Made by a program: the position numbers and the translations under genes
Notes under the pieces: generated by a model
Databases searched by the model: none
The model's input: the letters and a program-made list of their open reading frames with translations, nothing else
Told to the model about the DNA's origin: nothing
Shown here: in pieces, positions 1 through 64,000 of the stretch
Layout of the letters: each line of letters starts with the position of its first letter
Position numbering within the stretch: the stretch's first letter is position 1
Assembly: GCA_022826195.1 (NCBI GenBank)
Contig: JAJDVI010000066.1
Location: 97,577-161,576 of the forward strand
Length of the DNA stretch: 64,000 nt
Source: Acidobacteriota bacterium
GTDB lineage: Bacteria; Acidobacteriota; Vicinamibacteria; Marinacidobacterales; Marinacidobacteraceae
Direction: 5' to 3'

Positions 1-339
1 GTCTCCCGGAACATCACCCGGTTCCTCGTCATGGCCCGGGAGCCGGTCAGGGTTCCCCGCGACGTCGATGCGATCACCACGTTCGTGTTCCAGGTGCGAA
101 ATCTCCCGGGCGCGCTCTACAAGGCGCTCGGCGGGTTCGCGACCAATGGAGTGAACATGCAGAAGCTCGAAAGCTACATGCTGGACGGCTCGTTCACCTC
201 GACGCAGTTCTACTGTGACGTGGCCGGTCATCCCGAGGACTCGGGGGTGGCGAAGGCGCTCGAAGAACTCCGATTCTTCTCCCGGTCGGTCAGGATTCTG
301 GGCGTCTATCCGGCGGATCCGATACGGGACCGCCACTGA
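1..339 (+). CDS. pheA: Prephenate dehydratase, C-terminal ACT domain (5'-truncated by window edge)
   Basis: Frame is open from base 1 (VSRNITRFLVMAREP...). 'NITRFLV' and the ACT segment 'TTFVFQVRNLPGALYKALGGFATNGVNMQKLESY' are typical of PheA. Confidence 0.85.
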   Translation, partial: VSRNITRFLVMAREPVRVPRDVDAITTFVFQVRNLPGALYKALGGFATNGVNMQKLESYMLDGSFTSTQFYCDVAGHPEDSGVAKALEELRFFSRSVRILGVYPADPIRDRH

Positions 340-533
340 CCGGTCCGGCGCCGCCCGGCCGGCGCGAGCTCCGCAAGTGTCAGCGGTGTTATCGGTCCGA
401 GAACGGCGTCACCAACTCGAAATCGGAATTCACGGATTCTTCATGTTTTGTTCCCTGATGTTCATTGGATCGTGACCAGCACATCAAGAATCGTTCAAAC
501 AGACGTAACTCCCGAGAAACAGAATCTCATCCC

Positions 534-1769
534 ATGCTGGGCTCGGATTCCCGGGGCGGCCGCGGTTGCGCTCGCGGCCAGAGATCGCCCCTTTGTCTGG
601 CGCTGCGAAACGGACCGCTCTTCCGCACGCTCTGCTTCGTCCTGACAGCCTGGGCCATGGCCGGCACGGCCGTTGCCGGGGGGGCGTCTTCCGGATGGGC
701 CGCCCAGGAAGAAACCGTGCAGGCGAAGCTGGCTGCGGAGACGGCGGCCGCGACGCCACTCACCGGTGAGGCGCAGCTCGCCGCGGAGAAACGCGGCAGC
801 GAAGAGGGCGCTGCCGTCGCCGAAGAGCCGGCGGCCGACGAAAGGGCGTCCGCTGACGACTCCTCGGGAACGGCGCAGAGTGGGACGGGAGCGTCCCCCT
901 TCGTCGACATGAATGTCCGGTTCCGCGGCCGGGTGCTCGACGAGGCCGGAGATCTCGGAGATCCTTCGATCAGCAGTTTCTCCCTCTGGAGCAAGACGAA
1001 GATCGGGAACCGGATCGTCACCAACGTCACGTATGACCTCGGCAAGACCCGGATGCACGACTTCTGGGCGCAGTTCGACGTGGGCGGCGGGTTTCAGATC
1101 CGGGCGGGCCGCAGCTCGCTCGCCTGGTTCGGTGAGTTCACCGAGTCGTCGCACTCCCGCCAGACGATCCAGGCGGCCGTCGGCACCAAGCTGACCCGGT
1201 CACGGGAAAGCGGGGTCTTCATGTTCTATGACCGCGGGGCCTACAACGCGCGCCTCCACGTGGTGCAGGGCAGCGGCTACGAGGCGGAAGACAACTCGCA
1301 CAAGGACGTGCTGGGGAGCGTCGGCCGCACGTTCGATGTCGCGGGAGCGGCCGTGCTCCTCGACGTCGGCCACTACGAGGGGCGGGACGGCCCCGACGAC
1401 GCCCTCGTTCCGCGGCGTCAGACCGGCTTCTACCTGGAGGGCGAACTCGACGGCAGCCGCGACTTTCGGGGCGCGGCCTTCCGCCGGGAGCAGTTCGGAC
1501 GGGAACACTTCGGCGGGTTCGCCCGAATTCGCCAGCGGTTCCCCCAGGGCATCTGGGCCCACGGGGAAATCGGAATGGAAACGAACCACGGTCCGCTGGA
1601 GGCCCCCGGCCATTCCAGCTACCTCACCGCCGGCACCCGGTACGAACTCCCGTGGAACATGACGCACCTGTCCGCCGACTACCGGTTCCGTTTCGGCGCG
1701 GTTCAGGACCACGAGCTGCTGCTTCTTTTCCAGTGGCTCTTCGACTTCCAGAACCCCCGGCGTAACTGA
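534..1769 (+). CDS. Hypothetical secreted/outer-membrane beta-barrel-like protein
   Basis: Hydrophobic N-terminus with an Ala-rich signal-like stretch; alternating pattern and C-terminal 'LSADYRFRFG...LFQWLFDFQNP'. Start codon uncertain. Confidence 0.55.
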   Translation: MLGSDSRGGRGCARGQRSPLCLALRNGPLFRTLCFVLTAWAMAGTAVAGGASSGWAAQEETVQAKLAAETAAATPLTGEAQLAAEKRGSEEGAAVAEEPAADERASADDSSGTAQSGTGASPFVDMNVRFRGRVLDEAGDLGDPSISSFSLWSKTKIGNRIVTNVTYDLGKTRMHDFWAQFDVGGGFQIRAGRSSLAWFGEFTESSHSRQTIQAAVGTKLTRSRESGVFMFYDRGAYNARLHVVQGSGYEAEDNSHKDVLGSVGRTFDVAGAAVLLDVGHYEGRDGPDDALVPRRQTGFYLEGELDGSRDFRGAAFRREQFGREHFGGFARIRQRFPQGIWAHGEIGMETNHGPLEAPGHSSYLTAGTRYELPWNMTHLSADYRFRFGAVQDHELLLLFQWLFDFQNPRRN

Positions 1770-1931
1770 GGCGCGCCGGGCCTCCGGCCAGCTTCGTCGT
1801 CCGCAGGCAAAGACGAACAGGTACTCCGCGGACCCGGGTAGAAGGCGTCCGTCCGAGCGCGCCGACGCGCACGCCGGCACTGCCGGCGTTCACACTCGGT
1901 TCAACGCCGGTTCATTCCCCGTTGCGGGATT

Positions 1932-4814
1932 TTGCGGTGGAGTTTTTGCGCGCTTCAAGCCGGGGCAACAAGGGGTCCCGACAATCCCGCCTCGATGTCA
2001 GAGCCGCATTCCTGTACCTGGGACGGCGTTCGCCGTCCTGCCTCACTGAAGCGTCTATCCGGCACCGACCGGCATCGCCGGTACCTCCAGCCGGCGCTCC
2101 TGGGCCTTCTGCTCGGGATGCTGCTCGTACCCGGCGCCGCCGCGCAGGACGACACCGGCCAGGTGGCGGGCGTGGTCCGCGACAGCTTCAACGCCATGAC
2201 GCTGCCCGGCGCCCCGGTCACGGTGGTGGCCACGAACGAGGTCGTCTATTCGGAACTCGACGGCGCGTTTACGCTGTCCCTCCCCGCCGGCTCCCAGGAG
2301 ATCCGGGTCAGTTTCTCAGGATACGAAGAAGTCGTCGTGCCGGTGGAAGTTCAGGCCGGCGCCACCACCCGCGTGGACGTCGCGCTCACCATGGAGCGCT
2401 TCGCGGAAGAGGTGGTGGTGACCGGAGAGGCGATCGAGCCCGAACTCTTCACCGCCGAAGCCCAACTGGTGGAACGCCAGAAGTCGGCGACCATCACCGA
2501 CAACCTCGCCTCCGAGGAGATGAAGGAGAACGCGGACTCGAACGCCGCCTCCGCCATGAAGCGGGTGACCGGGCTCACCGTGGTGGACAACCAGTACGTG
2601 TTCGTGCGCGGGCTGGGCGAGCGCTATTCGAACACCACGCTGAACGGGGCGGTGCTGCCCACCACCGAGCCGGACAAGCGGGTGGTGCCCCTGGATCTGT
2701 TCCCGACCGGGCTCATCGAGAGCGTCTCGGTGGTGAAGTCCTACCTCCCCGACAAGCCGGCGGACTTTTCGGGCGGCCTGGTGGAGATCGATCCACTCTC
2801 GTTCCCGACGGAGCCGGTGATGAACTTCTCCATGTCGCAGGGCTACAACACGCGGACGACCTTTGAGGACGGCCTGATCTATCCCGGGGGCGGACGGGAT
2901 TGGCTGGGATTCGATGACGGCACCCGGAGCCTCCCCTCGGCGATCCCGGATTCCAAGGTCGTCAGAACCAGCCGGTTCACCTCGGCCGGTTTCACCCCGG
3001 CCGAACTCGAGACCATGGGCGAGTCGTTCTCGAACGTCTGGACTCCCGAAGACGGGCAGATCGGCCAGAGCCAGTCCTACAGCTTCGTGGCCGGCAACAG
3101 TTGGGACCGGCTCGGGGCGATCTTCAGCGCGACCTGGTCGCAGGACCATCAGAACCAGAGCGAGGACCGGACGTTCTTCGCGGTGTCCCAGGGCGATCTG
3201 GAGGTCCAGAACGATTACGACTTCGATCTCACCACCTCGAAGACCTCGACCGGGCTCGTGGGGAACCTGGCCTACAAGTTCACGGGGAATCACCGCGTCG
3301 CCCTCGAGAACTTCTACACGCACAGTTCGAAGAACGAAGCCCGGATCTTCCAGGGCTACAACAACGACGTCGGCGAGGAGATCCGGAACACCCGGCTCTT
3401 CTGGGTGGAGGAGAGCATCTTCTCGTCGCGGCTTTCGGGTGAGCACCTCTTCGTTTCCCTGGGCTCCGGCAAGCTGGAGTGGAACGCGAACCTCTCCCGG
3501 GCGACGCGGGACGAACCGGACCTCCGGGAGACGCTCTACGAGTACAGCCCTTCCGTGAGCGCGTTCGTCCTCGCCGACGAGTCGCAGAGCGGGTTCCGCA
3601 TGTTCAACGAACTCGACGACGAGGTCGTCGACCTGGGCCTCGACTGGAGTTCCTTCTTCACCCAGTGGAGCGATCTCCCGGCGATGGTCAAAATCGGTCC
3701 GCAGGTCACGGTCCGGGAGCGGGACTTCAATTCCCGCCGCTTCCGGATGACGCCGCGGGGCAGACCGGCGAACCTCACGCTGGCGCCGGAGCAGATCTTC
3801 ACTTCCGAGAACATCGGGACGTCCTACGAGTTGCGCGAAGAGACGCGCCCGACCGACACCTACGCGGCGGAACAGACGGTATCGGCGCTCTACGGACTGC
3901 TGGACCTGCCGATCAGCCGCAACCTCCGGTTCATCGGAGGCGCGCGGGTGGAACGCTCCGAACAGGTTGTGGACACCTTCGACCCCTTCTCGACGGCGGG
4001 CGAGACCATCACGGCGGCGCTCAACAACACCGACGTGCTCCCCGGCTTCAACATGGTGTACGCCCTTTCCGAGCGCACGAACCTCCGGGGCGGCTACAGC
4101 CACACCGTGAACCGTCCCGAGTTCCGGGAACTGGCGCCATTCGAGTTCACCGACGTGGTGGGCGGCCGCGCGGTGGTCGGCAACCCGGACCTCGAACGCG
4201 CCCTCATCAAGAACGTGGACCTGCGGGTCGAGACCTTCACGGGCGCCGGCGAGGTGCTCGCCATCAGCGGCTTCTACAAGGACTTCACGAACCCCATCGA
4301 ACGGATCGTCCAGCCCACCGCCCAGCTCAGGACGTCCTACGCGAACGCCCTTGGCGCCCGTAACACCGGGGTCGAAATCGAGGGCCGGCGCCGGCTCGGC
4401 CGGTTCATGGGCTCGGCGAACTACACCTTCGTCAATTCGGAAATCGAACTCGAGGCGGTCGCCGGTCAGGTCCAGACCAGCCTCGACCGTCCCCTGGCGG
4501 GGCAGTCCGCCCACGTCTTCAACGCCAGCGTGGAAATGGACATCCCCGAGATCGCGGGCAGTGTCCGGGTCCTCTACAACTTTTTCGGAGACCGGATCGT
4601 GGACGTGGGATCGCTGGGCATGCCCGACATCTACGAGTCGGGGCGTGGCGTTCTGGACGCCGTCTTCCAGAAGCGATTCGCCGCCTGGAGTCTCCGCGCC
4701 GCCTTCGACAACGTCCTCGATTCGGAGCACGAGTTCACCCAGGGGGGCCGGGTACAGCGGGTCTTCAGCCTGGGGCGCTCGTTCTCGCTGAGCGTTTCCT
4801 ACGCGGTCCACTGA
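1932..4814 (+). CDS. TonB-dependent receptor with carboxypeptidase-regulatory-like N-terminal domain
   Basis: Signal-like 'ALLGLLLGMLLVPGAAAQ'; CarboxypepD_reg-like 'GVVRDSFNAMTLPGAPVTVVATNEVVYSELDGAFTLSLPAG'; plug domain 'VRGLGERYSNTTLNGAVLP'; terminal beta-barrel ending in an aromatic/hydrophobic strand. Start could be 1995. Confidence 0.85.
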   Translation: MRWSFCALQAGATRGPDNPASMSEPHSCTWDGVRRPASLKRLSGTDRHRRYLQPALLGLLLGMLLVPGAAAQDDTGQVAGVVRDSFNAMTLPGAPVTVVATNEVVYSELDGAFTLSLPAGSQEIRVSFSGYEEVVVPVEVQAGATTRVDVALTMERFAEEVVVTGEAIEPELFTAEAQLVERQKSATITDNLASEEMKENADSNAASAMKRVTGLTVVDNQYVFVRGLGERYSNTTLNGAVLPTTEPDKRVVPLDLFPTGLIESVSVVKSYLPDKPADFSGGLVEIDPLSFPTEPVMNFSMSQGYNTRTTFEDGLIYPGGGRDWLGFDDGTRSLPSAIPDSKVVRTSRFTSAGFTPAELETMGESFSNVWTPEDGQIGQSQSYSFVAGNSWDRLGAIFSATWSQDHQNQSEDRTFFAVSQGDLEVQNDYDFDLTTSKTSTGLVGNLAYKFTGNHRVALENFYTHSSKNEARIFQGYNNDVGEEIRNTRLFWVEESIFSSRLSGEHLFVSLGSGKLEWNANLSRATRDEPDLRETLYEYSPSVSAFVLADESQSGFRMFNELDDEVVDLGLDWSSFFTQWSDLPAMVKIGPQVTVRERDFNSRRFRMTPRGRPANLTLAPEQIFTSENIGTSYELREETRPTDTYAAEQTVSALYGLLDLPISRNLRFIGGARVERSEQVVDTFDPFSTAGETITAALNNTDVLPGFNMVYALSERTNLRGGYSHTVNRPEFRELAPFEFTDVVGGRAVVGNPDLERALIKNVDLRVETFTGAGEVLAISGFYKDFTNPIERIVQPTAQLRTSYANALGARNTGVEIEGRRRLGRFMGSANYTFVNSEIELEAVAGQVQTSLDRPLAGQSAHVFNASVEMDIPEIAGSVRVLYNFFGDRIVDVGSLGMPDIYESGRGVLDAVFQKRFAAWSLRAAFDNVLDSEHEFTQGGRVQRVFSLGRSFSLSVSYAVH

Positions 4815-4912
4815 CCGCGTCCAAGTCAGAAAAACACGTTCCAGTTCGGCAGGAAGGACACCGCCGGAGCCTGGGCAAGCACGCGCAAGCACAACGGAAG
4901 GAGGCTTCCCTC

Positions 4913-6277
4913 ATGCGCAGACAACTCGCTTTCCTTGCCGTCCTCCTGGCGGCGTCCCTGCTCGGCCTCGCCGCCTGCGACGACGGCGGATCCGGCACCA
5001 CCCCGGCGCCCGCCCCGGCGCCCGCTCCGGCTCCGGCGCCATCGCCTGAGCCAGAGGCGCCGCCGGCCACCATGGAGGTGGAAGGCGAGATCACCGAGGA
5101 CGCCACCTGGATGGCGGCCACCGAGGTCATCCTCAAGGGCGCGGTCTTCGTGCAGGAGGGCGTGACCCTGACGATCGAGGCGGGCACCCAGATCTACGGG
5201 GACAGCGCCACGAACGGCACCCTGATCGTGGAGCGCGGCGGCACGCTGATGGCCATGGGTACCGCCGACGCGCCCATCGTGATGACGAGCGACCAGCCCG
5301 AGGGTGAGCGGGCCCGCGGAGACTGGGGGGGCCTCATCATCAACGGCAACGCCCCGCTGAACATTCCCGGCGGCGAAGGTGAAGGCGAGGGAGACACCGG
5401 CGCCTACGGCGGCGACAACCCCGCCGACAGCAGCGGCGTCCTGAATTACGTCCGCGTCGAGTTCGCCGGAACCGAGTTCAGCCCGGACAACGAGTTGAAC
5501 GGCATCGCCTTCCAGGGCGTCGGCAACGGCACCGAGGTGGACTACGTCCAGGTGCACTTCAACAAGGACGACGGCGTGGAGTTCTTCGGCGGCACCGTGG
5601 ACGCGAAGCACCTCATCTGCACGGGCATCGCCGACGACAGCTTCGACTGGACCGACGGGTGGACCGGCCGCGGCCAGTTCTGGATCGCCCAGCAGCGCGG
5701 CGACGACGCCGACCAGGGGATCGAAGCCGACAACAACGGCGAGAACAACGACCTCACCCCGCGGTCCAGCCCGACGCTCTACAACCTCACCCTGATCGGC
5801 GACCCCGACACCGAGCAGGGGGACGAGAGCGACATCGGCATCCTCCTGCGGGAGGGCACCTCGGCCGAGATCGCGAACTCCATCGTGATCGGCTTCAAGG
5901 AGACCGGACTGGACATCGACAACGCCGCCACCTACGCCCTGGCCCAGGACGGAACGCTGGTCGTGAGGAACTCGATCTTCTACAACAACCTCGAAAGCAA
6001 CTTCGACGACGACTCCGGAGAGGATCCGGCGCCCGCCTTCTCCACGCGGGACTTCGCGGCGGCCTCCACGCTGCTCGTCGAAGTGGACCCCATGCTCGCG
6101 GATCCATACAACCACGAGGCGCTCGACTGCCGCCCCATGGCCGGATCCCCGGCGCTCATCAGCGCGGGCGCGGCCGTCCCGCCGGCGGACGGGTTCTTCG
6201 ACCCGGTCACCTATGCGGGCGCCTGCGGGCCGGACGACGACTGGTTCCTGGGCTGGACTACCTTCGCCCAGAACTGA
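4913..6277 (+). CDS. Secreted lipoprotein, right-handed beta-helix-like
   Basis: Lipobox-like 'LLGLAACDD', (AP)n linker, then repeated 'WGGLIINGNAPLN', 'GVLNYVRVEFAG', 'VDYVQVHFNKDDGVEFFGG' segments. Directly downstream of the TonB receptor. Confidence 0.65.
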   Translation: MRRQLAFLAVLLAASLLGLAACDDGGSGTTPAPAPAPAPAPAPSPEPEAPPATMEVEGEITEDATWMAATEVILKGAVFVQEGVTLTIEAGTQIYGDSATNGTLIVERGGTLMAMGTADAPIVMTSDQPEGERARGDWGGLIINGNAPLNIPGGEGEGEGDTGAYGGDNPADSSGVLNYVRVEFAGTEFSPDNELNGIAFQGVGNGTEVDYVQVHFNKDDGVEFFGGTVDAKHLICTGIADDSFDWTDGWTGRGQFWIAQQRGDDADQGIEADNNGENNDLTPRSSPTLYNLTLIGDPDTEQGDESDIGILLREGTSAEIANSIVIGFKETGLDIDNAATYALAQDGTLVVRNSIFYNNLESNFDDDSGEDPAPAFSTRDFAAASTLLVEVDPMLADPYNHEALDCRPMAGSPALISAGAAVPPADGFFDPVTYAGACGPDDDWFLGWTTFAQN

Positions 6278-6290
6278 CGCTCTGCGCACC

Positions 6291-6896
6291 ATGAACAAGG
6301 AGCCGCGGCGCTTGTGGTGCGGCTCCGTGTTCCCGGGAGTGGCGGCGGTCCTGGTGGCGGCCGTCCTCTTCGTTTTCGGCGGTGGACGCGGCGATGCGCC
6401 TCCGTCGGAAAAGCTTGCCGCTGTTTCGGAAGCCCCTTCCGCCGCCACCTCCCCTGTGACCCCGTCGGTCGATGGCATCCTCTTCGATTCGCCGGAAGAA
6501 GCGGCTCGCCAGGCGCTGGAGCTCCTAGCCGCGGGCGACGCCGAGAGCCTGTCGCGGCTCGCCCTCAGCGAGACCGACTTCCGGGAGGCCGTCTATCCCC
6601 GGCTGCCGGCCAGCCGTCCGGAGCGGAACACCTCGGCCGAGTTCCTCTGGGGAATGCTCCACCAGCGAAGCCGGCACGCCCTGGCCTTCACCCTGGACCG
6701 CCATCGGGGGCAGCGTTACGAGTTGATCGCGGTGGACTTCGTGGGCGAGACCACCGACTACGGCCCGTTCCAGGTGCACCGGGAGACGGTGCTCACCGTA
6801 AGCGCGCCTGACGGCGAGCGTGGCACGCTGCGGATCTTCGGCTCGATGCTCGAGCAGGAAGGCCGCTACAAGATCTTCAGCTTCGTCACCGACTGA
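6291..6896 (+). CDS. Hypothetical secreted/membrane-anchored protein
   Basis: Open frame with N-terminal hydrophobic segment 'VFPGVAAVLVAAVLFVFGGG'. Confidence 0.5.
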   Translation: MNKEPRRLWCGSVFPGVAAVLVAAVLFVFGGGRGDAPPSEKLAAVSEAPSAATSPVTPSVDGILFDSPEEAARQALELLAAGDAESLSRLALSETDFREAVYPRLPASRPERNTSAEFLWGMLHQRSRHALAFTLDRHRGQRYELIAVDFVGETTDYGPFQVHRETVLTVSAPDGERGTLRIFGSMLEQEGRYKIFSFVTD

Positions 6897-6922
6897 TCCG
6901 TCGGGCGGCCTGTCGGGTTCCC

Positions 6923-8434
6923 CTACGGTTCGTCCACCCGGAGCTCGAGTCCGATCGCGGCGAGTTCGGTGGCCTCCTGGACGACTCCGGCGCGGGTCAG
7001 GGGGTGGCGGTCGAGCCAGCCGGGCGGGAAGGAGAGTTCGAGCCGGCCGTCCTCGGCGGCCGCCTCGATCAGGGGCAGCGGCTCCCGGCTCCGCCGGCGG
7101 CAGAGGAGCACCGCGATACGCAGGATGGCGGCCAGCCGCCCCGTGGTCACCGCATCCGCCGCCGTCATCTCGTCGAAGCGCCCGTAGCGGAGCTTCTGGC
7201 GGTGGGTCTCGATGAGCGCCGCCAGCAGTTCCTGGTCGTCCCGGGAAAACCCCGGCATTTCCGAATTCCTCACGATGTAGGCGCCGTGGCGGTGGTACCC
7301 GCTGAACGAGACCGAGAGGCCCACCTCGTGGAGGTCGGCCGCCCAGCGCAGGAAGCGTTCGTGCGACTCGTGCCCGAGCCCCCACGACTCGCGTAGCTGC
7401 CGGAGTCCGACCAGCGCGGTGGCCTTCACCCGCTCGGCCTGTTCGCGGTCCACGCGGTACTGGCTCACGAGGTTCCGGATCGTGGCTTCCCGGACGTCCT
7501 CCCGCCGCCGCCGGCCGATCAGGTCGAAGAGGACCCCTTCGCGGAGCGCCCCGTCGGCGGGTTCGATCCTCCGGACGTCGAGGGCCTTCATGGCCGCCCG
7601 GAGGATGGCCACGCCGCCGGGAAAATCCCAGGCGCGGTCGGCCGGAAAGCCGGGGATGGCGTCCGGTCCCTCGGCGAGGGCCTCGACGTGGGCGGCGCGG
7701 ATCATCCGGCTGCGAAGGCCCTTCAACCCCGGCCGGGTGAGACCGCCGTTCGCCCGCAGAAGTTCTGCGGCGGCCAGCACCGTTCCCGAGGAACCGAAGG
7801 CGCTCGACCAGCCGAGCTCCAGGAATCTCTCCTCCACCGTCTCGAGTTCGCGGCGGACCTCGGTCTCCGCGGCCGTGAAAGCCTGTTTCGTGATGACGCC
7901 GCCCGGAAAGAAACGCCGCGTAAAGGAAACGCATCCCATGTAGAGGCTGGCGGCGCGCAGCGGCTCGTGGTGCTGCCCGATCACGAGTTCGGTACTTCCG
8001 CCGCCGATGTCCACGACCAGCCGGCGGCCGTCCTCGTCCGGGAGCAGATGGCTGACCCCGAGGTAGATGAGCCGGGCTTCTTCCGCGCCCGAGATGACCT
8101 CGACGCGGCGACCGAGCGCCTTGGCGGCCTTGCCGAGCAGGGCTTTCCGATTCTTCACCTGCCGGAAGGCGTTCGTTCCCACGGCGCGCGCCTGGCCGGG
8201 GGGGATGTCCCGGATGCGTTCCCCGATCCGCGCCAGCGCGGCCTCCGCCCGCTCCCAGGTGGCCGGTTCGATGGCCTTGTCCCGGATCCCGGCGGCAAGG
8301 CGCACCGGCTCCTTCACCCGGTCCACGACCTCGGTGTTCTCGCCGTGGACCCGGGCCACGGTGAGGTGGAAGCTGCGGGACCCGAGGTCCACCGCGGCGA
8401 ACAGGCCCATCGGGAGGTTTCGCCTGGCGGTCAT
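6923..8434 (-). CDS. ppx: Exopolyphosphatase / Ppx-GppA family phosphatase with C-terminal HD-like domain
   Basis: 'AAVDLGSRSFHLTVARV', 'VDIGGGSTELVIG' and 'FGSSGTVLAAAELL' are Ppx/GppA signatures. Confidence 0.85.
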   Translation of the reverse strand: MTARRNLPMGLFAAVDLGSRSFHLTVARVHGENTEVVDRVKEPVRLAAGIRDKAIEPATWERAEAALARIGERIRDIPPGQARAVGTNAFRQVKNRKALLGKAAKALGRRVEVISGAEEARLIYLGVSHLLPDEDGRRLVVDIGGGSTELVIGQHHEPLRAASLYMGCVSFTRRFFPGGVITKQAFTAAETEVRRELETVEERFLELGWSSAFGSSGTVLAAAELLRANGGLTRPGLKGLRSRMIRAAHVEALAEGPDAIPGFPADRAWDFPGGVAILRAAMKALDVRRIEPADGALREGVLFDLIGRRRREDVREATIRNLVSQYRVDREQAERVKATALVGLRQLRESWGLGHESHERFLRWAADLHEVGLSVSFSGYHRHGAYIVRNSEMPGFSRDDQELLAALIETHRQKLRYGRFDEMTAADAVTTGRLAAILRIAVLLCRRRSREPLPLIEAAAEDGRLELSFPPGWLDRHPLTRAGVVQEATELAAIGLELRVDEP

Positions 8435-8555
8435 GCCCGGAGACGGCGGCGGTCCCCGTCCGCGTCGTGCGGACGGACCTCGGGGCGCACGCTGGACCTT
8501 CCGGTGTTCATCGATTCAAGGTCCTTTCCGGGCGCCCCGTTAGCATCCCCGCGGC

Positions 8556-9383
8556 GTGGCAACCTGGGTCGTCGGCGATGTGCAGGGGTGTTTTAGCACG
8601 TTCCAGGCGCTCCTCGACCGCCTGGAATTCCGGCCGGGACGGGACCGCCTGTGGTTCGTCGGGGACCTCGTAAACCGGGGACCGGACTCGCTGGGCATGC
8701 TGCGCTGGGCGTACCGGCGCCGGGACTCGCTGGTGTGCGTGCTCGGAAACCACGAGCTGCACCTGCTGGCCCAGCACGAGGGGGTGATTCCGGCCCGCGG
8801 TCGCGACACGCTGGAACCGCTGCTCGCCGCTCCGGACGCCGCCGCGCTGTGCGACTGGGTGGCCGGGCTCCCGTTCGTCCATCGTGAGAACGGGTTCCTC
8901 CTGGTGCACGCCGGGGTTCCGTCCGGGTGGAATCTCCCGCAGATCGAGTCCGGGGGAAGGGCCGCAAACCGGGCGCTGGCGCAGGACCGCGTCCGCTTTC
9001 TTCGGGCGCTCTATTCGCTTCGTGGAGACCGTCCCGGGGACGCCGGAGAACTTCCCGGGAACGGCGCCGGCGAAGCGGTGCGTGCGGCCTCCGTGTTCAC
9101 CCGGATCCGCATCGTCAACGCGGAAGGGCGGCCCGCGTTCGACTTCGACGGCGTTCCCGAGACCATCCCCGCGGGTCACCGTCCGTGGTTCGAAGGTCTA
9201 TCGCTCCCCGAGGACCTGACCGTGCTCTTCGGCCACTGGGCGGCCCTGGGCCTCATGGTGTCCGACCGGGCGGTCTGCCTCGATTCGGGGTGCGTCTGGA
9301 ACGGCTGGCTGACCGCGCTCCGCCTGGAAGACGGCGCCTTCAGGATCCAGCCGGCGGCTGCCGGCGACGGTCAATCGCTGTAA
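8556..9383 (+). CDS. apaH: Bis(5'-nucleosyl)-tetraphosphatase, symmetrical
   Basis: 'WVVGDVQGCFSTFQALLD', 'FVGDLVNRGPDSLGML', 'VLGNHELHLLA' metallophosphatase motifs typical of ApaH. Confidence 0.88.
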   Translation: MATWVVGDVQGCFSTFQALLDRLEFRPGRDRLWFVGDLVNRGPDSLGMLRWAYRRRDSLVCVLGNHELHLLAQHEGVIPARGRDTLEPLLAAPDAAALCDWVAGLPFVHRENGFLLVHAGVPSGWNLPQIESGGRAANRALAQDRVRFLRALYSLRGDRPGDAGELPGNGAGEAVRAASVFTRIRIVNAEGRPAFDFDGVPETIPAGHRPWFEGLSLPEDLTVLFGHWAALGLMVSDRAVCLDSGCVWNGWLTALRLEDGAFRIQPAAAGDGQSL

Positions 9384-9894
9384 CACTCCCGTCACATTTG
9401 CCGGCGGGCCGGAGGCGGAGCGTCCGCTCCGGGAACCGCAGGTCGGTGCGCCAACGGAACCAGCGGATACGGTCCTCGAGCTTCAGGTCGAGTCGTTTCT
9501 CGCCGATGTAGATGCTCGCGGGGGTGATGACGATGCCGGCGCGGAATCGTTCGGGGCCACCGTCCTCGCTCTCGGTTCCTTCCACCCATCCCTCCACGAC
9601 CAACCGCTCCCATTCGGGGTTCGAACCGGCCTTTGAGTCGTAGAAGGTGAACTGGCTCACGATCCGGCCCGGCGCCACGGCGCGAACGTCCCCTCCCTCG
9701 GTGCGGACCACCACGTCGCGCAGGCAGGAGGCCACTTCGAACCGCACGGGCACGTAGATGCTGCGGGGCAGGACTTCGGGTTCTTCCTCCGCGGCGCCGG
9801 GCGCGGCGAACGCACTCCCGGCAAGCACGCACGCGGCCAGGCGTGGACCGCGTTTCTGCAGCCGAGGTCTCCGAAGTCCGTATCTCCGATCCAT
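9340..9894 (-). CDS. Hypothetical secreted protein
   Basis: Signal-like N-terminus 'LAACVLAGSAFAAPGAA'; convergent with, and overlapping by 44 bp, the 3' end of apaH. Confidence 0.45.
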   Translation of the reverse strand: MDRRYGLRRPRLQKRGPRLAACVLAGSAFAAPGAAEEEPEVLPRSIYVPVRFEVASCLRDVVVRTEGGDVRAVAPGRIVSQFTFYDSKAGSNPEWERLVVEGWVEGTESEDGGPERFRAGIVITPASIYIGEKRLDLKLEDRIRWFRWRTDLRFPERTLRLRPAGKCDGSVTAIDRRRQPPAGS

Positions 9895-9992
9895 GTGAAC
9901 AAATTATTACATCTCTGTTACGTTTGCAAAACGTAGTCCCGGACACACCTGACCCTGAACCGCGAACGCCGGGGCGCTCCACAGGCTGTTGA

Positions 9993-10862
9993 CTAGCGCC
10001 TTTTCTTGACGGTGGTGGTAAACGCGTTTTCCCCGAACTGGAGCCGGAGCGGCTCCCGGGTCTCGATGTTGTAGCGGTCGCCCGGCATCAGGAAGTAGAA
10101 GGTCCCTCCGTTCGGCAGCTCCCGCGTGTTGTCGTAGATCGCGACGTAGCCCTGGCCGATCACTTCGAAACCGTTCCCGCGGACCACGATCGCGGTGTCC
10201 TCGTCGATCCCGATGCCCAGCAACTCGGGCCTGGCCGCGACGATCTCCAGGAGGTCGAAATGCCGGTTCCGCACCAGCAGGTGCTGGTCGATCGCCGTTC
10301 CCCGGAAGAACGCGAAACCCTCCTCGTGGTCGCCCATCATGATGGTGTTCCCGCTGGTGTCGCCCCGCGCCAGGTACTCGCCCTGGATGGTCGCCCCCGC
10401 CGAGGACCCGCCGATGACGCCGCCCCGGGCGAGCAGCGCGTGCAGTTCGCGCTCGGTGCGGGTGTCGGCGTAGGCGTCCACGAGCCGCCACTGCCGGCCA
10501 CCCGGAAACCACACCCCGCGGGCCTTCGTGATCGGCGCCGCGAACTCCTCGCTCTCGGCCTCTTCCCGGTCCCAGGTGTGGAGGACGGTGATGTTCTTCA
10601 CCCCGAGGTTGCGGAAACGCCGGGCGCCGGCGTACCACGCGTCGTAGTCATCCTCGCCGCCGGCGGTGGGAATGATCACGATGGGGGCTTCCGGTCCCCC
10701 GGCGAGGCTGATGAAGCGCTCGAGGATCGCGTCGTCGCGGAGCGCCCCGCCGACGATGACCAGCGAGCCTTTCTCGGGGCCCTGCTGGGCGAACGCCGCG
10801 GCGGGAAGCAGGAGCGCGAGCGCGAGGGCGGGCGGAATCGACTTCGAGATCGGGGAACGCAT
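9993..10862 (-). CDS. Cyanophycinase-like peptidase S51
   Basis: 'KGSLVIVGGALRDDAILERFISLAGG', 'IVIIPTAGG', 'GVIGGSSAGATIQGEYLARGD' (S51 Ser nucleophile motif); signal peptide. Confidence 0.85.
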   Translation of the reverse strand: MRSPISKSIPPALALALLLPAAAFAQQGPEKGSLVIVGGALRDDAILERFISLAGGPEAPIVIIPTAGGEDDYDAWYAGARRFRNLGVKNITVLHTWDREEAESEEFAAPITKARGVWFPGGRQWRLVDAYADTRTERELHALLARGGVIGGSSAGATIQGEYLARGDTSGNTIMMGDHEEGFAFFRGTAIDQHLLVRNRHFDLLEIVAARPELLGIGIDEDTAIVVRGNGFEVIGQGYVAIYDNTRELPNGGTFYFLMPGDRYNIETREPLRLQFGENAFTTTVKKRR

Positions 10863-10956
10863 GCCGTGATCCTCCTTGCGGATCGCTGGAATGGACCATT
10901 ATCCGGCCTCGCGGCGCTGACGGTGGGAGCGGTCGGGTTCCCTACACTCCCGCGGC

Positions 10957-12876
10957 ATGCGAAACGTGGTGGTCGGGACGGCCGGCCACATCGACCACGG
11001 GAAGAGTTCGCTGGTGCTGGCGCTGACCGGCACCGACCCGGACCGGCTGAAGGAAGAGAAGGCCCGCGGCATCACCGTGGACCTCGGCTTCGCGCACCTC
11101 GAGCACGAGGGCGTGAACTACGGCTTCGTGGACGTTCCCGGCCACGAGCGGTTCGTGCGCAACATGCTGGCCGGCGCCTCGGGTTTCGACGTGGTGCTGC
11201 TGGTGGTGGCCGCGGACGAGTCGGTGATGCCCCAGACCCGCGAACACATCGAGATCTGCCGCCTGCTCGGCGTCCGGTCGGCCGTGGTGGCGCTGACCCG
11301 GATCGACCTGGTGGAGGATCCGGAGTTCATCGAGATCGCCGCCCTCGAGGTGCGCGAGCTGCTTGCCGGCTCGGCGATGTCGGATGCGCCCCTGGTTCCG
11401 GTTTCGTCGAAGACCGGGGCGGGGCTCGACGAACTTCGCGGCGCGCTGGCGGCGGCGGCCGGCGCCGCCGGGGCCCGCGACGCCTCGGGCCCCTTCCGGC
11501 TGCCGGTGGACCGCGCCTTCACCATGCGCGGTTTCGGCTCGGTGGTCACCGGGACGCTGGTGTCGGGCAGCGTCGCGGCCGGAAGCGAGGTCGAAGTCCT
11601 TCCCGAGGCCGTGCGCGCCCGGGTCCGGGGGCTCCAGGTCCACGGAACCTCCGTCGAGTCGGCGCACGCCGGGCAGCGGGCCGCCCTGAACCTGGCGGCG
11701 GGCGGACGCCTCCAGGTCGATCGCGGGTCCGTGGTCGCCTCGCCCGGAGAGCTCGGGGCGACCCGGATGCTCGATGCCCGGCTCGAGGTGCTCGCGTGGG
11801 CGTCGGGGCCGGTCCAGGACGAGGACCGCGTCCACCTGCACGTGGGGACCGCCACCTCCCTCGCCCGGGTGCGGCTCCTCGGGGGCGCCCGGGTGTTGGC
11901 TCCCGGAGACTCCGGACTGGTGCAGCTGCGCCTCGAGACGCCGCTGGCCGCCGTCCGGGGGGATCGCTTCATCATCCGAAGGTATTCGCCGGTGATCACC
12001 ATCGGCGGCGGCCGGATCCTGGACGCGTTGCCGCCGAAGCGCTCTCCGAGGAGCCGGCCAGCGCACGACCGGGTGGCGGCGCTCGACCGGGCGACCGACG
12101 CCCAGGCCGCCGCCGCCTTCATCGGGGACGCCGGCATCCGCGGCCTCGGCGAGCGGATGCTGCGCCGCCGGCTGGGGATCCGGGCGCCGGATGCGGAACG
12201 GCTGGTTGCCGAGCTCGCCGGGCGCGGAGCAATCGAGGCGCTCGGCGAGGGCGCGCGCTCCGGCGGGAGCGGGCGGGTCTTCCTGTCGGCGGCGAACGTT
12301 CGAGCCCTCAGGGACCGCGTGCTCGCCCGGCTTGCCGCCTGGGAGTCGGACCACCGGCTGCGCGCGGGAATGCCGCTCGAGCAGCTCCGGGAACAGACCG
12401 GCGTTCCCGGCGTGGTGGCGGACGGAGCGCTCCGGGGTCTCGCCGAGGAGGGCGCGGTGGAGCTCACCCGGCACACGGTGGGAACGGCGGGTCGGCGGAT
12501 CGAGCTGACGGACGCGGAGCGGCGCGCCTCCGACGGCTTCGCGCGCCTGCTGGCCGAGGGGGGATTCACGCCCCCGACCCTCGGTGAGGCGGCGGAACGG
12601 CTCGGGGCCTCCAGGGATCTCGTGGACGACCTGCGGCGCCTGCTCCTGAGCGGGGGCAGGGTGGTGGACGTGAGTCCGGACCTCTACTTCGACGCCGGGC
12701 GGATCGCCGAACTGCGGCGCGCGGTGGCCGAGCGGGCCGCCGTCAACCCGCGCATCGACGTCGCCTGGTTCAAGGAGCGCTTCGGCCTCAGCCGCAAGCA
12801 CGCGATTCCGCTGCTCGAATGGCTGGACCGGGAGCGGGTCACGGTTCGGGTGGGGAATCTCAGAAAGATCCTATGA
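10957..12876 (+). CDS. selB: Selenocysteine-specific translation elongation factor
   Basis: '[42 protein letters not shown]', '[15 protein letters not shown]', and winged-helix C-terminus '[29 protein letters not shown]'. Confidence 0.92.
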
Positions 12877-14279
12877 TCGCGGCCATGTCCCGAAAGCCCC
12901 TTTTGCGCCGGGTAACGGCCCTCCTCGTCCCTGCGGTGCTGCTCGCCTGCGGGTCGCCTCCGGCGGATTCCCCCGCGCATTCCGGGCGGGCGGACGGACC
13001 GCTCGCCGGTCAGATCCACGAACTGGCCCAGGACGCCCTCCGCGAACATCCGGCCCCCGGGATCTCGATCGGCGTGCAGCGCGACGGCGAGGTGGTATTC
13101 GCGGGCGGTTTCGGCTACGCGGACCTCGAGAACGAGGTTCCCGCGACTGCGGACACCGTGTACCGCATCGGGTCCGTCACCAAGCAGTTCACGGCCGCCG
13201 CCGCCATGCTGCTGGTCCAGGAAGGCGAGCTGAATCTGGAGGCCGATCTGCGCAAGTACCTGCCGGACTACGACACCCAGGGTTTCGCGGTGCCGGTCGA
13301 GCGGCTGCTGAACCACACCTCGGGGATCAAGGGCTACACGGAGATGCCGGAGTTCTGGGAGCAGGCGCGCCTCGACCTCGGCCACGAGGCGATGCTGGAG
13401 CTGTTCTCCGAGCCGCCCTTCGAGTTCGAGCCCGGCGACCGCTACCAGTACAACAACTCCGGCTACTACCTGCTCGGAGTCCTCATCGAACGCCTCTCGG
13501 GGATGAGCTACACCGAGTTCCTCGAGGCGCGCTTCTTCGAGCCCCTGGGCCTGGAGCGGACCCACTACCTCAGGAACGGACCCCTCGTTCCGGGCCGCGC
13601 CGAAGGGTACGAAGTCGGCGAGGACGGCGGTTTCGTGAACGACGAGCCGCTGAGCATGGAACTGCCCTACGCGGCCGGGTCGTTGGGCGCGAGCGTCCTG
13701 GATCTCCTCGCCTGGCAGCGGGCGCTGGCATCGGGACAGGCGGTGAGCCCTGCCGGCTACGAGCGCATGACGGCGCGCGGCAGCCTGGTGAACGAGGACC
13801 CGGTCCACTACGGCTACGGCCTCGGCATCTCGGAGGAGCACGGTCTCGCCAAGATTTCCCACGGTGGGGGAATCAACGGGTTTCGCGCCGAACTCGCACT
13901 CTATCCCGAGGAGGACCTTGGCATCGCGGTCCTCATCAACTCCGGCTCCGGGCGGCCCGGGCTGCTCGAGAACCGGATCGCCCGGGCGGTTCTGGGCATG
14001 GAGCAGCCCGAGGTCGTGGAGGTCGCGGTGCCCGAGCCGGAACTGCGCCGGTGCGCGGGGACCTACAACCCCGGCCGCGGGCCGGTCACCCTGCGCTTCG
14101 AGGACGGCGCGCTGTTCGGGTTCGGGGAGCGGCTCGTGCCGGTGGGCGGCGGGGTCTTCCATCCGGACGGCGACCCCTTCACCCGGATCGTCTGCGAGCC
14201 CGGGTCGGAGGACGCCGCACCCGCGCTGACCCTCACGTCCGGCGGGGTGACCACCCGCTACCCCCGGGTTTCCGGCTGA
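12873..14279 (+). CDS. Serine hydrolase, beta-lactamase/class C-like family (lipoprotein)
   Basis: Lipobox 'LLACGSP'; SxxK 'IGSVTKQFTA'; YxN 'YNNSGYYLLG'; ATGA overlap with selB. Confidence 0.82.
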   Translation: MIAAMSRKPLLRRVTALLVPAVLLACGSPPADSPAHSGRADGPLAGQIHELAQDALREHPAPGISIGVQRDGEVVFAGGFGYADLENEVPATADTVYRIGSVTKQFTAAAAMLLVQEGELNLEADLRKYLPDYDTQGFAVPVERLLNHTSGIKGYTEMPEFWEQARLDLGHEAMLELFSEPPFEFEPGDRYQYNNSGYYLLGVLIERLSGMSYTEFLEARFFEPLGLERTHYLRNGPLVPGRAEGYEVGEDGGFVNDEPLSMELPYAAGSLGASVLDLLAWQRALASGQAVSPAGYERMTARGSLVNEDPVHYGYGLGISEEHGLAKISHGGGINGFRAELALYPEEDLGIAVLINSGSGRPGLLENRIARAVLGMEQPEVVEVAVPEPELRRCAGTYNPGRGPVTLRFEDGALFGFGERLVPVGGGVFHPDGDPFTRIVCEPGSEDAAPALTLTSGGVTTRYPRVSG

Positions 14280-14320
14280 ACCGGGTGCGCCGGCCCTTCC
14301 GGACTTAGACTCCCCGGCCC

Positions 14321-14770
14321 ATGCCGAGCGTAGAAGCCGGGACGACGATCGCGGCGTCTCCCGAACGCGTCTTCGAGATCGCGACCGATCTCGCGAGCCT
14401 GCCGGAAACGATGTCCGGCATCGACTCGGTCGAGGTCCTGAGCGATGGTTCCTTCGGGAACGGGACGCGCTGGCGCGAGACGCGCACGCTCTACGGCAAG
14501 CAGGCGACCGAGGAGATGTGGGTCACCGGTTTCGACCCACCGCGCTCGTACGTGGTCGAGGCCGAATCGCACGGGGCGCACTACCGGACCGAGATCACCT
14601 TCGTTCCGGAGGGAGACCGCACCCGGGTCACCTTCGTGTTCGGAGCCCGGCCGCTGAGCCTGTTCGCCCGGCTGTTCTCGGTTTTCAGCGGGCTGATGCT
14701 GAAGAGCGTGAGGAAGGCACTCGAGCAGGACCTTGAAGATCTGAAGCGAACGGCGGAGTCGGCCGGCTGA
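14321..14770 (+). CDS. SRPBCC family protein
   Basis: 'EAGTTIAASPERVFEIATDLASLPETMSGIDSVEVLS' and 'GTRWRETR' START-like pattern. Confidence 0.7.
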   Translation: MPSVEAGTTIAASPERVFEIATDLASLPETMSGIDSVEVLSDGSFGNGTRWRETRTLYGKQATEEMWVTGFDPPRSYVVEAESHGAHYRTEITFVPEGDRTRVTFVFGARPLSLFARLFSVFSGLMLKSVRKALEQDLEDLKRTAESAG

Positions 14771-14813
14771 GCTGGTTGCCCAAGCCCGCGGTCATGGCAG
14801 CGCATCCGCGCCC

Positions 14814-15401
14814 GTGAACTCCGCCCGCTCGACCCCGTCGGCTCCGGCGGCCGCCCGGGACTGGCCCCCCGGCCTCCCGCTCGAGACCGAGCGGCTCATC
14901 GTCCGGCCGTTCCGGGAATCGGACTTCGCCGACGTCCACGAGTACGCGAGCGATCCCGAAGTGACCCGGCACCTCCGCTGGGGGCCGAGCGCGGCGCCGG
15001 AGACCCTCGCCTTCCTCCGGCAGGCCATCGCCGGGGTCCGGACGGCCGGCGCCTCGCAGTTCCATCTCGGGGTTGTCGAGCGGAAGAGCGCCCGGGTGCG
15101 CGGCGGCCTCAGCCTGCTGGAGCGGGCGCCCGGCCTCGTGGAGATCGGCTACTGCTTCGCCCGTCCGGTATGGGGGCTCGGGTACGCCACCGAGGCGGTT
15201 CGCAGCGCCGCCCGGTTCGCCGGGGTCCGTTTCCCGGGGGCCGACCTGTTCGGTCTGGTGACACCCGGCAACCCCGCCTCGGAGCGGGTGCTCCTGCGCG
15301 CCGGGTTCACGCCGGCCCTGGACGCTTCCCCCTACGCCGCCTGGATGACCGGGGTGTGTTCCACGGCCCGCGTCTTCCGCCAGCGCTGCCGGCCGGCTTG
15401 A
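14814..15401 (+). CDS. GNAT family N-acetyltransferase (RimJ/RimL type)
   Basis: 'LETERLIVRPFRESDFADVHEYASDPEVTRHL...GYCFARPVWGLGYATEAVR...NPASERVLLRAGF'. Confidence 0.85.
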   Translation: MNSARSTPSAPAAARDWPPGLPLETERLIVRPFRESDFADVHEYASDPEVTRHLRWGPSAAPETLAFLRQAIAGVRTAGASQFHLGVVERKSARVRGGLSLLERAPGLVEIGYCFARPVWGLGYATEAVRSAARFAGVRFPGADLFGLVTPGNPASERVLLRAGFTPALDASPYAAWMTGVCSTARVFRQRCRPA

Positions 15402-16141
15402 AACGCGGAGCGACTCTCCGCCGGCCGGCCGCCCCCCGGACTCCGTCCCGCCGCGGAGCCCCGCGCTACCCGGCCCGGGTTCCGGCGCGCCGGCGGCGCG
15501 TTCCGGCGGACACGCCCGGCGACCGGCTTCTGGAAAACGGGGCGCGGTCCCTGTCGAGCGCCGACCTGCTCGGTCTCGTGCTCGGGCCGGGCGGCGACGG
15601 CCTCGCGCGCCGCCTCCTCGACGACCTCGGCGGCGTGGCGCCGCTCAGCCAGGCCCCGCTGGGCCAGCTGGCGCACCGCTCCGGGCTTTCCCGGGCGCGG
15701 CTCGTCCGGCTCGCCGCCGCCCTCGAGCTGGGGCGCCGCGCCGGCTATCCCGCTGATGACCACGTTCCCTGTTTCCGCGGTCCGGGCGAGGTGGCGCGTT
15801 ACCTCATCGCCCGCTTCGGGAACCGCGACGTGGAGGAGTTCGGCATCGTGATGCTCGACAGCCGCGGCTGCCTGCGCCGGGCCGAGATCATCTCGCGCGG
15901 CTCGCTGACCGGCGCGCCGGTCCATCCCCGCGACCTGTTCCGGCTCGCGGCGGCCTACCAGGCCGTGTCGCTGATCCTCTTCCACAATCACCCGTCGGGA
16001 GATCCCGAGCCCTCGGCGGCGGACCGGCAACTGACCCGCCGCCTTCAGGAGGCGGGAGCCATCATGGGGATCCCGGTGCTCGATCACCTGGTGATCGGCG
16101 CCGGGAAATGGCACAGCTTCAGCGAAGCCGGCGAACTGTGA
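15398..16141 (+). CDS. radC: RadC/JAB domain DNA repair protein
   Basis: 'GDRLLENGARSLSSADLLGLVLG' HhH-like N-terminus; JAMM motif 'LILFHNHPSGDPEPSAAD'. TTG start overlapping the previous stop. Confidence 0.85.
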   Translation: MKRGATLRRPAAPRTPSRRGAPRYPARVPARRRRVPADTPGDRLLENGARSLSSADLLGLVLGPGGDGLARRLLDDLGGVAPLSQAPLGQLAHRSGLSRARLVRLAAALELGRRAGYPADDHVPCFRGPGEVARYLIARFGNRDVEEFGIVMLDSRGCLRRAEIISRGSLTGAPVHPRDLFRLAAAYQAVSLILFHNHPSGDPEPSAADRQLTRRLQEAGAIMGIPVLDHLVIGAGKWHSFSEAGEL

Positions 16142-16148
16142 ACCGCGC

Positions 16149-16625
16149 TCAGGCTCGTTCCTCGCAGTGGCCGCACACCCCGTAGAGCTGGTGGCGATGC
16201 CACACCAGCCGGTAGCCGTGCTCCGCCGCGATCTCCTCCTGCCGCCGCTCCACCTGCTCCGAGAGGAACTCGTCGATCCGGCCGCAGCGGACGCAGATGA
16301 GGTGGTCGTGGTGACCGCGGGACAGGGCCGGCTCGAAGCGGGTCAGCCCGTCCTTCAGGTCGATCGAGGAGGCGATGCGGGCCTCGCAGAAGAGCCGGAG
16401 CGCCCGATACACGGTGGTGCGGCCGATCGAGGCGTCCGCTTCCCGCACGTCGCTGTGCAGATCGTCGGCCGAGACGTGTCCGCCCATGCCGAGGAAACGG
16501 TCCAGGATGAGCTCCCGCTGGCGGGACTTCTTGAGTCCGCGTTCCCGGGTGAACTCCTCGAGGCGGTGGAACGCCTCTTCGCGCATCGAGGCGGCGCTCG
16601 GCGGAGTCGGGACGAACGTGCTCAT
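16149..16625 (-). CDS. Fur family transcriptional regulator
   Basis: 'LKKSRQRELILDRFL...HVSADDLHSDVREADASIGRTTVYRALRLFCEARI' and 'HHDHLICVRCGRIDEF' with CxxC pairs. Confidence 0.9.
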   Translation of the reverse strand: MSTFVPTPPSAASMREEAFHRLEEFTRERGLKKSRQRELILDRFLGMGGHVSADDLHSDVREADASIGRTTVYRALRLFCEARIASSIDLKDGLTRFEPALSRGHHDHLICVRCGRIDEFLSEQVERRQEEIAAEHGYRLVWHRHQLYGVCGHCEERA

Positions 16626-16769
16626 GAGCGGAGGCGACCGCGGGCGCGACGGTCATTTCGGTCCGGCAGCCGGGCGAACCGCACCGCCAAGAGTACCCGC
16701 TCGACAGTCGCGGGATGCCGAGACTTCAGCCGGGACCGCTCGCCGCGCTTCTAGAATCCGCCGCGCCCC

Positions 16770-17951
16770 TTGCGCGTCCTCTACCTCGATCTGTCCGCCG
16801 GTGTCTCGGGGGACATGCTGCTCGGCGCGCTCGTGGACGTGGGAGTGCCGCCCGAGGTTCTTGCGGAGACCGTGGCCGCGCTGCGCTCGCCGGTGTCGGT
16901 TTCGTTCGAAGAGGACGCGCGCGGCGGACTCCGCGGGATCAAGGCCCACGTCGAGGCGCCGGACGACCGCGGCCACCGCTACCTGCGCGATTTCCTCGCC
17001 GTGCTGGACCGGAGCGGGCTCGACGGCGAGGTCCGGGAGCGGGCGGCGTTGCTGCTGCGGCGGATCTTCGAAGCGGAGGGGCAGATCCACGGGATGACCG
17101 CCGAGTCCGTGCACCTGCACGAACTGGGCTCCCTCGACACGCTGGTGGACATCGTGGGCGCCGTCGCCGGCGTCGCCCACCTCGCTCCGGATCGGGTCGT
17201 CGCGTCGGCCGTCAATCTCGGCAGCGGCTCGGTCGAGGCCGAACACGGCACCCTGGAGATCCCCGCGCCGGCCACCGGCCTGCTGCTCCGCGGCGTTCCC
17301 ACCTTCTCCGACGGGTCCGGCTTCGAGCGCACCACGCCGACGGGCGCGGTCCTGACCGGGCTCGCCGGCTCCTTCGGCGGCTGGCCCGCGATGACCCCGG
17401 AACGCATCGGTTACGGCCTCGGCTCCGCGGATCCCCGGGAGGGACGGCCGAACGCGCTGCGGGCGGTGCTCGGGGCGGCCCCCGACCGCCTCGGCAGGAC
17501 AGTGAGCGTCATCGAGGCGACGCTCGACGACCTGCAGCCCGAGATCGCGCCGCACCTGCTCGAGTGCCTGCTGGCGGCGGGCGCGCGGGACGCCTTCTTC
17601 ACCCCGGTGCAGATGAAGAAGGGCCGGCCCGGGCTTCTGCTGACCGCGCTGGTGGACCCTTCCCACCGGGACGCGGTGGTGTCGGCGCTGTTTGCCGAGA
17701 GCACCACGCTCGGCGTCCGGATCACCGAGGCCGAGCGGGAAACGCTGGAGCGCCGGGTGGTCTCGGTGGAGACCCGCTGGGGGCCGGTGGGGCTCAAGCT
17801 GGGGATGCGCGACGGGACGGTGGTGAACCGCGCCCCCGAGTTCGAGGACTGCCGCCGCGTCGCGGAGGAATCGGGCGTTCCCCTGAAGGAGGTCTACCGG
17901 CAGGCGCTCGTGGCGCCGCTTCCCGACTCGGCCGGCCGCGATTCCCGATGA
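16770..17951 (+). CDS. larC: Nickel-pincer cofactor biosynthesis protein LarC
   Basis: 'YLDLSAGVSGDMLLGALVDVG', 'HLHELGSLDTLVDIVGAVAG', 'TPTGAVLTGLAGSFG', 'TPVQMKKGRPG'. Confidence 0.88.
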   Translation: MRVLYLDLSAGVSGDMLLGALVDVGVPPEVLAETVAALRSPVSVSFEEDARGGLRGIKAHVEAPDDRGHRYLRDFLAVLDRSGLDGEVRERAALLLRRIFEAEGQIHGMTAESVHLHELGSLDTLVDIVGAVAGVAHLAPDRVVASAVNLGSGSVEAEHGTLEIPAPATGLLLRGVPTFSDGSGFERTTPTGAVLTGLAGSFGGWPAMTPERIGYGLGSADPREGRPNALRAVLGAAPDRLGRTVSVIEATLDDLQPEIAPHLLECLLAAGARDAFFTPVQMKKGRPGLLLTALVDPSHRDAVVSALFAESTTLGVRITEAERETLERRVVSVETRWGPVGLKLGMRDGTVVNRAPEFEDCRRVAEESGVPLKEVYRQALVAPLPDSAGRDSR

Positions 17952-18805
17952 CCGACTCGCACGCCCACCTCGACCAGCCGGCCTTCGGTCCCGATCGGCG
18001 GGCGGTGCTGGCGCGGGCCGCGCGCGCCGGTGTTTCCACGGTCGTCTCCATCGGCATGCTCGACGGCGAAGCCTCCTGGGAGGACACCTTCTCGCTGGTG
18101 GACGCGCTGCATCCGGACGGGGCGGATCACGAGGGTGGGGAAGCGCCGCAGCTCTTCACGACGCTGGGCTGTCATCCCCACGACGCCCGGCTGTTCGGGG
18201 AACTCGGGGGGGAGGAACGGCTTGCCGAACTGGCGCGCCGTCCGCGCCTCCTCGCCATCGGCGAAGTGGGGCTCGACTACCACTACGACCTGAGCCCGCG
18301 CCCCGAACAGCGGGACGTGTTCCGGCGCCAGATCCGGACCGCCCGGGAGCTCGGACTGCCGGTCGTCGTGCACCACCGCGACGCCGAGGACGACTTCCTC
18401 CGCATCGCGGACGAGGAGGACCTCGCTGCCTGCGGGGCCATCCTCCACTGCTTCACGGCGAGCGAACGGCTCGCCCGGGCCGCCTGGGAACGGGGTTTCC
18501 TGATCTCGTTCTCCGGGATCCTCACCTTCCGGAACGCGGAGGACCTGCGCCGGACCGCCGCGCTCGTGCCCCTCGACCACCTGCTCGTGGAAACCGACAG
18601 TCCCTACCTGGCGCCGGTGCCGCACCGGGGAAAACGGGCCGAGCCCGCCATGGTGGTGGAGACGGCCCGCTGCCTCGCCGGCGCGCGGGGGACGGAGCTC
18701 GAGGACATCGAGGCCGTGACCGACGCCAACTTCCGTCGCTTTTTCTTCGATTCCGGGGGCCGCCGGCCGCGGGAATCGGACACGAATCCGGCGTCCCCCG
18801 CGTGA
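17948..18805 (+). CDS. tatD: TatD family hydrolase
   Basis: 'MTDSHAHLDQP', 'IGEVGLDYHYD', 'VHHRDAEDD', 'ILHCFTAS', 'VETDSPYLAPVPHRGKRAEP'. Confidence 0.9.
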   Translation: MTDSHAHLDQPAFGPDRRAVLARAARAGVSTVVSIGMLDGEASWEDTFSLVDALHPDGADHEGGEAPQLFTTLGCHPHDARLFGELGGEERLAELARRPRLLAIGEVGLDYHYDLSPRPEQRDVFRRQIRTARELGLPVVVHHRDAEDDFLRIADEEDLAACGAILHCFTASERLARAAWERGFLISFSGILTFRNAEDLRRTAALVPLDHLLVETDSPYLAPVPHRGKRAEPAMVVETARCLAGARGTELEDIEAVTDANFRRFFFDSGGRRPRESDTNPASPA

Positions 18806-18830
18806 GATAATCGCGGGCCAAATTCAGCAC

Positions 18831-19838
18831 ATGCTGTCCGTTTCGAGTCCCGGGAGCCTGCTCTCCGAGTTGGAGGCTGAACTGGCTCCGGACCTGGCCG
18901 AGGTCGAGCGCATCCTGGCTGCGCGGGTGGAGAGCGACCTCGAGCTGGTGAAGCTGACGAGCCAGTACCTCTACCGGAGCGGCGGCAAGCGCCTCCGGCC
19001 GATGCTGCTGCTGATCGCGGCGCGCGCCGCCGACGGCGTCAAGGGCCGGGCGCATGCCAGCGCCCCTGCCTACGGGGCGATGGTCGAGATCATGCACACG
19101 GCGACGCTGGTCCACGACGACATCGTCGACGAGGCCGATACGCGGCGGGGCCAGGCTTCGCTGAACAGCCTGCTGGGAAACGACCTCACCGTCCTGATCG
19201 GCGATTTCCTCTACATCCAGTCCATGGCGCTGGCCGTGGAGCAGCGGAACCCCCAGGTCGTCGCCACCATGTGCGACCTCACCATGCGGATGATCGAGGG
19301 CATGCTCCTCGAAAAGGCGCGGGGCGGGACCATCGGCCTGACCCGCGAGGAGCACCTGCGGATCCTGCGGCTCAAGACCGCGTATCTCTTCCACGGCTGC
19401 GGGAAGATGGGCGCGATGATGGTCGGGGCGCCCCCCGAGGTCGAGAGCGCGCTCGGCGACACCTGCATGAATCTGGGCATGGCGTTTCAGGTGGCGGACG
19501 ACCTCTTCGACTTCACCGCGAGCGCCGCCATGGTGGGGAAGCCCGTGCTCAGCGACCTCAAGGAAGGGCACCTGACGCTCCCGATCCTGCATGCGCTCGA
19601 GCGCGAACCCGGGGCCGTGCCGCTCGTCGAGGAGGTTCTCGACAGCGGTGAGCTCACCCCCCGGCAGCAGGACGAGATCCTCGCGCTGGTCGAGCGCCAG
19701 GGAGGCCTCGACGAGGCGCGCCGGGTGGCGGAGAGCTTTGCCGCCGCCTCGCGGGAAGCCCTGGCGGCCGTGCCGCCTTCGTCCTACCGGGACGGGTTGG
19801 AAGCGCTCGCCGAGTTCGTGATCTGGCGCGACCGTTGA
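18831..19838 (+). CDS. Polyprenyl diphosphate synthase
   Basis: FARM 'LVHDDIVDEADTRRG' and SARM 'AFQVADDLFDFT' Asp-rich motifs; 'GGKRLRPMLLL'. Confidence 0.9.
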   Translation: MLSVSSPGSLLSELEAELAPDLAEVERILAARVESDLELVKLTSQYLYRSGGKRLRPMLLLIAARAADGVKGRAHASAPAYGAMVEIMHTATLVHDDIVDEADTRRGQASLNSLLGNDLTVLIGDFLYIQSMALAVEQRNPQVVATMCDLTMRMIEGMLLEKARGGTIGLTREEHLRILRLKTAYLFHGCGKMGAMMVGAPPEVESALGDTCMNLGMAFQVADDLFDFTASAAMVGKPVLSDLKEGHLTLPILHALEREPGAVPLVEEVLDSGELTPRQQDEILALVERQGGLDEARRVAESFAAASREALAAVPPSSYRDGLEALAEFVIWRDR

Positions 19839-20296
19839 CCGGGTCGGACCTTCCCTCCCCTCCCTACCGGCACCGCCCCGGACGGACGCCCCATCCGGAG
19901 CGGCATCCCGACGGTCACCGCTTCTTCGAGCGGCTTCCGCCGGGCCTCCTCCCGGCGGACCCCGTCCCGCTGGCCGCCCTCCCGGACGCCCGGCTGTTCC
20001 GCTACGGAGAAGAGCTGTTCCGCGCCCGCTACTGGTGGGAGGCCCACGCGGTCTGGGAGGAACTGTGGCGGGCGGCTCCCCGCGGGGAGGGCGCGGAGAC
20101 GCCCGAACGGGAGGCGCTGCGGGCCTTCATCCAGCTCGCCGCCGCGGCGCTCAGGCAGGAACTCGGGGGACACCGCGGAAGCCGGAAACTGCTGGGCGCC
20201 GCACTCTCCGGCATGGAACGGGCCAACCGCGCCGGCGCGGCCGCCCCGCTCGCGGAACGCTTCGAGCGGCTCCGGGCCGGCGCCGGGTTAGCATGA
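19835..20296 (+). CDS. DUF309 domain-containing protein
   Basis: 'ELFRARYWWEAHAVWEELWRAAP...ALRAFIQLAAA' is characteristic of DUF309; TTG start overlapping the previous stop. Confidence 0.78.
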   Translation: MTGSDLPSPPYRHRPGRTPHPERHPDGHRFFERLPPGLLPADPVPLAALPDARLFRYGEELFRARYWWEAHAVWEELWRAAPRGEGAETPEREALRAFIQLAAAALRQELGGHRGSRKLLGAALSGMERANRAGAAAPLAERFERLRAGAGLA

Positions 20297-21501
20297 GCCG
20301 CATGCCACTGCCTGCCTCCGGCGACGAGGACATCGCGGTACTCGTCGTCGACGACGAGGCAGTGATCCGGCGGTCGCTCCGCCGCCGGCTGCGCTACGAG
20401 GGGTGGACGGTCTTCGAGGCCGCTTCGGGCCCGGATGCCCTCGCGGCGCTGGACCGCGACCCTTGCGACCTGGTTGTCCTGGACATCAAGATGCCGGGTA
20501 TGGACGGGATGGAGGTCCTCCGGCGCATCCGCGCCGAGAAGCCCTCGGTGGCGGTCGTGATGCACACCGGCCACGGGGACATCGAGACCGCGGTGCGGGC
20601 GATCCAGGAGGGGGCGGCGCACTTTCTGGAAAAGGGCGGGGGAGGGGACATCGGCGCCTGTCTCCGGATGGCGATCGACAAGACGCGGACGCTCGAACGG
20701 AAGCGGCTCGAGAACGAGAACCGCCGCCTGGCCGCCGAGGTGAAAATGCACCGGAGCCGCGAGGGAGGCGGCCGGCAACTGGTGGGGGAATCGCCCGCGC
20801 TCGCTCTCGTGCGGGAGCGCATCGAACGCGTCGCGCCGAGCGACGTCCGCGTGCTCATCACCGGCGAGTCCGGGACCGGCAAGGAAGTGGCCGCCCGGTT
20901 GATCCACCAGGCCAGCCGCCGGGCCTCCGGACCGTTCATCGAGGTCAACTGCGCGGCGATCCCCGAGGAACTCATCGAGAGCGAGCTGTTCGGCGCCGAG
21001 CGCGGCTCCTATACGGGAGCGCATCGCCAGATGGTCGGCAAGTTCGAGCAGGCCGACGGGGGCACGCTCTTCCTCGACGAGGTCGGAGACATGAGCGCCC
21101 GGACGCAGGCCAAGGTGCTGCGCGCCCTCGAGGAGAACCGCATCACCCGGGTCGGCGGCTCGAAGTCGGTGGAGGTCGATGTCCGCGTGCTCTCGGCAAC
21201 GAACCAGGACCTCGAGAAGGAGGGCTTCCGCAGCGATCTGCTGCACCGGCTGAACGTGATCCCGATCGAGATGCCGCCCCTGCGGGATCGTCCCGGGGAC
21301 GTCCCGCTGCTGGTGGCTCACTTCGTGGAGCAGCTCGAGGTGGGGGGGCAGCCCCGCACGTTCACCGGGGACGCGCTCGAACTCCTCGCCCGGCAACCGT
21401 TTCCCGGCAACGTGCGCGAGCTCCGCAATCTCGTGGAACGCATCCTGATCCTGAGTCCGGGAGCGGAGATCGGCGAAGGCGACGTGCGGGAGCATCTCTA
21501 G
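20293..21501 (+). CDS. Sigma-54-dependent response regulator (receiver + AAA+), no C-terminal HTH
   Basis: Receiver 'VLVVDDEAVIRRSL...LVVLDIKMPGMDGMEVL'; AAA+ 'ITGESGTGKEVAARLIHQAS', 'GSYTGAHRQMVGKFEQADGGTLFLDEVGDM'. The ORF ends at 'LSPGAEIGEGDVREHL'. Confidence 0.9.
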   Translation: MSRMPLPASGDEDIAVLVVDDEAVIRRSLRRRLRYEGWTVFEAASGPDALAALDRDPCDLVVLDIKMPGMDGMEVLRRIRAEKPSVAVVMHTGHGDIETAVRAIQEGAAHFLEKGGGGDIGACLRMAIDKTRTLERKRLENENRRLAAEVKMHRSREGGGRQLVGESPALALVRERIERVAPSDVRVLITGESGTGKEVAARLIHQASRRASGPFIEVNCAAIPEELIESELFGAERGSYTGAHRQMVGKFEQADGGTLFLDEVGDMSARTQAKVLRALEENRITRVGGSKSVEVDVRVLSATNQDLEKEGFRSDLLHRLNVIPIEMPPLRDRPGDVPLLVAHFVEQLEVGGQPRTFTGDALELLARQPFPGNVRELRNLVERILILSPGAEIGEGDVREHL

Positions 21502-21555
21502 CCAGCGGCCTGGCCGCCGTGGGAATCGGGTTCCCGGGCCGGTAGAATCCGGGGC

Positions 21556-21933
21556 GGTTCGAGTCGTTCAGACGGTCGCCGGCTCCTCCGGGAGCGGGAG
21601 GAAAGTCCGAACTCCAGAAGGCAGTGCGCTGGGTAACGCCCAGTCCGGGTGACCGGAAGGAAAGTGCCACAGAAAACAGACCGCCTCTCCCTCCGGGGAG
21701 CGGTAAGGGTGAAAAGGTGCGGTAAGAGCGCACCGCCCGGGCAGTGATGTCCGGGGCACGGTAAACCCCGCATGGAGCAAGACCAAATAGGGAAGCGCCC
21801 GAGGGCCGCCTGTCCGAGCTTCCGGGTAGGTCGCTCGACCCGGCGGGCAACCGCCGGGCTAGATGCATGACCGTCACCCCGCCGCGGGCGACCGCGTCGG
21901 GGAACAGAATTCGGCTTACGAGCGGCTCGGACC
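21556..21933 (+). ncRNA. rnpB: RNase P RNA, bacterial type A-like
   Basis: Conserved segments GAGGAAAGTCCGAAC, CCACAGAAAACAGACC, GGTAAGGGTGAAAAGGTGCGGTAAGAGCGCACCG, GGTAAACCCC, AGATGCATGACCG, ACAGAATTCGGCTTA. P1 arms ggttcgagtcgttc (21556-21569) and gagcggctcggacc (21920-21933) pair fully with G-U wobbles. Confidence 0.95.
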
Positions 21934-21934
21934 C

Positions 21935-21979
21935 TGGAGCGCCGGCCTCCGGCCGGCATCGCGGCCACCGGCCGCGAAA
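21935..21979 (+). repeat. REP-like element copy directly abutting rnpB 3' end
   Basis: tggagcgccggcctccggccggcatcgcggccaccggccgcgaaa: two palindromes GCCGGCC..GGCCGGC and TCGCGGCC..GGCCGCGA. Confidence 0.75.
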
Positions 21980-22093
21980 CGCGCGCCTCAGCCGATTCCC
22001 GCAGTGTGACTCCGACCTGGACCGCCGTAACGACGCCTGAAGCGAGCCGAACGTGGGCCGCGCTTTCACGGGGAGGAGCGCGACCAGGGCGGG

Positions 22094-22136
22094 TTTCGCG
22101 CTCCCGCGCGATGCCGGCCGGAGGCTGGCGCTCCGA
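22094..22136 (-). repeat. REP-like element copy, inverted relative to the rnpB-adjacent copy
   Basis: Reverse complement TCGGAGCGCCAGCCTCCGGCCGGCATCGCGCGGGAGCGCGAAA has the same two-hairpin layout. Confidence 0.7.
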
Positions 22137-22187
22137 TCGCGGTGGCGGTCTGAAGGCCCCCACCGGGAGAACCACCGGCGCTCGACC

Positions 22188-23147
22188 GTGATCCTCATCA
22201 CGGGCGGCGCCGGCTTCATCGGCTCCGCCCTGGCTCTCGAGCGCGCCGCGGCCGGGGAGCGGGTCCGGGTTCTCGATGACTTCTCCACCGGCCGGCGCGA
22301 CCGCGTCGCCGGGAACCCGCTGATCGAGGTCCGCGAAGGAGACATCCGGGATCCGGCCGCGGTTCGCGAGGCCCTCGCCGGGGTCACCCGGGTGGCGCAC
22401 CTGGCGGCGCTGGCTTCGGTCCCGCGCGCCGAGCTGGACCCCGAGGCCGCCGCGCGGGTGAACGTGGAAGGAACCCTCGCGGTGCTCGAAGGCGCCCGGC
22501 GGGCAGGTGTCTCCGCGCTGGTGTACGCCTCGTCCTGCTCCGTCTATGGCGATGCCGGCAAGCGCCCCATCCCGGAAACTGCGCCCCTGCAACCCCGCTC
22601 GGTGTACGCCGTCACCAAGCTGGCAGGAGAGCGCCACGTCCTGCTTCATCACCGCACCGGCGGGCCGCCGGCCGTCGCGCTGCGCTTTTTCAACGTGTTC
22701 GGGCCGGGCCAGCCGGCCGCTTCCCCCTATTCCGGCGTCCTGGCGCGCTTCTCGGCCCAGGCGCTCGCCGGCGAGCGGCCCGAGATCCACGGGGACGGCG
22801 GCCAGACCCGGGATTTCGTCTTCGTCACCGACGTTGTCGACGCTCTGGTGCTGGGGCTCGAGGGGGCCGGCGGCGAGCCCGGAGGACACGTCTTCAACGT
22901 CGGGACCGGGCGCTCCGCCTCGGTGCGCGAAATCTGGCGTCTCGTGGCGGACGCGGCCGGTGCGGCGCTGACGCCGACCTTCGGGCCGGTTCGGGCCGGC
23001 GACATGCGGCACGCCGCCGCCGACGTCCGCCGGGCGGCGCGACTCCTTGGTTTCCGGGCGCGCGTACCCCTGCGGGAAGGCATTTCGCGGCTGCTGCGCT
23101 CGACCGCGGGGAACCCGGCGGATGCATCGCCCGTTGGGGATGTCTAG
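22188..23147 (+). CDS. NAD-dependent epimerase/dehydratase (UDP-glucose 4-epimerase-like)
   Basis: GTG start; 'ILITGGAGFIGSALALERAAAG', 'YASSCSVYGDA', 'YAVTKLAGE', 'RDFVFVTDVVDAL'. Confidence 0.9.
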   Translation: MILITGGAGFIGSALALERAAAGERVRVLDDFSTGRRDRVAGNPLIEVREGDIRDPAAVREALAGVTRVAHLAALASVPRAELDPEAAARVNVEGTLAVLEGARRAGVSALVYASSCSVYGDAGKRPIPETAPLQPRSVYAVTKLAGERHVLLHHRTGGPPAVALRFFNVFGPGQPAASPYSGVLARFSAQALAGERPEIHGDGGQTRDFVFVTDVVDALVLGLEGAGGEPGGHVFNVGTGRSASVREIWRLVADAAGAALTPTFGPVRAGDMRHAAADVRRAARLLGFRARVPLREGISRLLRSTAGNPADASPVGDV

Positions 23148-24483
23148 TGCTCACTGTGGCATACTGAAGAATTCCGGCGTGCGCCCAGCTCCCCATCTCG
23201 CCTCGGCGACCGCGGTGATCAGCGGTCTTCTCGGGGGAGTCGTCCTCTTCGGAGCAGGGGTCCTGAAGTCCTGGAACGGCCCGCTGCCGGACGCGCCCGC
23301 CATGCCGGCGGCAATGGCCGCCACCGTCCCGGACGGGCCGCAGGTGGGACTCTTCTCCGTTCCCGACCGGTTCGCCCGGGGGGACTCGCTGTCCGACGTG
23401 CTGGTGCGCAACGGCCTGTCCCACGGGGAAGTGGCCCCGGTCAGCACCGCCCTGACGGCGGTCGCCGACGTCCGGCGGCTCAAGGTCGGACAGACCGTCT
23501 GGCTGCACCGGGACGAGCGGGGGGACCTCACCCGGATCGAGTTGCCACTCGATGACTTCCGCGAGGTGGCGGTGTTCCGCGACGGGGCGGCCTGGGACGC
23601 GCACGAGTTCAGCCGGGAGCCGCTCGACCGCCGGGAGGTGGTTCAGGGAGAGGTGGACAGCAGTCTCTACGAGAGCCTGGTCCGCGCGGGCGAGCGGGGC
23701 GATCTCGCCGTCCTGATCGCCAGGGCCCTCGAGTACGACATCGACTTCCATCGCGACACGCGGGCCGGTGACAGCTACTCGGTGGTCGTGGACAAGCGCT
23801 ACGACGATGCGGGTGACTGGAAGGACTACGGCGAGCTTCACGGCGTCCGCTACCTCAACGCCGGCCGGCCCATCTACGCGTTCCGCTTCGAGCTGCCGTC
23901 CGGCGAGTCCGGCTACTACGACTACGACGGGAACTCCATCCAGCGCACCTTCCTGATGAGTCCGGTGGCCTACACGCGGATTTCGGGGGTCTTCACGAGC
24001 CGGAGGCTCCACCCGATCCATCGGGTGTACCGGCCGCACTACGGGGTGGACTACGTGGCGCCCCTGGGTACGCCGGTCATGTCCACCGCCGACGGGGTGG
24101 TGACGGACGCCGGCCGGCGGGGGCCGAACGGCATCATGGTCACGCTGCGCCATGCGGGCGGCTACATGACGAAGTACCTCCATCTGTCCGGGTTTCCACC
24201 CGAGATCCGTCCCGGCCGCCGCGTGAACCAGCGGGACGTCATCGGCTACGTGGGATCCACCGGGGTCTCCACCGGCCCCCATCTCGACTATCGGCTCTAT
24301 CGCCACGGGAAGCCCCTGAATCCGCGCACCCACGTCCTGCCCCCGGGCCCTCCCATCCCGGCGGAGCACCTGGCCCTGTTCGAGGCGTGGCGGGACGAAC
24401 TCGTGGGCTCCTTCGAGCGGCCCGCCCGGCGGCCGCCCTCGCGGACCCCGGTGACCGTCGTCGGCGGGACCGAGGGTTGCTGA
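23122..24483 (+). CDS. M23 family metallopeptidase with LysM/OapA-like region
   Basis: '[33 protein letters not shown]' and '[15 protein letters not shown]' LytM motifs. Alternative start 23140. Confidence 0.85.
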   Translation: [453 protein letters not shown]

Positions 24484-24816
24484 TCCGTTCGGCCCTCCGG
24501 CACCGCCGTTCCTGCCTCCCTCCAGGCTCTCCGAGGGCAATGCGATCTTGACGCGCGACAACGCTGGCTGACGCTCTTGGTCAACTTGAGTTGACGCCGG
24601 GACCCCTCAGCCGGGGTCGCGAAGCGCAGTCCGGCGGCCGGACCGCGGTGCCGGTCTTCTTCGAGCAGCGCTAACTCATTGATTCAAGGGTGATCCCTGT
24701 GCGGAGGGCGAAGTCCCGGGTGCCGGCGCGAGGCGCGGAGGGCGGCGCGCGGAACTGGCCCGTCCGTTGCGGAACAACGTGCTCCCGACGCTTCACGTCA
24801 ACACAAGGAGAACCAC

Positions 24817-25140
24817 ATGACCCAGTTCCGCGTCCCTTTTCTGGCCCTGGTCGCCCTCGTCGCTTCGGCGATGCTCGGGGTCTCCGCCATGCAGCCGGAG
24901 GAGCCCATCAACATCAACACCGCCACCGCGGAGGAACTCACCGCGTTGCCCCGGATCGGCGACGTGACGGCGGCGCGCATCGTCGAATGGCGCGAAGAGA
25001 ACGGCCCCTTCGCCTCGACCGAGGAACTCATGAACGTTCAGGGCATCGGCGAGCGCGTCTACGAGCGGATCCGGCCCCACGTGACGGTCGGCGACGCGGA
25101 CCGGCGCGGTGGCCCGGATGCGGTTCCCGAAGCGGCCTGA
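24817..25140 (+). CDS. ComEA-like helix-hairpin-helix protein
   Basis: 'ININTATAEELTALPRIGDVTAARIVEWREENGPFASTEELMNVQGIGERVYERIRPHV'; preceded by a good RBS (acaaggagaacc). Confidence 0.9.
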   Translation: MTQFRVPFLALVALVASAMLGVSAMQPEEPININTATAEELTALPRIGDVTAARIVEWREENGPFASTEELMNVQGIGERVYERIRPHVTVGDADRRGGPDAVPEAA

Positions 25141-25765
25141 CCGCCGCCTTCCGGTTCCCGGCGCCGCGGCCGGGCGGCCGCGGTCGCGGGGCTTCAGCCT
25201 CGTCGAGCTGCTGGTGGCGCTCGCCCTGCTCCTGGTGATGGCGGGGACGGCTATTCCGCCGCTCGCCGGGCATCTGCGGACGGAGCGCGTTCGGGGGGCG
25301 GCCCTCGCCATGCGCTCGCTGCTCCAGAAAGCGCGGGCGGAAGCGGCTTCCCGCGCCGCGAATGTCGCGGTCGTCTTCGATCCACCCCTCAGCGGGCACG
25401 ACATCGAGGTTCCCGGGCCGGCCGACTCACCGGTGGTGGCCCTGGTCCTGGACACCAACCACAACGGCGTTCGGCGGGCCGAGATCGCGAGCGGCGACGA
25501 GCGCCTGTTGGAGAATCCCTGGAGGTTCGGGGCGCGTTTCCCCGGAGTCGTGTGGGGAGCTCCCGCCGGAGAAGCGGGTGCGGCCGCGATCCCCGGTCAC
25601 GAGGTCGGGGTGGCCGGCATGATCTCGTTCTCGCCCCTCGGCGGCTCCGGCTCGGGACGCATCACGGTGAGCGGCGAGGGCAGTGTCTTCGCGATCGTGA
25701 TTCACGGGGGCAGCTCCCGCATCCGCGTCGAGCGTCATGCCGGCGGCCGCTGGATTCCGATGTGA
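25109..25765 (+). CDS. GspH/FimT-type prepilin
   Basis: Prepilin motif 'RGFSLVELLVALALLLVMAGTAIPPLAGHLR'. Confidence 0.85.
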   Translation: MARMRFPKRPDRRLPVPGAAAGRPRSRGFSLVELLVALALLLVMAGTAIPPLAGHLRTERVRGAALAMRSLLQKARAEAASRAANVAVVFDPPLSGHDIEVPGPADSPVVALVLDTNHNGVRRAEIASGDERLLENPWRFGARFPGVVWGAPAGEAGAAAIPGHEVGVAGMISFSPLGGSGSGRITVSGEGSVFAIVIHGGSSRIRVERHAGGRWIPM

Positions 25766-25845
25766 CGGCTCATTCCGCTTCTGTTCGCCGGGTGGTCTGT
25801 TCTGCTCGCCCGGCACTGCTAGCATGAGGTGAAGTCGTCGGCGCC

Positions 25846-26076
25846 ATGGCCATTCTCCTTTCACGGACGCTCGCCGCGTTTCGCGAGGCCGGAGTGCCCG
25901 AGGAAACGGCTGAGGCCGCCGCCCGAGAGCCTTACGACCTCATTCGCGACCTTGGGGACCGGATCACCCGCCTGGAAACCAGAGTTACCCGTGTTGAGGT
26001 CAAACTGAACGTGTTGCTGACGATCAACGTGGCGGTCCTGCTGTTGCTCTTGCGCGACGCCCTGTCTGGCCAGTAG
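25846..26076 (+). CDS. Small hypothetical membrane protein
   Basis: Short coiled-coil-like segment 'LGDRITRLETRVTRVEVKLN' followed by a TM segment 'VLLTINVAVLLLLL'. Confidence 0.5.
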   Translation: MAILLSRTLAAFREAGVPEETAEAAAREPYDLIRDLGDRITRLETRVTRVEVKLNVLLTINVAVLLLLLRDALSGQ

Positions 26077-26140
26077 GCGAACCCTCGCTGGGCCGCCGGG
26101 GCGAGCGGCGGCGACTGACGGTCGGCGGGAACCGGCCGGA

Positions 26141-26557
26141 TCAGCCGTCCACGCGTATCAGCGCCCTGTCCGCCACTTCCAGCCGCGGCCAGTCGGCCAG
26201 GCGGCGGAAGTCGTCCTCACTCACGCAGACGAGGGCGGGGGAGCGGCCGTACATCTCCTGTCCCACCACGCAGGCAAGGGCGAGGAAGGCGTCCACCCCG
26301 CGGGTGATCAGCGCCGCGGGGGCCGTTTCCCGCCGGATGGCCTCCAGGAGAACGGCCGTGGTGGTGGAGGACCCGCGCGTGGCCGGAAGGACGAGCGCCG
26401 CCCCCGCCGCCGTTTCGCCCGCCAGGGGGTGGTGCGTATCGGTGATCCGGCCCGAGGCGGCGTCGTAACCGCCCCAGAAGCTGAGCGGCTGGGTGGCGTA
26501 GAGAACGGCGCCCGAGGCGGTTCCGGCGACGATCACCTGCCCGCGTAACCGGTCCAT
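26141..26557 (-). CDS. Aconitase X, small (swivel) subunit
   Basis: 'GQVIVAGTASGAVLYATQPLSFWGGYDAASGRITDTHHPLAGETAAGAALVLPATRGSSTTTAVLLEAI' is the AcnX swivel domain (DUF126). Confidence 0.88.
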   Translation of the reverse strand: MDRLRGQVIVAGTASGAVLYATQPLSFWGGYDAASGRITDTHHPLAGETAAGAALVLPATRGSSTTTAVLLEAIRRETAPAALITRGVDAFLALACVVGQEMYGRSPALVCVSEDDFRRLADWPRLEVADRALIRVDG

Positions 26558-26558
26558 G

Positions 26559-27854
26559 CTAGTCCCAGGGTCCCGGGTCGCGGACCACGCGCCCCCGGCG
26601 GGCCGACTCCACGCACTCGGCAAGGCTGCCGAAGGCGACCGCCGACCCGAGGAGGCCCGGTGAGTACCACGCGTACTTGGCGGAGTTCGTCATGAGGCGG
26701 CGGGTGGTCCCGGGCGTCATCGGGGTCGCGAGCACGCAGGTGTCCACCATCAGCCGGCCGCCGAAGGCGTGAAGCGGCTCGAGCAGTCCGGCGCGCTCCG
26801 CCAGGTCCCGCACCGCGCGGCTCGTGGTCACCACCAGGTCGCACCCGCCTTCCTCCGGGAGCGTCCGTTCCGGCCCCCGCTCGCGGAGCAGGGCGGCGAG
26901 CTTTCCGAACTCCCCGAACGAGAAGTGCGGGCTCCCCAGCACCACCATGTCCAGGGCGCCCTCGTCGTGGGTCGTCAGTTCCCGCCGCGCCGCCCGCATT
27001 TCCGGGAGGCCGACGTCGAGGACCGCGACGGGTTCCCGGCCGCCGAGCGCGTCCGCGAGCGTGGGGGCCTCCGGGGTCACACCGGGAATGTGGAAGAGGG
27101 CGACCGCGCCGGACGAGGCCGCCGCCGCCCCGAGGGCCTTGAGCTGGTCCTCTTCCGGGATGACCGGGAGCCCGGCGATCGCCACCGGGTCATCCTCGGC
27201 GAACGGTCCCAGCAGGTGTCCCAGCACGGGATAGAAGTCGTCGGCCGCTGCCAGCTCCTCGGGAATCCCCCGCAGGCGGAGGACCCGCGTGGCCAGGCGG
27301 TTCTCGTCGAGGTGGAGGCCCACCGCAGGCGCCCGGCCGGTGATCGCGCAGCAGATATCCAGGAGGTCCGGATAGCGCTCCGTGCGCGCTCCGATGACCG
27401 AGTTGGCGAAAGCGACGGCGTTCGACTCGCCCCAGGCGACCTGTTGCCCGAACCTGGGCGTCTGGCGGCCCTGGTAGGGCGCGCAGGTCCAGGTGGGAAT
27501 CGTCCCCATCGAGTCGTAGGCCCGCATCTGGCGCGCGGACTTCTCCGCCCACTCGGGGGGAACCGACCATTCCTGCCAGTGGAACTCGTCCAGTCCGCTC
27601 ACGTTGAGCGTCGAGGGAACCCGCACCCGGGCGCCGAGGCTGGCGAGGCGCTCGGCGAACTCGAGGCCGGCGTCCCCGACGTAGATCGTGCTGTCGATGT
27701 GCGCCGCCTCGATATCCAGCATCGACTCGGCGCCGCGGACCTCCGCCATGCGCGCCAGGATGCGCATCGCCAGCTTCGGGGCCTCGCCCTCTTCGCCCGC
27801 GAGCAGCGCGCGGTCGAACGGGCTCAGACGAACGGTGTCCGACCCGCCGCTCAT
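26559..27854 (-). CDS. Aconitase X, large catalytic subunit
   Basis: 'DRALLAGEEGEAPKLAMRILARMAEVRGAESMLDIEAAHIDSTIYVGDAGLEFAERLAS', 'DICCAITGRAP' (DUF521). Confidence 0.88.
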   Translation of the reverse strand: MSGGSDTVRLSPFDRALLAGEEGEAPKLAMRILARMAEVRGAESMLDIEAAHIDSTIYVGDAGLEFAERLASLGARVRVPSTLNVSGLDEFHWQEWSVPPEWAEKSARQMRAYDSMGTIPTWTCAPYQGRQTPRFGQQVAWGESNAVAFANSVIGARTERYPDLLDICCAITGRAPAVGLHLDENRLATRVLRLRGIPEELAAADDFYPVLGHLLGPFAEDDPVAIAGLPVIPEEDQLKALGAAAASSGAVALFHIPGVTPEAPTLADALGGREPVAVLDVGLPEMRAARRELTTHDEGALDMVVLGSPHFSFGEFGKLAALLRERGPERTLPEEGGCDLVVTTSRAVRDLAERAGLLEPLHAFGGRLMVDTCVLATPMTPGTTRRLMTNSAKYAWYSPGLLGSAVAFGSLAECVESARRGRVVRDPGPWD

Positions 27855-27885
27855 GGGTCCGCCGGTGGAAGGACCGGGTCCGGGG

Positions 27886-29343
27886 TCAGTCGCCCTTCGA
27901 GGCGGCGCTGGCGCGTTTCCACACGAAACGGTTGACCGCGAGGCAGAGCAGGATCAGGAGGCCGACCTGGAAGATCACCGTCCCGGCGCTGAATTCGCCG
28001 AAGGGGTCCCAGCCGCCCTCGACGGATGCCGACTGCCACATCCACCAGGCGACCAGCGCCACGAATTCGACGGGAATGAGCCAGGTGATGAGCCGCTCGA
28101 ACCAGGGGCCGACGCGCCACTCCTCCTCGGGTCCCATCAGGTGTTCCTCCCGGAACTTGCGCCCTCCCCGGCGGATCACGGTGATCGCGACGAAGAGCCC
28201 GGAGACCATCAGCGCGACTCCCCACGCCCAGTCCTGGTTGCGGAAGAAGCCGAGCGCGAACGCGGAAGGCAGCCCCATCACGAAGGCGACTGCCGCCACC
28301 ATGGGCACGGACCGCCGGCGCTCGACGCCGAGGTCCATCACCATCCGGTTCACCAGTTCGAGCTGGGTGATGAGCGAGGAGATGGCGGCGCAGCAGAGCG
28401 TGAGGAAGAAGAGCGGCAGGAGGACGCTGCCGCCGGGCATATCGACGAACAACCTCGGCAGCCAGATGAAGGTCAGCCCCTCGTTGCCAGCGCCGAGGGC
28501 GGCCTCGCGGTCGGCTGAGGTGCTGAGCGCGAAGACCGTGCACAGGACGGCCACGCCGGCGAGCAGCGACGCGAAGTTGTTGGCGAACACCGCGGTGATG
28601 CCGGTCTTGACGAACCCCTGGCCCTCGGCCACGTAGGCCCCGAGGACGGTGATGAGCCCCCACCCGGCGCCGGTGCTCCAGGCGGTCTGGGTCAGTGCCG
28701 CGAGCCAGATCCGGTAGTCGGCGAGGTTGCCCAGGTCGGGCACGAACAGGAAGCGGAGCCCCTCGGCGGCGCCCGGCAGCATCACGGCGCGGGCCGCGGC
28801 GACCAACAGCAGGACGAAGAGCGTGGGGATCAGGTAGCGGTTCACCCGCTCGATCCCGGCGGCGACCCCCCGGTAGATGATGAAGGAGGCGATGACCAGC
28901 GCCAGCCCGTGGAAGAGGACCGGCTGGCTGGAGTGAGCGGTGAAGTTGTCCCAGAACGCCTGCGGTTCGGCGCCGCTGAGGTCTCCGAGCGAGGAACTGA
29001 CCAGGTACTTGAGGCACCACCCGGTGACCACCGTGTAGTAGAAGGTGATGAAGGTGGTGACCAGCCCGATGAAGATCCCCATCCAGTTGTGGCGTCCGCC
29101 GGTGGCGACCCCGATGGCGGCCGCCGGCCCCCGGCGCGAACTCTTCCCGAGCGCGAACTCGGCCAGTACCAGCGGAATCGCCCACAGGAACAGGAAGATC
29201 ACCCACGGGATCAGGAACTCGCCGCCCCCGTTCTGGGCCGCGATCCGCGGGAACCGCCAGATGTTTCCGGTCCCGACCGCCATCCCGATCGTCGCCAGGA
29301 GCACGCCCCAGCGCGAGGTGAACCGTTCGGTGGTGTGGTGCAT
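27886..29343 (-). CDS. Neurotransmitter:sodium symporter (NSS/SNF) family transporter
   Basis: 'RWGVLLATIGMAVGTGNIWRFPRIAAQNGGGEFLIPWVIFLFLWAIPLVLAEFALGK' is the NSS TM1-TM2 signature. Confidence 0.9.
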   Translation of the reverse strand: MHHTTERFTSRWGVLLATIGMAVGTGNIWRFPRIAAQNGGGEFLIPWVIFLFLWAIPLVLAEFALGKSSRRGPAAAIGVATGGRHNWMGIFIGLVTTFITFYYTVVTGWCLKYLVSSSLGDLSGAEPQAFWDNFTAHSSQPVLFHGLALVIASFIIYRGVAAGIERVNRYLIPTLFVLLLVAAARAVMLPGAAEGLRFLFVPDLGNLADYRIWLAALTQTAWSTGAGWGLITVLGAYVAEGQGFVKTGITAVFANNFASLLAGVAVLCTVFALSTSADREAALGAGNEGLTFIWLPRLFVDMPGGSVLLPLFFLTLCCAAISSLITQLELVNRMVMDLGVERRRSVPMVAAVAFVMGLPSAFALGFFRNQDWAWGVALMVSGLFVAITVIRRGGRKFREEHLMGPEEEWRVGPWFERLITWLIPVEFVALVAWWMWQSASVEGGWDPFGEFSAGTVIFQVGLLILLCLAVNRFVWKRASAASKGD

Positions 29344-29367
29344 GTGCGACCTCGGGTTGACTCGACC

Positions 29368-30351
29368 CTATCCGGCGTCCTGCAGCCGCAGCGGCTGGCC
29401 GAGTCCGCGCTTTCGCGCCTCGTCGTAGACGAAGGCGGCGCAGGCGACGTCCTCGATGGCGACGCCGACCGACTTGAACAGGGTGATGTCGTCCGCGGAG
29501 TCGCGGCCGGCGACCCGGCCCGCCACCACGTCGCCGAGTTCCGCGTGGATCCGGTCCTCGGGGAAATCGCCGTCCCGGATGGCCGCCATGATGTCGCCGG
29601 CCTCGCCGAGGACCTGCTCCCGGAAGTCGAGGACCACGCGGCACCTCGAGAACGCCGCCGCCTCGATCTCGCGTTTCACCGGCGCGTTCGCGCCCACCGA
29701 GTTCACGTGCATCCCGGGCTCGAGCCAGCCGGCGAGGATGACCGGTTCCTTCGCGGTGGTGGCGGCGCAGACCACGTCCAGGCCCCGGACCGCGGCTTCG
29801 GCGCTCTCCACCGGCTCGGCGTCGAGGCCCTCCGCGGAGAGCGCGGCCGCGTAGCGGGCCGCCGCTTCGGGGAACACGTCGTAGATGCGGACCGTGCGGA
29901 TGTCCCGGACCTCGCGCACCGCTGCCACCTGGTTCCGGCCCTGGAAACCGGCCCCGATGAGGCCGAGCGAGGTGGCGTCCGCCCGGGCCAGATGCCGGGT
30001 CGCCACCCCGCTGGCGGCGCCGGTCCGGGTTCCGGTGATGTGGGTCCCCGGCATGACCGAACGGAGCGCTCCGGTTTCGGTGTCGAAGTAGAGGAGCGCG
30101 AAGTAGGTGTCTTCGGGCGCCCGCTTCCCGGGAGTTCCGGTCAGGGTCTTGAGGCCGAAGCCGCCCATGTCCGGGATCACCGCCGCCATGATCCGGAAGT
30201 TCCCGGCGACGCCGGTGAGGGGCATCACCAGCCGCGGCGCCAGTTGGGTCCGTCCCTCCGCGTGGAGCCGGAACGACTCTTCGAGAAGCCTCACGGCCTC
30301 CTTCATCGAGAGGACTTCGGCAACCTCCCGCTCCGTGAGTATCAGTGCCAC
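29368..30351 (-). CDS. Ornithine cyclodeaminase / mu-crystallin family (candidate pyrroline-2-carboxylate reductase)
   Basis: 'ALILTEREVAEVLSMKEAVRLLEESFR', 'TRTGAASGVATRHLARADATSLGLIGAGFQGRNQ', 'VGVAIEDVACAAFVYDEA'. Confidence 0.85.
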   Translation of the reverse strand: MALILTEREVAEVLSMKEAVRLLEESFRLHAEGRTQLAPRLVMPLTGVAGNFRIMAAVIPDMGGFGLKTLTGTPGKRAPEDTYFALLYFDTETGALRSVMPGTHITGTRTGAASGVATRHLARADATSLGLIGAGFQGRNQVAAVREVRDIRTVRIYDVFPEAAARYAAALSAEGLDAEPVESAEAAVRGLDVVCAATTAKEPVILAGWLEPGMHVNSVGANAPVKREIEAAAFSRCRVVLDFREQVLGEAGDIMAAIRDGDFPEDRIHAELGDVVAGRVAGRDSADDITLFKSVGVAIEDVACAAFVYDEARKRGLGQPLRLQDAG

Positions 30352-30382
30352 GGCGCGCGAGTCTATCGGGGGACGGCCCCGG

Positions 30383-31285
30383 TCAACCCCTGGAGAAGAC
30401 GGCCCGCAGGACGTGGCGGGCGATTTCCGGGTTCTTCCGCAGCCGCCGGAGCGAATAGGGCATCCAGTCGGGACCGAACGGAACGCCCACCCGGACGCGG
30501 TGGCCCGACTGCTTCACGTTCTCCCGAAGGCGGGGCCGGACCCCGTGGAGCATCTGGAACTCGTATTGCTCCGCCGAAAGACCGAGTTCCCCGATGATGC
30601 CCTCCGCCCGGGAGATGAGCCACTCGTCGTGGGTGGCGATGCCGACGTAGCACCCGGCGGACAGCAGGACGCGGAGGATGGCCACGTAGTGGTCCCGGAT
30701 CTCCTGCGGCTCGGTGTAGGCGACCTCCGCCGGCTCCAGATAGACGCCCTTGCAGACGCGGACGTTCGCCTTCACCCGGGCGAGTTCCCGGGCGTCGTCG
30801 AGGCTCCGGCGCATCCGGGCCTGCAGGACCACTCCGAAGTCCGGATAGTCGGGATGGAGTTCGCGGTGGAGATCCAGCGTCGCGTCGATCCGCGGGCTGT
30901 CCTCCATGTCCATGCGCAGGAAGGTGCCGCCGGTTTTGGCCGCGTGCTCCAGCAGCGAGTGGATCTGGTCGCGGCAGAAGTCGCGGTCGATCATGAGGCC
31001 GAGCTGCGTCACCTTCACGTGGACATAGGCCGCAAGTCGCCGCTCGTGGACCTCGTCGAGGAGCTGCCGGTACACCTCGGTCGCCCCCTCCGCCTCGGTG
31101 CGGTCGGTGACGAACTCGCCGAGCTGGCTCGTCGCCACCAGGTAGCCCTGGCGGTTCAGCGCCTCGGCCTCGCGGACGAGATCCGCGACGGTCTCGCCCG
31201 CGATGTACGGCCGGGCGAACGGCTCGACGACCGCCCTCGGCAGCAGCGGCAGGACGCCGGCGATGGCCCGGTTCAGCAGGCTCAT
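30383..31285 (-). CDS. Proline dehydrogenase
   Basis: 'AAYVHVKVTQLGLMIDR', 'LRMDMEDSPRIDATLDL', 'VRVCKGVYLEPAEVAY', 'YEFQMLHGVRPRLRENVKQSGHRVRVGVPFGPDWMPYSLRRLRKNP'. Confidence 0.9.
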   Translation of the reverse strand: MSLLNRAIAGVLPLLPRAVVEPFARPYIAGETVADLVREAEALNRQGYLVATSQLGEFVTDRTEAEGATEVYRQLLDEVHERRLAAYVHVKVTQLGLMIDRDFCRDQIHSLLEHAAKTGGTFLRMDMEDSPRIDATLDLHRELHPDYPDFGVVLQARMRRSLDDARELARVKANVRVCKGVYLEPAEVAYTEPQEIRDHYVAILRVLLSAGCYVGIATHDEWLISRAEGIIGELGLSAEQYEFQMLHGVRPRLRENVKQSGHRVRVGVPFGPDWMPYSLRRLRKNPEIARHVLRAVFSRG

Positions 31286-31308
31286 GGTGGTGCCCGGCCG
31301 CCGGGCTG

Positions 31309-32190
31309 CTAGAGCTCGAAGTGGGCCAGGATGCGGTCGAGCGCCTCCTCGGTGGCCCGGTCGAGCAGGGCGGCGGGTGCGCGGATGCCCGTATGGGCGA
31401 TCGCTCCCCTCCTCCGGAGCATTTCCTTGCGGATGGCCATGCCGATGCCTTCCTGGAACTCGAACCGCATCACCGGCGCGTACTGGTAGAAGGCCGCCGC
31501 CGCCCCGTCCCGGTCGCCGGCGTCCCAGCGCGAGACGACCGCCACCAGCAGCTTGGGATAGGCGAAACCGGTCATGGCGCCGGTGGCGCCGGAGATGAGC
31601 TCCTCGATGAGGTAGGCGCCCCCGAGGCCGCCGAAGATCCCGATGTCGAGCCCTTCGGTGCGTTCCCGGATGCGCGCCGCCTTGTACGGAGTGGGCGCGT
31701 CCTCGAGCTTGATCGTGCGCGCCGACGGGATCTCCCGGCAGATGCGCGCGAGGAGATCCGGTTCCATGTGGAAGCCCGAGATCGGCGGGAAGTCCTGGAT
31801 CACCACGGGGATCGAGATCGTTTCGGCGATCCGGGCGAAGTGCCGGAAGATCGCCTCGGAGTTGCACTTCGGAGCACGGGGCGGGGAAACCATGACCCCG
31901 GCGGCGCCCGCGCGTTCGGCGGCGCGGCAGCGCTCGAGGCAGACGTCGAGGCCCGGCCCGGTGGCGCCCACGATCACCGGCGCCCGGCCGTCCGCGTGGG
32001 CCATGCTGGCGTCAAGGATCTCGTCCCGTTCCCGGTCGGAGATCCGCGCGACCTCGCTCGTGACACCGAGAGCGGTGAAACCGGAGACCCCGTCCTCGAG
32101 GAACAGGTCGATGACCCGGCCGAGACTTGGGGAATCGAAGCTCCCGTCCGGAGCGAAGGGAGTCGGAAGGACCGAATAGACGCCTTGCAT
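31309..32190 (-). CDS. Dihydrodipicolinate synthase family lyase/aldolase
   Basis: 'GVYSVLPTPFAPDGSFD', 'GFTALGVTSEVARIS', 'VIVGATGPG', 'ARTIKLEDAPTPYK' with the predicted Schiff-base Lys. Confidence 0.85.
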   Translation of the reverse strand: MQGVYSVLPTPFAPDGSFDSPSLGRVIDLFLEDGVSGFTALGVTSEVARISDRERDEILDASMAHADGRAPVIVGATGPGLDVCLERCRAAERAGAAGVMVSPPRAPKCNSEAIFRHFARIAETISIPVVIQDFPPISGFHMEPDLLARICREIPSARTIKLEDAPTPYKAARIRERTEGLDIGIFGGLGGAYLIEELISGATGAMTGFAYPKLLVAVVSRWDAGDRDGAAAAFYQYAPVMRFEFQEGIGMAIRKEMLRRRGAIAHTGIRAPAALLDRATEEALDRILAHFEL

Positions 32191-32238
32191 GCCGCGATTC
32201 TCGCACAGGGAGGCGGCTCGTCTGGTACAAGACCGCGC

Positions 32239-33225
32239 ATGAAATTGCGCCTTCTGTCCGCCGACGAAGTCCGGGCCGCCATGCCCATGGCCGAGGCGAT
32301 CCGGGCCGTCCGGCAAGCCTTCGTGGAGCTCTCCGCCGGCCGGGCCACGATGCCGGTGCGGGCCCGCGTGGACGTGCCGAGCCGGTCCGGGATCAGCCTC
32401 TACATGCCGGGGTATCTCGCCGGCGCCCATCAGCTCGCCACCAAGATCGTCGGGATCTTCCCCGAGAACCTGACCCGTACGCCGCCGCTACCGACGATCA
32501 ACGCGCTGGTGGTGGTGCTCGACCCGGACACCGGGATGCCCGCCGGAGCGATGCACGGCGGGGTGCTGACCGCGATCCGCACGGGTGCGGCTTCGGGCGT
32601 GGCGACCGAGGAGCTCGCGCGGGACGATGTCCGGACCGCCGGGGTGCTCGGCGCCGGGGTTCAGGCGCGCACCCAACTGGAAGCGATGGTTACGGCGCGG
32701 CCCGGGATCGAGAGCGCCAGCGTGTTCGATCCCCGCACGGAGGTGGCGCAGGCGTTCGCGGCGGACATGACGGAGGCGCTCGGGATCCCGGTGAGCGTCG
32801 CGTCCTCAGCAGACGACGTGGTCGCCGGATCGGAGGTGATCGCGGAGGCAACCACCTCGAACACCCCGGTGTTCTCCGACAGCGCGCTCCGCGACGACGC
32901 GCACCTGAACGCGATCGGCTCCTTCACGCCCGACATGCAGATCATTCCGGAGGCGACGGTCGTCCGTTCCGCCGTGGTGGTGGACCACCGGGAATCCTGC
33001 TGGGAAGAGACCGGCGACCTGATCCAGCCCCGCGACCGCGGCGTGATCACCGAGGACCACATCCTGGCCGAAATCGGGGAGATCTCCGCCGGAACCGCCC
33101 CCCGTCCCGAATACGGCCCCACGCTCTTCAAGACGGTGGGCACCGCGGTCCAGGACGTCGCGGTCGGCGCCGCCGCCCTCGCCCGCGCCGCAGAACACGG
33201 CCTCGGCACGGTGGTGGAGCTGTAG
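32239..33225 (+). CDS. Ornithine cyclodeaminase family (candidate pyrroline-2-carboxylate reductase), second paralog
   Basis: 'LRLLSADEVRAAMPMAEAIRAVRQAFVELSAG', 'TAIRTGAASGVATEELARDDVRTAGVLGAGVQARTQ', 'LFKTVGTAVQDVAVGAAALARA'. Confidence 0.87.
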   Translation: MKLRLLSADEVRAAMPMAEAIRAVRQAFVELSAGRATMPVRARVDVPSRSGISLYMPGYLAGAHQLATKIVGIFPENLTRTPPLPTINALVVVLDPDTGMPAGAMHGGVLTAIRTGAASGVATEELARDDVRTAGVLGAGVQARTQLEAMVTARPGIESASVFDPRTEVAQAFAADMTEALGIPVSVASSADDVVAGSEVIAEATTSNTPVFSDSALRDDAHLNAIGSFTPDMQIIPEATVVRSAVVVDHRESCWEETGDLIQPRDRGVITEDHILAEIGEISAGTAPRPEYGPTLFKTVGTAVQDVAVGAAALARAAEHGLGTVVEL

Positions 33226-33238
33226 AGGGCGCGTACGG

Positions 33239-33288
33239 CCTGGAACGCCGGTCTCCAGACCGGCACCGCGGCGCTCCGCGCCGCGCAC
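33239..33288 (+). repeat. Dispersed REP-like double-hairpin element (copy)
   Basis: cctggaacgccggtctccagaccggcaccgcggcgctccgcgccgcgcac: two adjacent palindromes, matching the family consensus elsewhere in the window. Confidence 0.7.
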
Positions 33289-33357
33289 GTCGTAAGGCCA
33301 GTCGCTCTCACGGGCTTGCCAACAGTTCGTAAGACCTCGGAGATGGATCGGATACCA

Positions 33358-33403
33358 TACGGACTATGACACAAGTCCATATTCAGTCCGTAACGAGTCC
33401 GTA
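33358..33403 (+). promoter_or_regulatory. Operator-like repeats at the start of the RES/Xre operon
   Basis: tacggact (33358-33365, inverted) plus agtccata (33374), agtccgta (33385) and agtccgta (33396); direct copies start exactly 11 bp apart. Confidence 0.55.
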
Positions 33404-33974
33404 CGACGATCCCCAAGTCGCTCCCCTGGCGGCCTCGGCCCTGAGCCGGGCGGAAGCGATGGGCCTGTTTTCCTCCGCGGTCGTCCGCCTCGACAGCGGA
33501 GCGATGGATGCGCTGGAGGCCCGTTTGGCCGAGGCCGGGATCGCCCGCTTCGTCCAACGCCCGGCCGGCTCGGACCCGGCCGAGACCGCCGGATGGCTCA
33601 GGGCCCTTCACGAAGCGCTCGCCGGCTCTCCCGTGCCACGCACCGAGTGGCCGGCCCTCTCGCGATCCCTGGGCCTCGATCTGCTGTGCCGCCTGCTGGG
33701 CATCTCCCACTCCAGTGCGCGCCGCTACCTGTCGGGGGCGCGAAAGACGCCGGACGAGATCGCCGCCCGGCTTCACTTCCTCGCCCTGGTGGCCGGGGAC
33801 CTTGCAGGCGCCTACAACGAGATCGGGGTCCGGAGATGGTTCGATCGCAGGCGGACGGCGCTCGGGGGGAAGTCCCCGGCGCAAGGTCTCGCGGGCGACT
33901 GGACGCCCGAGGACGACGGCGCGGAGCGGGTCCGGGAACTCGCGGCGGCCCTCGGCTTCTCTCCGGCGACGTGA
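33366..33974 (+). CDS. Antitoxin, Xre/MbcA/ParS (DUF2384) family
   Basis: HTH-like 'LDLLCRLLGISHSSARRYLSGARKTPDEIAARLHFLALVAGDLAGAYNEIGVRRWFDRRRTALGGKSPAQGL' is the RES-partner antitoxin architecture; immediately upstream of a RES ORF. Confidence 0.8.
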   Translation: MTQVHIQSVTSPYDDPQVAPLAASALSRAEAMGLFSSAVVRLDSGAMDALEARLAEAGIARFVQRPAGSDPAETAGWLRALHEALAGSPVPRTEWPALSRSLGLDLLCRLLGISHSSARRYLSGARKTPDEIAARLHFLALVAGDLAGAYNEIGVRRWFDRRRTALGGKSPAQGLAGDWTPEDDGAERVRELAAALGFSPAT

Positions 33975-34492
33975 TCGCGTTCCGGCACGCCGATCCCCGT
34001 TTCCCGTTCCTGCACGAGTCCGCCGGAACGACCGAAGGACGCTGGAACCGCGCCGGGGAACTCGCGCACTGCTTTGCGGACACGCCCGACGGGGCCTGGG
34101 CCGAGTTCCTCCGGCACGAGGAGATCACCGACGCGGAGGACATCCGCCACATCCGCCGGGCGCTCTGGGCCGCCGAGGTAGGCGATCCGCCACCGGCCCG
34201 GCCCGGGCTCGCCACCGAAACCCTGCTGGGTGGCCGGACCACCTGGGCGGCTTGTCAGCGAGAGGCGGAGGGTCTTCGAGGGGCCGGAGAGACTGGCCTG
34301 ACCGCTCCCTCCGCGGCCCTCATTCCGGGCGGCGCGCGCGGATTCCGGGTCGAGGGCGGCCAGCGCCCGGGTCCGCCGCGCGATGGCGTGACGATCGTGC
34401 TCTTCGGGTCCCGGCCCGACCTGATCGGCTGGCAAGCCGCCGCTGACGGCCGCCCCGACGCCGAGCTGTTACGCCGGGTCCGTCACTTCTGA
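33971..34492 (+). CDS. RES domain toxin
   Basis: GTG start overlapping the antitoxin stop (GTGA). 'FRHADPRFPFLHESAGTTEGRWNRAGELAHCFADTPDGAWAEFLRH' carries RES-type R/H/RWN residues. Confidence 0.82.
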   Translation: MIAFRHADPRFPFLHESAGTTEGRWNRAGELAHCFADTPDGAWAEFLRHEEITDAEDIRHIRRALWAAEVGDPPPARPGLATETLLGGRTTWAACQREAEGLRGAGETGLTAPSAALIPGGARGFRVEGGQRPGPPRDGVTIVLFGSRPDLIGWQAAADGRPDAELLRRVRHF

Positions 34493-34520
34493 CGCCGGCG
34501 CGGCGGATCCGGCCGCCGCC

Positions 34521-35135
34521 TCACAGCGATACTTCGACGGCGAGGTATCGGAAGCGGCGGCTGTTGGCCTCGGCTGCTCCCGGGAGCGGGGATCCGTAGT
34601 CCCGCCAAGCAAGCGCATAGGAGTGTTGGAGCCGGACGGGAGGTTTCTTCATTCCGGTCGCGGCGTGGCGTGCCCAGGCCAACGGCTCGTTGGCGGGGAG
34701 AGTGCGACCGTGGTGGAGCCTGAAGGCGGCGTCAATCGGGTCCTCCTTGATGGCCCCATTCCAGTAGTTGGGATCGTTCGTCAACGCGATCGTGAACCCT
34801 CCGCCCGCGCCTTCGACCCGCTCGATGTCTCTCACGAAGTGGTACCGATTGATGTCCTGGGCGCTCTGATTGGTGAGCGCGAATCGCTCGCCACCGACTT
34901 CGACTTCCAGCTTCTTCTTGAAGTACTTAAGCTCGATCGCCAGACGGGCCTCCGGGAGCCAGATGTCGAGGTACACCCTCTCATTGGGAACACGCGGGTA
35001 CTCCAGCCGGACATCGAGTCCCGTTTGCTCCCGGATCTCCCACCCCAGCGCGAACTGGAAATCGGCCTCGGAGTGGAACACGGGCCGCTTCTCGGCCAAG
35101 CCCTCAAGCAGTGCGTGGATGTCGAACGGCGTCAC
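34521..35135 (-). CDS. Hypothetical protein with PD-(D/E)XK-nuclease-like core
   Basis: 'FHSEADFQFALGWEIREQT...RVYLDIWLPEARLAIELKYFKKKLE' gives E...D-x(n)-ExK; GTGA overlap with the upstream ATPase. Confidence 0.6.
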   Translation of the reverse strand: MTPFDIHALLEGLAEKRPVFHSEADFQFALGWEIREQTGLDVRLEYPRVPNERVYLDIWLPEARLAIELKYFKKKLEVEVGGERFALTNQSAQDINRYHFVRDIERVEGAGGGFTIALTNDPNYWNGAIKEDPIDAAFRLHHGRTLPANEPLAWARHAATGMKKPPVRLQHSYALAWRDYGSPLPGAAEANSRRFRYLAVEVSL

Positions 35136-36358
35136 AGATACCCCGCCGGGATCGCCGCCACGTCGTCGGCAAGCAGCACGTCGGTCTCCCGGAGACAGAC
35201 CACGGCCCCCGGCCCGCGCTCCCGGTCCAGCTTCCCGATTGCTTGGAAATGCGCCGCCGCGGACCGGCCGGGCGATGCGGTCTTCTTGAACTCGACCGGA
35301 TGGAGGCGGTGATCGCGTTCGATCAGCAGGTCCACTTCGCGCTGGTCGCGGTCCCGGTAGAACCAGAAATGCGCCTCCCGGCCGTGATGCCAGTAGCTCT
35401 TGAGGATCTCGGCGAACATCCAGGTCTCGAGAATCGCGCCGGACATCGCTCCCGCCTCCAGCGTTTCGGGTGAGGACCAGCGCGTGAGGTAGGCGCACAG
35501 TCCCGTGTCCAGGAAATAGAGCTTCGGTGTCTTGACGAGCCGTTTGGTGACGTTCGTGTGGTACGGCTGCAACAGATGGATCAGGCCGGAGGTCTCAAGG
35601 ACCGAGAGCCAGGTCTTCACGGTCTTCTGGTCCACTCCGACGTCGCGCGCCAAGTCCGCGTAGTTGAGGAGTTGACCGGTGCGGGCGGCGGCCGCGCGCA
35701 GCAGCCGGGTGAAGGCCGTTTCATCGCCCACCCGGGCGAGGTCGCGCACATCCCGCTGGACATACGTCTGGAGGTAGGAGCGGTAGAAGTCATCGCGCAG
35801 TTCGGCGCCCGCGAGGACGGCGCCCGGGAACGCACCGATCCAGATGCGGCGGTACAGATCCATCAGTCCGCCGACCTGCGTACCTGAGGCGCGAGCGTCC
35901 GCGATCCACTCCACGGTCGGAAGGAAGGGCGCGGCGCGGTCGGCCCGTCCGTCCGCTTCGGCCTGCGAGAAACCCAGGAGGTCCAGGATTGCCACGCGGC
36001 CGGCGAGCGTCTCCGAGACGCCCCGCATGAGATGGAACTTCTGCGAACCGGTCAGCCAGTACATGCCCGGACAGCGCGCACGGTCCACCTCCAGTTTGAG
36101 GTAGCTGAACAACTGCGGGGCGTACTGCACCTCGTCGATCGTTGCCGGGGGCGGATGAGCCTGGAGGAAGAGCGCCGGATCGTTCCGCGCGAGGTCCCGC
36201 TGGTCGAGATCGTCGAGCGACACATAGCGCCGGTCGCCAGAGCCGCAGTGCTCGAGCAGGGTCGTCTTGCCGACCTGACGCGGCCCGGTCAACAACAGGA
36301 CGGAAAACGCCCCGGAAACCCGCTCGATGGCGCTTGCCAGTGTTCGCTGCTTGTACAT
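35132..36358 (-). CDS. AAA ATPase with DUF4143 C-terminal domain
   Basis: 'VLLLTGPRQVGKTTLLEHC' Walker A; 'ATIDEVQYAPQLFSYLKLEVDR'; 'YWLTGSQKFHLMRGVSETLAGRVAILDLLGFS'; C-terminal 'PKLYFLDTGLCAYLTRW...FWFYRDRDQREVDLLIERDHRLHPVEFKKT'. Confidence 0.9.
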   Translation of the reverse strand: MYKQRTLASAIERVSGAFSVLLLTGPRQVGKTTLLEHCGSGDRRYVSLDDLDQRDLARNDPALFLQAHPPPATIDEVQYAPQLFSYLKLEVDRARCPGMYWLTGSQKFHLMRGVSETLAGRVAILDLLGFSQAEADGRADRAAPFLPTVEWIADARASGTQVGGLMDLYRRIWIGAFPGAVLAGAELRDDFYRSYLQTYVQRDVRDLARVGDETAFTRLLRAAAARTGQLLNYADLARDVGVDQKTVKTWLSVLETSGLIHLLQPYHTNVTKRLVKTPKLYFLDTGLCAYLTRWSSPETLEAGAMSGAILETWMFAEILKSYWHHGREAHFWFYRDRDQREVDLLIERDHRLHPVEFKKTASPGRSAAAHFQAIGKLDRERGPGAVVCLRETDVLLADDVAAIPAGYL

Positions 36359-36438
36359 CGTGTTCGGCAGATATGGAGAGTCACTCCATATTAGCCGATG
36401 CCGAGCCTGCGCCGAAGCGCGTGTCCGGTCGCGGTTTG

Positions 36439-37296
36439 CTACCGAACGCGTCGAACCGGATTCTCCAGCCGTCCGATCGCCTCCACCTCCGCCCCCACGG
36501 TGTCGCCGTCCTCGATGACCATCGCCCCCGGCGTCCCGGTCAGCAGGATGTCGCCCGCCTTCCAGGTCATGTCTTCCGAGAAGAAGGAGATCAGCTTCTC
36601 CGGCGGGTGGGTCATCGCCTCCACGAGGGCGCTCCGGGCCCGCTCTCCGTTCAACAGGGTCGACGTCCGGACCGCCGGGAGCGATTCGCGCGTCGCGACC
36701 TCGTCGGGGGTGACGAGGCAGGGGCCGAGGCTCAGGAAGGTGTCGAAGCTCTTCGCGCGGGTCAGGAACCGCGGGTTCTGACGGAGGATGTCCTCGGCGG
36801 TCATGTCCACCGCCAGCGTGAAGGCGCCGACCGCCGACCACGCGTCTTCCGGCGCGATGTCCTGCCCCGACCGGCCCAGCACGATCACCAGTTCGCCCTC
36901 CCCGGTGACCCGCTGCGACGCCCGAGGCAGGCGCACCGTGGCGCCCGGGCCGACGATGGACGCGTTCGGCCGCATGAAGCCAACCGGCGTCGCCGTGGTC
37001 TTCGCGTCGAGGTCGGCGGCGTGGGCGCGGTAGTTGAGTCCGATGCACCAGATCTTGGGGGGACGCACCAGCGGAGCCAGCAGGTCCGCGTCCTCCAGCC
37101 GGAGCCCGCCGGAGGCGTCCGTCTCTGCGGCGGCCGCGGCAAGCGCCGGGAGACGGCCGCACTGGACGACCTCGTCGAGGTCGCCCGGCTCGGCCGGGGC
37201 GAGTTCGGGGGCCAGTTCGCGAAGGGGGATCAGGCGGTCTCCGATCAGGACTCCCGCATCCGCTCCGGAGGGAGTGGCATATCGGTAGAGGCGCAT
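36439..37296 (-). CDS. Fumarylacetoacetate hydrolase family protein
   Basis: 'KIWCIGLNYRAHAAD', 'GEGELVIVLGRSGQDI', 'GDILLTGTPGAMVIEDGDTVGAEVEAIGRLENPV'. Confidence 0.88.
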   Translation of the reverse strand: MRLYRYATPSGADAGVLIGDRLIPLRELAPELAPAEPGDLDEVVQCGRLPALAAAAAETDASGGLRLEDADLLAPLVRPPKIWCIGLNYRAHAADLDAKTTATPVGFMRPNASIVGPGATVRLPRASQRVTGEGELVIVLGRSGQDIAPEDAWSAVGAFTLAVDMTAEDILRQNPRFLTRAKSFDTFLSLGPCLVTPDEVATRESLPAVRTSTLLNGERARSALVEAMTHPPEKLISFFSEDMTWKAGDILLTGTPGAMVIEDGDTVGAEVEAIGRLENPVRRVR

Positions 37297-37318
37297 CCGG
37301 CGAGAATACGCGGAAGCC

Positions 37319-38587
37319 GTGCGGATCCCACTCGACTACGGAGAGACCGGCCTCGACCTCGTTCTCCCCGCGGACGCCGAGGAGAGAACGACCGTCATCC
37401 GTCCCCGCTTCCCGCCCCCGGTTCCCTCCGCGGAGGCAGCGGTCCGCCGGGCGCTCCGGGCGCCGGACGCCGGCCCGCCGCTCGCGGAGCGCGTCCCCGC
37501 GGGCGCCACGGTGGCCATCTCGGTGTGCGATCCCACCCGGGCGCAGCCGCGGGCGCCGATGCTGCGCGCCATCCTCGAAGAGATCCCGACGCCTCCCGAA
37601 CGCGTGACGCTGCTGGTTGCCACCGGGACCCACCGGCCCGCGACGCCGGCCGAACTCGAGGCCATGTTCGGCAGCGAACTGCTCTCGGCCTGCGAGGTCG
37701 TGAACCACCGCTGCCGGGACGCCTCCGAACTCGTCCGGCTTCCGGACACCGAAGCCGGCGTTCCGGTGCTGCTCAACCGCCGCTTCCTCGAAGCCGACGT
37801 CCGGATCACCACCGGCTTCGTCGAGCCGCACTTCTTCGCCGGCTTCTCGGGCGGGCCGAAGATGGTGGCGCCGGGACTCGCCGGGATGGAGACCATCCTG
37901 GTGCTGCACGACGACCGGCGGATCGGGCACCCGAGCGCGGTCTTCGGCATCACCGAGGGCAATCCCGTCCACGACGACGTCCGGGCGATCGCGCGCCAGG
38001 TCGGCGTGGACTTCGGGCTCGACGTGCTGCTCGACGGAGACAAGCGGATCACCGGGGTGTTCGGCGGCGACCTGCTCGACGAGCACGCCCGGGCGTGCGT
38101 CCGTTCCCACGAGGAAGCGATGTGTCCGGTGGATCAGCCTTTCGAGGTCGTGGTGGCCACGAACTCCGGATACCCGCTCGACCAGAATCTCTACCAGGCC
38201 GTGAAGGGGATGTCGGCCGCGGAACGGATCGTCGAGACCGGCGGGACGATCTTCTGCGCCGCCGAGTGCCGGGACGGCATCCCCGACGAGGGCGCTTATG
38301 CCCGGGCGCTGCGGGCGGGCGGCACCCTGGCCGAGGTGCGCGCGGCGCTCGCCTCGGCCTTGGTCCGCCGTCCGGACGACTGGCAGATCCAGGTCCACTG
38401 CCGGATCCTGGAGCGCGCGAGCGTCGGGCTCCATTCGTCGCTCCCGGAGGACACCGTGCGCGGCGCGCACCTGGAGCCGGTTCCCGATCTGTCGCTCGCC
38501 TGCCGGGAGGCGCTCGAGGCGGCGGGGGAGGGGGCGCGGCTCGCCGTGCTCCCGCACGGGCCCATCACGATCCCCTATCTCGGCTGA
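37319..38587 (+). CDS. LarA-family nickel-dependent racemase/epimerase-like protein
   Basis: 'CDPTRAQPRAPML', 'LLVATGTHRPATPAELEAMFG', 'GFVEPHFFAGFSGGPKMVAPGLAG'. Confidence 0.85.
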   Translation: MRIPLDYGETGLDLVLPADAEERTTVIRPRFPPPVPSAEAAVRRALRAPDAGPPLAERVPAGATVAISVCDPTRAQPRAPMLRAILEEIPTPPERVTLLVATGTHRPATPAELEAMFGSELLSACEVVNHRCRDASELVRLPDTEAGVPVLLNRRFLEADVRITTGFVEPHFFAGFSGGPKMVAPGLAGMETILVLHDDRRIGHPSAVFGITEGNPVHDDVRAIARQVGVDFGLDVLLDGDKRITGVFGGDLLDEHARACVRSHEEAMCPVDQPFEVVVATNSGYPLDQNLYQAVKGMSAAERIVETGGTIFCAAECRDGIPDEGAYARALRAGGTLAEVRAALASALVRRPDDWQIQVHCRILERASVGLHSSLPEDTVRGAHLEPVPDLSLACREALEAAGEGARLAVLPHGPITIPYLG

Positions 38588-38629
38588 CGGGGCGCTATTT
38601 CTCCGCGAGCGCTTCGTTTCCGAGACTGC

Positions 38630-38939
38630 GATATCGACCGCAGCGCGGTCTCACCGGCGTCGATATCGACCCCGGTTCGGCGCCACCGGCGTCGATATCG
38701 ATCCCGGTTCGGAGTCACCGGCGTCGATACCGATCCCGGTTCGGAGTCACCGGCGTCGATATCGACCCCGGTTCGGCGCCACCGGCGTCGATACCGACCC
38801 CGGTTCGGAGTCACCGGCGTCGATACCGACCCCGGTTCGGGGTCACCGGCGTCGATATCGACCCCAGTGCGGGGTCACCGGCGTCGATACCGACCCCGGT
38901 TCGGCGCCACCGGCGTCGATATCGACCCTGGCTCGGACC
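38630..38939. repeat. 32-bp tandem repeat array, 9 full units + 1 partial
   Basis: Units begin at 38630, 38662, 38694, 38726, 38758, 38790, 38822, 38854, 38886, 38918. Consensus gata(t/c)cgaccccggttcgg(cgc/agt/ggt)caccggcgtc. Confidence 0.95.
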
Positions 38940-41327
38940 TTCGTCTGCCTGATCCGGAACCAGCGTCAGGGTCCACTCCGTCGGGCCCGCCAGGAAGGGA
39001 GTCGCCCGGCCCTCCTCCCAGTCCCGGTGGCCCGAGAGGTAGTACGGCATTCCCGGGTGTCCCGACTGTCCTCCCGGCATGTGGAGGATTCCCGTCTCCT
39101 CCCGTCCCGGCGCTACCACGAAGCGGTTCGACGGCCCGTGGTCCCCCACCTGTTTCCGGGGCAGCCCCTCGTCCCCGGGAAGGCTCCGGGGCGAAGCGTC
39201 GAGGAACGGCGAGAGGAGGCGGGAGAGCGGCGGAGGAAGCCCCGGACTCAGCGGGTGCCGGATGTGGACGACGTTCTCGGCGCCCCAAGTGTGCTCCGCG
39301 AGCGGCCCGCCAGCGCGCCCCCGCTCCGCCGCCGCGAGCACCGCCTGCCGGAGCGCGTCGCTCCAGTCCGCCGCGCCCGGCGGCACGAAGTGCGCGGGCG
39401 CTTCCCGCGCCAGCCGGAGCAGCGGCCCGGGCCACTGATTGGCGACCGCCGGGGAGAAGCCGGTCAGCCGATCGGCCGCGGGCGCGGTGAGCGCGCCGTA
39501 CACGCGGCCGAAGAGCTGGAGGCGCGCGTTCCGCACCAGCGGGTAGGCGGCGCTGTCCACGCTCGCCCGGCCCGTCCAGCCTTCCTCGAGGACCCGCCGG
39601 GCTTCCACCGCCAGCGGCTCGCGCGCGCCCTCCAGGGCCTCGAGGAACAACGCGCGCCACACCGCCAGCTCGTCGGCGCGGTCCTCCAGTTGGATGTCCA
39701 GCATCGACGCCTCGTCGGCGGCTTCCACCGCGCGGAGCCGGTCGCGGATGAGGCGCGCCCGCTCGCCGTGGTCGTAGCTGCCGCCCCGCCCGATCCGGTC
39801 GAGGAACGCGCCGTCCACCAGCCGGTTGTTCGCCGTCCAGAGGAGCCCCGCATCGGGGTCCCGGATCACTGGGATCTCCGCGGGCTCCAGGTAGCCGTCC
39901 CAGCTCCGCGCCCCGTCCGCCCAGGACTCCGGAGTCCTTCCGTCGAATCCGCGGCGCCACGGGATCGGCCCGGCGATCGTCCAGCCGATCGAGCCCTCCC
40001 GATCCACGGCGACCAGGTTCTGGGGGGGCATCCCGCTGCCCCAGCCGGCCCGGAACACCTCTTCGATGTTCGATGCCTCTCCGAGTCCCAGGTACGCGGT
40101 CCGGTGGCCCTCGGGGTCGTGCGCGATCCAGCGGATCGCGAGCGGACGACCCCAGCGCCCGGTGACCGGACCCCAGATCGTTTCGCGGACCTCCACGGTC
40201 TCCGAAGGAGCCCCGGCCACCGGAATCTCCTCCTCGAACACCTCCATCCGCCGCCAGCCGTCCGGGGTGCGGTAACGGAGCGGGTCGGCGGGATCGATCT
40301 CCAGCTCCACGAGGTCGGTCCAGTCCCCGCCCGAGTTCGTGAATCCCCACGCCACCCTCCCGTTGCTCCCCGCGATCACCGCGGGAACACCCGGCAGGGT
40401 CAGTCCCCGGAGGCGCAGGTCGCCGACGTGCAGCTCGGCGCGGTACCAGATGTTCGGGACCCGGAGCGGCAGGTGCATGTCGCTCGCCATCAGCGCCACC
40501 CCGCCCGCCGTGCGCCCGGGCGCCACCGCCCAGGAGTTGCTCCCGGAGACGGGAGGAGGTGGGCGCGGTGGACCGGGGCCGCCCGGCCGGACGCCGGCGA
40601 AGGCCGCGGGCCCCGGAATCTCGGGGACCGCGAACGCCTCGCCCTGCAGCGGGGCGTCCCGGTCGGTCCCCGGCGGATTCAGGAACGCCGCGAGTTCGGG
40701 CGGCAGCGCCGCCTCGAGGGCTGCGGTCCTCGCCTCGTGGGCCCCCTCCTCGTCGTTCAGGACCAGATACATCGCCACGACCGTGAGGAGGGAATCGGCG
40801 ACCCGCCAGGGCGCCGGGTCCTGCCCGAGCAGCAGGTACTCGAACGGTGGCGCCGACAGATCGGCGAGACCGGCGGCGATCCCGTCCCGGTACGCCTCGA
40901 AGGTCCGCCACGCATCGGCGGGCAGCGCCCGGGCGGCCCGTTCGGTCCGGGTCCGCATGCGGTGGAGACGCGCCTCCCGGTCCACCCCGACGGCCGCCCC
41001 TCCCACCAGTTCGGCCAGTTCCCCCGCCGGCTGCCGCCGCTGCAGGTCCATCTGGAAGAACCGTTCCTGCGCGTGGAGATAGCCGAGCGTCCGCAGCGCG
41101 TCGCGCATCGTCTCCGCCCGGATGCGAGGGATCCCCAGCCGGTCCCGCTCCACCGCGACCGGGGCCGAGAGCCCCGGCAGCGTCACGGCGCCGCTCAGCA
41201 CCGGCCGGCTGGCGCGCAGCCGGCCCTGGACGTACAGGCCGGCCGCCAGTGTCACGCCCAGCGCGGCGGCCAGGACACCCGCCGCGGCGAGCGCGATCCG
41301 GCGTCTTTTGGTCGTGGGTCCGGGCAT
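38811..41327 (-). CDS. Penicillin acylase family protein (Ntn hydrolase)
   Basis: 'VERDRLGIPRIRAETMRDALRTLGYLHAQERFFQMDLQRRQPAGELAELVG'; autoprocessing 'VSGSNSWAVAPGRTAGG'; 'NTNSGGDWTDLVELEI'-like segment. The C-terminus runs into the repeat array. Confidence 0.9.
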   Translation of the reverse strand: MPGPTTKRRRIALAAAGVLAAALGVTLAAGLYVQGRLRASRPVLSGAVTLPGLSAPVAVERDRLGIPRIRAETMRDALRTLGYLHAQERFFQMDLQRRQPAGELAELVGGAAVGVDREARLHRMRTRTERAARALPADAWRTFEAYRDGIAAGLADLSAPPFEYLLLGQDPAPWRVADSLLTVVAMYLVLNDEEGAHEARTAALEAALPPELAAFLNPPGTDRDAPLQGEAFAVPEIPGPAAFAGVRPGGPGPPRPPPPVSGSNSWAVAPGRTAGGVALMASDMHLPLRVPNIWYRAELHVGDLRLRGLTLPGVPAVIAGSNGRVAWGFTNSGGDWTDLVELEIDPADPLRYRTPDGWRRMEVFEEEIPVAGAPSETVEVRETIWGPVTGRWGRPLAIRWIAHDPEGHRTAYLGLGEASNIEEVFRAGWGSGMPPQNLVAVDREGSIGWTIAGPIPWRRGFDGRTPESWADGARSWDGYLEPAEIPVIRDPDAGLLWTANNRLVDGAFLDRIGRGGSYDHGERARLIRDRLRAVEAADEASMLDIQLEDRADELAVWRALFLEALEGAREPLAVEARRVLEEGWTGRASVDSAAYPLVRNARLQLFGRVYGALTAPAADRLTGFSPAVANQWPGPLLRLAREAPAHFVPPGAADWSDALRQAVLAAAERGRAGGPLAEHTWGAENVVHIRHPLSPGLPPPLSRLLSPFLDASPRSLPGDEGLPRKQVGDHGPSNRFVVAPGREETGILHMPGGQSGHPGMPYYLSGHRDWEEGRATPFLAGPTEWTLTLVPDQADEGPSQGRYRRRWRRTGVGIDAGDPALGSISTPVTPNRGRYRRR

Positions 41328-41351
41328 GCCGTGGGTATTCTCCCGGCGCTC

Positions 41352-42251
41352 ATGCGAACCCGCGCCGGACGCCACCGAATTCTGCGCCTGGTCCTCGCGT
41401 TTCCGCTTGTCGGGGCCGTACCCCCGGCGCTCGCCCAGACCGCGGACGCTCCCGCGCGGGACCGCTGGACCGGCCAGGCCAACCTGAACCTCGCGGGTTC
41501 CTACGGGAACGCCGGCTCGGGTTCGCTCGGGGTGAGCGCGGCGGCGGCGCGGCAGACCGGCTGGCTGCGCGTGGCGCTCGAGGGCGGCCTCCTCCGGACC
41601 AGCACCGACACCGTGACCCGAGAGGCCTTCGGCACCCCGGACGCCTTTTCGGTACAGCGGACGGTGGAGAGCCAGACCTCGGCGGACCGCACCCACCTTC
41701 GCGCGCGCTTTTCGGAGCCGTCCCCCGAAGACGGGGACACGAGTCCCCGGTTCTTCGCCGCTGCCGGCTGGGAACGGGACGCCCCGGCGGGGGTGCGTTC
41801 CCGTTTCGACCTGACCGTCGGGATGGGCACCGCCTGGGGCCGCACCCGGGCCGGAGGGCGGCGTCCCTTCGAGACCAGTCTGGGGCTGTCCGCAATTCAC
41901 CAGAGCGACGAGGTCGCCGATCCCGGCGTGGAGACGGCGTCCCTCGGCCTGCGGTTCGACGTGCGCGCCCAGACCCGCTACCGCACCGCCGACCTCACGC
42001 TGGTCTCCGCCTCGACCTGGAACCTGCGGAACACCGACGACCTCCGGCTGGACGTCACCGGTTCGGCGTCGCTGCCGCTGTCGGAGCGGCTCGCCTTCCG
42101 CACCAGCGTGCAGACGCTGTTCGATTCGCGTCCCTCGCTGGAGCGGCTGAGCCTCTTCCCGGTTCCCGGACAGCCTGCCTTGGGCACCGTGGTCGCACCC
42201 CGGCGGGGGATCGACCTCATCATCCTCGCGGCCCTGGTGATCCGGTTCTAG
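41352..42251 (+). CDS. DUF481-like outer-membrane protein
   Basis: Signal peptide; 'WTGQANLNLAGSYGNAGSGSLGVSAAAARQTG'; alternating barrel pattern and C-terminal 'LIILAALVIRF'. Confidence 0.65.
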   Translation: MRTRAGRHRILRLVLAFPLVGAVPPALAQTADAPARDRWTGQANLNLAGSYGNAGSGSLGVSAAAARQTGWLRVALEGGLLRTSTDTVTREAFGTPDAFSVQRTVESQTSADRTHLRARFSEPSPEDGDTSPRFFAAAGWERDAPAGVRSRFDLTVGMGTAWGRTRAGGRRPFETSLGLSAIHQSDEVADPGVETASLGLRFDVRAQTRYRTADLTLVSASTWNLRNTDDLRLDVTGSASLPLSERLAFRTSVQTLFDSRPSLERLSLFPVPGQPALGTVVAPRRGIDLIILAALVIRF

Positions 42252-42253
42252 AA

Positions 42254-43255
42254 ATGGCCGTCCACGTCCCGCGCGCGGTCGTCCTCGGGCCCCAGCCCGG
42301 CCGCATCGACCTCGGTCCCGGTCTCGAGGCGCTCGAGCTGCCGCCCGGTCCGGTGGCGGCCATCACGGTGGGCTGGCGGGAGACGGAACCCGTCCTGAAG
42401 GAAGTGGAGCAGGAACTCGGGCAGTGCGGCCGCGAGGCCGTCCCGCTCCACATCGGCGAGCGGGTCGGCCGCGTCTTCGAGCGGGACGCACCGCTCGCCG
42501 AGGCGCATCGCGCGCTCCAGGAGGGGCTCCTCGCCGAGGAGCAGCTCTACGGCGCCCGGCTCCGCCGAGCGGTGGAGACCGCGCGCGAAGTGGTGCGGCT
42601 CAGCGTTGCCGAACGGTATCGGGATCCCTACGCCGAGCAGGCGTGGCAGGCGATCCTGGCGGCGGACCGGTTCCACGTGGAGCGCCACGCGGAGCTCTGG
42701 CAGGAGTTCCGGGAGGCCGTGGGTCTCGCCGAGCGTCCGGCAATCCGCGAGCAGCGGGAGGAACTGGAGGGTCTGCTCGCGGGAGCCGCCGCGGTGGTGC
42801 TGACCGGCGGGCACGTGGCGGTCATCCGGAACCGGCTCCTGCTCCTCGGGCTGGCCGATGCGCTGGCGCCGCTTCCGCTGCTTGCCTGGTCGGCGGGAGC
42901 GATGGTGCTCACCCCGCGCGTGGTCCTGTTCCACGACCGCCTGCCGGGAGGTGCGGCGCGTCCGGAGATTCTCGGGGACGGGCTCTCGCTGGTCCCCGGA
43001 ATCGCCCTGTTTCCGGACGCCCGAATCCGGCTCGACCTCGGAGACCGGCAGAGCCTCGCCGAGCTGTCGGGGCGGGTGAACCCGGACCGGGCCGTGCTGC
43101 TGGACCCGGGCGACCTGATCCACTGGGACGGCCGGGCCTGGAGTTCGCCGCACGGGGTCCGCCTGCTCTCGGACGACGGCGAAGTCGAGACGGTGCCCTC
43201 GTTCGTCCCGGGCGCGCCGGGGGCGGAGCCCCGCACCGAAGGAGCTGCGACGTGA
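42254..43255 (+). CDS. Peptidase S51 / class I glutamine amidotransferase-like protein of unknown function
   Basis: 'AAVVLTGGHVAVIRNRLLLLGL...LLAWSAGAMVLTPRVVLFHD' resembles the S51 G-x-SAGAM nucleophile region. Confidence 0.55.
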   Translation: MAVHVPRAVVLGPQPGRIDLGPGLEALELPPGPVAAITVGWRETEPVLKEVEQELGQCGREAVPLHIGERVGRVFERDAPLAEAHRALQEGLLAEEQLYGARLRRAVETAREVVRLSVAERYRDPYAEQAWQAILAADRFHVERHAELWQEFREAVGLAERPAIREQREELEGLLAGAAAVVLTGGHVAVIRNRLLLLGLADALAPLPLLAWSAGAMVLTPRVVLFHDRLPGGAARPEILGDGLSLVPGIALFPDARIRLDLGDRQSLAELSGRVNPDRAVLLDPGDLIHWDGRAWSSPHGVRLLSDDGEVETVPSFVPGAPGAEPRTEGAAT

Positions 43256-44394
43256 GCGCTGCCTCCGAGCTGGCGATCCAGGAACTGCTCCTTTCCGGCC
43301 CCACCGGGGACGCGGTGGACGCGTTCATCGAAGCGCACGACTTCCCCATTCGGGAGGGGCCGCACACCACGTTCGTGTACCGGGGCGAAGCCACGTCCGT
43401 ACTGCTCGGGCACTGGCTCTTCGGGACCGCCGCGGCGCGGGAGATGGAACGGGTCCCCGGCTCGAACCTCTGGTTCCTCACCCTCGACCTGCCGGCGGAA
43501 TCGCGCGTCGAGTACCGGTTCCAGCGGGTCCGGGGGACGGACGCGGAGTGGATTCTGGACCCGCTCAACGAACGCACGGTGCGCGATCCCTTCGGCGTCT
43601 GGTCGGTGTGTCACGGCGAGGGGTACCGGCGGCCGGAGTGGACTGAGGAGGATCCCCAGGTCGGGCGGGGCGAGCTGACCGTGACGCACGTCCGGAGCCG
43701 GGCCTTCGGAACGCGTCCGGTATCGGTCTACACGCCGTCCGGTTTCCGGAACCGGCGCCGGTATCCCCTGCTCGTCGTGCTCGACGGGGAGGACTACCTC
43801 CGCCACGCCGCCTGCCGGACCGTCCTCGACAACCTGATCCACCGGCGGGAGATCCCGCCGCTGATCGCCGCGTTCGTGACTCCCGCAAAACGCATCCGCG
43901 AGTACGCGGACAACCCGGCCCACGCGGAGTTCCTGACCTCGGAGCTGGTGTCGCACCTCCAGACCGAGTTCCCGATCCGGCTCCGCCCGGACGACCGCGG
44001 GCTGGTGGGCGCCGGCCTCGGCGCGGTGGCGGCCCTGACCGCCGCCTGGCGCTATCCGGGCTTCTTCGGGAAGCTCCTGCTCTCGTCGGGCTCGTTCACC
44101 TTCACGGACGCCGGGCCGAGCACGCGGACCGCCCTGCTGGACCCGGTGGTGGACTTCGTGAACGCCTACCGCGCGGACCTGCGCCGGGTGAGCCGCCGCG
44201 TGTTCGTCAGTTGCGGGATCTACGAGCCGCTCATCTACGAGAACCGGTCGCTGGTGCCGCTGCTCCGGGAGAGCGGCATGGAGGTCCGCTACGTCGAGGC
44301 GCCCGACGGTCACAACTGGGAGAACTGGCGCGACCGGCTGCGCGTCGGCCTGTCGTGGCTCTTCCCGGGGCCGCTGTGGCTCTACTACCGATGA
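43252..44394 (+). CDS. Enterochelin-esterase-like alpha/beta hydrolase fold protein with N-terminal E-set domain, nucleophile apparently replaced
   Basis: N-terminal 'FVYRGEATSVLLGHWLFGTAAAREMERVPGSNLWFLTLDLPAESRVEYRF' (CBM48/Fes-like); C-terminal 'RRYPLLVVLDGEDYL...GAGLGAVAALTAAWRYPGFFGKLLLSSGSF...DGHNWENWRDRL'. GTGA-coupled to the previous ORF. Confidence 0.75.
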   Translation: MSAASELAIQELLLSGPTGDAVDAFIEAHDFPIREGPHTTFVYRGEATSVLLGHWLFGTAAAREMERVPGSNLWFLTLDLPAESRVEYRFQRVRGTDAEWILDPLNERTVRDPFGVWSVCHGEGYRRPEWTEEDPQVGRGELTVTHVRSRAFGTRPVSVYTPSGFRNRRRYPLLVVLDGEDYLRHAACRTVLDNLIHRREIPPLIAAFVTPAKRIREYADNPAHAEFLTSELVSHLQTEFPIRLRPDDRGLVGAGLGAVAALTAAWRYPGFFGKLLLSSGSFTFTDAGPSTRTALLDPVVDFVNAYRADLRRVSRRVFVSCGIYEPLIYENRSLVPLLRESGMEVRYVEAPDGHNWENWRDRLRVGLSWLFPGPLWLYYR

Positions 44395-44395
44395 G

Positions 44396-44527
44396 CGGGA
44401 GCGCCGGTCTTCAGACCGGCACCGCCGAGCGCAGCGAGGCGAAACAGCAACCGCCGATCGAGGAGACCGGAGCGCCTCGGAGCGCCGGCCTCCGGCCGGC
44501 ATCGCGGCCCGGCAGGGCCGCGAAAGG
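44396..44527 (+). repeat. Two adjacent copies of the dispersed REP-like element
   Basis: 44396-44445 gcgggagcgccggtcttcagaccggcaccgccgagcgcagcgaggcg and 44477-44527 tcggagcgccggcctccggccggcatcgcggcccggcagggccgcgaaag. Confidence 0.75.
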
Positions 44528-44534
44528 CTGAGCC

Positions 44535-45770
44535 ATGACCGCCCAACCTGACCTCGACCGGCTCATCCCTCGCGCGAGAACCGGATCGGTGAAGTGGGAA
44601 TACCGCGAGGGCGCAGTCGGCCACGGTTCCACGCTCGTCCCCGCCGAAGATCCCGACGTGATCCCCATGTGGGTCGCGGACATGGACTTTCCCTGTCCGG
44701 AGGTGGTGGTCGAAGCGATCCGCAAGCGCGCCGAGCATCCGATCTTCGGATACAGCATGGGGCTGCCGAGCTACCGGGAGGCCTTCTGCGACTGGGTGGC
44801 GGCGCGCCACGGGTTCCGTCCGGACCCCGACTGGGTCGTCCCCACCGAGGGAATCGTCCCCGACCTGGGCCTGCTGGTCCGCACCTTCCTCGAGCCGGGG
44901 CAGGGGGTCATCCTCCATCCGCCCGTCTATTTCCCGTTCTTCGGGGCGGTCCGCAACAACGGCGCGCGCATGCATCTCTGCCCGCTCCGCCGGGAGGATG
45001 GGCCGGACGTTGACGGACCGAACCCCTACCGCCTGGACCTCGAGCGGTTCGAGAAGCTGGCGGCCGAGCGGGGCACCCGGATGACGTTCCTGTGCACGCC
45101 CCAGAATCCGGTGGGGCGCGTCTGGACCCCCGGGGAGCTGACCGCATTCGCCGGGATCGCCGCCCGGCACGGACTCATCGTGGTGGCCGACGAGATCCAC
45201 GGGGACCTGATGCTGGACGGGCGCCGGTTCACCCCGTGGCTCAGCCTGGACCACCGCCTCGGGCTGCGCTCGGTCGTCTGCTCGGCGCCGAGCAAGACGT
45301 TCAACCTCGCGGGCCTCAAGTCCTCGTGCCTCGTCATCCCGGACGAGGAGATGCGCGCCGCCTACCGGCACGCCCGCGATCACACCGGCGTCTACGGGGT
45401 GAATCCGCTGAGCGCCGCGGCCGCGGAGGCCGCCTGGCGCGGCGGCGGACCCTGGCTCGACCGGGTGCTTGCCTACCTGAGCGAAAACGCCCGGACGCTG
45501 CAGCGATTCTTCAGTGAGCGCCCGGAACTGAAGGTCGGGACCGTCCCGGTCGAGGCGACGTATCTCGCGTGGCTCGACTTCCGGCGGACCGGAATCGCGG
45601 CGGAAGCGCTGGAGGACTTCCTGCTCGACAAGGCCAGGCTGCGCCTCGAGAACGGAGCGATCTTCGGCGAGGAGGGGCGCGGGTTCGCGCGGATGAACCT
45701 GGCGTGTCCGCGGCCGCTCCTCACGGAGGCGCTGGGCCGGCTGGAGACGGCGCTCTCCAGCACGGAATAA
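44535..45770 (+). CDS. PLP-dependent aminotransferase / C-S lyase, MalY/PatB family
   Basis: 'IPMWVADMDFPCPEVVVEAIRKRAEHPIFGYSMG', 'FLCTPQNPVGRVWTPGEL', 'VVADEIHGDLML', 'SAPSKTFNLAGLKSS'. Confidence 0.92.
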   Translation: MTAQPDLDRLIPRARTGSVKWEYREGAVGHGSTLVPAEDPDVIPMWVADMDFPCPEVVVEAIRKRAEHPIFGYSMGLPSYREAFCDWVAARHGFRPDPDWVVPTEGIVPDLGLLVRTFLEPGQGVILHPPVYFPFFGAVRNNGARMHLCPLRREDGPDVDGPNPYRLDLERFEKLAAERGTRMTFLCTPQNPVGRVWTPGELTAFAGIAARHGLIVVADEIHGDLMLDGRRFTPWLSLDHRLGLRSVVCSAPSKTFNLAGLKSSCLVIPDEEMRAAYRHARDHTGVYGVNPLSAAAAEAAWRGGGPWLDRVLAYLSENARTLQRFFSERPELKVGTVPVEATYLAWLDFRRTGIAAEALEDFLLDKARLRLENGAIFGEEGRGFARMNLACPRPLLTEALGRLETALSSTE

Positions 45771-45780
45771 ATGTAGTAAC

Positions 45781-46056
45781 ATGAATTCGCCGACAGAGTT
45801 CGATCCGGCGAAACGTGCAGCGACCATCAAAGCCCGAGGGCTGGACATGGCCCGCGCCGACGAGGTGTTCGCTGGCCCCACACTGTCCGTCACCGATGAC
45901 CGGGAGGACTACGGCGAGGAACGCTTCATCACGATCGGATTTCTTGGCGGCGCGATGGTCGTTCTGGTTTGGACGCCTCGTGGCGCGACGCGGCGCATCA
46001 TCAGCATAAGGAAGGCTAATGAACGAGAACGAAGGCTCTACGGCCCAAGGTTTTGA
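45781..46056 (+). CDS. brnT: BrnT family toxin
   Basis: 'FDPAKRAATIKARGLDMARADEVFAGPTLSVTDDREDYGEERFITIGFLGGAMVVLVWTPRGATRRIISIRKANERERRLY'. Confidence 0.9.
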   Translation: MNSPTEFDPAKRAATIKARGLDMARADEVFAGPTLSVTDDREDYGEERFITIGFLGGAMVVLVWTPRGATRRIISIRKANERERRLYGPRF

Positions 46057-46285
46057 CCCCGACGACGCGCCAGATCTTTCGCGAGACGTCTGGCCGGAAA
46101 AGTTCGCGAGAGCGCCGGTTCGCCGTGGCCGGCCGCGGGTTGCACGGCCCAAGGTGGCAACCACCATCCGGCTTTCACCGGAGGTGATGGACTACTTCAA
46201 GGCGGGCGGCCGAGGCTGGCAGACACGAATTGACGCAGCGCTTCGCGACTGGATCGGGAGACACGGAGAAACACGACCGGACTAG
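46019..46285 (+). CDS. brnA: BrnA family antitoxin
   Basis: 'RPRVARPKVATTIRLSPEVMDYFKAGGRGWQTRIDAALRDWIGRH' (RHH/BrnA); overlaps the brnT 3' end. Confidence 0.88.
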   Translation: MNENEGSTAQGFDPDDAPDLSRDVWPEKFARAPVRRGRPRVARPKVATTIRLSPEVMDYFKAGGRGWQTRIDAALRDWIGRHGETRPD

Positions 46286-46525
46286 AGCTTCGACTGGCCC
46301 GCGACGATTCGTTGTTTCGCCTGCCTCCGGCGTGCGATGCCGACCGGAGGGCGGGAAGCACCGATCTACAAGATGGGCGATATATGTCGATAAATCAGCG
46401 ATTTATGTTCGTCTTACGCGTTAAGCGACGGTTCAACTATCATCTTGCCTATCACTCCCGCATTTTGTTGGAAGTGTGAGGCCATCAAGGGAACCGAGGG
46501 AACCGTTGAACGGTCAAACGGCCAC

Positions 46526-46747
46526 TCAGACGTCCTCCGGGTCGTCTGAGAATTCGTGCACGACGAACTTCCGCATCCGCCATTTGCGGTGCTCCTCCTT
46601 CGATGCCCCTGGGGGCAGCGGCATCCGAGCGATCCGGGCGGCGGTCCGGTAGTCCTTCGCTGCGATGGCGCGGTGCCATGCGACCTCGCGCTCGGCCAAG
46701 TCTAGTCCTGGATCGTTCTCAGTCTTCGTTGCTGCAGGGATGGTCAT
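46526..46747 (-). CDS. Small hypothetical protein
   Basis: 73-aa ORF, charged, 'LAEREVAWHRAIAAKDYRTAARIARMPLP'. Confidence 0.4.
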   Translation of the reverse strand: MTIPAATKTENDPGLDLAEREVAWHRAIAAKDYRTAARIARMPLPPGASKEEHRKWRMRKFVVHEFSDDPEDV

Positions 46748-46837
46748 CGGGATTCGGACTGTACAGCCCGTCGGGCCGATACCGAAGCCGACGGCCAGGG
46801 CGCTCCGACGATTCCCTTCCGCACCCGCCGCACAAGA

Positions 46838-47275
46838 TCAGAACGAGATGTAACCGCCGAGCTGCAGGAGCACGATCGCACCTCCGCCCGCCACGGCCCC
46901 GCGGTTCACGATGAAGCGTGCGCCGTATCGTCGTCCGAGAGTCAGACTCCCGCCGACGTTGTGGGAGACCTCGCCGCCGTCGTATTCCAGCCCGCCCCGC
47001 AAGGCAGGACGCACCAGCCAACCCGAACGCCCGAGCCGTACGGATGCCCCGAGGCGGCTGGCCGATCCCGCCAGGTCCACGCAGCGATACGTCTCGACCA
47101 TCCCGTAAGCGGACACCGGTCCGGCAATCCGACCCTCGACGCCGACGTAGTGTCCGGGGCAGGCATTGCTGTTGCCTCCGCTGATGCCGGCTTCCAGGAC
47201 GAACCGTCCCGGTGCCTCCTGCGCCTCCGCCGACACGGGCAACCCCAGCAAACACAACGCCAGCAGGTTGCGCAT
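46838..47275 (-). CDS. Hypothetical secreted protein
   Basis: Signal peptide 'MRNLLALCLLGLPVSAEAQ'; glycine-rich beta pattern; directly downstream of the MmeI-like gene on the same strand. Confidence 0.5.
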   Translation of the reverse strand: MRNLLALCLLGLPVSAEAQEAPGRFVLEAGISGGNSNACPGHYVGVEGRIAGPVSAYGMVETYRCVDLAGSASRLGASVRLGRSGWLVRPALRGGLEYDGGEVSHNVGGSLTLGRRYGARFIVNRGAVAGGGAIVLLQLGGYISF

Positions 47276-47292
47276 CTCGATGCTCCTTCCCG

Positions 47293-50127
47293 TCAGCTGC
47301 CGGACATTCGGACGACCCGTCGCCGTCGGCGCTTCTTCTTGCCAGCGGTGGCCAGCGGCGCACGCATCCGCTCATAGAGCGTGAAGAGGTGTTCGACGCG
47401 CTCCCGCTCTGAGGAGAACTTGCGCGGTCGATAGAGGCGGTCCACCGCGCGGTCGAGCGCTTGGTGGGCACGGCGGAGGTTCACGGGCATGAGGTCGGGG
47501 TCGTAGAGGTCGGCGAGCGTCGCGTCGGGATGGCTGGCGCGAGCGTCGAGCACCCATTGGGCGAGGGCGTCGAGCACCGACCAGTCCTCGCCCCTCGGGG
47601 GCGGTGGGAAGGTGTTGTAGACGAGGCCACTGGAATAGCGATACCGACTCTCCAAGCGTCCACCGATGTGGCGGAGCCACGCCATGTGCATGGCCGAAGA
47701 CAGGAGTCCGAAGAGCGCCGGTGTCGCGTCCTGCACGACCAACAACTGGTTGCTGGGAATCGCAGGGGGACTGAGATATCCGATCGGCACGTAGCGCCGC
47801 CGTTCCGAACTCACTTCCGGGATGACGATGCACTCCGTGTCTGGGACTATCGTCACATGGAATTCTGTGGGCCGATCCGCCAGTGAGCGGCCGAGCTTCC
47901 CCGCCTCGGTGGAGCGGAAACGGCGCACCGCCCGGACCCGCTCCATGACACGGGGCATAGAGCGCAGCATCTCGGGAGATTCTCCGGCAGGGAACAGAAT
48001 CCAGCGCTCAAGACGATTGATGTGCTCTCTAGCTCCTACGAATGGGCGCACGATCGTGTGAGCGTTTGGTTCTGCGGCGAGCAGTTCCTCCCGTTCCGTT
48101 CGATCAAGAATGTAGTGACCGCCATCTACCGGCTTGGACCCGACACCAATGGCTGGGAATCCAGCTAGAGAAGTTCGCTGACGATGCACGACCGTATGGG
48201 GGTCTGCAAGTCCCCCTGCATCGAAGAGATACGGAGAGATGCTTGCATGGCGGCTCTCGTGGGGATCTCCCTTGGGATCGTCGTAGGAGAACAGCCGCCG
48301 CACGTACGGCACCCCTTCTTTGTCGTCTAACCCCAGAATCACGACGTGCACGTGCGCCATTCCGCGTGCGTCGGAACCCCAAGCGAAAGTGCGGTGTGCA
48401 AACGCGACTTCCAATCCGTAGCGGGCAAAGAGCGCTGGCCAGAGCTGCGCCACCTGTTCGCCCTGTGTGATGGAGTTGGTTGCCACGAATCCGATCCGGG
48501 CGCGTTGATTCTGGGAGACCCCATTCCGGATGTATGCGCCGGCCTTCAGGAACCAGGCGGCGACGTAGTCGACCCGTGAGCCTGTCGCACCCAGACTCGC
48601 CATGAGTCGCCGTGTCTGCGTCTGCTTTTGTTCAGTCCGCATCACGAAACCCCCGAACGGAGGATTCCCTAGAACGTAGGAACAGTCCTTCGCAGGCAAC
48701 AGATGCTCCCAATCCATCTCCAGCGCGTCGCCGCAGTGGACGTGCGGCGAGCGCTTCAGCGGGATGCGGGCGTAGCTCTGGCCGAACTCCAGGCTGAGCT
48801 CGTTGTTCATCAGGTGGTCCATCATCCACAGGGCCACCTCCGCGATCCGGGCCGGGAACTCCCCGATCTCGATCCCGTAGAACTGGTCCACGTCGACCCG
48901 GGACAGCGTCCCGACGTCCAGCCGGGCGGCAAGCGTGCCGGCCTCGTCCCGCTCGTAGTCGAGGATCTCCCGGATCACCTCAAGCTCCAGCCGCCGCAGC
49001 TCGCGGTAGGCGATGACCAGGAAGTTTCCGCACCCACAGGCGGGATCGAAGAACGTCAACTCGCCGAGGCGCTCCTGAAACTGCCGGAGCCGCGGGAGAC
49101 GGCCGCGCCGGAGCGCCTTGATGCGCGTGAACTCCGCCCGCAGGTCGTCGAGGAACAGCGGCTCGATCACCTTCAGGATGTTCCGCTCGGTGGTGTAGTG
49201 CGCCCCCTGCGCCCGCCGCTCCGCCGGGGCCATCACCGACTGGAAGAGCGACCCGAAGATCGCGGGCGAGATGTTCGACCAGTCGAAGCGGCAGGTGACG
49301 AGCAGCTGCTCCCGCATCGCCGCGTCGAAGGACGGAATCGAGATTCGCTCGGCGAAGAGATCGCCGTCCACGTAGGGAAAGCGGGCCAGGTCCTCATCGA
49401 GTCTGGCGGGGCGCTCCCCCTCCGGGGTGTTGAGCACCTGGAAGAGCTGGATCAGCAGCGGCCCGAGGTCCGTGCCGTCCTCGCGGGTTCTCGCCTCCAC
49501 GTAGTCCAGCAGAATGTCCCGCGGTTCGAAGAGCCCGGTGTCGTCCGCGAACAGGCAGAACACGACGCGCACGAGGAAGCGCTCGAGGTCGTGCCGGGGA
49601 TAGCCGCCGTCCCGGAGCATGTCGTGGAGCCTTCCCACCAGTTCGGCCGCCTCGATGTTCGCCGGGTCCTGGTCCCGGAAGGTCCGGCTCGCGACCCCGA
49701 GAATGAAGCTGAACTTCTCGACGTTCTCCGGCAACTGGTCGAGGCGGAACGAGGCGACCTCACGCTGGTGCAGATCGTGAAGCTCGAAGTGCTGGAAGTC
49801 GCTGACCAGGATGTAGCGCGGGCGCTCGCTCTCGCTCAGGGCGTCGAAGTAGCCGCCGGCCTGCTCGTACGCAGCCGAGAGATCGCGCCCCGCGCTCTTC
49901 TGTTCCACGATCAGGACTCCAGGCCAGAAGAGGTCGATGAACCCGGTGGTGTCGTCGAGCTTCGCCACCCGCTGCTCGTAACGGGCGACCGACGCCCGGC
50001 GTACGCCGAAGATGCGGAAGAAGTCGTTGTAGAAGCTCTGCGTCTCCCCCTTCTCGTAACCGGCGTCCGCCCACTGGCGGGCGAAGGACGCGGCGCGAGC
50101 ACGAATCTCGTTCCAGGAGAGGCGCAT
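47293..50127 (-). CDS. MmeI-family Type IIL restriction-modification enzyme (fused endonuclease, m6A methyltransferase, TRD)
   Basis: 'MRLSWNEIRARAASFARQWADAG'; D-x9-ExK nuclease 'GFIDLFWPGVLIVEQKSAGRDL'; 'SPAIFGSLFQSVMAPAERRAQGAHYTTERNILKVI'; SAM motif I 'FFDPACGCGNFLVIAYRELRRLE'; motif IV 'LGNPPFGG'; 'SSAMHMAWLRHIGGRLESRYRYSSGLVYNTFP'. Strong recalled similarity to MmeI along its length. Confidence 0.93.
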   Translation of the reverse strand: MRLSWNEIRARAASFARQWADAGYEKGETQSFYNDFFRIFGVRRASVARYEQRVAKLDDTTGFIDLFWPGVLIVEQKSAGRDLSAAYEQAGGYFDALSESERPRYILVSDFQHFELHDLHQREVASFRLDQLPENVEKFSFILGVASRTFRDQDPANIEAAELVGRLHDMLRDGGYPRHDLERFLVRVVFCLFADDTGLFEPRDILLDYVEARTREDGTDLGPLLIQLFQVLNTPEGERPARLDEDLARFPYVDGDLFAERISIPSFDAAMREQLLVTCRFDWSNISPAIFGSLFQSVMAPAERRAQGAHYTTERNILKVIEPLFLDDLRAEFTRIKALRRGRLPRLRQFQERLGELTFFDPACGCGNFLVIAYRELRRLELEVIREILDYERDEAGTLAARLDVGTLSRVDVDQFYGIEIGEFPARIAEVALWMMDHLMNNELSLEFGQSYARIPLKRSPHVHCGDALEMDWEHLLPAKDCSYVLGNPPFGGFVMRTEQKQTQTRRLMASLGATGSRVDYVAAWFLKAGAYIRNGVSQNQRARIGFVATNSITQGEQVAQLWPALFARYGLEVAFAHRTFAWGSDARGMAHVHVVILGLDDKEGVPYVRRLFSYDDPKGDPHESRHASISPYLFDAGGLADPHTVVHRQRTSLAGFPAIGVGSKPVDGGHYILDRTEREELLAAEPNAHTIVRPFVGAREHINRLERWILFPAGESPEMLRSMPRVMERVRAVRRFRSTEAGKLGRSLADRPTEFHVTIVPDTECIVIPEVSSERRRYVPIGYLSPPAIPSNQLLVVQDATPALFGLLSSAMHMAWLRHIGGRLESRYRYSSGLVYNTFPPPPRGEDWSVLDALAQWVLDARASHPDATLADLYDPDLMPVNLRRAHQALDRAVDRLYRPRKFSSERERVEHLFTLYERMRAPLATAGKKKRRRRRVVRMSGS

Positions 50128-50297
50128 GCGGCGGCGTATTGTTGCAGGCGGTTCCGGCCGGGCGCGCCTTCTCCCGATCGCTGGCCGGCGCTGCATCGGG
50201 ACACGACACCGGGTGCCCCGCCGTCGCCGCACGATTCGCCAGCCCCGGCCATCGGGCGGACCTCTCCGGCTGCGGCGCGTCCCACTAGGCGGTATCC

Positions 50298-50780
50298 ATG
50301 GCCCGTGTCTTGCTGATCGCCAGGACGTCACGACGCCTCGAAAGGAGGGTGCTGGACACCATGGCAACGCGACGCCGCCTCATGACTCAGACTCTGCCGC
50401 TCCGGTTCGGGATCGCCTGCGGACTCGGCTTCGGGCTTGCGGGCGCGCTGGCCGGCAAGGTCTTCGACAACAAGCTCCCTTTGCCGGAGGCAGCGCTCCT
50501 CGGGCTGGAGCTGGCGATCGGCGCGGTCGCCGGTTTCCTGATCGGATGCCGGTTCGCGCGCTGGCTTCACCGCCGGGTCGCGCCGCGAACGACGGTCTCG
50601 ACCGGGGCGGTCCTCGGGTTCGCTGCCGGAATCACGTTCGCGCTCGCGATGGCCGCGTGGTGGGCATGGCAGTGGAACCCCCCGTTCGAAAGCACGAGTG
50701 GATTCGCGTTGCTCGGACTGTGGAACGGTCTTCTGTTGGGCGTCGGCCTTGGGGAACGGCCTCCGGGGCTGTCCTCATAG
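50298..50780 (+). CDS. Small hypothetical membrane protein
   Basis: Several hydrophobic segments (FGIACGLGFGLAGALAG, LLGLELAIGAVAGFLIG, VLGFAAGITFALAMAAWWAW). Confidence 0.5.
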   Translation: MARVLLIARTSRRLERRVLDTMATRRRLMTQTLPLRFGIACGLGFGLAGALAGKVFDNKLPLPEAALLGLELAIGAVAGFLIGCRFARWLHRRVAPRTTVSTGAVLGFAAGITFALAMAAWWAWQWNPPFESTSGFALLGLWNGLLLGVGLGERPPGLSS

Positions 50781-50970
50781 CGCGGATGGACCGGCCGCGG
50801 AGATCGATCCCCATCCCAGTTTCGGCGGCGAACTCCAACGGGCCTGCCGACACTCCGGACCCCAGCCCCGGCCGGAGACGGGACATTGGTGAGATCCGGA
50901 CGGACCCATCAGGTCCGCCCAGAACGGCCCAAACACGGAATTCCTGACACTCCCCATTGGGCCGAAGGGC

Positions 50971-52560
50971 TCAGCGGCTCGGACCGTAATCCCGGTCGCG
51001 CGTGGGACGGAGCCCGCGCATCACCTCCAGAGTTCGTTCAAAGTGTCGACGAGCGTCTTGTAATCCTGGGCCAAGTGTGTCACTCGCTCGTCGAGCCGCT
51101 CGGACTGCCGCCGCCAGATTGCGCTCTCGGCGTCCTGCCGCTCGATTCGCTGCCGCAAGGTCGCGATCTGCTCGGCCTGCTGCTCGACTTGCAGCCGCAA
51201 GGTCTTGATCTGCGCGGCTTGCTGCTCGACCTGCTCGCCGTGCTGCCGCTGTTCCCTCTCGAACTGCGCGGACAACCTCGCGAAGGCCGCTGTCTGCCGC
51301 TCCTGTAGCTCGCTCATACAACTCCCTCACTCGCTCGACAGCTTCAAGGCAGGCCGCCCGCGCACGGTCCAGGGCGGATGGTCCAGCGTCCCGTCCGGCA
51401 GAACCACGAACCGCTCCCCGTCGATCTCCCGCAGCGTCACGCCCCAGGTTGTGCCCTCGATCTCGACCAGGGTCTCCCGAGCGTGATCGATCTGCACCGT
51501 CAGCGCCGCCAGGGTTTCGATCCGGCTCTGGATCTCCGCCGACAACCAGTGCATCAGCCCCCAGCTCCCGCCGCTGAACCCGAGAAAAAGGCTCAGGCCG
51601 ACCACCAGGGGCCGCAGCCACGCGTTCAGAAGCATCACGCGTATCCGCGCGACCGTCACCGCCGTATCGCTTTCGATGGTACGCAGCGCGTCGTTCGCGA
51701 TGGCGCGCAAGTTCGCGCCAAGCCGCCGCAGCTCGCTCGCCGCCGTCTCCTCGAACTGCCGGCGTTCGGCCGCCATCCGGCTCCGCAGGCGGGCGGTCAA
51801 GTCGTTCGGGTTGGAAGTCCTGCTCATACAGCGCTCCTTTCAGCCGCCACCGCTTTCCGCTGTCGGGATCGCGGGCGGTCAGGTAGTCCTTGCCCTGGCG
51901 GGGCACTTCGAAGCCGGCCTCCTCCAGGGAGGCGACCACATCGGCGCGGCTCCGCACCGCGCCGTGCTCGACGCGCTGCAGGAGGTAGTCGCGGATCAGC
52001 TCGCGCGGGCCGGCTTCGTGCTCGAGGCCGGCCCGCAGCTTCGCCGCCTCCAGGTAGGCGCGGTGGCCCGGCTGGTGCGCTCGGGCGTGCGCCGGGTCGT
52101 CGGGCCGGCTCCAGCCGTGCTGTTGGTTGAAGGCGTCGCGCAGCGCGTCGAAGGTCGCCTGCCAGCCGGGGGGCGCGATGTTCAGGCTGCGGCCCGTCTC
52201 CAGGTCGCAGCGGGCGGTGAGGACGTGCACGTGGACGCCGTCGCCCTCCTCCCGGTGCAGGACCGCGGTCCAGGCATAGCGGTCCGGCTCCAGTCCCGCC
52301 CAGGCCGTCTTCTCGAACTCGTCGAGGACGGCCCCGATCTGGTCGTCGGTCGGGCGGTCCTCCGGCGCCCACGCGATCACGCCCGAGGTGTACTTGTGCT
52401 CGAAGTCCAGCGAGTCAGCGACGGCGGCCACCTGGTCCGGGTCGCCGCGCAGGACCTCGATGCCCGGACGCACCCGCCCGGCGGAGTCGCGTTCGCCGAC
52501 GAGGTAGTCGGCGGCGGCGCGGGCGGAGCCGGTGCCGCGCGCGGCGAAGCTAATGTGCAT
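50971..52560 (-). CDS. mobA: MobA/MbeA-like relaxase (MOBP, ColE1-like)
   Basis: 'MHISFAARGTGSARAAADYLVGERDSAGRVRPGIEVLRGDPDQVAAVADSLDFEHKYTSGVIAWAPED' aligns by eye with ColE1 MbeA (ARGxG...DYLLG...VLQGKPEEV...YAKKYTSGVLSF); 'HREEGDGVHVHVLTARCDLETG' metal-binding region; 'RLKGALYEQDF'. Confidence 0.88.
   Translation of the reverse strand: MHISFAARGTGSARAAADYLVGERDSAGRVRPGIEVLRGDPDQVAAVADSLDFEHKYTSGVIAWAPEDRPTDDQIGAVLDEFEKTAWAGLEPDRYAWTAVLHREEGDGVHVHVLTARCDLETGRSLNIAPPGWQATFDALRDAFNQQHGWSRPDDPAHARAHQPGHRAYLEAAKLRAGLEHEAGPRELIRDYLLQRVEHGAVRSRADVVASLEEAGFEVPRQGKDYLTARDPDSGKRWRLKGALYEQDFQPERLDRPPAEPDGGRTPAVRGDGGERAAAAWRELARHRERRAAYHRKRYGGDGRADTRDASERVAAAPGGRPEPFSRVQRRELGADALVVGGDPEPDRNPGGADGADRSRSGDPGRDRGHNLGRDAAGDRRGAVRGSAGRDAGPSALDRARAACLEAVERVRELYERATGAADSGLREVVRAVREGTAAARRAGRAASRADQDLAAASRAAGRADRDLAAANRAAGRRERNLAAAVRAARRASDTLGPGLQDARRHFERTLEVMRGLRPTRDRDYGPSR
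51021..51317 (-). CDS. mobD: MbeD/MobD-like coiled-coil mobilization protein nested in mobA
   Basis: 98 aa, heptad-rich 'EQVEQQAAQIKTLRLQVEQQAEQIATLRQRIERQ'; SD gagggag before ATG; frame +1 relative to mobA. Confidence 0.65.
   Translation of the reverse strand: MSELQERQTAAFARLSAQFEREQRQHGEQVEQQAAQIKTLRLQVEQQAEQIATLRQRIERQDAESAIWRRQSERLDERVTHLAQDYKTLVDTLNELWR
51327..51827 (-). CDS. mobB: MbeB/MobB-like membrane-anchored mobilization protein nested in mobA
   Basis: 166 aa with a TM segment 'LRPLVVGLSLFLGFSGGSWGLMHWL'; SD aaaggag 6 nt before ATG; frame +1 relative to mobA. Confidence 0.7.
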   Translation of the reverse strand: MSRTSNPNDLTARLRSRMAAERRQFEETAASELRRLGANLRAIANDALRTIESDTAVTVARIRVMLLNAWLRPLVVGLSLFLGFSGGSWGLMHWLSAEIQSRIETLAALTVQIDHARETLVEIEGTTWGVTLREIDGERFVVLPDGTLDHPPWTVRGRPALKLSSE

Positions 52561-52888
52561 CGGCGTCCTCTCCGCCGAGACGGGCGACGGCGCGCAACGC
52601 CCGCTGGAACGCCGCGAGGTGGTCGATGACGGTGACGGCGTCGGCGGCCGAGGTGTGGGTGTTGGCCCAGCGCGCGAGTTGGTTCAGGTTGTTGCCGATG
52701 CGGGCCACCTGGACGTTGCGCTCGCGCTCGATGTCGGCCGCCGGCGCGGTCCAGGTGCGCGTCCGGGCCATCGCCCGCCGAAGCAGGGTGGACAGCGGCA
52801 CGCCGGCCGCCGCCGCCTTGGCGCGCCAGGCGGCACGCTCGGCCGGCGACACGCGGACGTTGATCTGCACGGTGCGTCGCTCAGCCAT
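52550..52888 (-). CDS. mobC: MobC/MbeC-like relaxosome accessory protein
   Basis: 'VQINVRVSPAERAAWRAKAAAAGVPLSTLLRRAMARTR...NNLNQLARWANT' RHH + MobC 'NLNQLAR' motif; stop overlaps the mobA start. Confidence 0.9.
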   Translation of the reverse strand: MAERRTVQINVRVSPAERAAWRAKAAAAGVPLSTLLRRAMARTRTWTAPAADIERERNVQVARIGNNLNQLARWANTHTSAADAVTVIDHLAAFQRALRAVARLGGEDADAH

Positions 52889-52900
52889 GGGCGCACCGGT

Positions 52901-53076
52901 GAGGGGGTTCGGGGGGCGTTGCCCCCCGTCCGCGCACTGCTCCGGCAGCGGCGCGGTGGACCGGGGGTTCGGGGGGTGGCACCCCCCGTCCGGCCGCTGC
53001 TCCCGCAGCGGCGGATGCCGGGGGTTCGAAGGGGGGCGCTGCGCCCCCTCGCCAGTCCCAATGTATAGACATTGGG
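52901..53076. promoter_or_regulatory. Candidate oriT region
   Basis: Three ~60-bp-spaced gggggttcg + C/G hairpin units (52901, 52961, 53018) followed by a perfect inverted repeat cccaatgt-atag-acattggg (53057-53076), between mobC and HU. Confidence 0.55.
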
Positions 53077-53241
53077 TAGGCTGGCCCTCGTGCCTTAGTG
53101 ATCATCGGGAAGGCACGGAGCCTGCCCCGACTGCGGCGAAAAGCGTTAGACGCTTATCGGCGGATAGGTGTCAATTCGAAACCGCGACTTTGGCGCGCTG
53201 CTTGCTTGCCGCGGCCGGCCGGACGCCGGACCGGCGCTCCG

Positions 53242-53520
53242 TCAGCTGTCGCCCGGGAAGCTGCGGAGATCCAGCGCGGGACGGAAACGCACCTCCCGTC
53301 CCCGGGGAATGCCCACCGGCTCGTTCGTCCGAGGATTCCGCGCCACGCCCGTCCTGCGGGGGCGCGTGTGGAACATCCCGAAGCGCCGGAGCACCACACG
53401 GTCGCCGCGCGCCAGGGCGGAAACGACGGATTCGAACAGCGCGTCCACCGCGTCCTGCGCGGCGGGAGAGTCCAGCCCCGCCGCCTCCACCGCCCGGACG
53501 ACGAGATCCGCCTTCACCAT
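53242..53520 (-). CDS. HU/IHF family DNA-binding protein
   Basis: 'VKADLVVRAVEAAGLDSPAAQDAVDALFESVVSALARGDRVVLRRFGMFHTRPRRTGVARNPRTNEPVGIPRGREVRFRPA'. Confidence 0.9.
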   Translation of the reverse strand: MVKADLVVRAVEAAGLDSPAAQDAVDALFESVVSALARGDRVVLRRFGMFHTRPRRTGVARNPRTNEPVGIPRGREVRFRPALDLRSFPGDS

Positions 53521-53603
53521 GCCGGCCGCATCTTATGCGACATGCAACCCACGGGTCAGGTCCGTCCGACGCTGGCACCGAGTAACCTCTCCCCGCTCAG
53601 GAG

Positions 53604-53689
53604 CGGGAGCGCCGGACTCCCGTGACCTCCTTCGACCACCCCAGCCGCTGGCGGCTCCGGCGGCGCTTGCCGCCGCCAGTGGCACCCCG
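53604..53689 (+). repeat. 86-bp double-hairpin repeat, copy 1
   Basis: cgggagcgccggactcccgtg...ctggcggctccggcggcgcttgccgccgccagtggcacccc; matches 54099-54184. Confidence 0.75.
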
Positions 53690-54098
53690 ACCCCGGCGGC
53701 CCGAACGGACACACCAACGGTTTTCTCGCGCTGATCGTCATGTACGGACTGGCAGCGCCGCTCGGGCGGATTCGATGACGGAGCCTGGGCCAGTGGGAAA
53801 AAGACGCCGCCGGCAGCCGGTTTCCGTCTGGCGGCTGCTCGGAATCCAGTTGGCCGTGTGGATCGTCCTTGCGGTCGCATCCGTCGCCGCGCTCCTGGGG
53901 AGCTGCTGAGGCCCGCAGCCTCGGTCCGGGGCGGAGATCGCGTGTGGCTTGAAGTCACGGACAGCGTGGGCATCTTCCGGCTGCGGCGGCAGCCGGTAGA
54001 GGACGGTTACTCCGGTCGTCCGGCGCGCACCCGGTCTTCCCGAAGCGCGCCGCTCGCTCGCGTCGCACGCCATCGAATACTCTCTCCAACTACGGGAT

Positions 54099-54184
54099 CG
54101 GGAGAGCCGGACTCCCGTGGTGTTCTCCTAGGCACCCCGTCACTGGCGGCTCCGGCACCCGCTTTTCGCCGTCAGTGGCACCCC
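54099..54184 (+). repeat. 86-bp double-hairpin repeat, copy 2
   Basis: cgggagagccggactcccgtg...cactggcggctccggcacccgcttttcgccgtcagtggcacccc. Confidence 0.75.
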
Positions 54185-54553
54185 GCTCTCAATCAGAACG
54201 GCGGATCGGCTCTACGGTTTCCCTGCGAGCATCCCCGCTCCCGGGAAGGAACGCGGCCCACTCTCCATGAGCACCCGCCGCCGCTGGTCTGATTCGCTCC
54301 GTTTGGTCTCCCGCTCGCTGAGACTACCAGCGGTCCCGGTTCTTCAGAAACTCCCGCCCCAGCCAGCGGAGCCCGTCGCCGACGCTGATCACGACGTATC
54401 GGATCACAACCCCGAGGAGGAACCACAGCGTCCTCCCCAGAGGTGGCGGCGACTTCGGACCGCGCCGCCACCGACCGGTCATTTCACTGTTGGAAGGGAC
54501 TGGCGCGGCGTTGGGTACCGCACGGTCCACCTCAGCTCCACTCGGTTACGCGA

Positions 54554-54874
54554 TCAGTCTTCCGCTCCGTGGGCCGCGCCGCTTCCCCCCGTGGATTCGT
54601 TCTCCGCTTCTGGCGGGGACTCGTCGTCGGCGCTGACAGCCAAACCCGGATCGGGCGGTTCGTCGATGTACACGACAGCGACCGTGGTACCCAGAGCAGC
54701 GTTCCGCGACCACTCGCGGAAGGATCCCGAGATCGCCAACGTTGCGGCGTCCTCGTCGGCGTAGGACTTCCCGACGTGTTCTCGGCGAATGAAGCCCTTG
54801 GGATTGATGTCGGTAACCTCGACAGCTCCTTCCGCGGTTCGTCTGAGGAAGGCGGTGATTCTCCATCCCGGCAT
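54554..54874 (-). CDS. Small hypothetical protein
   Basis: 106-aa ORF 'MPGWRITAFLRRTAEGAVEVTDINPKGFIRREHVGKSYADEDAATLAISGSFREW...'; positioned between integrase and mob genes. Confidence 0.5.
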   Translation of the reverse strand: MPGWRITAFLRRTAEGAVEVTDINPKGFIRREHVGKSYADEDAATLAISGSFREWSRNAALGTTVAVVYIDEPPDPGLAVSADDESPPEAENESTGGSGAAHGAED

Positions 54875-54944
54875 CGCTGGCCCTCCGAGGTCAGGAATCG
54901 CATCCAGCTCCCATCATCGCCGAACGGCCCTTGCCGACCAAGTG

Positions 54945-56123
54945 CTAGCCCGCGGTTCCGGCCAAGAACGCGGCCCACTGCTCCATAAGGGTTCGTCGCC
55001 GCTCGAACAGGTCGCTGCGCCGGTACGCCGCCTCGATCGCGTTCGTGTTCACGTGGGCCAGCGCCAACTCGCACACCTCCCGAGGAGCGTCGGAGCACTC
55101 CGCCGCCCAGTCCCGGAAGCTCGAACGGAACCCGTGCGGCACCGCCCCGATCCCGAGATCCCGGACCAGCTTCGCGATCGCCAGCTTGGAAAGCAAACCG
55201 CCCCGCGCCGAGGGGAACACCGGCTCCGAACCGTCCGCCAACTCCCGAGCCTCGCGGAGCACCGCAAGCGCCGCTCCGGACAGCGGAACCCGGTGCTCGC
55301 GCCCCGTCTTCATCCGCTCGGGCGGGATGCGCCATTCCCGCGCCTCGAGGTCCATCTCCTCCCACCGCGCGCCGCGCACCTCGCCGCTCCGGCACGACGT
55401 CAGCACCAGGAACTCGAACGCCAGCACCGTCCCGGGATACGCACCGGAGCCGCGTACCGTCTCGAGGGCTCCGGCGACCTCCGCATAGGGGAGCGCGGGG
55501 AGATGCCGCACCTGAACGCCGTTCCGGGGAAGCGCCGCCCCGATGGCCTCGCCCGCCGGGTTGTCCTCCCGGTAGCCCTGGGCAACCGCCCAGCGCATCA
55601 CCGCCGAGATCCGGTGCCGGACCCGCCGCGCGGTCACCCGCTTCTCGTTCCAGATCGGAAGCAGGACCTCCATCACGTCCGATGTGCTGATCCGGTGCAC
55701 CGGCCTTCTCCCGAGCTTCGGCATCGCGTAGTCCCGAAGGGTCGCCCGCCAGTCCTCCTCGGACCTGCTGCCGTCCTTCCAGCCGGCCCGGTGCACCACG
55801 ATCACCTTCTCGACGGCTTCTTCGAAGGTGGGGACGGTCCGCTTCCGGCCGGTCACCAGTTCCCCGCGCCGTCGCGCCGCAAGGTTCAGGGCGCACTTCT
55901 CGCGCGCTTCGGCCAGGCTGACGTGGGGCCAGGACCCGAGTCCGAGATTGCGCTGGCGGCCGTCCAGGTTGATGCGCTGCGCCCAGGACTTGGCCAGGTG
56001 GCCGCGGGTCGTATGCTTGACGAGCAGTGAGAGGCCACCGGAGCCCCGCCCGTCGCCGTAGCGTCCGGGCTGTTCAATGGTGGCGACGAAGCGGGCGGAG
56101 AGTCGGTAGGGTCGTTCCATCAT
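54945..56123 (-). CDS. Tyrosine recombinase / P4-type integrase
   Basis: DUF4102-like N-terminus 'LSLLVKHTTRGHLAKSWAQRINLDGRQRNLGLGSWPHVSLAEAREKC'; catalytic 'LTSCRSGEVRGARWEE', 'PHGFRSSFRDWAAE', 'ALAHVNTNAIEAAYRRSDLFERRRTLMEQWAAFL'. Confidence 0.93.
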   Translation of the reverse strand: MMERPYRLSARFVATIEQPGRYGDGRGSGGLSLLVKHTTRGHLAKSWAQRINLDGRQRNLGLGSWPHVSLAEAREKCALNLAARRRGELVTGRKRTVPTFEEAVEKVIVVHRAGWKDGSRSEEDWRATLRDYAMPKLGRRPVHRISTSDVMEVLLPIWNEKRVTARRVRHRISAVMRWAVAQGYREDNPAGEAIGAALPRNGVQVRHLPALPYAEVAGALETVRGSGAYPGTVLAFEFLVLTSCRSGEVRGARWEEMDLEAREWRIPPERMKTGREHRVPLSGAALAVLREARELADGSEPVFPSARGGLLSKLAIAKLVRDLGIGAVPHGFRSSFRDWAAECSDAPREVCELALAHVNTNAIEAAYRRSDLFERRRTLMEQWAAFLAGTAG

Positions 56124-56304
56124 GGGTTTTTCGTTCCTGCGGGGGATTCTTGGTTCCTACAGCTACCAAGTGAATATCAGAAAAACGGCGGGAACGAGCG
56201 GGTTATGGCCGTTCCCGGATGGAACATTGTAGCACGATAAGCCATTGATATACTATGACTATAGGAGCATCGAGAGGCACTTATCGGAACCGCATAGAAC
56301 GACA

Positions 56305-56345
56305 GGAGTGCCGACCGGAGGTCGGCGTTCCAAGCCGTACGCGCC
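56305..56345 (-). repeat. REP-like element copy, inverted orientation
   Basis: ggagtgccgaccggaggtcggcgttccaagccgtacgcgcc; reverse complement GGCGCGTACGGCTTGGAACGCCGACCTCCGGTCGGCACTCC matches the 33.2-kb copy including flanking GGCGCGTACGGC. Confidence 0.7.
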
Positions 56346-56386
56346 GTGGGGACGTTTGGGTTTCGACGTGCGCTGGCCGGTGGTTT

Positions 56387-59300
56387 CTACGTCTCGAGGA
56401 AATCGTTCCAGGCGCGGGCGCGGAGGCTCTCCTCCCCATGGGTGACGAGCGCGGTGACCACGTGCCGGGCCAGTGACGGATCGGTGATCAGCGGCACGCC
56501 CCGGTCCACCGCGCGGCGGCGCACCAGGTAACCGTCCGGGCGGCCCTCGGGATCGAAGGCGACGGGCACGTTCACGACGAGGTCCACCTCGCCGCGGTCG
56601 ATCAGGTCGAGGGCGCTGAGCGGGCCGGGCGCGTCGAACCCGGCGCCGAGCGGGCGCTGTTCGGAGCGCACCCGGGCCACTTCGGTCGCGTCGATGCCGT
56701 TGTCGCGCAGCACGCGGCAGGTTCCCGAGGTCGCGTAGATCCTGAGGCCCAGTTCCTCGGCCATCGTCCGCGCGGTGCGGATGAAACGGTGCTTCCAGCG
56801 CGGCGGCCCGAGCGAGAGCAGGACGCCCTTCCTCGGACCGCGGAAGCCGGTGGCCACCAGGCCGTGGAGGAGCGCCTCGTGGAAGGAGTCGCCGAGACAC
56901 CCCACCTCCCCGGTGCTGGCCATCTCCACGCCCAGCAGCGGATCGGCGCCCATGAGCCGCGAGAAGGAGAACTGCGGCACCTTGACCCCCACGTGCTCGA
57001 GCTCGTAGAGCGGGCGGTGCTCCATCCCCGGGTCGGCGCCGAGCATGATGCGGGTGGCCGCGCGGGCGTAGTTGCGTCCCGTCACCTTCGAGACGAACGG
57101 CAGGCTGCGGGACGCGCGCAGGTTGCACTCGATCACCTTCACGATCCCGTCGCGGTGCAGCAACTGGATGTTGCACGGGCCGGTGACCCGCAGTTCCTTC
57201 GCGATCTGCTGCGCGATGCGGCGCACCTGTCCCAGGGTGGGGATGGTCATGTCCACCGGCGGCAGCACGAGGGTCGCGTCGCCGCTGTGGACGCCGGCGT
57301 CCTCGACGTGTTCGCTGACGGCCCAGAGCACCACCTCGCCCCGGTTCGCGACCAGGTCGATCTCGATCTCCCGGGCGTCCTCCTCGAACTTGGAGATGAC
57401 GACCGGGTGCTCGGGGGAAATCGCCTTGGCCTTCCGCAGGATGCGGGCGAGTTCATGGTGTTCGTGGGCGACGGACATCGCGGCGCCGCTCAGCACGTAG
57501 CTCGGGCGCACCAGGACGGGGAAGCCCCCCAGTTCCTCCACGATGCGCTCCGCGTCGGCCGCGTCGGTCACGTGGGCCCAGCGCGGCTGGTCCACCCCGA
57601 TCCGGTCGAGGAGAGCGCTGAACTTGTTGCGGTCCTCGGCCCGGTCGATGTCCTCGGCGGAGGTGCCGAGGATCGGAACGCCGGCGTGGTGGAGGCGCAT
57701 CGCCAGCCGGTTCGGGATCTGGCCGCCCATGCTGACCACCACCCCGTCGGGACGCTCCTTCTCCACGAGGTCCAGGACCGACTCCACGCTCACCTCGTCG
57801 AAGACCAGCTTGTCGCAGATGTCGTAGTCCGTGCTCACCGTCTCCGGGTTGTAGTTGAGCATCAGGGTTTCGAACCCGAGCTCCGCCGCCGCCTGGACGG
57901 CGTTCACGCAGCACCAGTCGAACTCGACCGAGGATCCGATCCGGTAGACCCCCGAGCCGATCACCAGAATGCGGCGCCGGTCGCCGGCGGGGAGCCCCAC
58001 GCCCTCGTCGCCGCTTGCGTGGTAGGTGGAGTAGAGGTAGTTCGTTTCGGCCGGGAACTCGGCGGCCAGGGTGTCGATGCGGGCGATGTGGGGTCCGACC
58101 CCCGCTGCCCGGCGCGCCGCGCGCGCCTCGCCCCGCGCCCGCCCGGTCAGGAACTCGAGCGACTCGTCCGAAAAACCCTGCTCCTTGGCCCTTTCGAGCG
58201 TCGCCTCCGGAATTGGCCAGCCGCCGCGTTCGACTTCCGCCTCGGTCCGCATCGCTTCGGCGACCCCGTGGAGGAACCAGGGGTCGATCCGGGTGAGGTC
58301 GTGGATTTCCTCGATCGCCTCGGGCACCCGGCCGGCTTCCACGGCCTCCCGGAGCGCCTGGGCGAGGGCGAAGACGCGCCGCGGCGTCGCGTTCTTCAGC
58401 TCGTCGTCCCGGTCCTCGAACTCGAAGGCGCGCGAATCGAGCCCCTTGACGCCGATGTCGAGCATGCGCAGCGCCTTCTGGAGCACCTCCGGGAAGGTGC
58501 GGCCGATGGCCATCACCTCCCCGACGCTCTTCATCTCGCTGCCGATGCGGGTGCCGGCCTCCTGGAACTTGCCGAGGTCCCAGCGGGGCGCCTTGAGCAC
58601 CAGGTAGTCGAGCGCCGGCTCGAAGAACGCCTTCGTGACCCCCGTGATCGCGTTTTTCAGGTCGGGAAGCGTGAACCCGAGCCCCAGTTTCGCCGCCACG
58701 TAGGCGAGCGGATACCCGGTCGCCTTGCTGGCGAGCGCCGACGAGCGGGAGAGCCGGGCGTTCACCTCGATGACCCGGTAGTCGGCTCCCGTCGGGCTCA
58801 GCGCGAACTGCACGTTGCACTCGCCCACGATGCCGAGGTGCTGGATCGTCCTGATCGAGACCGTGCGCAGGAGCTGGTACTCCTCGTCGTTCAGGGTCTG
58901 CGACGGCGCCACCACCAGCGATTCGCCGGTGTGGATCCCCATCGGATCCATGTTTTCCATGTTGCAGACGGTGATGCAGTTGTTCTCCCGGTCGCGCACC
59001 ACCTCGTACTCGATTTCCTTCCAGCCGCGGAGGGATTCCTCGACGAGCACCTGGGCCTGTTTCGTGTCGTGGGCCCCGAAGATGTTGGTGAGGGCGGCCT
59101 CGAGTTCGGCCTCCGTCTCGACGATGGCGCTCCCCTTGCCGCCGAGCGCGAAGCCGATGCGCAGCATCAGGGGCAGCCCGATCTTCCGCGCGGCCTCCCG
59201 CGCCTCGGCGCGGCGGTGGCAGACGATGCTCCGCGCGGTCAGCACGCCGATCTCCGCGAGCCGGGCGTTGAAACGCCCGCGGTCCTCGGTGTCGCGGATG

Positions 59301-59662
59301 CTCTTGACGGGGGTGCCGAGCACCTGGATCCCGGCGTCCCGGAACCACTCCTCGAGTTCGAGACCGCAGTTGAGCGCGGTCTGGCCGCCGAACGAGAGCG
59401 CCACGCCGTCCACGCCCTCTTCCTCGGCGACCTGCCGGACCAGACGCGGCGTCACCGCGTTCAGGTAGAGGCGGTCGGCCATCCCCTCGCTGGTCTGGAT
59501 GGTCGCGATGTTCGGGTTCACGAGGACGGTGCGCACGCCCTCCTCGCTGAGCGCCTTGATGGCCTGCGATCCGGAGTAGTCGAACTCTCCGGCCTGGCCG
59601 ATCTGGAGCGCCCCCGAACCGAGGACGATGACGGACTGCGGTTTCGGCGGAGCGTTGGTCAC
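56387..59662 (-). CDS. carB: Carbamoyl-phosphate synthase large subunit
   Basis: 'GSGALQIGQAGEFDYSGSQAIKALSEEG', 'NPNIATIQTS', duplicated ATP-grasp halves, 'MENMDPMGIHTGES', C-terminal MGS domain. GTG start 59662 overlaps the carA stop. Confidence 0.95.
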   Translation of the reverse strand: MTNAPPKPQSVIVLGSGALQIGQAGEFDYSGSQAIKALSEEGVRTVLVNPNIATIQTSEGMADRLYLNAVTPRLVRQVAEEEGVDGVALSFGGQTALNCGLELEEWFRDAGIQVLGTPVKSIRDTEDRGRFNARLAEIGVLTARSIVCHRRAEAREAARKIGLPLMLRIGFALGGKGSAIVETEAELEAALTNIFGAHDTKQAQVLVEESLRGWKEIEYEVVRDRENNCITVCNMENMDPMGIHTGESLVVAPSQTLNDEEYQLLRTVSIRTIQHLGIVGECNVQFALSPTGADYRVIEVNARLSRSSALASKATGYPLAYVAAKLGLGFTLPDLKNAITGVTKAFFEPALDYLVLKAPRWDLGKFQEAGTRIGSEMKSVGEVMAIGRTFPEVLQKALRMLDIGVKGLDSRAFEFEDRDDELKNATPRRVFALAQALREAVEAGRVPEAIEEIHDLTRIDPWFLHGVAEAMRTEAEVERGGWPIPEATLERAKEQGFSDESLEFLTGRARGEARAARRAAGVGPHIARIDTLAAEFPAETNYLYSTYHASGDEGVGLPAGDRRRILVIGSGVYRIGSSVEFDWCCVNAVQAAAELGFETLMLNYNPETVSTDYDICDKLVFDEVSVESVLDLVEKERPDGVVVSMGGQIPNRLAMRLHHAGVPILGTSAEDIDRAEDRNKFSALLDRIGVDQPRWAHVTDAADAERIVEELGGFPVLVRPSYVLSGAAMSVAHEHHELARILRKAKAISPEHPVVISKFEEDAREIEIDLVANRGEVVLWAVSEHVEDAGVHSGDATLVLPPVDMTIPTLGQVRRIAQQIAKELRVTGPCNIQLLHRDGIVKVIECNLRASRSLPFVSKVTGRNYARAATRIMLGADPGMEHRPLYELEHVGVKVPQFSFSRLMGADPLLGVEMASTGEVGCLGDSFHEALLHGLVATGFRGPRKGVLLSLGPPRWKHRFIRTARTMAEELGLRIYATSGTCRVLRDNGIDATEVARVRSEQRPLGAGFDAPGPLSALDLIDRGEVDLVVNVPVAFDPEGRPDGYLVRRRAVDRGVPLITDPSLARHVVTALVTHGEESLRARAWNDFLET

Positions 59663-60792
59663 GGTCCGGCGCATTCCTCGACGAAGGCGTCGAACAGGTA
59701 GGCGGTGTCCTCGGGACCGGGATGGGCCTCGGGATGGAACTGGATGCTCCGGAACGGCCGGTCGACCGAGCGGATGCCTTCGTTCGTGCCGTCGTTCAGG
59801 TTCTGGAACCAGGGTTCCCACCCGTCCGGGAGGCTCGCCTCGTCCACCGCGTAGCCGTGGTTCTGGCTGGTGATGAAGGAACGGCCGCTGACGAGATCGC
59901 GCACCGGCTGGTTCACGCTGCGGTGCCCGTAGGGCAGCTTGAAGGTCCGGGCCCCGGCGGCCATGGCGAGCAACTGGTTGCCGAGGCAGACACCGAAGAT
60001 CGGGCCCCGGAACCACTCCATGACCGAGCGGAGTTCGCGGGCGAGTTCCTGGAGGTCGCCGGGATCTCCGGGGCCGTTCCCGAGCATGATGCCGGTCGCG
60101 TTCCGGGCCGCCGCGGCGAACGGTTCGAGCCCCGAGACCCGGTGCACCCGGGCGCCCCGGGAGACGAGCGAGCGGACGATGTTGTCCTTGGCGCCCACGT
60201 CCACCAGCAGCACCTCGGGTCCATCCCCGGGGCCGTGGTACGCCGGGGCGCCGGGCACGACCTGTTCGAAGACCTGCCGGTGCATTTCGACCGCCCGGGC
60301 CCGGTCCCGGGCCTCGGCAGGAGTGACGCCAGCCCCGCAGAGCACCCCCTCCATCGTGCCCGCCTCGCGAAGCCGCATGGTGAGGGCGCGGGTATCCACT
60401 CCCTGGATTCCGGGCACCCCTTCGGCCGCGAGCCAGGCGCCGAGGGACCGGACGCCGGCATGGTGGCTGTACCGCGGCTCGTGGTGCTGCACCACGAGTC
60501 CCTGGACCTGGATGCGTCCGGACTCGAACGGGCCCTCGATGGAACCCGCGGGCCGCGCGGCGGGAACGCCGTAGTTCCCCTGGAGCGGATAGGTCAGCAC
60601 CAGGATCTGCCCCCGGTAGGACGGGTCGGTGAGGGTCTCCACGTAGCCCGCCATGCCGGTGTTGAACACGACTTCCCCGGCCACCGGTGGATCGAGGGCG
60701 GCACCGAAAGAGGTACCGGAGAATTCGGCGCCGTCTTCGAGGTGAAGTCGTATCCCGCCGCGTGCGGGGCGGATATCCGGTTCCGAACTCAA
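59659..60792 (-). CDS. carA: Carbamoyl-phosphate synthase small subunit
   Basis: 'LEDGAEFSGTSFGA', 'GEVVFNTGMAGYVETLTDPSYRGQILVLTYPLQGNYGV', GATase 'IFGVCLGNQLLAMAAG'. Confidence 0.95.
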   Translation of the reverse strand: MSSEPDIRPARGGIRLHLEDGAEFSGTSFGAALDPPVAGEVVFNTGMAGYVETLTDPSYRGQILVLTYPLQGNYGVPAARPAGSIEGPFESGRIQVQGLVVQHHEPRYSHHAGVRSLGAWLAAEGVPGIQGVDTRALTMRLREAGTMEGVLCGAGVTPAEARDRARAVEMHRQVFEQVVPGAPAYHGPGDGPEVLLVDVGAKDNIVRSLVSRGARVHRVSGLEPFAAAARNATGIMLGNGPGDPGDLQELARELRSVMEWFRGPIFGVCLGNQLLAMAAGARTFKLPYGHRSVNQPVRDLVSGRSFITSQNHGYAVDEASLPDGWEPWFQNLNDGTNEGIRSVDRPFRSIQFHPEAHPGPEDTAYLFDAFVEECAGP

Positions 60793-60945
60793 ACCGACCG
60801 GAAACTCTATCAGCGCGGACCCGTTTTCGAGCCCTTCAGGGGTGGAGGAATCTCCGGGGGAAAAGTAAGCTTCCGGCCCCTGTCGAACTTGCCGCCGAGC
60901 CGGTCATCGTTTTGTCGTACAGGCCGAGGAGGCGAAAGGAACACC

Positions 60946-62109
60946 ATGACCCGACCGATCCACCGTCCCGCGTTCCGTCCGGCGAGCCGTCTCGCCCTGG
61001 CTGCGGCGCTCGTCGCTCTCGCGGCGCCGGCGGGGCTCGCCGCGTCCGCCGAGACGCAGTTGTCCCAGGATCCTCCGGTCATTCACTTCGTGGCGTCCGG
61101 CGAATACGCGTTCTCCGCGGCGCGGATCACGGTGGACGTTCGCCTCGAGGAGGGCGCGCGCCTGAACGTGACGCTGACCTCCCCCTCGGGAGGCGCCGAG
61201 AACCTCACCATGGACCGGGAGGAAAGGCGCTATTCGTGGACCGGCCAACTGCGGGAGCCCGGGACCTGGCGGGCCGAGGCGACAGTGAGCGGCGTGGGAT
61301 CCCCGCGGTCCGCGAACGCCAGCGTCTCCCTCGATCCGGGCACCCCGACCTGTTCGCTGAACATCGGCGCCCCCGAGCAGGCCACCCACTACCTCGAGGC
61401 CGAGTTCGTGGTGGACGCCTGCGGCTCCAGCGCGGTCACCGGCGAGATCGCGACGCGCTACATCACCGTGCAGCAGGACGGAGTGCAGATCTCCACCCTC
61501 GACGCCAGCTCCCAGTGTGAGCGCCGGTTCATCCTCCAGGGCGGCGGGACGTACGAAGCCAGCGTCACGATCGCCGACGACCGGGGGGTCACCGCCACCT
61601 GCAGCAGCACGAACCTGGGCGTGGACGCGCTCTATCCGCGCTACTGGCCCATCGCGGACTTCGCCACCGGAACGTACAAGAGCGAGCGCACGGACATCGT
61701 TCCCTCGCCGGAGGCATCCTGGCTGAGCGGCGCCGGGGTGGGGATCACTGTCCCGCACGATGAAGCGGCCGAGCGCACGAACGCGTTGACGGTCCGGGCC
61801 GGCGGCGGCTTCGCCCACAACTTCTGGACCGGATCGTCCGTGGACATCCTGCTGACCCGGCAGACGCCCGGCGGCTTCGTCGGCCTGGGCGGCGGCGCCT
61901 GGGGCATCGGAGACAACGACATCCTCGACGGTGCGGTCTTCGGCACCGCCGGCTTCAACCTGCCCAACTACACCGGCGCCGGCCAGATGCAGGCGTTCGC
62001 CGAGTTCCGGCTGTTCGCCCGGCACATCTCCGCGCCCCAGGACAACTTCTCCGGTCTCGTCGGAATCCGGCTCAACTTCAAGCGGACGCACGAACTCCGG
62101 GCTCGCTGA
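60946..62109 (+). CDS. Hypothetical secreted protein with Ig-like region and C-terminal barrel-like region
   Basis: Signal peptide 'LALAAALVALAAPAGLAASA', beta-sandwich-like middle, C-terminal 'AFAEFRLFARHISAPQDNFSGLVGIRLNFK'. Confidence 0.6.
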   Translation: MTRPIHRPAFRPASRLALAAALVALAAPAGLAASAETQLSQDPPVIHFVASGEYAFSAARITVDVRLEEGARLNVTLTSPSGGAENLTMDREERRYSWTGQLREPGTWRAEATVSGVGSPRSANASVSLDPGTPTCSLNIGAPEQATHYLEAEFVVDACGSSAVTGEIATRYITVQQDGVQISTLDASSQCERRFILQGGGTYEASVTIADDRGVTATCSSTNLGVDALYPRYWPIADFATGTYKSERTDIVPSPEASWLSGAGVGITVPHDEAAERTNALTVRAGGGFAHNFWTGSSVDILLTRQTPGGFVGLGGGAWGIGDNDILDGAVFGTAGFNLPNYTGAGQMQAFAEFRLFARHISAPQDNFSGLVGIRLNFKRTHELRAR

Positions 62110-62130
62110 CCGGCCAGACCCTGCTGAGGC

Positions 62131-62382
62131 GTGCCTGCGGGCCGTATGCGGTTGGTCGCCTCGTTAGCGGCTCTGGTACTGCTGCACCTGCTCGTCGCCC
62201 TGGCGCCGGCTGAACCGCGGCTGTTCGGGACGCCGTTCGGGCTGGTGCTGGAACTGGCGGTCGTGGGGTTGTCCACCCTCAATCTCTGGTTTGCGGTGCG
62301 GATCCTGTTACCGGAGGCTGAAGGCGCCGGCGGCATCGGCGCTTCCGAAGGGACGCGAACCAGCGACCGGGATCCGCCATGA
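62131..62382 (+). CDS. Small membrane protein coupled to a sodium:solute symporter
   Basis: Two hydrophobic segments; stop overlaps the start of the symporter ORF. Start codon uncertain (GTG 62131 or ATG 62145). Confidence 0.6.
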   Translation: MPAGRMRLVASLAALVLLHLLVALAPAEPRLFGTPFGLVLELAVVGLSTLNLWFAVRILLPEAEGAGGIGASEGTRTSDRDPP

Positions 62383-63848
62383 CGCTCGCGGTCGTCGCCC
62401 TCTACCTGGCCGCGGTCGTCGGGATCGGGCTGGTCTCCCGCCTCGGTCTTGCGCGAGGCCCGGACCGCGCCGGCGAGGGGTACTTCCTCGCCGGACGCTC
62501 GATCGGTCCGTTCGTCCTGCTGATGACGCTCTTCGGGACGAACATGACCGCCTTCACCATCCTGGGCGCCTCCGGCGAGGCCTACCGCCAGGGGATCCGG
62601 GTGTTCGCGCTCATGGCGACCAGCTCGGCGGTGGTCATTCCGCTGACCTTCCTCGTGATCGGGGTTCCCCTGTGGCGGCTCGGGAAACGCCACGGGTTCG
62701 CCACCCAGGCCGAGTTCTTCGAGGCGCGCTACGGGTCCTCCGGGCTGGGGCTGCTGGTGCTCGGCGCCTCGCTGCTGTGGCTCGTCCCGTACGTGCTCAT
62801 CGGGGTCAAGGGCGGCGGGGATGCGCTCGCCGCCATCGCGGGCGCGGACGTTGCCATCCCCGCGTGGGCCGGCAGTCTCGTGATGTGCGTCGTGGTGCTC
62901 GTCTACGTGGTGCTCGGCGGCATGCGCAGCACCGCGCTCGTGAACACCTTCCAGACGCTGGTCTTCATCGGCGTCAGCGGACTCGCCTTCTTCGTGATCA
63001 CCGGGGGAATGGGCGGCTTCGGCGCGGCGATGGCCCGGCTCGGGCAGCAGTCCCCCGAGCTTCTGGAACTCGCCCGCTCTTCGCGGGACTGGATCCAGAT
63101 CGCGACCTACCTCTTCGTGCCGCTGTCCACGTCGTGTTTCCCCCACATCTTCAGCCACTGGATGTCCGCCCGGAGCGCGGAGGCGTTCCGGCTGCCGGTG
63201 CTGGCCTACCCCGCCTGCATCGCCGCGGTGTGGTTCCCGTCGGTGGTGCTCGGGGCGCTCGGCCGGCTCGACGTCCCCCTCGACGCGACCGGGCCGGTCA
63301 TCATCCTGCTGATCCGCGAGCACGCCGGGAGCGTGCTCGCGGGCATGCTGGCGGCCGGGGTGTTCGCCGCGATCATGTCGTCGCTCGACTCCCAGACGCT
63401 GGCGGTGGGAACCATGCTCACCAGGAACGCCGCAGCGCGCGTGCCGCGGTTGGCGGCGTGGAGCCGGAGCCGCCAGGCCCTGCTCGGCCGGATCTTCGTG
63501 GCCGGGTTCGTGGTCCTGGTGTTCGTCCTCAGCCTGGTCTCCACCCAGACGATCTTCAGCCTGGGGATCTGGGCGCTCTCGGGCTTCTCGACGTTCTTCC
63601 CGGTGCTCGTGGGTGCGATCTACTGGAAGCGGAGCACCGGGGCCGGCGCCGCGGCGGGCATCCTGAGCGGTCTGCTCCTCTGGACCTGGTTCTTCGTCGC
63701 GTCCGAAGGGGCGCCGGGCTGGACCATCGCCGACAGCGGCGTCGAACCGGCCGCCGCGATCGTCCTCGTCTCCGCGCTCGCCCTGGTGGTGGTCTCCCGC
63801 CTCACCGCCCCGCCGGACCCCGACCGTCTGCGCGGCTTCTTCGGGTAG
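62379..63848 (+). CDS. Sodium:solute symporter (SSS) family protein
   Basis: 'GEGYFLAGRSIGPFVLLMTLFGTNMTAFTILGASGEAYRQG'; 12-13 hydrophobic segments; 'GVFAAIMSSLDSQTLAVGTMLTRN'. Confidence 0.9.
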   Translation: MTLAVVALYLAAVVGIGLVSRLGLARGPDRAGEGYFLAGRSIGPFVLLMTLFGTNMTAFTILGASGEAYRQGIRVFALMATSSAVVIPLTFLVIGVPLWRLGKRHGFATQAEFFEARYGSSGLGLLVLGASLLWLVPYVLIGVKGGGDALAAIAGADVAIPAWAGSLVMCVVVLVYVVLGGMRSTALVNTFQTLVFIGVSGLAFFVITGGMGGFGAAMARLGQQSPELLELARSSRDWIQIATYLFVPLSTSCFPHIFSHWMSARSAEAFRLPVLAYPACIAAVWFPSVVLGALGRLDVPLDATGPVIILLIREHAGSVLAGMLAAGVFAAIMSSLDSQTLAVGTMLTRNAAARVPRLAAWSRSRQALLGRIFVAGFVVLVFVLSLVSTQTIFSLGIWALSGFSTFFPVLVGAIYWKRSTGAGAAAGILSGLLLWTWFFVASEGAPGWTIADSGVEPAAAIVLVSALALVVVSRLTAPPDPDRLRGFFG

Positions 63849-63864
63849 CGGCGTCCGGAACCGC

Positions 63865-63911
63865 TTGGAACGCCGGCTTCAGCCGGCACAGCGGCCCGCA
63901 GGACCGCCGCA
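63865..63911 (+). repeat. REP-like element copy
   Basis: ttggaacgccggcttcagccggcacagcggcccgcaggaccgccgcag. Confidence 0.65.
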
Positions 63912-64000
63912 GACCCCTCGTAAGTCGTTGTTATTGCGGGCGAGTATACACGATCCCCGAAAACGGGGGTCACGTCTGGGGCCACTTCCTCAACGGCCCG

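Follow-up and report, generated by a model that had tools for sequence, protein, structure and literature searches.

What is the 32-bp tandem array that lies where two convergent genes meet in this DNA, and is it peculiar to one locus or a member of something larger? The array is found in the window, i.e. the whole stretch of 64,000 nucleotides that was analysed, and the features at the locus are as follows.

37319-38587, forward strand: larA-like gene (Pfam Lar_N and LarA_C), whose end is 42 bp ahead of the array
38629-38937, forward strand: 32-bp tandem array of 9.7 copies with consensus CGATATCGACCCCGGTTCGGAGTCACCGGCGT, reported by TRF
38653-38676, unstranded: exact near-palindrome ACCGGCGTCGATATCGACCCCGGT, one of two copies, 22 of 24 positions self-complementary
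38749-38772, unstranded: second exact copy of ACCGGCGTCGATATCGACCCCGGT
38811-41375, reverse strand: penicillin amidase-family gene (Pfam Penicil_amidase), with its stop at 38811 inside the array

An earlier note on this DNA had described a 32-bp tandem array with a triplet (cgc, agt or ggt) that varies in a mosaic way, and both descriptions are borne out. The period is 32 bp over 9.7 copies, there are no indels, the CGATAYC boxes start at 38629 + 32k (k = 0 to 9), and the TRF score of 450 compares with scores of at most 79 across 20 triplet-shuffled windows. The near-palindrome that was claimed for each junction is exact at two junctions only (38653 and 38749); the other units have GATACC, CGATCC or CCCAGT instead, and one position of the box is split 5:4 between T and C. 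That a palindrome or cruciform defines the array was rejected, since there are just these two exact copies in the window and the palindrome is not common to the array family described below. It had further been stated that all reading frames are largely open. This holds for the forward strand, where the three frames are open except at the ends, but the reverse strand has recurrent TGA stops wherever the triplet is agt or ggt, the variable triplet setting TGG versus TGA in the reverse-strand frame. A coding repeat was rejected as well; the period is no multiple of 3, the arrays sit in gaps between predicted genes, and the acylase extension is an overrun. A CRISPR array was likewise rejected, as the units follow each other head-to-tail with no unique spacers.

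The overrun also modifies the description of the locus. The larA-like gene on the forward strand and the acylase gene on the reverse strand do flank the array, as had been noted, but the array is not confined to the space between them, for the acylase frame enters it and stops at 38811. In six sister species the acylase protein ends in ...TLTLVPE*. The ancestral stop has been lost in the source genome (G000) and in G003, and the protein runs on into the array, gaining an array-encoded extension (GRYRRR...; 38811-38930 of the window, reverse strand) whose length is about 46 residues in G000 and 14 residues in G003. The larA/acylase intergene of a sister genus (G008, L155:1521-3365) is about 1.8 kb long and, in place of an array, contains small predicted genes whose coding repeats are 33 bp long.

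Similar intergenic tandem arrays occur throughout the genus, and the one in the window is a member of this family. The genus is made up of uncultured Acidobacteriota MAGs, of which eight species were sampled, and judging from the record names it probably lives with sponges. Probing with a pair of TCGATAWC boxes at a distance of 19-49 bp gives between 6 and 157 matches per genome in all eight genus genomes, none in the sister genus G008 and 0-4 in four genomes of the order's other family; the reversed two-box pattern gives 0 matches. With a triple-box probe, 193 genomes of the class yield matches in all eight members of the genus and in two of the 185 others. Among about 85,000 named species, strong multi-match records are found mainly in uncultured Acidobacteria MAGs (e.g. 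SB0661_bin_8, SB0668_bin_14, p16x43bins.1, p16x63bins.69, jk18x1bzbins.64, RHO1_bin_67 and bin61); a few other taxa, such as Spirulina and Prevotellaceae, give multi-match records as well. The source genome carries related arrays on contigs C28, C34, C42, C58 and C99. A survey of 464 kb of it, comprising 400 kb picked regardless of arrays and the window, reported eight tandem repeats, of which four belonged to the family and four lacked the box. Arrays of up to about 40 units occur in the family, and tens of small arrays may be spread across one genome. A search of relatives for arrays and for variation in copy number had been proposed in the earlier note; arrays are present in all eight species, and copy number differs between orthologous sites. 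The array is thus not a relic present once and lacking conservation in relatives. Tandem repeats of other kinds are found in the sister genera (70 bp x 9 in G009, L325:13170-13798; 35 bp x 4.5 in G008, L337:5188-5344), so the whole family to which these organisms belong may be prone to minisatellites.

The sequence of the arrays turns over at conserved positions. At the larA/acylase intergene an array is found in eight of eight species, and the box is of the type GTCGATAWC in G000, G003, G001 and G006, GTGTCTATTTC in G002, G005 and G007, and GCGACATGT in G004. The register of about 32 bp persists at this site despite the species turnover of the array sequence. G000 and G003 have flanks that are 99% identical, and their copy numbers are 9.7 and 3.7. 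A change of box can also be followed within a single array. The C58 locus of the source genome has an ortholog in G007 in which a GTCTATTT-type box switches to a CGATAG-type box, and since the steps are 31, 32, 31 on one side of the switch and 31, 32, 32 on the other, the register continues over it.

The array family is linked to a REP-like element, a connection that is absent from the earlier note. A dispersed element of about 62 bp (GGCTTGGAACGCCGGTCTCCAGACCGGCACCGCGGCGCTCCGCGCCGCGCACGTCGTAACGC) is found in the genus and folds as a stable double hairpin. Seven of the eight genus genomes have at least 46-55 scored matches each, and G001, which is 66% complete, has at least 24. Outside the genus there is one match in G008 and there are 30 weaker ones in G009; the four genomes of the order and the single one of the class that were scored have none. 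The window contains the following copies.

33237-33299, forward strand: double-hairpin REP-like copy, not adjoining the array
44398-44441, forward strand: partial REP-like copy
63863-63907, forward strand: partial REP-like copy

Each genus genome has one or two genes for a Y1 transposase (Pfam PF01797), and inverted copies of the double hairpin bracket this gene in G001, G005 and G006; in G000 a hairpin is visible on one side only, because the contig ends. The transposase has the motifs MPNHVHVL and NPVKAGLCERxEDWPWSS, which RAYTs have too. As it brackets a RAYT-type gene, the hairpin behaves as a REP element, and it is found as a many-copy dispersed extragenic palindrome. As regards the unpaired GTAG or CGTC tag that marks one end of REPs, CGTC is present after the second hairpin (GCGCACGTCG), but within a stretch that may form a third stem, CGTCGT...ACGACG.

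The double hairpin lies close to the arrays, which often begin 12-60 bp from it or within it. The junctions are oriented: 27 of 30 have the GTAACGC end of the hairpin facing the array, and of the three discordant ones two are due to one hairpin lying between two arrays and one to a repeat outside the family. An array standing beside REPs in a defined orientation is what links the family to BIMEs, though the window copy itself lacks an adjoining REP. No hairpin adjoins this array in G000 or G003, and one does so in the orthologs of G002, G004, G005 and G007. Inspection of the junctions by eye showed arrays running in either direction with respect to the REP, which speaks against a fixed array direction. 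Hairpins on both sides of an array are found at one locus only, G000:C58, which thus has the order hairpin-array-hairpin; in G006 the same locus is an empty site with neither array nor REPs. An all-against-all comparison of the array ends away from the REP gave no clear conserved signal beyond orthologous flanks.

The feature common to the arrays is a directional box, usually GTCGATAWC, in which mostly CGATAWC follows a lineage-specific half of 5-9 bp (TCCGGT, CACCGGCGT, CACCCAT, CTTAGGT or CTGGGGT). A second short block near GTCGGC is found in most 32-bp units. The unit is itself no palindrome or hairpin of the REP kind, the GGTCGATAAC boxes being directional and several arrays folding with z > 0. 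Across the genus, successive boxes are spaced 20-22 bp apart in 117 cases, 31-35 bp in 313 and 53-55 bp in 49; spacings of 63-66, 74-75, 86 and 95-97 bp occur as well, and 41 bp was seen once. The longer spacings are sums of about 21 and about 32 bp, and many arrays alternate 21+32, 20+33, 21+33 or 20+34, both spacings being mixed within one array. Two helical turns of DNA measure close to 21 bp and three close to 32 bp, and boxes placed every two or three turns have their neighbours on roughly the same face of the DNA. The phasing thus suggests a same-face arrangement, but as the arrays may have a common ancestry it is suggestive and no proof.

The boxes are also usually better conserved than the rest of the unit. 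Conservation is 0.96 in box columns versus 0.88 elsewhere (Wilcoxon p = 0.0009; 14 arrays, aligned on non-box columns), a comparison in which the boxes were defined with the arrays already in view and the box had served as the probe for most of the 14, so that the sample favours arrays with intact boxes. Among arrays located by synteny only, the box window ranks 1 of 64 unit rotations in G004 and G002, 2 of 64 in G005 and 4 of 64 in G007, and 3 of 32 in G001 and 4 of 32 in G006. The window array is an exception, its box register ranking 11 of 32 with no special conservation of the box. The idea of helically phased sites on one face, which had been put forward from the window array, thus gains support from the genus-wide spacing clusters and the box conservation, but not from the box rank of the array that gave rise to it.

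The strands of the window array fold strongly as RNA (z = -8 and -11), while several other arrays have no fold excess (z = +0.3 to +3.9 in G001:C137 and above 0 in C113), and this difference speaks against a function that the arrays share as RNA hairpins or cruciforms. If the array were a transcription terminator, an insulator or a set of mRNA 3'-end hairpins between convergent genes, the fold of the window array and the stable double hairpin of the adjoining element would be in line with this, as would the gene context, which is convergent at 8 of 23 scorable array loci versus 17% of background gaps (p = 0.04). Such a role is nevertheless quite unlikely, since folding is not a property of the family, the units have no trailing T-run, and at least half of the loci have tandem or divergent genes. 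Indeed, arrays occur in all gene orientations, and of the association with convergent ends proposed earlier only a mild enrichment is left. The test for intrinsic terminators found no T-run in the units and no structure kept in orthologous arrays, and the earlier suggestion of palindromes acting in termination finds no support, several arrays being devoid of fold excess and the GGTCGATAAC box being no palindrome. Rfam covariance models run against the window and four array loci gave a single match, the RNase P RNA of Bacterial class A (RF00010, 309.9 bits) at 21560-21933 of the window on the forward strand, and thus no known RNA family for the array.

The reading that we prefer, with a confidence that is evenly poised, is that the arrays are REP-linked, BIME-like intergenic elements, whose phased directional boxes on one face of the DNA bind a putative sequence-specific protein. 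This draws on features that were observed, namely the family itself, its phasing, the conserved boxes, the turnover at orthologous sites with the register kept, the oriented REP junctions, the REP-bracketed transposase gene and the empty site in G006. A candidate DNA-binding protein of the genus, such as a silencing protein or one that organises the nucleoid, would dock cooperatively on the boxes. Slippage or unequal recombination would lengthen and shorten the arrays, and array types would travel from locus to locus with the REP hairpins, the resident RAYT-type (Y1) transposase being a plausible agent. It counts against this reading that the window array has an unremarkable box rank and no adjoining REP in G000 or G003, that a single locus has REPs on both sides, that the use of the box as a probe favoured arrays with intact boxes, and that a unit length near 32 could persist simply through shared ancestry of the arrays. 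The last point is also the core of the main rival, in which the arrays are a non-functional minisatellite whose 32-bp (and 21-bp) unit hitch-hikes with REPs, is spread and made uniform by slippage and transposase copying and owes its constant period to inheritance. The fast turnover of units, the change from 9.7 to 3.7 copies between near-identical flanks of G000 and G003, the presence of arrays in every gene orientation, the empty allele in G006, the overrun of the acylase C-terminus and the different tandem repeats of G008 and G009, with periods of 30, 35, 70 and 75 bp, all agree with a minisatellite, and we regard it as a tentative possibility to be taken seriously. It is opposed by the conservation of box columns above that of the spacers, by the two spacings of 21 and 32 bp that are both near whole turns and mixed in one array, and by the register that persists over box switches.

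As direct repeats with spacings of about 21 and 32 bp, the arrays are reminiscent of plasmid iterons, and together with the many copies per genome this could point to sites for replication or partition (parS- or Rep-like). The dispersal over many contigs and dozens of ordinary intergenic sites, the orthologous chromosome positions and the box sequence, which is not constant, make iterons very improbable. That the arrays are an artefact of assembly was rejected and has next to no probability. Contigs do end inside arrays (e.g. G000:C42 and C99; G005:C185, C207 and C83), but this is the expected effect of real repeats on short-read assembly, and independent MAGs from different projects have arrays at the same orthologous site. 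MAG contigs that break exactly inside arrays include L161, L159, L178, L179, L152, L150, L168 and L074; true copy numbers are therefore underestimated, and the arrays limit assembly.

Among known systems, REPIN-RAYT consists of dispersed extragenic hairpins and a Y1 tyrosine transposase (Bertels and Rainey, 2011, PMC3116915; Di Nocera, 2013, PMC3733652), and most REPs are not associated with other repeats (PMC3733652). The genus resembles it in having hairpins that flank a low-copy Y1 transposase gene, and tandem clusters of REPINs are known (PMC3116915, PMC3733652); here, however, the tandem unit is an unrelated box sequence adjoining the REP and not the REP itself. Bacterial VNTR/MIRU minisatellites are likewise intergenic tandem repeats that change in copy number, but the present arrays share one box genus-wide at dozens of loci, mix periods of 21 and 32 bp and have oriented REP junctions. 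The BIME, RIP and RIB elements of enterobacteria are pairs of REPs, with an IHF site between them in E. coli. Like these, the arrays belong to intergenic composites of inverted REP hairpins and (here putative) protein-binding motifs at many sites. They differ in being long tandem arrays of directional 21/32-bp boxes that are not IHF-like, in that one REP is usually missing, and in their occurrence in Acidobacteriota. A search of one literature library on tandem repeats of sponge Acidobacteria and on phased intergenic arrays gave no match to long, phased, fast-turning arrays attached to REPs.

In eukaryotic satellites, such as alpha satellite with its CENP-B box, the unit sequence turns over while the unit length and the protein box persist. 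By analogy, the species turnover at conserved positions with constant unit length and box may be compared with satellite DNA, the difference being that here tens of small arrays of 32-bp units are spread across a bacterial genome and the binding protein is only putative. That the arrays are a bacterial counterpart of satellite DNA, in which the box and its putative cognate protein would co-evolve with the 21/32-bp register held, as a genus-specific nucleoid-organising or silencing system, seems rather doubtful to us.

REPs and BIMEs are among the commonest intergenic repeats of bacteria, and the reason why some carry internal motifs is unclear. The eight related species form a natural series in which loci and spacing stay the same and the box changes, and to which a linked transposase and one empty site belong as well. 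Should the boxes bind a protein, the genus would have a fast-evolving form of bacterial chromatin whose candidate sites are clear; should they bind none, the arrays would be a clean minisatellite that rides on a transposase-linked hairpin and even overruns the stop codon of a gene.

Two more short tandem repeats, unrelated to the array family, are found in the window at 51095-51230 (42 bp x 3.2) and 52903-53028 (60 bp x 2.2). Contig G002:C54 (L166:1-131 and 14519-14567) has a C-rich start and ends in a G-run, which is probably a sequencing artefact.
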